Positions 1 to 24,836 of a DNA stretch of 24,836 nucleotides are shown here, piece after piece. The stretch spans positions 1-24,836 of the IMG/VR virus record IMGVR_UViG_3300021964_000496; one strand, 5' to 3'. This DNA comes from a virus. The first letter of the stretch is position 1, and every line of letters begins with the position of its first letter. The translations under genes were made by a program, and so were the position numbers. The notes beneath the pieces were generated by a model. It saw only the letters and a list, made by a program, of their open reading frames with translations, was not told the DNA's origin and ran no database searches.

Positions 1-257
1 TATACGATAGCTTTAAAGATATCAAAAATACTGAAGGATTGGCAGTAGGAGCTTTGATTGGACCAGCTATCGAAGCTGCTTTTAGGAAAGATTTAATGCC
101 GGTAACGGAAAAAGGATTTACTAAAGGTTTAGAAATGCCTAAAGTAAAAATGCTTGAAACTGATGAAATAGCAGAAGAAGAGCTAGAAGAGAAAGAAACA
201 GTATTTAAACCAGTTACAGAAGGTAAAAAATATAAGTATACTAAAAGACAAAAATAA
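1..257 (+). CDS. C-terminal end of an unrecognised gene (5' end outside window)
   Basis: The reading frame is open from the left edge to TAA at 255-257, so this is the last ~84 codons of a gene that starts upstream. A TTG at position 39 could be read as a start, but nothing marks it as one. The visible tail has a small Gly/Ala-rich stretch (GALIGPAIEAAF), then a very acidic run (about residues 45-60 of the visible part) and a basic end (KKYKYTKRQK). It ends one base before the prohead protease start. In T4-like phages this slot is held by the portal gene or small prohead-core genes (gp20, gp67, gp68), and the acidic-then-basic tail would suit a prohead component. I do not recognise the family and assign no function. 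Confidence 0.6.
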   Translation, partial: YDSFKDIKNTEGLAVGALIGPAIEAAFRKDLMPVTEKGFTKGLEMPKVKMLETDEIAEEELEEKETVFKPVTEGKKYKYTKRQK

Positions 258-258
258 T

Positions 259-837
259 ATGGCACAAGTATTAGTAAACGTAACACCATTTAAACCTATC
301 CTTCGAGAATCCAAGGAAAGACCTGGAGTTTTTGAAGTAGAAGGAGTTATGCAGAGAGCTGGTGCAAAAAACCAAAACGGCAGAATATATGAAAAAAGTA
401 TTCTAATGCGTGAGGTTAAAAAATATATGACAGAATTCGTAAAGAATGGAAATGCATTCGGAGAATTAGATCATCCAGAATCAGCTGTAGTATCTTTAAA
501 AAATGCATCACATGTAGTAAAAGATCTTTACTGGAATGGAGATGATTTGATGGGTAAGGTAGAATTACTTAATACACCTGCCGGTAATATTGTAAAAGAG
601 ATTATTAAAGCCGGACATACTATTGGAATCTCATCTAGAGGTACAGGATCAGTACAACAAACAAATGAAGGGTACTTAGAGGTACAACCTGATTTTGAAT
701 TAGTATGCTGGGACTTTGTATCTAATCCATCTACACACGGTGCTTTTATGAATCCTATATCTTTGAATGAAAATAAAGGAGAAATAGATAAATACGCAAA
801 AGTACATAATATTATAAACGATATATTAAGAGCATAA
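259..837 (+). CDS. 21: Prohead core protease, T4 gp21-like (peptidase family S77)
   Basis: This 192-residue protein is the maturation protease that trims scaffold and capsid proteins inside the prohead before DNA packaging. What I see: an N-terminal strand region (GVFEVEGVMQRAGAKNQNGR, 23-42), the GELDHP motif at 69-74 with the likely catalytic His72, and the TIGISSRGTG motif at 121-130 carrying the likely nucleophile Ser125 or Ser126. This His...Ser spacing and the 'HP' and 'G(I/V)SSRG' signatures are typical of T4 gp21 and other phage prohead proteases. The length is close to the T4 enzyme (about 210 residues). Its position directly upstream of the scaffold and major capsid genes matches T4 order 21-22-23. 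The ATG at 259 follows the previous stop by one base, and a terminator hairpin follows the gene. Confidence 0.93.
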   Translation: MAQVLVNVTPFKPILRESKERPGVFEVEGVMQRAGAKNQNGRIYEKSILMREVKKYMTEFVKNGNAFGELDHPESAVVSLKNASHVVKDLYWNGDDLMGKVELLNTPAGNIVKEIIKAGHTIGISSRGTGSVQQTNEGYLEVQPDFELVCWDFVSNPSTHGAFMNPISLNENKGEIDKYAKVHNIINDILRA

Positions 838-867
838 TACCCCTCTAAAGTAAACCGCTCTAGACCG

Positions 868-901
868 ACCCTTGCAGAAATGCAGGGGTTTATTTGTTTT
901 T
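868..901 (+). terminator. Rho-independent terminator after the prohead protease
   Basis: A 9-bp hairpin (868-876 with 881-889, one G-T pair) is capped by a GAAA tetraloop and followed by a T-rich run (TTATTTGTTTTT). It separates the protease gene from the scaffold/capsid transcription unit, whose promoter motif lies only 13 bases downstream. Confidence 0.75.
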
Positions 902-913
902 GTAAAACGTATA

Positions 914-925
914 TATTTATATACA
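914..925 (+). promoter_or_regulatory. Putative late promoter (TATTTATA motif) for scaffold and capsid genes
   Basis: TATTTATATACA lies just after the terminator hairpin and 92 bases before the scaffold ATG. The same TATTTATA core occurs seven more times in the window's intergenic gaps. Promoter function is inferred from placement; T4 late promoters use a TATAAATA -10 element, which this motif resembles. Confidence 0.55.
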
Positions 926-928
926 AAT

Positions 929-990
929 ATACAGTTCCTTATACTGTATTAAAAAATAAAAAACTTCACATTACGATTCAAATAATCGTA
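929..990 (+). promoter_or_regulatory. Two perfect inverted repeats in the scaffold gene leader
   Basis: First hairpin: ATACAGT (929-935) pairs with ACTGTAT (943-949) around a 7-base loop. Second hairpin: TACGATT (972-978) pairs with AATCGTA (984-990) around a 5-base loop. Both stems are 7 bp and perfect, and neither is followed by a T run, so they do not look like terminators. They sit in the inferred 5' leader of the scaffold/major-capsid transcript and could stabilise the mRNA or bind a regulator. Confidence 0.5.
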
Positions 991-1013
991 CGAAAATCAC
1001 AATTTTTAAAAAA

Positions 1014-2336
1014 ATGGCAAACAAAGATTTATTCAAGCAAGCTATTGCTGAAGCTAAATCTGTAAGAGAAGCCGCTATTGCTAACGCTAAAGAAGCTTTA
1101 GAAGAGACTTTGACTCCTCATTTAAAAGACATGTTAGCTGCTAAACTTCAAGAAATGGAAGATTCATCTGTTGAAGAAGAAGTAGTAAACGAAGTTGAAG
1201 AAGAGGTAGAAGAAGGAATGGATAAAGACAAAAAAGACGAAGCGATCGAAGAAACTTTTACAGAAGAGGAAGAAGTAGAAGATGCTGAAGAAGCTGACAT
1301 TGATTCAGAAGAATCTGAAGAGGAGGCTGAAGAAGAAGATATTGAGGTAAAGGACATGGAAGTGGACGACCTTAAAGATCTTATCCGTGATATCATCGCT
1401 CAGGAAATGGGAGCTGGAGAAGAGGAAGAAATTCCTGCAGACGAGTTACCATCTGACGATATGGTAGGAGCGGAAGACGAAGAAGAAATTGACTTAGACG
1501 AATTACTTCGTGAAATCACTGAAATGTCTCATGATAATGAAGACAAGAAGACGGAAGAAGAAGTAGTATCTGAAGAAGAAATCGAAGAAGTAATTGATCC
1601 TGTAACAGTTGGTGCTGGAGTTGCTGCCCTTTTCGGAGGTGCTGCTGGACTTTCCCACTTAATGGATAAACTAAAAGCTGGAGAATTTGGAGACAGAGGA
1701 AAGAAACTAGCTCACGGTTTAGAAAAAGCTGGATCAGCTGCTGCTAGCGCAACTCAACACAGAAATGAATCTGAAATCTCAGAAGAAGAGATAGAAGAGG
1801 TAAGACCTGGGTATGGAGTTGGTGAATTTGGAGGAGATAATGCTCTTATCGATGCTATGAACGTATTGGCTCAGAAAGCTAAAAAAGCTGGAAAGAAAGT
1901 AGCCGATTTCGTAAAAGATATCGAATTAGGCAAAATGTCTGATGCTATGAGAGAAGTTGAATTAGAAGAATCTAGCGATCTAGAAGAAGCTACTGCAACT
2001 ATCCAAGAGCTTAAAGGACAACTTCAAGAAGTAAACCTTCTTAACGCTAAGTTACTTTATGTAAATAAAGTCTTCAAAGCAAACAACTTAACTGAATCTC
2101 AAAAAGTAAACGTTATCGCTGCATTCGATAAAGCTGAGACAGTTAAAGAAGTAAAATTAGTATTCGAGACTGTATCTGATAACGTAGTTGCTAAAACTAC
2201 TAAAGGATCAATCAAAGAAGCTAAATTAGGTATGGCTTCAAAAGCTACTGGAACAACTGCTTCTAAACCAGAAGTAATTTCAGAAGTTAGTGATGCTGTA
2301 AAAAGAATGCAAAAATTAGCTGGAATTATAAAATAA
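1014..2336 (+). CDS. 22: Prohead core scaffold protein, T4 gp22-like, very acidic
   Basis: This 440-residue protein is inferred to be the internal scaffold around which the capsid assembles and which the gp21-like protease later degrades. About the first 190 residues are dominated by Glu and Asp. A distinct Gly/Ala-rich segment (GAGVAALFGGAAGLSHLMDK) follows near 200-220, then more acidic helix. The C-terminal part has a coiled-coil stretch (ATIQELKGQLQEVNLLNAKL) and a motif at 344-370, NAKLLYVNKVF...LTESQK, that I know from T4-like capsid assembly/scaffold proteins. Many (L/I)-x-E triplets are present, the cleavage preference of gp21-type proteases. Position between protease and major capsid genes supports the call. 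It is longer than T4 gp22 (about 270 residues) because of the acidic N-terminal region. The leader is A-rich (TTTTTAAAAAAATG) without a Shine-Dalgarno sequence. Confidence 0.85.
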   Translation: MANKDLFKQAIAEAKSVREAAIANAKEALEETLTPHLKDMLAAKLQEMEDSSVEEEVVNEVEEEVEEGMDKDKKDEAIEETFTEEEEVEDAEEADIDSEESEEEAEEEDIEVKDMEVDDLKDLIRDIIAQEMGAGEEEEIPADELPSDDMVGAEDEEEIDLDELLREITEMSHDNEDKKTEEEVVSEEEIEEVIDPVTVGAGVAALFGGAAGLSHLMDKLKAGEFGDRGKKLAHGLEKAGSAAASATQHRNESEISEEEIEEVRPGYGVGEFGGDNALIDAMNVLAQKAKKAGKKVADFVKDIELGKMSDAMREVELEESSDLEEATATIQELKGQLQEVNLLNAKLLYVNKVFKANNLTESQKVNVIAAFDKAETVKEVKLVFETVSDNVVAKTTKGSIKEAKLGMASKATGTTASKPEVISEVSDAVKRMQKLAGIIK

Positions 2337-2360
2337 ATTTAAAAAAGACAATTTTTAATC

Positions 2361-3962
2361 ATGGAAATTAATCAATTATTAGAAGGGTCTCAAAGTAACT
2401 TCCGTAACTTGCAAGCTGACGCTGCTCGTTTGGCAGACAAATGGTCCCAATCAGGTCTGTTAGAAGGATATACTAACGAGATCGAAAAAAACAACATGGC
2501 TATGATCTTGGAAAACCAAGCCAAGCAAATCGTAGCTGAGCAATCTAGCACTGGTGCTGGATCAGCATCAGGAGGAAGTTTTTCTGCTGGAGCTGGTGAG
2601 CAGTGGGCTGGAGTAGCTTTACCATTAGTACGTAAGGTATTCGCTCAAATCGCTGCTAAAGATTTCGTATCTGTACAGCCAATGAACTTACCTTCAGGTC
2701 TTGTATTTTACTTAGACTTTAAATACGGTACTGCTGGAAAAACTAAAACATTAGACTCTAACATGTACGGTAACGTATCAACTGCTAACTCTAAAATTGG
2801 AGTAGATGTTGATCCTTCAGGAGGTCTTTACGGTGCTGGTGCTTTCGGATATTCTATCAACTCTGGATCTCAAGCATTTACTTTTGACGCTGTAGTTGCT
2901 ACTGATTCTGGTTCTATCGGATATGACGATGAACTTACTTTAACTGATTTCTCTACTGTAACAGTATCTCTTGCAGGAACTGATTTTGATAACAAAGGTG
3001 TACGTGCCTTCCGTATCTTATCTTCTTCTGCAGATATTACTAACTACCCAGAGTTTACTTCAGTAAGTGGAAACAATGTAACATTCGTAGTAAAAGCTAC
3101 TGATTTAGGTGGTGACTCAGGAACAGCTCCTATCACTGGATCTGTACTTTACCACAAACAACCTGTTGATAACAACAGAGGTGATTTTGAAGATAATAAC
3201 CAAGTAGGAACTATCGAAATCCCTGAAATCAATGTAGAGCTAGCTTCTGAGGCAATCGTTGCTAAGACTCGTAAATTGAAAGCTCAGTGGACTCCAGAAT
3301 TCGCTCAAGATCTTAACGCTTACCACAGTATTGATGCTGAGGCTGAGTTAACATCTTTATTGAGTGAGTATATCTCTATGGAGATTGATCTTGAGATCTT
3401 AGATATGTTGATTCAAGATGCAGTAACAACTGAAAAGTGGTCTGCTGAAAACAACAAGATTTGGAATGGTTCAACTTGGACTACTTCAACTTCTGATTTC
3501 TACAATACTCAAGGACAGTGGTTCCAAACTCTTGGTACTAAAATCCAAAAAGTATCTAACAAAATTCACCAAAAAACCTTAAGAGGTGGTGCTAACTTCC
3601 TAGTATGTTCTCCAACAGTTGCTACTATCCTAGAATCAATTCCTGGATATGCTGCTAATACTGACGGTGACAAAATGGACTTTGCATTTGGTGTACAGAA
3701 AGTAGGACAATTAAATGGCCGTTACAAAGTATACAAAAACCCATACATGACTGAAAACGTAATCCTTACAGGATACAGAGGTTCTCAGTTCTTGGAAACT
3801 GGTGCTGTATATGCTCCGTATGTACCATTAATGATGACTCCTCTTGTATACGATCCAAATACCTTCACACCACGTAAAGGTATCATGACTCGTTATGCTA
3901 AGAAGATGGTACGTCCAGAATTCTACGGTAAGATTTATGTATCTGATTTAGCTACAGTGTAA
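2361..3962 (+). CDS. 23: Major capsid protein, T4 gp23-like
   Basis: This 533-residue protein forms the capsid hexamers. It carries the family landmarks: VSVQPMNLPSGLVFYLDFKYG at about 103-123; the 'KLKAQWTPEFAQDLNAYHSIDAEAEL' region near 306-331, matching T4 'RQLKAAYSIELAQDLRAVHGMDAEAEL'; and a C-terminal block GRYKVYKNPY...YAPYVPL...GIMTRYAKK. An N-terminal pro-segment is expected to be removed: IVAE ends at residue 60 and is followed by a Ser/Gly-rich linker, with ILE at 49-51 as an alternative (I/L)-x-E site. Residues ~175-270 form a beta-rich insertion not conserved with T4. It lies 24 bases after the scaffold gene, with an A/T-rich leader (GACAATTTTTAATCATG), and is followed by a strong terminator. 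The codon pattern (GCT, GGT, CGT, AAC) looks more selected than in the accessory genes, as expected for high expression. Confidence 0.97.
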   Translation: MEINQLLEGSQSNFRNLQADAARLADKWSQSGLLEGYTNEIEKNNMAMILENQAKQIVAEQSSTGAGSASGGSFSAGAGEQWAGVALPLVRKVFAQIAAKDFVSVQPMNLPSGLVFYLDFKYGTAGKTKTLDSNMYGNVSTANSKIGVDVDPSGGLYGAGAFGYSINSGSQAFTFDAVVATDSGSIGYDDELTLTDFSTVTVSLAGTDFDNKGVRAFRILSSSADITNYPEFTSVSGNNVTFVVKATDLGGDSGTAPITGSVLYHKQPVDNNRGDFEDNNQVGTIEIPEINVELASEAIVAKTRKLKAQWTPEFAQDLNAYHSIDAEAELTSLLSEYISMEIDLEILDMLIQDAVTTEKWSAENNKIWNGSTWTTSTSDFYNTQGQWFQTLGTKIQKVSNKIHQKTLRGGANFLVCSPTVATILESIPGYAANTDGDKMDFAFGVQKVGQLNGRYKVYKNPYMTENVILTGYRGSQFLETGAVYAPYVPLMMTPLVYDPNTFTPRKGIMTRYAKKMVRPEFYGKIYVSDLATV

Positions 3963-3987
3963 TCTAACTTAGATTTCAAATAAATTA

Positions 3988-4014
3988 AGAGAGGCCTTCG
4001 GGCCTCTTTTTTTT
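3988..4014 (+). terminator. Rho-independent terminator after the major capsid gene
   Basis: AGAGGCC (3990-3996) and GGCCTCT (4001-4007) form a 7-bp GC-rich stem with a TTCG tetraloop, followed by eight Ts. It is a textbook intrinsic terminator and ends the scaffold/capsid unit. Confidence 0.92.
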
Positions 4015-4037
4015 GTTTCTTAAGTATAATTTTCTGA

Positions 4038-4049
4038 TATTTATATATA
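4038..4049 (+). promoter_or_regulatory. Putative late promoter (TATTTATA motif) upstream of phoH
   Basis: TATTTATATATA lies 24 bases after the capsid terminator's T run and 33 bases before the phoH ATG. It is one of the eight intergenic copies of this motif. Confidence 0.55.
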
Positions 4050-4070
4050 CGAACTTAAACGTTATTATAT

Positions 4071-4757
4071 ATGCCTTCAAACCACCACACGGACGATGTA
4101 TTCGTTCAAAAAAGAAGACCAAAAAGACCAATTAAATTTAACGTACAACTTAACGAAGAACAAAAACAAGCAAAAGCAAAAATATTAGAAGCACCTATAA
4201 CCGTTCTTAAAGGAATGGCTGGAAGCGGGAAAACTCTAGTAGCTACACAAGTAGCATTAGATATGTTATTTACCAAACAAGTAGAAAAGATTATTATAAC
4301 AAGACCTACAGTGTCTAAGGAAGATATAGGCTTTCTACCAGGCGATATAAGGGAAAAAATGGACCCTTGGTTAGCACCAATCTATCACAATCTATTCATG
4401 TTATATAATGAAGCCAAAGTACGAAAGGAAATGGAACTTGGTAATATAGAAATAGTGCCATTTGCTTTTATGAGAGGAAGAACATTTTTAAATTCTTTTG
4501 TTATAGTTGATGAAGCCCAAAACGTAACTCATTCTCAAATGGAAACTGTTATTGGTAGACTTGGACAAGGATCTAAGATGGTGATTTGTGGCGATTTAGC
4601 ACAGATTGATCTAAAAAATAAAAGAGATACAGGATTTTCTTTTCTTGCTAGATTAGAAGAACATGTAGAGGGATTCAAAACGGCTTCTCTAGAATATAAC
4701 CACAGACATCAAATAGTTGCTCCGATACTTGAGGTATATAAAACCTTCAGGGATTAA
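4071..4757 (+). CDS. phoH: PhoH-like P-loop ATPase
   Basis: This 228-residue protein is a PhoH-family ATPase, a domain related to superfamily 1 helicases. The motifs are clear: Walker A GMAGSGKT at 48-55, Walker B FVIVDEAQN at 143-151, a GDLAQID motif at 174-180, and a closing arginine-containing block (EYNHRHQIVAPIL, 208-220). PhoH-like genes are very common in marine phages of many types; a link to phosphate starvation is assumed from the bacterial homologue's regulation, and the phage function is not established. A role in RNA metabolism is another suggestion for the family. Length is typical for the phage versions, which lack extra N-terminal RNA-binding domains. It heads the neck-gene unit rather than sitting with replication genes. 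Confidence 0.96.
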   Translation: MPSNHHTDDVFVQKRRPKRPIKFNVQLNEEQKQAKAKILEAPITVLKGMAGSGKTLVATQVALDMLFTKQVEKIIITRPTVSKEDIGFLPGDIREKMDPWLAPIYHNLFMLYNEAKVRKEMELGNIEIVPFAFMRGRTFLNSFVIVDEAQNVTHSQMETVIGRLGQGSKMVICGDLAQIDLKNKRDTGFSFLARLEEHVEGFKTASLEYNHRHQIVAPILEVYKTFRD

Positions 4758-4761
4758 TTGC

Positions 4762-4773
4762 TATTTATAAATA
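4762..4773 (+). promoter_or_regulatory. Putative late promoter (TATTTATA motif) upstream of the neck genes
   Basis: TATTTATAAATA begins 5 bases after the phoH stop and 24 bases before the next ATG. It includes a full TATAAATA, the T4 late consensus, and shares the 15-base string TGCTATTTATAAATA (4759-4773) with the copy before the giant fibre gene. Confidence 0.6.
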
Positions 4774-4785
4774 AACTATATTAAG

Positions 4786-5238
4786 ATGCCTAAATACGCT
4801 AACTTCACATACTTTATTAGAGAAAGAGTGAAACTCGAAGGAGTTGAAAGGGGTACTAATGTTGAAATTAGAATTCCTAGCATCAGCTATGCCGATAATA
4901 GAATAATGAATATTCCTGCCGGTCGTCATACTGAAGTAATTAATGTTGATAACCTACCAGGAGCAGGTACTTTTGTATCTAGTAGTATAAAGTACGCAAG
5001 AATTACTAATTTATCAGATGATAATATCGATCTGCAAATATCAGGCTCTACTTCAAATCAACATTACTTACTATCACCTAGCGGTAGCTTTATGTTTAGT
5101 TCAGAATATGTAAATGAAGACTTTAATAGTTTTCAATACGGGGATCTAAGATCGATAAAAGCTAGATCGATAGGATCGGGAGATGATGGATTTAGTTCCA
5201 CATTAGGTTATTTTATAGCATTAACAGAAGAAGGATAA
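4786..5238 (+). CDS. Small beta-rich protein in the neck gene cluster, unknown function
   Basis: This 150-residue protein is not one I recognise. It has no signal peptide or membrane segment. The composition (many Ser, Thr, Asn, Gly, alternating hydrophobics such as VEIRIPSISY and IKYARITNL) suggests an all-beta fold. Ser/Gly-rich loops occur near 85-105 (QISGSTSNQHYLLSPSGSFM). It lies between phoH and the gp13-like neck gene, six bases from the latter, with its own promoter motif just upstream, so a virion role such as capsid decoration or adaptor is plausible. That is inferred from location only. Confidence 0.8.
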   Translation: MPKYANFTYFIRERVKLEGVERGTNVEIRIPSISYADNRIMNIPAGRHTEVINVDNLPGAGTFVSSSIKYARITNLSDDNIDLQISGSTSNQHYLLSPSGSFMFSSEYVNEDFNSFQYGDLRSIKARSIGSGDDGFSSTLGYFIALTEEG

Positions 5239-5244
5239 TAGAAT

Positions 5245-6453
5245 ATGTCACACCCTACCTCAGACATCGAAATTTGGAACGGATCAACTAATTTTATTGC
5301 AGGTGAATCTACTCCCTTTGGCTTTTACGATGACGATCTAGCATTTCAAGAAGATGCTCCAAAGGTTGCAAGGTATTGTGCTGAAAAATTAGGTTGGCCT
5401 GTTCTTGATATAGAATTAAACGAAAGACAATTTTACACTGCTTTTGAAGAAGCGGTAACTGCATATGGTAAAGAAGTAATTGAAGCCATTGCAGCAGAAA
5501 ATATAGCAAGTCAAGTAAACGGCGGTTCATCCGGTGAAGCGGTTAATAAGACTTTATTTAGACCTAGCCTGAGTAGTGTTGTAAGAGCAAGTAGAGACTA
5601 CGGCATGGAAGCCGGTGTTGGTGGTCCTGCTAGATTAAGAAGTTACTTATTACAATTACAGCCCGGTGTTCAAGAATACGACTTAAACGACATTGACTCA
5701 GAAAGCAACGTAGAAATAAGAAGAATATTTTATGAAGCACCTCCTTCTATTTTGAGGTATTTTGATCCTTATGCAGGAACAGGAACAGGTATTCAGTCGT
5801 TAATGGATGCTTTTGATTTTGGATCTTATTCCCCTGGTGTTAATTTCTTATTAATGCCTGCTTCTTACGATATGCTCAAAGTACAGGCTATAGAATTTAA
5901 CGACCAGATAAGAAGATCTGCTTATACTTTTGAAATCAATGCTAATTTTCTTAGAATATTCCCAGTTCCAAAAGCAGGTGGTACTTTAAAAATACAGTAT
6001 TATAGAACAAATGAAAAAGCATTTAATGAAACAACTATAGATTTCGATGCTGCTGCAGAAAGCGCAGGCTCTGTACAAGGATCTGGAGGTGGAACCTCTA
6101 CTACTGGAATTTCAACTAACTTATCTAATGTCAATGCACAGAATTTAATTTATTCTGAAATAAATGCTATAGGTAGGCAGTGGATTTTTAAATATACAGT
6201 AGCTACTTGTAAAGAAATGCTTGCTTATGTGAGAGGTAAGTACCAAACGGTGCCTGTACCTGGTTCGGAAGTAACAATGAATGCAGCAGATTTACTAGCT
6301 GATGCAAGAGATGAAAAAGTATTCTTAGTAGAGGACTTAAAAGCAACTATGCAGACAGCTTCTCTAACTAACCAGTTAGAGTTAGCAGCAACGCAAACTA
6401 AATTTATAAATGATGCAATGGCTGGAGTACCAATGCATGTATATATAGGATAA
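5245..6453 (+). CDS. 13: Neck protein, probably T4 gp13-like
   Basis: This 402-residue protein is inferred to be a neck/head-completion protein acting at the portal vertex. The recognisable part is the N-terminal helix region at 49-75, LGWPVLDIELNERQFYTAFEEAV, a 'G.P...IEL...Q...A...A' pattern I associate with gp13-type neck proteins of T4-like phages. A Ser/Gly-rich linker lies near 270-290 (SAGSVQGSGGGTSTTGISTN). Further support comes from gene order: gp14-like and gp15-like genes follow at once. It is longer than T4 gp13 (about 309 residues). Its stop codon overlaps the next start by one base (TAATG), which suggests translational coupling. A general 'virion structural protein' label would be the safe alternative. 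Confidence 0.65.
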   Translation: MSHPTSDIEIWNGSTNFIAGESTPFGFYDDDLAFQEDAPKVARYCAEKLGWPVLDIELNERQFYTAFEEAVTAYGKEVIEAIAAENIASQVNGGSSGEAVNKTLFRPSLSSVVRASRDYGMEAGVGGPARLRSYLLQLQPGVQEYDLNDIDSESNVEIRRIFYEAPPSILRYFDPYAGTGTGIQSLMDAFDFGSYSPGVNFLLMPASYDMLKVQAIEFNDQIRRSAYTFEINANFLRIFPVPKAGGTLKIQYYRTNEKAFNETTIDFDAAAESAGSVQGSGGGTSTTGISTNLSNVNAQNLIYSEINAIGRQWIFKYTVATCKEMLAYVRGKYQTVPVPGSEVTMNAADLLADARDEKVFLVEDLKATMQTASLTNQLELAATQTKFINDAMAGVPMHVYIG

Positions 6454-6758
6454 TGAAAATATTTGATTTAATTTCAGAAATACAATTCTCAATCTACCAA
6501 GCAATGGTGAGAGTAGGTCATTCTGAAGACATAACAGTACAAGATGTAGGAGAAATGCTTAGAGCTATCCCCGGCGTTCTAACTGTTGGTCAGGTTTCCC
6601 ATAATAGTGATAATAATACAGCTATTATGAAAGTAAAAATACTTACTACTAAACCAGCTAGTGAGGCTTTTGCATCATTCAAAAATACTTCTATACAGAG
6701 AATACCAGAAGTAAAAAAAGTAGAAGTTGCAGATAAAACAATTGAAAAGAAAAAATAA
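6453..6758 (+). CDS. Small protein between gp13- and gp14-like genes, unknown
   Basis: This 101-residue protein starts on the last base of the upstream stop codon (TAATG). The pattern is helix (IFDLISEIQFSIYQAMVRV), helix (TVQDVGEMLRAIPGVLTV), strand (AIMKVKIL), helix (ASEAFASFKNTSIQRI), strand (VKKVEVA), then a lysine-rich tail. This alternation and the 'IPGV..V' turn are reminiscent of ferredoxin-like/ACT-type alpha-beta folds, but I cannot name a family. Its tight packing between two neck genes makes a structural or assembly role likely. Confidence 0.8.
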   Translation: MKIFDLISEIQFSIYQAMVRVGHSEDITVQDVGEMLRAIPGVLTVGQVSHNSDNNTAIMKVKILTTKPASEAFASFKNTSIQRIPEVKKVEVADKTIEKKK

Positions 6759-6761
6759 CAT

Positions 6762-7250
6762 ATGCTATTCGGTAGCCAAAAAGATTTTAATGTTCTCTCA
6801 ACCCACATAAGTAGAGAAATACTTCAACATATAGTAGAGCAAGAAATTGGCTACTATAAATTATCTTTAACCGATACTCAAGCAAATTTATACGGAGAAG
6901 CTACTGATAAAGTATATCTCAACCCAGTAAAATTAAATTGTCTTATTACAAGAGGTGATCAAGTAATAAATGTAGACGAATTCGGTCCGGATTTAGGTAG
7001 AGATGCTTCTTTTGCTTTCACTAGACAAGATTTAGTTGATGCTAATACTGTACCTGAAGTAGGGGATATAATACTATGGCATGAAGATTATTACGAAGTA
7101 GATACAGTTAGAGAGAACCAATTATTTGTAGGTAGAGACAGTAGCTATAATCTAACTGACTACGGTCATAGATTCGGTTCTTCTGTATCTATCATAGTAG
7201 ACTGTCATTTAACAAGAACAGATAAAGTAGGAATAACAAGAGCACGTTAA
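6762..7250 (+). CDS. 14: Neck protein, T4 gp14-like
   Basis: This 162-residue protein resembles T4 gp14, which with gp13 closes the head after packaging and joins it to the tail. Shared features are the early 'V.CL..RGD' strand region (LNCLITRGDQVINVDEFGPD), the RDASFAFTRQDL segment near 85-97 corresponding to the gp14 'VQDEVTLSINPNLF' strand-turn, and the following PEVGDIILWHEDYYEVDTV at about 103-121, matching the gp14 'PKEGDLIYFP...FEINWV' block. It is shorter than T4 gp14 (256 residues), lacking the C-terminal extension, as in many marine relatives. Gene order 13-x-14-15 supports the call. It starts three bases after the previous stop. Confidence 0.75.
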   Translation: MLFGSQKDFNVLSTHISREILQHIVEQEIGYYKLSLTDTQANLYGEATDKVYLNPVKLNCLITRGDQVINVDEFGPDLGRDASFAFTRQDLVDANTVPEVGDIILWHEDYYEVDTVRENQLFVGRDSSYNLTDYGHRFGSSVSIIVDCHLTRTDKVGITRAR

Positions 7251-7253
7251 TAG

Positions 7254-8513
7254 ATGGCTAAGAAAACTAAAATACTACCTAAAAGACAGTCACAGCTATC
7301 ACAGGCTGCTATTGATACGTACAATAATGCTGCAAAACAACCTACTCCTGATGTAATCCGTAAGAATAGAGGCTATCAACGTTCGGTTAAAAATGATGAC
7401 GTAAAGCAATTTAGTATTGGCCTTAGAGATATTGATGAAACTATAATATATTACTTTAACAACGTTATAAAACCATCAGTTATACAGAACGGTAAACGAA
7501 TAAACGTACCAATCTTATACGGATCACCAGAAAGATGGAAGGCCGTACAAGCAGATGGGTATTATCGTGATAAAAACGGCAAGATACAGACCCCTTTAAT
7601 TATGTTCAAGAGAGATTCTGTTGAAAAGAATAGATCTTTAGGTAATAAATTAGATGCTAACAATCCAAACAACTTTGCTATCTTTCAAAAACGTTATTCT
7701 AAGAAGAATGTATACGATAGATTTTCTACTTTAAATAATAGAGACAAAGTAGAGGAGTTATATGGGGTTATTATCCCCGATTACGTTAATATCACGTATT
7801 CTTGTATCATATTTACTGAATATGTAGAGCAAATGAATAAAATAGTAGAGTCTATTAACTTTGCCTCCGATGCTTACTGGGGAGACCCGGAAAAGTTTAA
7901 CTTTAGAGCAATGATTGACAGCTATACTACTACAACAGAGGTAAATCAAGGACAGGATCGTACAGTTAAGACATCTTTCCAAATTAATATGATGGGACAC
8001 ATAGTTCCGGATAGTATTAACACGTCTATAGCTAATATGAATAAGTTTTACAGTAAATCCTCAGTTAGCTTTGGATTAGAAGTAGCTGGAACAGAAGAGA
8101 TACTTACAAGAAGAGCAGGTTCACCAGCAAAAGATGCTCCTAAAGGTAGATTCTATGACGGACTTACCGGTAAAATTGAGACTACCCTTCAATCTAGCGG
8201 AATGACTGATGCCGAAAGAACTTATCTTGCATTATCTACTATTATAGATACCAACAATCAGAGTTTTAGTGTAAATACAGGAGATAATAGCATTACATTT
8301 GAAAATGTAACTATAGCCACACCTCCTGCTAATTTCCCAGCCTTAGAAGTAGCAGACTTCCAAGTATTTATTAATGGACTTATAGTAGAACCATCAGCTA
8401 TTACATCTATTACCCAAGTAGGTAGTGATGTTGTAATAGCTTTTGGAGCTGGATTAGAATATACTATAACAGATCAGATGGAAATAACAGCTGTAGGTAA
8501 ATTTGAAGTATAA
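7254..8513 (+). CDS. 15: Tail completion / sheath stabiliser, T4 gp15-like
   Basis: This 419-residue protein resembles T4 gp15, the ring that caps the tail tube and sheath and docks with the neck. Matching landmarks are IIYYFNNVIKPS...GKRINVPILYGSPERW (64-95; T4 'RVPITYASKEHF'), IPDYVNITYSCIIFTEYVEQMNKIVESI (174-201; T4 'PSPIKMIYELSIFTRYEDDMFQIVEQIL'), FNFRAMIDS (216-223), and TVKTSFQINMMGHIVPDS (237-254; T4 'IEWSLTFEVNGWMYPP'). A poorly conserved loop lies at 100-170. The C-terminal ~85 residues form an added beta-rich, Ig-like-looking extension absent from T4 gp15 (272 residues). The stop overlaps the next ATG by one base. Confidence 0.75.
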   Translation: MAKKTKILPKRQSQLSQAAIDTYNNAAKQPTPDVIRKNRGYQRSVKNDDVKQFSIGLRDIDETIIYYFNNVIKPSVIQNGKRINVPILYGSPERWKAVQADGYYRDKNGKIQTPLIMFKRDSVEKNRSLGNKLDANNPNNFAIFQKRYSKKNVYDRFSTLNNRDKVEELYGVIIPDYVNITYSCIIFTEYVEQMNKIVESINFASDAYWGDPEKFNFRAMIDSYTTTTEVNQGQDRTVKTSFQINMMGHIVPDSINTSIANMNKFYSKSSVSFGLEVAGTEEILTRRAGSPAKDAPKGRFYDGLTGKIETTLQSSGMTDAERTYLALSTIIDTNNQSFSVNTGDNSITFENVTIATPPANFPALEVADFQVFINGLIVEPSAITSITQVGSDVVIAFGAGLEYTITDQMEITAVGKFEV

Positions 8514-8800
8514 TGGCACAGATATTTTGGGAACAAATAAGAAATGAACTACCAGGAGTCGGAGAATTTTTAACCGGCTCTTTAAGTGTGTCTGGTTCTT
8601 TTGCAACTACAGGTTCTCTATCTATAGATTTAGATGGAGTAGATAATATTTTCAGCATATCAGTGACAGGAGAAGAGAAAATAAAAGTCAACACAGAAGG
8701 TACTTTACAGTTAGTATCTCAATCGATAACACCAACAGCAGTAGCAGGAGGTATATTTTATAGCTCCAGCAATGATTTCTACTTTGGTTTTAGTAATTAA
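8513..8800 (+). CDS. Small fibre-like protein, unknown
   Basis: This 95-residue protein starts on the last base of the upstream stop (TAATG). After a short helical start (IFWEQIRNELPG) it runs into repeated SGS/TGS strands (LTGSLSVSGSFATTGSLSI), the same kind of short beta repeat seen in the next two fibre genes, and ends FYSSSNDFYFGFSN. The composition is typical of the proximal part of phage tail-fibre or baseplate-attached proteins. It may be an accessory fibre subunit or a remnant of a longer fibre; the sequence does not decide this. Confidence 0.75.
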   Translation: MAQIFWEQIRNELPGVGEFLTGSLSVSGSFATTGSLSIDLDGVDNIFSISVTGEEKIKVNTEGTLQLVSQSITPTAVAGGIFYSSSNDFYFGFSN

Positions 8801-8804
8801 AACA

Positions 8805-8816
8805 TATTTATAATAA
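8805..8816 (+). promoter_or_regulatory. Putative late promoter (TATTTATA motif) upstream of a fibre gene
   Basis: TATTTATAATAA lies 4 bases after the preceding stop and 30 bases before the ATG at 8835. It is one of the eight intergenic copies. Confidence 0.5.
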
Positions 8817-8834
8817 ATTAAATAAAAATAAAAC

Positions 8835-9935
8835 ATGGCATCTTGGAAAAAACTACTTGTATCCGGGTCAGCGATATCACAGCTTAATAATGACGCAGGA
8901 TACTTAACCTCGGTAACAGCTCAAACAGCATACGTTACTGCATCATTTAACGGAACTCACTTAATAGCGAATGACTCGCAGGGTCAATTAAATTTTGCTT
9001 CATCATCAGGAGCTGGTTTAACTATTAGTGCTGATGCCGGTAGTGACACACTAACTTTTGGATTATCTGCAATTCCTAATACTTCATTGGCCAATGACGG
9101 TATTACTATTGCAGGACAAGATACTTCATTAGGTGGTTCAATTACTGCAGACACAATTGCTGGTCAAATCAGCAACGATACTATTACTAACGCTCAGTTA
9201 GCAAATGAATTTGTTAGTTTTGGAGGTATATCTCTAAACTTAGGGCAGACAGATGCTACCCCAGCATTTGACTTACAAGATGCTACTAATTATCCATTTG
9301 ATCAACTAACAGGACTACCAACCTTAATTTCTAGTTCAGCTCAGATCGATCACGATCAGACAACTAATTTTGATGCAAACGAACACTTTACCCAAGGTAA
9401 TATTACAACTGTAGGTACAGTAACTTCAGGGGATGTAAGTGCTATTTTGCCAGCCGGTACAGTTTCAGGTTCCATAACATCTCCAAGCCAGGGTACCATA
9501 GCAGTAAACGGAGTAAATGTAGATTTAGGATTACAGACAGGCGATTCACCGCAGTTTACTAACCTAACTGTAACAGGTGACTTAACTGTGACAGGTGACA
9601 CGATCCAAGCACAGGTAACTAATCTAGATATTGAAGATCGTTACATACTACTTAACTCAGGTTCTTCTACAATTGGAGATTCAGGTATTGTATTTGGAGG
9701 GGCTAATGGAGTTGCTCAATCAGGAGCCGGTCTTGTATGGGATGGAAGTTACAACAGTAATGACGGTCGTCTTGCTATTGTAAATACTTTAGCATCAAAT
9801 GCTACAGGTGATACTACTCCTAATTACCATATTGCAGGTGTATTCGAAGGAACTGAAGCTAATGCAGCTACAGCACAAGCAGATCACGTAGGTAATATTA
9901 GAGTTGAATCAGGAGATATATTTATTTACGTATAA
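8835..9935 (+). CDS. Putative tail fibre protein with shared N-terminal WKKL..SGS motif
   Basis: This 366-residue protein looks like a trimeric fibre or baseplate-attached spike. It opens with MASWKKLLVSGSAISQLNN, nearly the same as the giant fibre's start ([19 protein letters not shown]), so both may dock to the same virion site. The body is Ser/Thr/Gly/Asn/Asp-rich beta sequence without Cys, with the repeated strands LTVTGDLTVTGDT at 244-256, and the segment IEDRYILLNSGSSTIGDSGIVFGG often seen in marine phage fibre proteins. No chaperone or peptidase domain is visible at the C-terminus, which ends GNIRVESGDIFIYV. It has an A-rich leader (AAATAAAAATAAAACATG) and is probably expressed from the motif at 8805. 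Confidence 0.75.
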   Translation: MASWKKLLVSGSAISQLNNDAGYLTSVTAQTAYVTASFNGTHLIANDSQGQLNFASSSGAGLTISADAGSDTLTFGLSAIPNTSLANDGITIAGQDTSLGGSITADTIAGQISNDTITNAQLANEFVSFGGISLNLGQTDATPAFDLQDATNYPFDQLTGLPTLISSSAQIDHDQTTNFDANEHFTQGNITTVGTVTSGDVSAILPAGTVSGSITSPSQGTIAVNGVNVDLGLQTGDSPQFTNLTVTGDLTVTGDTIQAQVTNLDIEDRYILLNSGSSTIGDSGIVFGGANGVAQSGAGLVWDGSYNSNDGRLAIVNTLASNATGDTTPNYHIAGVFEGTEANAATAQADHVGNIRVESGDIFIYV

Positions 9936-9966
9936 AGTTAAATAATAAAAAGTTATAGTGAATTTT

Positions 9967-10140
9967 ATGGGATTAATAGATAAGGTTGCACCTAAACCTA
10001 AAAAGGCAGAAGGACTAACCAAAGAAGAATCAGAGTTTATATTAGCTAAATTAAGAACAGCTACTTATAAAGGAGAAGAATTCGAAATGTTTTATACAAT
10101 TTTTCGCAAAATTGGAGAGCATATAAAAACACTTAAATAA
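9967..10140 (+). CDS. Short conserved-looking protein between fibre genes, unknown
   Basis: This small protein is 57 residues from the ATG at 9967; a GTG three codons upstream (9958) is in frame but less likely. Sequence features: a Lys/Pro-rich start (GLIDKVAPKPKKAEG), then a helix with 'LTKEESEFILAKLRTATYKGEEFEMFY' character and a final helix (IFRKIGEHIKTLK). It is charged and soluble with no membrane segment. An intrinsic terminator directly follows. I do not know its function; the fibre neighbours suggest a small assembly factor, but this is only context. Confidence 0.7.
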   Translation: MGLIDKVAPKPKKAEGLTKEESEFILAKLRTATYKGEEFEMFYTIFRKIGEHIKTLK

Positions 10141-10144
10141 ACAG

Positions 10145-10164
10145 AAAGTCCTTCGGGACTTTTT
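10145..10164 (+). terminator. Rho-independent terminator before the giant fibre gene
   Basis: AAAGTCC (10145-10151) and GGACTTT (10156-10162) form a perfect 7-bp stem with a TTCG tetraloop and a short T run. The fold is the same type as the terminator after the capsid gene. Confidence 0.85.
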
Positions 10165-10166
10165 GC

Positions 10167-10178
10167 TATTTATAAATA
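10167..10178 (+). promoter_or_regulatory. Putative late promoter (TATTTATA motif) for the giant fibre gene
   Basis: TATTTATAAATA directly abuts the terminator T run and lies 97 bases before the fibre ATG. It shares the 15-base string TGCTATTTATAAATA with the copy before the neck genes, and holds a complete TATAAATA. Confidence 0.6.
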
Positions 10179-10192
10179 TATTTCGTATTATA

Positions 10193-10251
10193 TACGTTTA
10201 TTATTGGCCCGAAAGGGAAGTGGGCTAGAATATTTCTAGTTACCAACCGTA
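10193..10251 (+). promoter_or_regulatory. Structured 5' leader of the giant fibre gene
   Basis: Nested inverted repeats are visible: an outer TACG/CGTA (10193-10196 with 10248-10251), then TTGG/CCAA (10204-10207 with 10243-10246), enclosing two hairpins. These are CCC-GAAA-GGG (10208-10217, GNRA-type loop) and a perfect 6-bp CTAGAA-TAT-TTCTAG (10225-10239). This would make a three-way-junction-like RNA ending 12 bases before the ATG. No known riboswitch or ribozyme core is recognised. Confidence 0.5.
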
Positions 10252-10263
10252 ATATAAGAAAAT

Positions 10264-13200
10264 ATGCCAAACTGGAAAAAATTAATAACCAGCGGTTCAG
10301 ACGCTGCGTTAAATTCATTAAATGTAACATCCGCATTAACTGCAAGCGGATTAATATACCCCACACAAGACGGAGGCAATGGAGATTTCCTTACCACAGA
10401 TGGTATAGGTAATTTAAGTTTTGGTAGGCCAAATGTATATTCAAATGTTAAAAACGTTTCTGGTGGTCAATTACTAAAAGGAACCCCAGTTCATGCAACA
10501 GGAACAGCAGGAAATACTTCTGAAGTTATAGCAGCATCCGCTTCTGTTGCTTCTACTATGCCTGCTACTTTTGTACTAAATGAAACTTTAGCAAATGATG
10601 CTGAAGGTTTAGCTCTAGTAACAGGGTATATTAATGGTATTGATACTTCTGCCTTTGAGGAAGGAGATGTAGTATATGTAGGAGCTACAGGTAGTTATAC
10701 GAATATAAAACCCCAAGGTTCAAATAATCTTATACAAAATATAGGATTAGTAAACAAAGTAGATGCAAGTAATGGTTCAGGATATATTTATGGTTCAGGT
10801 AGATCAAATGATGTACCAACCCTACCAGTAGGTAAGATATGGGTAGGTTCTCCAACATATTCAGTTACTTCTTCAATCGTTACTTTAGATGAAGATAATT
10901 CACAAGCACAAATTACAGGCTCTTTAGATGTATCAGAAAACTTAACAGTTTCAGGTGATGTAACACTTTCAAATGGAAATGCTCTAAGATGGACTTCTGA
11001 CGATGTTAGAATAGAAGGAACAACAGCTGGGGATAATATAAAATTTTATGTAGCTGATACAGAAATATTACAACTAGCTCAATCAGGAACTTTAGCAACT
11101 GTTACAGGTAACTTAAGAGTTACATCAGTACCAACAGGTACAACAGAAAATAAAATATTATTAACAGACGGATCTGGTAATTTAGTTACTAGAACTGATT
11201 TATCGTTACAGGGGGCCACAGGAGCTCAAGGTAGTACTGGAGCTACTGGGCCACAAGGAACTACTGGGGCAACTGGTTCTCAAGGACCGACAGGAGATAC
11301 CGGACCAACAGGTCCTACTGGACCACAAGGAGCTGTAGGATCAACTGGACCAACCGGACCTCAAGGAACAACAGGAGCAACAGGAAGTCAAGGACCTACC
11401 GGACCTACAGGAGCAACAGGACCTCAAGGAAGTACAGGACAGACAGGAAGCCAAGGACCTACTGGTCCTACTGGTCCAACAGGATCTCAAGGACCGACAG
11501 GCCCTACTGGTCCAACAGGACCGCAAGGCTCTACCGGTGCTACTGGATCACAAGGACCTACTGGACCTACTGGTCCAACAGGATCTCAAGGACCAACAGG
11601 TAATACCGGACCAACTGGTCCAACAGGACCTCAAGGTTCTACAGGAGCAACAGGTCCACAAGGTACTACAGGACCTACTGGTCCAACAGGATCTCAAGGA
11701 CCAACTGGATCTACTGGTTCACAAGGACCTACAGGACCAACTGGAGTTCAAGGTGCTGTTGGAGCTCAAGGAGCAGAAGGTAGTTTTGGAGGAGCATCAT
11801 TTTCATACAATTTCAAAACAGCAACAGGGGATGCTGATCCTGGAGCTGGTAAATTAAGATTAGACAATTCCACACAAAATGCCGCTACAGGAATTTATAT
11901 AGACGATCAAGATAATGAAAGCAGTGATATACAGTCTTTCTTAAGAACTATAGATGATTCTACATCAACTATAAAAGGGCATGTAAAATTATCAAATAAA
12001 TTAGATCCTGGACAATTTATTATATTTACAATATCATCATTAGTAGAAAAAACTGGTTATTTTGATATAACAGTTTCTGCTATAGATTCAAGCACAACCA
12101 ATCCATTCTCAGATGATGAAGAAATAATAGCTACTTTTGCTAGAACTGGAGATGCAGGAGATACAGGACCACAAGGTACAACAGGACCTACCGGACCTAC
12201 TGGACCTCAAGGTACAACTGGATCTACAGGACCTACCGGACCTCAAGGTTCTACAGGAGCAACAGGACCACAAGGTACAACAGGACCTACTGGTCCTACT
12301 GGACCTCAAGGTTCTACCGGAGCTACTGGATCCCAAGGCCCAACAGGTTCTACAGGCCCAACAGGTCCTACTGGACCGCAAGGAAGTACGGGACCAACCG
12401 GACCAACAGGACCGCAAGGTTCTACCGGAGCAACAGGAAGTCAAGGACCTACCGGACCTACAGGACCGACTGGAGTACAAGGACCAAATGGACCAACTGG
12501 ACCAACTGGATCTCAAGGTCCAACAGGACCAACCGGACCAACAGGACCGCAAGGTTCTACCGGAGCAACAGGAAGTCAAGGACCTACCGGACCTACTGGC
12601 CCTACAGGCCCAACCGGAGCACAAGGAGCAGTTGGTGCAACAGGACCTACTGGACCTCAAGGTTCTACCGGAGCTACTGGTAGCCAAGGCCCAACAGGTT
12701 CTACTGGACCAACAGGACCTACCGGACCTCAAGGATCAACAGGAGCAACTGGTTCACAAGGACCTACAGGCTCAACAGGACCTACAGGCCCACAAGGAGC
12801 TATAGGAAGTACCGGGCCAACAGGACCTCAAGGATCAACAGGAGCAACTGGACCACAAGGTACAACTGGAACAGATGGTATAAATACAACAGGATTTAAA
12901 ATTGATTATTCCACAACAACTACAGAAGCTGATCCTGGAAGTGGTAATCTAAGATTTAATAACACGGATCCTGCTGCAGCAACAGAAGTATATGTAAGTG
13001 AAACAGATGCTGATGGATTAGGTATTGCCGGGCTATTAGATGAATTAACAACTTCCACATCAAATAATCACTCCTTAATAGCATTAAGAAAATACTCAGA
13101 TCAACAATACTACGATAAATTTTATGTAACAGCCCAAACCGATAATGGAGGTTGGAGAACATTAACTATTTCTCATATTGATAAAAATGGTTGGACTAAT

Positions 13201-15957
13201 GTAAATAATGGAAATGAATTATTTTTCTCTATAGCAATTACTGGGGATAAAGGTACACAAGGAACTACTGGAGCAACAGGTCCTACTGGTCCAACAGGCC
13301 CACAAGGAAGTACCGGATCAACTGGACCGACTGGTCCAACAGGCCCACAAGGAAGTACCGGATCAACTGGACCTACTGGACCTACTGGTAGTCAAGGACC
13401 TACAGGTTCAACCGGACCTACTGGTTCACAAGGACCGACAGGTTCAACTGGATCTCAAGGACCGACAGGTTCAACAGGCCCTACCGGCCCACAAGGAACA
13501 ACAGGTTCAACCGGACCAACAGGACCTACCGGATCTCAAGGACCGACAGGCCCTACTGGACCGACTGGACCAACAGGTAGTCAAGGTCCAACAGGAGCTA
13601 CTGGACCGACTGGACCTACTGGACCTCAAGGAACAACAGGTTCAACTGGACCTACTGGACCTACCGGACCTCAAGGACCAAATGGACCGACAGGCCCTAC
13701 TGGACCTACCGGACCTCAAGGAACAACAGGAGCTACCGGACCTACTGGTTCACAAGGACCTACAGGTTCAACCGGACCTACTGGACCTACTGGTTCACAA
13801 GGACCTACAGGTTCAACCGGACCTACTGGACCTACTGGACCAACAGGCCCACAAGGAAGTACAGGAGCAACAGGTCCTACTGGTCCAACAGGACCTCAAG
13901 GAACAACAGGAGCAACAGGAAGTCAAGGACCGACAGGTTCAACCGGACCTACTGGACCTACCGGACCTCAAGGAAGTACAGGAGCAACTGGACCTACTGG
14001 TCCAACAGGACCTCAAGGAACAACAGGAGCTACCGGAGTTCAAGGACCAAGTGGAATAATACCTTTAGCAACAGATGGAGCAGACAGAATTATAACCTCT
14101 GACGGAGACGGTACAGGAACAGCTGAAGCAAATCTTCAATTTGATGGCAGTACTTTAGAAGTAGCTGGTAACTTATCGGTAACCGATATGATTGGAGGTG
14201 ATGAATTTCTTTCTGTAAATGTTGGTAACGGTGCATTCGCTATAGGAGACTCAGCAGGCATTGCAAACGAAGCTTATATACAAGGTAACGGATGTATTCA
14301 AATATTTAGCTATGGAAGTGAACGAGCTAGGTTTAATGATACTACTACTATTTTTGGTAATGTAAATACACATACACTCTCAGGAGCACAATCAACAATA
14401 GCAGGTGGTCAATTAAACACAGGCTCGGCAAATTGTAGTTTTATAGGAGGTGGAGAATTAAATTTTATTGATGCAGGTGCTATTGATTCATTTATAGGTG
14501 GAGGTTGTTCAAATACAATATGCACTACTGAAGGTTGTGCAGGTATTGTTGGTGGATCAACAAACACCGTAGATGGAGATTGGAGTTTTATAGGTGTGGG
14601 TTGTGCTAATCTAGCAGTAGGAAATAATATTGTTATAGGGGGAGGAGCTGCCAATGAAGCTTGTGCAGGATGTTCCGTTATAGCAGGAGGATTCATAAAT
14701 AAAATATGTGACGGAGAAAATTATGGTGCTATTTTAGGAGGAAGACAAAACTGCGTAGATGGAGATTATTCTGCAATTGGTGGAGGTTATCTTAACTGCG
14801 TTAGAAATAATTGCGGATTTATAGGAGGAGGATATTCTAACGATATAACTCAAACAGTCTCTGTAATTGGTGGAGGTTATAACAACTGTGCTTACGCTGC
14901 CTGCTCAGCAATTTTAGGAGGTCGAGACAACTATGTTGCTTCTTCTTTTGGAGCTATAGCAGGAGGGTATTTAAATTGTGTTAGAGATGTCTGTAGTTTT
15001 GTAGGTGGTGGTTATTCAAATGATATAGCAAATGGTACTTTTAGTAGTATAGTAGGAGGATACAATAACTGTATAACTTCTACAGGAAACTGTCATGTTA
15101 TAGGAGGCGGTAGAAACAATTGTATCGCAAGCTCTGGAGATATTAATACAATTGGTGGTGGTAGAGATAATGATATTATAAGTACTAGTGGATGTAATAC
15201 TATACCTGGAGGTAGTACAAATATTATCACCTCAGCAGCTGGTAATGCAACCATTGGAGGTGGATCAGCAAACTGTATTGAAGGAACAAACGCTAATACA
15301 ATTGCTGGTGGAGGTATAAACCATATAAATAGTTCCGGTGATTATAGTTCTATAGGTGGTGGTCTTTGTAATTATGTTTGTCGTGATTATGTTACTGTAG
15401 CAGGAGGCTGTCAAAACTCAGGATCGGCCGATAGAAGTGGTATTCTAGGAGGTTTTGGAAATACTACTTCACATGGATGTTCATTTATTGTAGGAGTTGA
15501 TATTGAAACACAAGGTGCTTGTACAACATTTGTAAATAATTTATCATATGATGGATTTACAGTAGGTACAGCTAATACAGCAGGTGAAATTGTTTATTTT
15601 GGAGGTGGATCATCATTAACAGCTGGGGATGTACATTACCTAAATTCCTCAGGAAACTGGGTAGCAGCAGATGCTGATGCAGCTTCATCATCTACTGGCT
15701 TATTAGGTATTACTTTAGGAACAAATGGTAGTGATGGTGTATTATTGAGAGGATTTGCTCGATTTACTTCAAATACTAATTATACAGGTATGACTACTGT
15801 AGGTGCACCATTATATGTATCCACATCAGCTGGAGATTTTAATCAACTTGCTACAGTCTTAACAGGTGATATAATAAGAATTATAGGATATGTGGTGGAT
15901 ACTACAAACGATATAATGTACTTCTGTCCTGATACTACTTGGGTAGAAATAGCTTAA
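10264..15957 (+). CDS. Giant collagen-like fibre with Cys-rich beta-roll C-terminus
   Basis: This 1897-residue protein is inferred to be a long trimeric tail or capsid fibre. Order of parts: residues 1-316, fibre head with the WKKL..SGS start and beta strands; 317-507, first Gly-X-Y collagen block; ~508-628, a spacer domain; 629-874, second collagen block; ~875-993, a second spacer related to the first (both have 'DADPG/EADPGSG.LR..N', 'AAT.(I/V)Y(I/V)', 'L...(D/T)..TST' and end at 'TGD.G'); 994-1264, third collagen block; ~1300-1760, more than 20 repeats of about 15-17 residues with the core S.IGGG..N.(I/V); ~1765-1897, a terminal beta domain. The collagen blocks total ~235 triplets, mostly [12 protein letters not shown] and GSQ, with almost no charge. 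About 25 Cys occur, all in the C-terminal part. The repeats resemble trimeric autotransporter (YadA-type) head beta-rolls. It may bind the host surface. Confidence 0.9.
11212..14055 (+). repeat. Collagen-coding repeat DNA (three blocks)
   Basis: Blocks at 11212-11784, 12148-12885 and 13243-14055 encode Gly-X-Y triplets and are repetitive at DNA level too. Examples: a 71-base exact direct repeat at 12391-12461 and 12526-12596 (offset 135 bases); a 44-base tandem copy at 13285-13328 and 13330-13373 (offset 45); a 53-base copy at 13741-13793 and 13786-13838 (offset 45, overlapping). All offsets are multiples of nine, so slippage or recombination would change fibre length while keeping the frame and the Gly-X-Y phase. 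Confidence 0.9.
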
Positions 15958-15967
15958 AAATAATTTT

Positions 15968-16627
15968 ATGGCAGGATTTGATACAGGATACAAAGAAAGA
16001 ACTCTTACTTTTGAAAGTGATAAAATTAAGTACTCTAAAGACGGTAAAGAGTTTAACGTAATGATGGATTGGGAAACCCCAATTATGAAAAGATCAGCTG
16101 AATGGGTTACTAATGGAGGTAAAGCAGAAAGCGTATTAGAATTAGGTTTTGGTATGGGTATATCAGCCGGATTTATTCAAAACTATCAACCGGTACAGCA
16201 TACAATTATAGAAACACACCTAGCTATTGCTGAAAGAGCAAATGCTTGGGCCGGAGAGCGTAATACATATTATGATAGAAATAGACTTAAAAATAGAGTT
16301 ACTATCTTAGGAGGTAAGAACTGGTTTGATGAATTTGGAAAAGACTTTAGCAAATCAGGTTTACAGGAATTTGATGCTATTTTTATAGATACTTATCAAG
16401 ATACAAAGTTACACGAATTTAAAAATTACATTACTAAATTTTTAAAGGTAGGAGGTAGAATGACTTGGTGGAACCCAATGGAAAATTTCATCCCAGACGA
16501 AACTACTAAAAATAGAAGAGAAGTTAGTTACGAACTAATCAGATTAAGTGATCATAAAATTAAAATTCCACAAAATGCATATCATAATACAGACGAGTAT
16601 TACATGCCAATGTATATAAGACAGTAA
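15968..16627 (+). CDS. GAMT-like SAM-dependent methyltransferase
   Basis: This 219-residue protein is a class I methyltransferase most like guanidinoacetate N-methyltransferase and the related arginine methyltransferase RMT2. Visible motifs: WETP at 35-38 (GAMT 'WETPYM'), SAM-binding motif I VLELGFGMGIS at 57-66 (GAMT 'VLEVGFGMAIA'), the acidic ribose-binding turn IIETH at 80-84 (GAMT 'IIECN'), FDAIFIDTYQD at 136-145 (GAMT 'FDGILYDTYPL') and LKVGGRMTWWNP at 159-170. From memory, the Glu of WETP and Asp of DTYP hold the guanidino group in GAMT; here they are Glu36 and Asp141. The substrate could be a small guanidino compound or an arginine in a virion protein. It starts 10 bases after the giant fibre gene, with no terminator between, so it is probably co-transcribed with it. 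Confidence 0.8.
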   Translation: MAGFDTGYKERTLTFESDKIKYSKDGKEFNVMMDWETPIMKRSAEWVTNGGKAESVLELGFGMGISAGFIQNYQPVQHTIIETHLAIAERANAWAGERNTYYDRNRLKNRVTILGGKNWFDEFGKDFSKSGLQEFDAIFIDTYQDTKLHEFKNYITKFLKVGGRMTWWNPMENFIPDETTKNRREVSYELIRLSDHKIKIPQNAYHNTDEYYMPMYIRQ

Positions 16628-16631
16628 AATT

Positions 16632-17315
16632 ATGCCATCAGTAAACCCGGAAATAACATCAGGAGAACTTTATATAGCTTTAGATGGTGCTTCATATACT
16701 TGGAGTGATACAAGGAATGCATCTACGGCAACAACTGCCTATGTATATCAAAATGGTGTTTTAATTAATGCTGAATATACTGGATTAAGAGGTAATACAT
16801 TTAGGATTAGAAGAGGGTATTTACATTTTGATCTTTCCTCAGTTAGCGGTACAATTACAGATTTAGACTTAGATTTATATACAAAATCCCCATCCGTAAC
16901 CAAAGACATTATAATTGTAAAATCTACTGCACCTGATGGTTCTAATATTGCAGTTGGTGACTTTGGAGCTGCAGATTTAAGCACTGCTTACTCAGCTGAG
17001 TTCACCTCCTTTAGTAGTACTGGAGATGCTCAAAATACTATAGCATTAAATAGTACTGCAATATCTGATGCTAATACCAATTCTGAATTAATTTTAGCAG
17101 TAGTAGACCATACTTACGACTATTCAAACTCTCAACCTTCAGGTTTAGGACTTGTATTACAATATCATCTCAATCATTTAACTTTAAAGCCAACTTTAAC
17201 TTATACGGCAGTAACCGGATATGGAAATACCGTAATGGGGGTAGTATCTGCTAATATAGGAGAAGTAACAGGAGTAGCAACAGCCAATATTGGAAAAGTA
17301 ATAGGAGTGCAGTAA
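16632..17315 (+). CDS. Beta-rich virion protein, DNRLRE-like, with C-terminal NIG-V-GV repeats
   Basis: This 227-residue protein has a central region (about 56-80: RIRRGYLHFDLSSVSGTITDLDLDLY) that resembles the DNRLRE/carbohydrate-binding-like beta sandwich, where 'R.Y..FDLS' precedes paired strands. A second half continues as beta sequence (SELILAVVDHTYDYSNSQPSG). The last ~30 residues hold repeats of the form VMGVVSANIGEVTGVATANIGKVIGV, a short 'NI..V.GV' repeat I have seen at the ends of marine phage structural proteins. It lies four bases after the methyltransferase gene. A surface-binding or fibre-tip role is plausible, but no family is certain. Confidence 0.7.
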   Translation: MPSVNPEITSGELYIALDGASYTWSDTRNASTATTAYVYQNGVLINAEYTGLRGNTFRIRRGYLHFDLSSVSGTITDLDLDLYTKSPSVTKDIIIVKSTAPDGSNIAVGDFGAADLSTAYSAEFTSFSSTGDAQNTIALNSTAISDANTNSELILAVVDHTYDYSNSQPSGLGLVLQYHLNHLTLKPTLTYTAVTGYGNTVMGVVSANIGEVTGVATANIGKVIGVQ

Positions 17316-17341
17316 GTTGCTTTTTATAAAAAAAGTTCTTA

Positions 17342-17353
17342 TATTAATAATAA
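17342..17353 (+). promoter_or_regulatory. Variant promoter-like AT motif before the modification cassette
   Basis: TATTAATAATAA lies 27 bases before the oxygenase ATG. It is a variant of the TATTTATA motif, and the 13 bases AAGTTCTTATATT (17333-17345) are identical to those at 22986-22998, where a canonical motif overlaps. So this gap may carry the promoter for the five-gene cassette. Confidence 0.4.
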
Positions 17354-17368
17354 AATAAATTTACAATT

Positions 17369-17962
17369 ATGTACAGTAGTTACAATTTCGATCAAGAGCC
17401 AACAGATGCTCAAAATTATTACTTTTACGAAAAAGGTTTTGACAAAAAAGAGTTGTCAAAAATTTACAAAGGAATCCAGTCATTAGAAGAAACTAAAGCC
17501 ACTACAATCGGTGGCGGTAAAAATGATGTACGCTCTTCTAAAGTACGATGGATCCCGCAAACAGAAGAATGGTGGTGGTTATATGAAAAACTTTCCAACA
17601 TGGCTGTAGAAGCAAATAACTGTTTATGGAAATTTGATATACACTCTTTACCTGAATTGATACAATACACAGAATATCATGCTTCTGATGATGGGCATTA
17701 TACTTGGCATCAAGATATAGGACCAGATATTCTCTCTAAAAGAAAAATATCATTAACAGTACAGCTATCTGATCCTAAAGATTATCAAGGAGGTGATTTA
17801 GAAATGTGGTCAGGAGGTGATGAAAAAAGTGCTGTAAAAGCTCATAAAGGAGCAGGATCAGTTTTTATCTTTCCTTCCTATATGTTACATAGAGTAACCC
17901 CAGTAACCAAAGGTATAAGACGTTCTTTCGTACTTTGGGTAGGAGGTTCTCATTACAGGTAG
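17369..17962 (+). CDS. 2OG-Fe(II) oxygenase, prolyl-4-hydroxylase/PKHD type
   Basis: This 197-residue protein is a 2-oxoglutarate and iron-dependent dioxygenase. The facial triad reads as His114 and Asp116 (YTWHQDIG) and His174 (YMLHRVTPV), with Arg184 or Arg185 (RRSFVLW) binding 2-oxoglutarate. The preceding IQYTEYHASDDGHYTWHQD and the KISLTVQLSDPKDYQGGDLEM segments match the PiuC/PKHD-hydroxylase subfamily. Such genes are frequent in T4-like marine phages, and their substrates are mostly unknown. It leads the cassette: the next gene begins one base after its stop. A collagen-like fibre lies 1.4 kb upstream, so fibre hydroxylation is possible, though Pro sits in the X and not the Y position of its Gly-X-Y triplets. 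Sugar or lipid hydroxylation is the alternative. Confidence 0.93.
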   Translation: MYSSYNFDQEPTDAQNYYFYEKGFDKKELSKIYKGIQSLEETKATTIGGGKNDVRSSKVRWIPQTEEWWWLYEKLSNMAVEANNCLWKFDIHSLPELIQYTEYHASDDGHYTWHQDIGPDILSKRKISLTVQLSDPKDYQGGDLEMWSGGDEKSAVKAHKGAGSVFIFPSYMLHRVTPVTKGIRRSFVLWVGGSHYR

Positions 17963-17963
17963 T

Positions 17964-19727
17964 ATGATAAAAAATCTTGCTAAGTTATGCTTAAATAATG
18001 GAGGCAGCATCTCTCCTTCTATTATTCCTGGTGATCTTATAGATGGGACCGGACTCTGTAATTCGTCTATTTTTATAGATGAAAATGGAGATATTCTACT
18101 TAACTTAAGACATGTACACTACTCTCTTTACCACAGTGAATTTGAACAAAAATATTATAGTGGCTGGGGATGCTTAGCCTACCTTAACCCAGAAGATGAT
18201 ATATGTTTAAAAACAGGAAACTACTTATGTAAGTTAGATCCTGATACTCTTTATATCAAAAAATATAAATTAATTGATACTTCTAAACATGATATTAAAC
18301 CAATTTGGGAATTTATTGGATTAGAAGATGCACGTATTTTTAGATGGGAAGGTAAATTATACGTAAGTGGTGTAAGAAGAGATATAAAAGATGATGGAGA
18401 AGGTAGAATGGAGCTTTGCGAATTATCTGTTTCTAAAGGTAGATATAAAGAAAAATCACGTTTACGTATAGAAGTAGAACCTCATACCTATCTAGAAAAA
18501 AACTGGATGCCTATTTTAGATATGCCCTTCCATTATGTTAGGTGGGCAAATCCTTTAGAAATAGTTAAAGTAGACCCAACTACTCAAACTAAAGTAAAAG
18601 TACAAGAAGGAAAAATTACTACTATACCATGCAAATCTGTCATTAATAAGAGTTTTGAAATATATGGAATAAGAAGCCAGAGAGGTGGATCACAGGTTAT
18701 ACCATTTGGAGATTTTAGAATGGCAGTGACTCATGAGTGTGATTATTGGATTAATGAAGGTAATACTAAAGATGCTAAATACTACCATAGATTTATTTTT
18801 TGGGATAAAGATTGGAATTTAGTAAAATTAAGTGAACCTTTTAAATTTATGAATACTCAAATTGAGTTTAGTTGTGGGTTAGCATATAGAAATGGTGAAT
18901 TTTACATTACATATGGATTTCAAGATAATGCGGCATATGTACTTAGAATGCCGGAAAATTTATTAGATAAATTAGAATATGTAGATTTAGATCAATATAC
19001 TAAATTTGAATGTAAGTATCCTGAGTTTAGTTGGGATAACAACGAACCTTACCTTTCTAAGATTATAAATGATGAAATATTTGTTAATAATATTTACAGA
19101 AAGCATTTCAAAATAAAAGAAGGTGATGTGGTTATGGATATTGGAGCAAATGTAGGTGCTTTTTCTTTTGCCGCGCTTCAAGAAAATATTAAACATCTTT
19201 ATGCTATCGAACCTTCCTCTCTACTTCTACCCACACTCAAAAAAAATATAAACTCAGATACTAAAGTAGATATAATTAATCTCGGAATTGGAAATGACTC
19301 AGAAACGAATAAAATACTTGCTAAAGAAGATAGTGTTAATATTTACGATAATATTAATTCTTCGTACAATACAACTACTTTTTCACAACTTATAGAAGAT
19401 TATAAAATTAAGACTGTAGATTTTTTAAAATGTGATTGCGAAGGAGGAGAGTATTTTATTTTTACAGAAGAAAATGAAGAATGGATTAAATCTAATGTTA
19501 AAAAAATAGCCGGAGAATTTCACCTATGGGGAGTACCATCAGCATTAGATAACTTTTACATATTTAGAGATTTATATCTTACAGAAGAATCTAAATTTAT
19601 AGTAGAAGATAGACAAGGTAATGATGTTACATCACATATGAAAGATGATGAATGGTTAAAAGATTTCAGCTGGTTAAATAAACACTCAGCCCAACTTAAC
19701 GTATACATAGATAATGTTAGAGAATAA
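17964..19727 (+). CDS. GH130-like five-blade propeller fused to FkbM-family methyltransferase
   Basis: This 587-residue protein has two parts. Residues 1-~345 resemble the GH130/GH43-type five-bladed propeller, with GLEDARIF at 119-126, EKNWMPI at 178-184, RGGSQVI at 240-246, His257 (AVTHE) and FYITYGFQDNAAYV at 313-326. GH130 enzymes are mannoside phosphorylases or hydrolases, and the 'GxEDxR' and 'KNW.P' motifs are characteristic. Residues ~375-587 are an FkbM-type O-methyltransferase: SAM-binding VVMDIGANVGAFSF at 389-402, the acidic AIEPS turn, and VDFLKCDCEGGEYFIF at 485-500. FkbM enzymes commonly methylate sugar hydroxyls. A propeller that binds or trims a glycan joined to a glycan methyltransferase suggests a decoration enzyme. 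The 3' end overlaps the next gene by 14 bases. Confidence 0.75.
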   Translation: MIKNLAKLCLNNGGSISPSIIPGDLIDGTGLCNSSIFIDENGDILLNLRHVHYSLYHSEFEQKYYSGWGCLAYLNPEDDICLKTGNYLCKLDPDTLYIKKYKLIDTSKHDIKPIWEFIGLEDARIFRWEGKLYVSGVRRDIKDDGEGRMELCELSVSKGRYKEKSRLRIEVEPHTYLEKNWMPILDMPFHYVRWANPLEIVKVDPTTQTKVKVQEGKITTIPCKSVINKSFEIYGIRSQRGGSQVIPFGDFRMAVTHECDYWINEGNTKDAKYYHRFIFWDKDWNLVKLSEPFKFMNTQIEFSCGLAYRNGEFYITYGFQDNAAYVLRMPENLLDKLEYVDLDQYTKFECKYPEFSWDNNEPYLSKIINDEIFVNNIYRKHFKIKEGDVVMDIGANVGAFSFAALQENIKHLYAIEPSSLLLPTLKKNINSDTKVDIINLGIGNDSETNKILAKEDSVNIYDNINSSYNTTTFSQLIEDYKIKTVDFLKCDCEGGEYFIFTEENEEWIKSNVKKIAGEFHLWGVPSALDNFYIFRDLYLTEESKFIVEDRQGNDVTSHMKDDEWLKDFSWLNKHSAQLNVYIDNVRE

Positions 19728-21117
19728 CTTAGAATCACATATTAATCAATACGTACAAGATCCACTTTCATCGGATAATAATTTTTGGCTAGCATATGAA
19801 TATGAAAAAATAGGTCAAAATGCAGCAGCCTTATCCTATTATTTAAGATGTGCAGAAATATCTAATGATAGAGATTTAGTTTACGAATGCTTACTTAAAT
19901 CTTGGTTAATGTTAAATAGAACTGGAAGAAGAGAGTGGTACGAGCATCAACAGTTACTAACTGCAATAACTCAACATCCAAAACGACCAGAAGCTTATTT
20001 TTTACTTAGTAGATTACATGAAGGCAAGCAAGAGTGGAAACAATGTTACTATTACGCAAGTGTTGGATTAGAATTATGTGATTTCAATCTTCCTAAATTA
20101 AGAACAGATGTTGACTACCCCGGTGATTTTGCATTACTATTTCAAAAAGCTTTTGGTAGTTGGTACGTAGGACAAAGAAAGCTTTCCCAACAACTTTGGT
20201 TACAGTTATCTCATAGAGAAGATTTATACGGTAAGTATAAAGAGCTCACTTTGAGTAATTTAAAAGATTTTGGTAGTAAAGTAGATACACAAGAAGAAAA
20301 AGAAATTGATATAGTTCTTCAAGGGAAGTATTCAAAATACGCATTAGATACTGCTGAACATTATTTAAACTTAGAGTTTGTAAATAAAGTAATTATTTCT
20401 TGCTGGGTAGATGATGTGCTTCCTGTACCTAATAATGAAAGGATAATTTTTATACAAAACAACTATCCTTCAGTAAATGGAACAGGCAACAGAAATTTAC
20501 AAATAGTTTCTTCATATGGAGGTCTTAAACACGTTACCACAGACTTTGCTATCAAAATGCGTAACGACCAAAGATATGATCTTGATAGTATGAACAAAAT
20601 GTATGATTTTTTTCACCAAAATAAAGAGCGAATCACTACATTTGAAGGTGATGAAACAAAACCTAAAAATAGAATACTGGTGGCAGGTATGTTTGAAGGT
20701 TTTCCATTTCATCCAAGAGATCATGTTTTTTGGGGACATAAAGAAGATCTTTTAGATATTTTTGATATGCCTTTAGAACCTACAGGTATAGAGGATAAGG
20801 TAAAAATGAAACGAGAAGATTATTGGAAATATTATGACTGCTATATCAGAACAGAATCCTATATAGGTAGCCACTATGCTTCTAAATTTGATGAAAGAAT
20901 TAAAAAATGGCTTTTAAAACCTGAACAGTATCTATATGATGATTCTCCTTATTATCAAGATGCATTAGTATTAAGTGAAAATTTATCTAAAAAAATATTT
21001 AAATCATTTCCTAAAGAAGGTATAGATTTAGAATGGGATAAATATAACTGGCCTACTTATCCCTACGATTCGCAATACAGTAGGTTTAATGAAAGATGGC
21101 ATGAAGACGGATATTAA
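19714..21117 (+). CDS. TPR-containing WavE-like glycosyltransferase
   Basis: This 467-residue protein has an N-terminal helical half (1-~190) that reads as tetratricopeptide-like repeats (WLAYEYEKIGQNAAALSYYL at 25-44, EAYFLLSRLHEGKQEWKQCY near 93-112). The C-terminal half (~195-467) resembles the WavE lipopolysaccharide-synthesis family: IDIVLQGKYSKYALDTAEHY at 198-217, NRNLQIVSSYGGLKHV at 259-274, FAIKMRNDQRYDL at 278-290 and HVFWG. WavE-type proteins are putative glycosyltransferases of bacterial surface glycans. TPR plus glycosyltransferase domains are common in protein O-glycosylation enzymes and in phage proteins of this kind. It starts inside the upstream gene (14-base overlap) and its own end overlaps the next gene by 29 bases, so translation is probably coupled. 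Confidence 0.75.
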   Translation: MLENNLESHINQYVQDPLSSDNNFWLAYEYEKIGQNAAALSYYLRCAEISNDRDLVYECLLKSWLMLNRTGRREWYEHQQLLTAITQHPKRPEAYFLLSRLHEGKQEWKQCYYYASVGLELCDFNLPKLRTDVDYPGDFALLFQKAFGSWYVGQRKLSQQLWLQLSHREDLYGKYKELTLSNLKDFGSKVDTQEEKEIDIVLQGKYSKYALDTAEHYLNLEFVNKVIISCWVDDVLPVPNNERIIFIQNNYPSVNGTGNRNLQIVSSYGGLKHVTTDFAIKMRNDQRYDLDSMNKMYDFFHQNKERITTFEGDETKPKNRILVAGMFEGFPFHPRDHVFWGHKEDLLDIFDMPLEPTGIEDKVKMKREDYWKYYDCYIRTESYIGSHYASKFDERIKKWLLKPEQYLYDDSPYYQDALVLSENLSKKIFKSFPKEGIDLEWDKYNWPTYPYDSQYSRFNERWHEDGY

Positions 21118-21934
21118 TATAGGGCTATCAGGTTCTAAATTAGAGATACTACCTAAAGGACTTATAAGAAAATATTCTCCAGGGGACCATTTTAACGATA
21201 GATTTAAATTACAAATAGAGAAACAGATTGCATTTTCTAAAGATAATTTTAATAACCTTTTTACACCAGATATAACACAGTACACTAATGAATATTTTGA
21301 TATGCAATATATTCCTGGTGAAAGTTATAACGAATTTTTTAGTAAATGTAATAAACAAGATCTAGATAATATAGTCAATATATGTATAAACTATTTTAAT
21401 AAAGCTCTTCTATCATCAAAAACTTACACAGATGACGATATTAAATCTTTACTTATAGATAAATTTAATAAATTAAAAAAAGAATCTACATACTGTAATT
21501 ATATACATTATATTACAGATAAAATTAACTGTACACAATTTAGTAATATACCAAAAACTCCCTGTCATGGAGATTTTACCGTTGCTAATATGATATTTTT
21601 TAAAGGTAAGATATGTTGTATAGATTTTTTAGATTCTTATATAGAAACGGTAATAGTAGATATGGTAAAATTAAAACAAGACATTTACTATACGTGGATT
21701 TTAGATACTAATAAAGGTAATCTAAGAATAAGACAAAGCTTCAATTACTTGTGGAATAAAATATATTCGCAATTTAAACAGTACTATAATTTGGAATTTA
21801 CAAATTTTATTACTATCTTAAATTGGTTAAGAATAGAGCCGTATGTAAAAACTGATAAGCAAAAAATAGTTTTAAATAACAAGATAATCAGTTCAAAATA
21901 TTATGAAGAGTTTATTAATTCCTATAGCGGGTAA
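21089..21934 (+). CDS. APH/choline-kinase-like small-molecule kinase
   Basis: This 281-residue protein belongs to the aminoglycoside phosphotransferase/choline kinase fold. The catalytic block is PCHGDFTVANMIF at 158-170 (His160, Asp162 catalytic base, Asn167 for metal), followed by the metal-binding CCIDFLDSY (Asp179) and a supporting Asp191. The N-terminal lobe is less clear (KGLIRKYSPGDHFNDRFKLQIEKQIAF). Substrates of the fold include sugars, choline, ethanolamine and aminoglycosides. In this cassette, phosphorylation of a sugar or an amino-alcohol for activation by the next gene is likely. The start is either ATG 21089 or ATG 21101; both lie inside the glycosyltransferase gene. The codon use is markedly AT-rich compared with the capsid genes, a sign of recent acquisition. 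Confidence 0.75.
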   Translation: MKDGMKTDINIGLSGSKLEILPKGLIRKYSPGDHFNDRFKLQIEKQIAFSKDNFNNLFTPDITQYTNEYFDMQYIPGESYNEFFSKCNKQDLDNIVNICINYFNKALLSSKTYTDDDIKSLLIDKFNKLKKESTYCNYIHYITDKINCTQFSNIPKTPCHGDFTVANMIFFKGKICCIDFLDSYIETVIVDMVKLKQDIYYTWILDTNKGNLRIRQSFNYLWNKIYSQFKQYYNLEFTNFITILNWLRIEPYVKTDKQKIVLNNKIISSKYYEEFINSYSG

Positions 21935-22964
21935 ATCTACAAGATTTCCTAATACAAGACCTAAGTGGATGTTAACTCATCCTAAAAGCGGGTACTTTAT
22001 GGGTATAGAAAGTATTAGAGGAATTAATTTAGATTTTTTTGATAAGATATATTTTATAGGTTTAAAAGAACATTCTGATAAATTCAAATACGAAAAAGGA
22101 TTTAAATACGAATTATCTAAGTTAAATATAGAAGATAAAACTGAATTAATTTTACTAGATAAAAGTACTAAATCTCAATCTGAAACAATTTATCAAGCAC
22201 TAATAAAAAAGAATATCAAAGGATTTATCACAATTAAAGACTCAGATAACTTTTTTGAATGTACGTTTTATGGAACTGCTAATAAAGTATCTTATTACAA
22301 TCTTCATGATACTACTAATATTAATCCAAGTAATAAAAGTTACATACAGCTTGACGAAAATAACGTAATAACCAATATCGTAGAAAAATCGATTATAAGC
22401 CCTACTTTTTCCATAGGTGGATATTCTTTTAATTCAGCAGACGATTTTATTGAGAGCTTTGAATCTATAAAAGATATTGAAGGCGAATGTTATATTAGTA
22501 ATATAATTTACGATATGATGTTAAAAAATCAAGTATTTCATGGACAAGTATGCACAAACTATAAAGATTGGGGTACATTAGAAGATTGGAACAATTACAA
22601 AGCACAGTATAACACTCTTTTTATAGACATAGATGGTACTTTAGTAGAAAATACTTCTCATAAATTTCCTCCATACATCGGTAACGGAAAACCATTAGTG
22701 AAAAATATTAAATGGTTAAAAGAATTATATAAAAAAGGTAAGACAGAGGTAATTTTAACCACAAGCAGACCAGAATTATTTAAACAGGAAACTTTAATAG
22801 AGTTATATGAAAAAGAAATACCTTACGATAAATTGATAATGGGGCTGAATCACTCTAAAAGAATTATTATAAATGATTATGCTAATTCTAATCCATATCC
22901 TTCTTGTGATTCTATAAACATTAAAAGAAACTCTGATAGTTTAGATACTTATAAAATTAATTAA
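21903..22964 (+). CDS. Nucleotidyltransferase fused to HAD phosphatase
   Basis: This 353-residue bifunctional protein has two parts. Residues 1-~235 are a nucleoside-diphosphate-sugar-type transferase: SLLIPIAGKSTRFPNTRPKW at 3-22 is the NTP-binding loop with its Lys, KDSD at 112-115 is the metal-binding acidic motif, and GTLEDW occurs near 224. Residues ~238-353 are a HAD domain: FIDIDGTLVEN at 240-250 (nucleophile Asp242, Asp244), TTSRPE at 286-291 and INDYA at 323-327. The HAD part is like the small sugar/capsule-associated phosphatases. The combination could make an activated sugar or CDP-alcohol and dephosphorylate an intermediate. It overlaps the kinase gene by 32 bases, suggesting sequential enzymes, in the manner of choline kinase and cytidylyltransferase pairs (LicA/LicC). 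The exact substrate cannot be read from sequence. Confidence 0.8.
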   Translation: MKSLLIPIAGKSTRFPNTRPKWMLTHPKSGYFMGIESIRGINLDFFDKIYFIGLKEHSDKFKYEKGFKYELSKLNIEDKTELILLDKSTKSQSETIYQALIKKNIKGFITIKDSDNFFECTFYGTANKVSYYNLHDTTNINPSNKSYIQLDENNVITNIVEKSIISPTFSIGGYSFNSADDFIESFESIKDIEGECYISNIIYDMMLKNQVFHGQVCTNYKDWGTLEDWNNYKAQYNTLFIDIDGTLVENTSHKFPPYIGNGKPLVKNIKWLKELYKKGKTEVILTTSRPELFKQETLIELYEKEIPYDKLIMGLNHSKRIIINDYANSNPYPSCDSINIKRNSDSLDTYKIN

Positions 22965-22994
22965 AAAAGTTGGACTTTAAATTATAAGTTCTTA

Positions 22995-23006
22995 TATTTA
23001 TAAATG
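22995..23006 (+). promoter_or_regulatory. Putative late promoter (TATTTATA motif) before the coiled-coil gene
   Basis: TATTTATAAATG lies 30 bases after the cassette's last stop and 39 bases before the next ATG. It marks a return from the cassette to structural genes. Confidence 0.55.
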
Positions 23007-23033
23007 TATACATAATTAATTTAATATATTAAA

Positions 23034-23321
23034 ATGGCAAATCAAAAGTTATCAAAAGAAGAATTAGCGCAAATTGAAGAAATTCAAACTAGAACACAAG
23101 CAGTTAAGACAGAGCTAGGTCAGTTAGGTCTTGCTGAGATTGATCTTAAAAACCGTAGAACTAACGTAGAAAACTATTTAGTAGAAACTCAAGAACTTGA
23201 AACTAAATTAGTAAAAGATTTAGAAGACAAGTACGGTAAAGGATCTATAGATTTGCAAAACGGTGAATTTATTCCTTCACCAGAGCAGCCTACAAAAGAA
23301 GTTCTGCCAACGGTAGAGTAA
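23034..23321 (+). CDS. Small coiled-coil protein upstream of the tail sheath, unknown
   Basis: This 95-residue protein consists mainly of a long charged helix (about 5-75) with heptad-like spacing of Leu, Ile and Val (LSKEELAQIEEIQTRTQAVK, LGQLGLAEIDLKNRRTNVEN), followed by a Pro/Glu-rich tail (FIPSPEQPTKEVLPTVE). No Cys or membrane segment. Its codon use is like that of the capsid genes. Small coiled-coil proteins of this type recur near tail genes in T4-like marine phages, but I know of no assigned function. Its leader (AATATATTAAAATG) lacks a Shine-Dalgarno sequence. Confidence 0.75.
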   Translation: MANQKLSKEELAQIEEIQTRTQAVKTELGQLGLAEIDLKNRRTNVENYLVETQELETKLVKDLEDKYGKGSIDLQNGEFIPSPEQPTKEVLPTVE

Positions 23322-23347
23322 TTTAAATTACATTCTAGGAGTTTATA

Positions 23348-23372
23348 GGGGAAGGTTTTGCACCTTCCCTTC
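23348..23372 (+). terminator. Probable terminator before the tail sheath gene
   Basis: GGGAAGGT (23349-23356) pairs perfectly with ACCTTCCC (23362-23369) around a 5-base loop. The T run after it is short (TTCC), so termination may be partial. A TATTTATA motif follows within five bases. Confidence 0.6.
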
Positions 23373-23373
23373 C

Positions 23374-23385
23374 TATTTATATACA
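23374..23385 (+). promoter_or_regulatory. Putative late promoter, first of two before the tail sheath
   Basis: TATTTATATACA directly follows the terminator-like hairpin; the 12 bases are the same as at 914-925. Confidence 0.5.
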
Positions 23386-23393
23386 GATAACTA

Positions 23394-23408
23394 CCTGCAG
23401 TTTGCAGG
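23394..23408 (+). promoter_or_regulatory. Short hairpin between two promoter motifs
   Basis: CCTGCA (23394-23399) and TGCAGG (23403-23408) form a perfect 6-bp stem with a three-base loop. There is no T run after it. It lies between the two TATTTATA copies upstream of the sheath and could be an operator or RNA-stability element. Confidence 0.4.
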
Positions 23409-23430
23409 AATGGTTTACAAAATAAGCTGA

Positions 23431-23442
23431 TATTTATAAAAG
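23431..23442 (+). promoter_or_regulatory. Putative late promoter, second of two before the tail sheath
   Basis: TATTTATAAAAG lies 36 bases (from its start) before the sheath ATG at 23467. It would give a short leader. Confidence 0.55.
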
Positions 23443-23466
23443 ACATTTAAATAAACTTCATCAAAC

Positions 23467-24836
23467 ATGGCAGAAACAATTATCTCTCCAGGTGTATTCA
23501 CAAGAGAAAATGATATTTCATTTATTCAACCAGCCCCTGTAGCAGCAGGTGCAGCAATTATAGGACCAGCAGTAAAAGGCCCAGTACAAATTCCTACATT
23601 AGTTACTTCTTACAATGACTATGTAAGAAAATTCGGTACTACTTTTGAATCAGGATCTAACTCTTATGAGTACTTAACTTCAATAGCAGTAAAAAACTAT
23701 TTTCAACAAGGAGGTAACTCAGTACTAGTATCTAGAGTTGTAAGCGGTTCTTTTACAAGAGCTACTTCTTCAAATATTACGAACACTCAAACTTCAACTG
23801 GTAATGAATTTGCTACTGGTTCTGTAGAACTTCTAGCAGCTTTCGCAGATAATCAAGAAGCTAGAATTGTATACAGCGGTACTACATACCGTTTTGTAGG
23901 TTCTGGTAATCCTTTGCCTGATGATGATACAGACGGTAATGTATACTTTTTCTCTACCGGTTCAGATGCTGCCGGAACTGTTACAAACCTAGTATCAGAA
24001 ATTAACACTGCAGCAGCATTAAGTAGCATAGTTGACGCAACAGCAGATAGTGCAACACTTATTCTTTCAGCATCTTCAGCTGGAACTGATTTTAATGGAT
24101 TATTATTCCAAACAAGTTCAGCCACTGATGCCTCTACTTTTAGTAGTGTTATCACTTTAGCAGGAGGTACTAATACAACTACAGCTACTACTAGTTCTTT
24201 CGAATTAGAAACATTAGGAAAAGGAGCAATATACAATAACTCAACAGCAGCATCTGTAGCAGCATTGCAAAACAGTGATAGTTCTTTAGTTTCCGGATCT
24301 TCAGATAATGTAAGATTTGAAATTTCAAACGTAAATACTTCTTTAGGTACTTTTACTTTAAGTGTAAGACGAGGAGATGATAGTTTAAAAAATAAAATTA
24401 TTTTAGAAACTTTTAACAACCTATCGTTAGATCCTAACTCAGGAAATTATATAGAAAAGATAATTGGTAATCAGTATCAGTCTTTAAATCCTGTAGAAAA
24501 TTACATAGAAACTATTGGAGAGTATGTTAACAGATCTAATTATATAAGAGTTTCGGCAGTTAATACACCTACATTAAATTACCTAGCTAACGACGGACTT
24601 ACAATTAACGTAGATTCAAATAATATTTCTTACTCAGCATCTCTACCAGCTGCAGGTTCAGGATCATTCTTTGGAGCACTAGGAGGATTAAATCCTGGTG
24701 CGAACTTCTTCGGAAATATTGACAGTGTTAACACTCAGGGATTAGATCCTTCAACAGACTATGCTGATGTAATCTCAGTATTAGAAAATACAGACGATTA
24801 TCAATTTAATATTATTACTGCACCTGGTTTAGTTTA
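23467..24836 (+). CDS. 18: Tail sheath protein, T4 gp18-like (3' end outside window)
   Basis: The first 456 codons of a contractile tail sheath subunit are present; the frame is open to the right edge. The start MAETIISPGVFTRENDISFI is typical of sheath proteins ('SPGV...E.D.S'), followed by the domain AAIIGPAVKGPVQIPTLVTS (28-47) and the segment YEYLTSIAVKNYFQQGGNSVLVSRVVSG (73-100) with the conserved 'A...YF..GG..V.V.RV' signature. The middle (about 130-300) is a Thr/Ser/Ala-rich beta insertion as found in the protruding domain of gp18. T4 gp18 has 659 residues, so roughly a third is missing here, including the C-terminal core. The leader is A/T-rich (AACTTCATCAAACATG). Confidence 0.93.
   Translation, partial: MAETIISPGVFTRENDISFIQPAPVAAGAAIIGPAVKGPVQIPTLVTSYNDYVRKFGTTFESGSNSYEYLTSIAVKNYFQQGGNSVLVSRVVSGSFTRATSSNITNTQTSTGNEFATGSVELLAAFADNQEARIVYSGTTYRFVGSGNPLPDDDTDGNVYFFSTGSDAAGTVTNLVSEINTAAALSSIVDATADSATLILSASSAGTDFNGLLFQTSSATDASTFSSVITLAGGTNTTTATTSSFELETLGKGAIYNNSTAASVAALQNSDSSLVSGSSDNVRFEISNVNTSLGTFTLSVRRGDDSLKNKIILETFNNLSLDPNSGNYIEKIIGNQYQSLNPVENYIETIGEYVNRSNYIRVSAVNTPTLNYLANDGLTINVDSNNISYSASLPAAGSGSFFGALGGLNPGANFFGNIDSVNTQGLDPSTDYADVISVLENTDDYQFNIITAPGLV

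Follow-up and report, generated by a model that had tools for sequence, protein, structure and literature searches.

The window, i.e., the whole stretch of 24,836 nucleotides analyzed here, belongs to a T4-like phage whose nearest named relative is Flavobacterium phage immuto. In its late gene block, a collagen-like fibre gene is followed by genes for modifying enzymes, which raises the question of what these enzymes act on. Judged from sequence comparison and predicted structure, they probably hydroxylate and glycosylate the phage's own collagen-like fibre. This was the central idea of a first-pass annotation of this DNA, and it is supported by the co-occurrence of the genes and by the covariation of fibre proline with an oxygenase, whereas the make-up proposed for the pathway had to be revised.

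The fibre gene (10264..15957, + strand) encodes a protein of 1897 amino acids with matches to Pfam Collagen (E 5e-100) and to tail fibre PHROGs. It comprises 237 Gly-X-Y triplets in three uninterrupted runs of 64, 82, and 91 (nt 11212-11787, 12148-12885, and 13243-14061), and such long runs are the mark of collagen-like proteins. Since 0 of 3,569 composition-shuffled ORFs passed the collagen criterion, the repeats are not due to chance. The fibre is indeed rich in Gly-Pro-Thr as annotated (92 of the 237 triplets), with proline occupying 53% of the X positions and threonine 69%, glutamine 25%, and valine, asparagine, and isoleucine about 1% each of the Y positions. Upstream of the gene, a pattern scan found a terminator-like hairpin (10142-10165, +) followed by the T4-late-promoter-like TATAAATA (10171-10178, +), a consensus match; in the window, such consensus matches were found 12 times compared to 5.0 expected. 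The same type of scan placed a second terminator-like hairpin at 23347..23371 (+), which closes the fibre-cassette block. A small conserved protein (23034..23321, +), found just ahead of the tail sheath in almost every relative, lies outside the cassette.

Re-examination of the ORFs confirmed the coordinates, gene order, fusions, gaps, and overlaps of the first-pass annotation. The 2OG-Fe(II) oxygenase gene (2OG) ends at 17962, one base before the GH130-like and FkbM fusion gene (17964-19727, +), which overlaps the TPR and WavE gene by 14 bases; this in turn overlaps the APH gene by 29 bases and the latter the nucleotidyltransferase-HAD gene by 32 bases. Of the six enzyme genes listed, 2OG, FkbM, WavE, and APH are borne out by domain matches, while the methyltransferase and HAD matches are weak. 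The methyltransferase-like protein (15968..16627, +) reaches only E 0.018 for Methyltransf_3, which is below the cut-off, and its supposed GAMT-like identity could not be confirmed. It is separated from the other five enzymes by a gene which had gone unmentioned, coding for a CBM96-like protein (16632..17315, +; E 3e-4) that is no enzyme. Both proteins were rejected as cassette members, as they follow the fibre regardless of glycosyltransferase or collagen, the methyltransferase also in relatives lacking both; they are companions of the fibre in general.

The 2OG gene (17369..17962, +) encodes a prolyl-hydroxylase-like protein (2OG-FeII_Oxy_3, E 4e-14). The HxD...H iron triad and the 2OG-binding arginine are intact, with His114, Asp116, His174, and Arg184 invariant in 27 sequences, and fold matches to PiuC, PPHD, and PHD2-type prolyl hydroxylases reach a TM of up to 0.77. 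The enzyme thus displays the double-stranded beta-helix with iron triad and arginine that defines 2OG prolyl hydroxylases. It had been proposed to finish an attached sugar, but the better reading is a prolyl hydroxylase that acts early and on a protein, the putative substrate being the fibre.

The first domain of the fusion gene (17964..18968, +) is glycosyltransferase-like and carries a G-x-E-D-x-R motif kept in 246 of 249 homologues. A fold search was needed for this domain (GT), because a PDB sequence search with its profile gave chance antibody matches only. With the predicted structure (AF2 pLDDT 84), the top 33 PDB matches were all GH130-fold or GT108 proteins (best E 2.7e-8, TM about 0.44-0.58), comprising phosphorylases, mannosyltransferases, and putative glycosidases, and the prediction shows their five-bladed beta-propeller. 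The motif, a candidate site for the catalytic Asp of these enzymes, aligns with GIEDCR of Uhgb_MS, but at E 0.45. The GH130 profile PF04041 did not match the window protein in a Pfam search and weakly matched 4 of 25 homologues (best E 1.4e-4). As the profile cut-off is not reached, GT is filed as a GH130/GT108 fold relative and not as a family member, so that the label GH130-like holds for the predicted propeller but not for the family sequence profile. A TPR protein is fused to GT or encoded next after it in 221 of 239 homologues. Several homologues sit among other glycosyltransferases. A cellular gene acquired by phages was considered as the origin of GT and discarded; a scan of genome contigs returned one MAG contig (L087), which is probably itself viral.

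Behind the GH130-like domain, an FkbM methyltransferase domain is fused (19137..19520, +; PF05050, E 8e-12; TIGR01444). The next gene (19714..21117, +) combines an N-terminal TPR region of about 190 amino acids with a WavE-like glycosyltransferase (Pfam match at nt 20488-20904, E 8e-13). Both the WavE and the FkbM family are known mainly for their part in host glycans. In the window, the phage-encoded glycosyltransferase lies among structural genes, as is typical of phage virion glycosylation systems. An APH-family small-molecule kinase (21089..21934, +; Pfam APH, E 1.5e-5) and a fusion of a nucleotidyltransferase with a HAD-type phosphatase (21903..22964, +) complete the cassette. The nucleotidyltransferase part matches the NDP-sugar pyrophosphorylase 4evw by profile (E 1e-4), the HAD part is weak (E 4e-4). 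Both genes are present as annotated, but they are not constant members: among relatives, they form an optional, mobile module, putatively for making a donor. The pair also occurs elsewhere in nucleotide-sugar operons.

Whether the cassette travels with collagen fibres was examined in several hundred related virus fragments. In the tail sheath slot of the window's own phage lineage, collagen was found in 12 of 13 loci with GT and in 4 of 24 loci without (Fisher p 1e-5). These calls were corrected by whole-record searches, since an initial table (12/1/1/18) had missed the collagen repeats of L303, L311, and L313, which lay outside the viewed stretch. The strictest test, a small one restricted to slots wholly in view, gave 6/1/1/6 (p 0.03). 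On the sheath tree with the initial labels, about 3.8 of 6 supported independent contrasts agree and 0.1 disagree. In unrelated terminase/portal phages, with backbone identities of 84% or more across the aligned set, collagen accompanied GT in 8/8 loci and was present in 1/7 loci without GT (p 0.0014). L038 and L043, with GT but no visible collagen, were left out because their contigs end shortly upstream; the end of the cut first ORF of L043 resembles the C-terminus of the L129 collagen fibre, and counting both as negatives gives 8/2/1/6 (p 0.015). Direct adjacency of GT and collagen was seen in 21/77 loci after dereplication of GT at 90% (7.0 expected) and in 9/39 at 70% (3.4 expected, p 0.003). 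When a 294-aa structural gene from L040 served as the scan query, the yield was 4 loci, which was uninformative.

GT thus tracks collagen in two unrelated phage types, in line with the first-pass annotation, which had itself suggested co-occurrence as a check. The opposite case, a cassette without a collagen fibre, occurs once in a fully viewed sheath slot (L071, with GT-TPR) and in several more distant lineages, and is for this reason the exception and not the rule. Among divergent GT loci, 12/39 have no collagen in view, and in S-SCSM2R GT-TPR and collagen are about 8 kb apart. Synechococcus phage DSL-LC02 encodes a collagen-like protein (WJZ48255) divergently from GT. Gly-Pro-Thr, to which the annotation had attached importance, was rejected as the needed acceptor, as GT pairs in most relatives with shafts almost without proline that carry Gln or Thr at Y. 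Linked inheritance of neighboring genes could inflate the co-occurrence.

The presence of 2OG follows collagen proline. Among 68 loci with GT and collagen, 2OG was present in 10/12 Pro-rich ones (at least 15% Pro at X) and in 0/56 Pro-poor ones (p 2e-10). All 5 independent tree contrasts agree, the sign test p of 0.0625 being the floor for five pairs, and this is the only tree test in which every contrast agrees. In scans not selected on 2OG, 10/11 collagen ORFs with 2OG nearby are Pro-rich, compared to 8/91 without. A 2OG-selected scan found collagen in 28/35 loci, Pro-rich in 20/28 and in 14/21 of those lacking GT. The near-minimal pair L012 and L463 shares the fibre C-terminus and the following genes, while shaft proline and 2OG/GT differ together. 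Exceptions are L417, L433, L453, and L460, where 2OG lies beside a Pro-poor collagen.

Neither this proline tracking nor that of Gly-X-Y shafts by GT, within one conserved slot and in two unrelated phage types, would be predicted if the enzymes remodelled host surface glycans (LPS or capsule) against superinfection and neighbored the fibre only through a shared hypervariable host-interaction region. In favor of such remodelling, envelope glycan genes typically include WavE and FkbM, some of the GT homologues have other glycosyltransferases around them, APH-NTP/HAD is found in nucleotide-sugar operons, and glycosyltransferases of pelagimyophage tail-fibre regions have been assigned to host O-chain change (PMC7029224), but on balance we consider this explanation unlikely. 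The link of 2OG to proline is the tightest one and persists without GT, and GT loci lacking collagen exist; both would fit a role of 2OG alone on the fibre, with glycosyltransferases and donor genes serving another virion protein or DNA and linked by neighborhood. Given that in two unrelated slots GT-TPR goes along with collagen shafts, even without 2OG and proline, this is improbable. Neutral exchange of fibre and cassette as one linked segment, the enzymes having no fibre role, would fit adjacent genes in a region of a type known as hypervariable (PMC7029224) but is very improbable, as enzyme sets and shafts recombine yet stay matched (L012 vs. L463), unrelated genomes show this pairing again, and active-site motifs are intact.

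The best reading is a modular phage collagen-maturation cassette for prolyl hydroxylation and glycosylation, with chemistry, sugar, and acceptor proposed from the genes. Observed are the genes, their folds, the intact motifs, and the repeated co-gain and co-loss of GT with collagen and of 2OG with collagen proline. Once the fibre chain is made, 2OG would hydroxylate the X-position proline of Gly-Pro-Thr/Gln repeats. The GH130/GT108-fold enzyme, to which the TPR protein may present the repetitive polypeptide, would then add a sugar to the shaft, with Ser/Thr as the most likely acceptors and, by its fold, mannose-type chemistry. The WavE-like transferase might extend this glycan and the FkbM domain cap it by methylation, with APH kinase and nucleotidyltransferase-HAD making the activated donor. 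The substrates, acceptor residues, sugar, and step order are inferred, as is the benefit, which may be shaft stability or shielding. More tentatively, aquatic phages of several unrelated lineages may have a common system that combines PiuC/PHD-like proline hydroxylation and TPR-guided O-glycosylation by a GH130-fold enzyme on the same shaft.

If true, protein O-glycosyltransfer would be a new activity for the GH130 fold and the cassette the first bacteriophage collagen-modification pathway; among openly accessible journal papers, no report of phage collagen glycosylation or hydroxylation was found. Some unexplained phage fibre-region glycosyltransferases, usually assigned to host O-antigen change, might thereby gain a possible target, and the cassette could be an enzyme source for hydroxylated or glycosylated recombinant collagen. 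The abundant auxiliary genes of Baltic viruses include those for prolyl 4-hydroxylases, and their viral use "remains cryptic" (PMC9301287); collagen-like fibre modification would be a testable answer for one widespread phage 2OG subfamily.

Among known systems, Mimivirus L230, a lysyl hydroxylase/glucosyltransferase, is described as modifying the virus's own collagen-like protein (cited in PMC8968730), as is proposed here from the genes. However, Mimivirus is a eukaryotic giant virus, the target in that account is lysine/hydroxylysine, folds and gene types differ, and the window shaft is virtually without lysine among its main X/Y residues. A prolyl hydroxylase, as predicted here, is also encoded by Paramecium bursaria Chlorella virus; it is a prolyl 4-hydroxylase, and there is evidence that proteins of the virus contain 4-hydroxyproline (Eriksson 1999, cited in PMC9301287). 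This is a eukaryotic virus, however, and a collagen-fibre neighborhood with a companion glycosyltransferase is not described in that citation. Mycobacteriophages glycosylate virion proteins by phage-encoded enzymes (Freeman et al. 2023, as cited in PMC12619734), though on capsid and tail-tube C-termini instead of a collagen fibre, and the citing text reports no hydroxylase. The Bacillus spore protein BclA is likewise collagen-like and glycosylated, and the B. anthracis P4H is active on collagen peptides (PMC8968730). BclA is, however, a cellular protein with its own glycosyltransferases. To our knowledge, that system has no GH130-fold enzyme or TPR partner. GH130 mannoside phosphorylases and the GT108 mannosyltransferases of Leishmania have the five-bladed propeller that is predicted in the window, and the conserved E-D motif of GT may correspond to theirs, but GT is about 10-16% identical, has a TPR companion, and is phage-encoded. 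We know of no protein acceptor for these enzymes. Finally, PKHD-type PiuC/YbiX and PHD/PPHD hydroxylases resemble 2OG in sequence (E 1e-8), fold, and intact active site, whereas the window enzyme belongs to a distinct phage subfamily that is tied to collagen-like fibres.

The window covers part of the genome of a T4-like phage; its major capsid protein shares 71% identity with that of Flavobacterium phage immuto. A collagen-like fibre of 1897 aa is encoded between the head-completion genes and the tail sheath, and its C-terminal part (14400-15600) comprises, as a second repeat type besides the collagen runs, many Gly-Gly-Gly/Asn-Cys-rich repeats (SFIGGGxxN...). Behind the fibre gene come a methyltransferase-like gene and a CBM96-like gene, and then five genes that encode enzyme domains. 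The gene gaps and overlaps which the first-pass annotation had listed for this cassette were all reproduced on re-measurement. The order of fibre and sheath is the same in immuto, which lacks the cassette. Upstream of the fibre, a hairpin and TATAAATA were identified, and a further hairpin lies 3′ of the small gene preceding the sheath, all by consensus match only; this arrangement on both sides of the block fits one late transcription unit.

The GH130-like domain was modeled on the basis of 24 homologues (mean pLDDT 84). The predicted structure matches GH130 beta-1,2-mannobiose phosphorylases as well as Leishmania GT108 GDP-mannose transferases, and its 33 best PDB matches all belong to the GH130/GT108 fold family, in which the five-bladed propeller and the inverting chemistry are common to both groups (PMC8950772). 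The motif G-x-E-D-x-R, which aligns weakly with a GH130-fold mannoside synthase, is retained in 246 of 249 homologues. A TPR protein is fused to this glycosyltransferase-like domain (GT) or encoded directly 3′ of it in 221/239 cases. In other systems, TPR regions bind polypeptides as substrates, which makes it plausible by analogy that the transferase acts on protein.

A first GT scan yielded 382 relatives, of which 80 were kept, and here the gene before the GT is repeatedly a collagen-like fibre, across quite different neighborhoods. Within loci, direct adjacency of GT and collagen gene was counted in 21 of 77 cases vs. 7.0 expected (dereplicated at 90%) and in 9 of 39 vs. 3.4 expected (p 0.003; dereplicated at 70%). 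Synechococcus phage DSL-LC02 has a gene annotated as collagen-like next to, and divergent from, one annotated as a beta-mannosyltransferase. The only match in the bacterial genome collection (L087), a contig with a sheath-like ORF in a Rhodobacteraceae MAG, is probably viral contamination. In another relative (L146:2710-9507), three tandem collagen-like genes precede a GH130-like domain that carries a radical SAM/SPASM domain as fusion partner in place of FkbM.

In the slot that the cassette occupies in the window, relatives found by a tail sheath search have the fibre C-terminal part, the methyltransferase and the CBM96-like gene in common. When whole records were searched, collagen repeats were found in 12/13 records with the GT vs. 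4/24 without it (p 1e-5), and none of the 24 contained a GT elsewhere. Counting only slots that lie wholly in view reduces the table to 6/1/1/6 (p 0.03). In one sheath slot (L303:1748-7815), the GT-TPR pair is replaced by a 1282-aa GT9 + GT1 protein and an FkbM gene; this record contains collagen repeats.

In a second, different phage type, the genes next downstream are those for terminase and portal, and the terminases of the aligned set are 84% or more identical. Here all 8 resolved loci with GT-TPR also have collagen, as against a single one of the 7 loci that lack the GT (p 0.0014). The main statistical limits of all co-occurrence figures given here are relatedness and linkage, for which the trees control only in part, and the reliance on contig fragments; the tree contrasts of both phage types point in the same direction, the opposite almost never occurring, and are too few for significance alone.

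The HxD...H/Arg active site of the 2OG-Fe(II) oxygenase (2OG) is intact, and its fold is closest to PiuC and PHD-type prolyl hydroxylases. Of 68 dereplicated loci with GT and collagen, 12 have 15% proline or more at X of Gly-X-Y (Pro-rich); 2OG occurs in 10 of these 12 and in none of the 56 others, and on the GT tree 2OG and proline agree in 5/5 independent contrasts. Collagen ORFs from scans that had not used 2OG for selection are Pro-rich in 10 of 11 cases with 2OG nearby vs. 8 of 91 without (p 3e-7). When loci were selected on 2OG alone, 28/35 had collagen, and 20 of these 28 were Pro-rich; of the collagen loci without GT, 14/21 were Pro-rich. L146 is one of two Pro-rich cases without 2OG, and four loci (L417, L433, L453, L460) show a 2OG gene near Pro-poor collagens.

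L012 and L463 come close to a minimal pair, sharing the fibre C-terminus and the genes after it. L012 contains GT-TPR and a Pro-free shaft, whereas L463 lacks the GT and combines a shaft having 72% proline at X with three consecutive 2OG-family genes. Behind its fibre (L463:10001-14412, on a contig shared with L311), these three genes occur together with PhyH and radical SAM/SPASM genes, a different modification set in the slot used by the window. A second copy of the pre-sheath small gene inside the variable slot (L012:8500-8754; L463:8490-8744) is perhaps a remnant or recombination point.

The APH-family kinase adjoins the nucleotidyltransferase-HAD fusion in 27/28 cases. Both follow WavE in the relatives of the window and are missing from some, e.g., L004. 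The pair also occurs far from any collagen in phage operons (L096-L104) which look like nucleotide-sugar synthesis and glycosyltransfer operons, and neighboring genes presumably resemble GDP-mannose dehydratase and GDP-fucose synthase, judging from their sequence starts. As an optional module, kinase and fusion fit donor synthesis, though they do not point to collagen in particular.

The genes, their folds and motifs and their co-occurrence are observed, and a modular collagen-maturation cassette is the simplest account of the locus. The hydroxylase would be present where the shaft holds proline and GT-TPR where the shaft is to be glycosylated, while the capping and donor genes would be the variable parts. 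From this pattern we infer the substrate, residue, sugar, order and benefit of fibre modification.

No report of a bacteriophage modifying collagen was found in the openly accessible literature. Glycosylated virions are known for mycobacteriophages (PMC12619734), and one paper calls the way in which viruses use prolyl hydroxylases cryptic (PMC9301287). The bacteriophage case would be new, as collagen modification is already known to be encoded by eukaryotic viruses (PMC8968730, PMC9301287) and to occur in Bacillus spores (PMC8968730).
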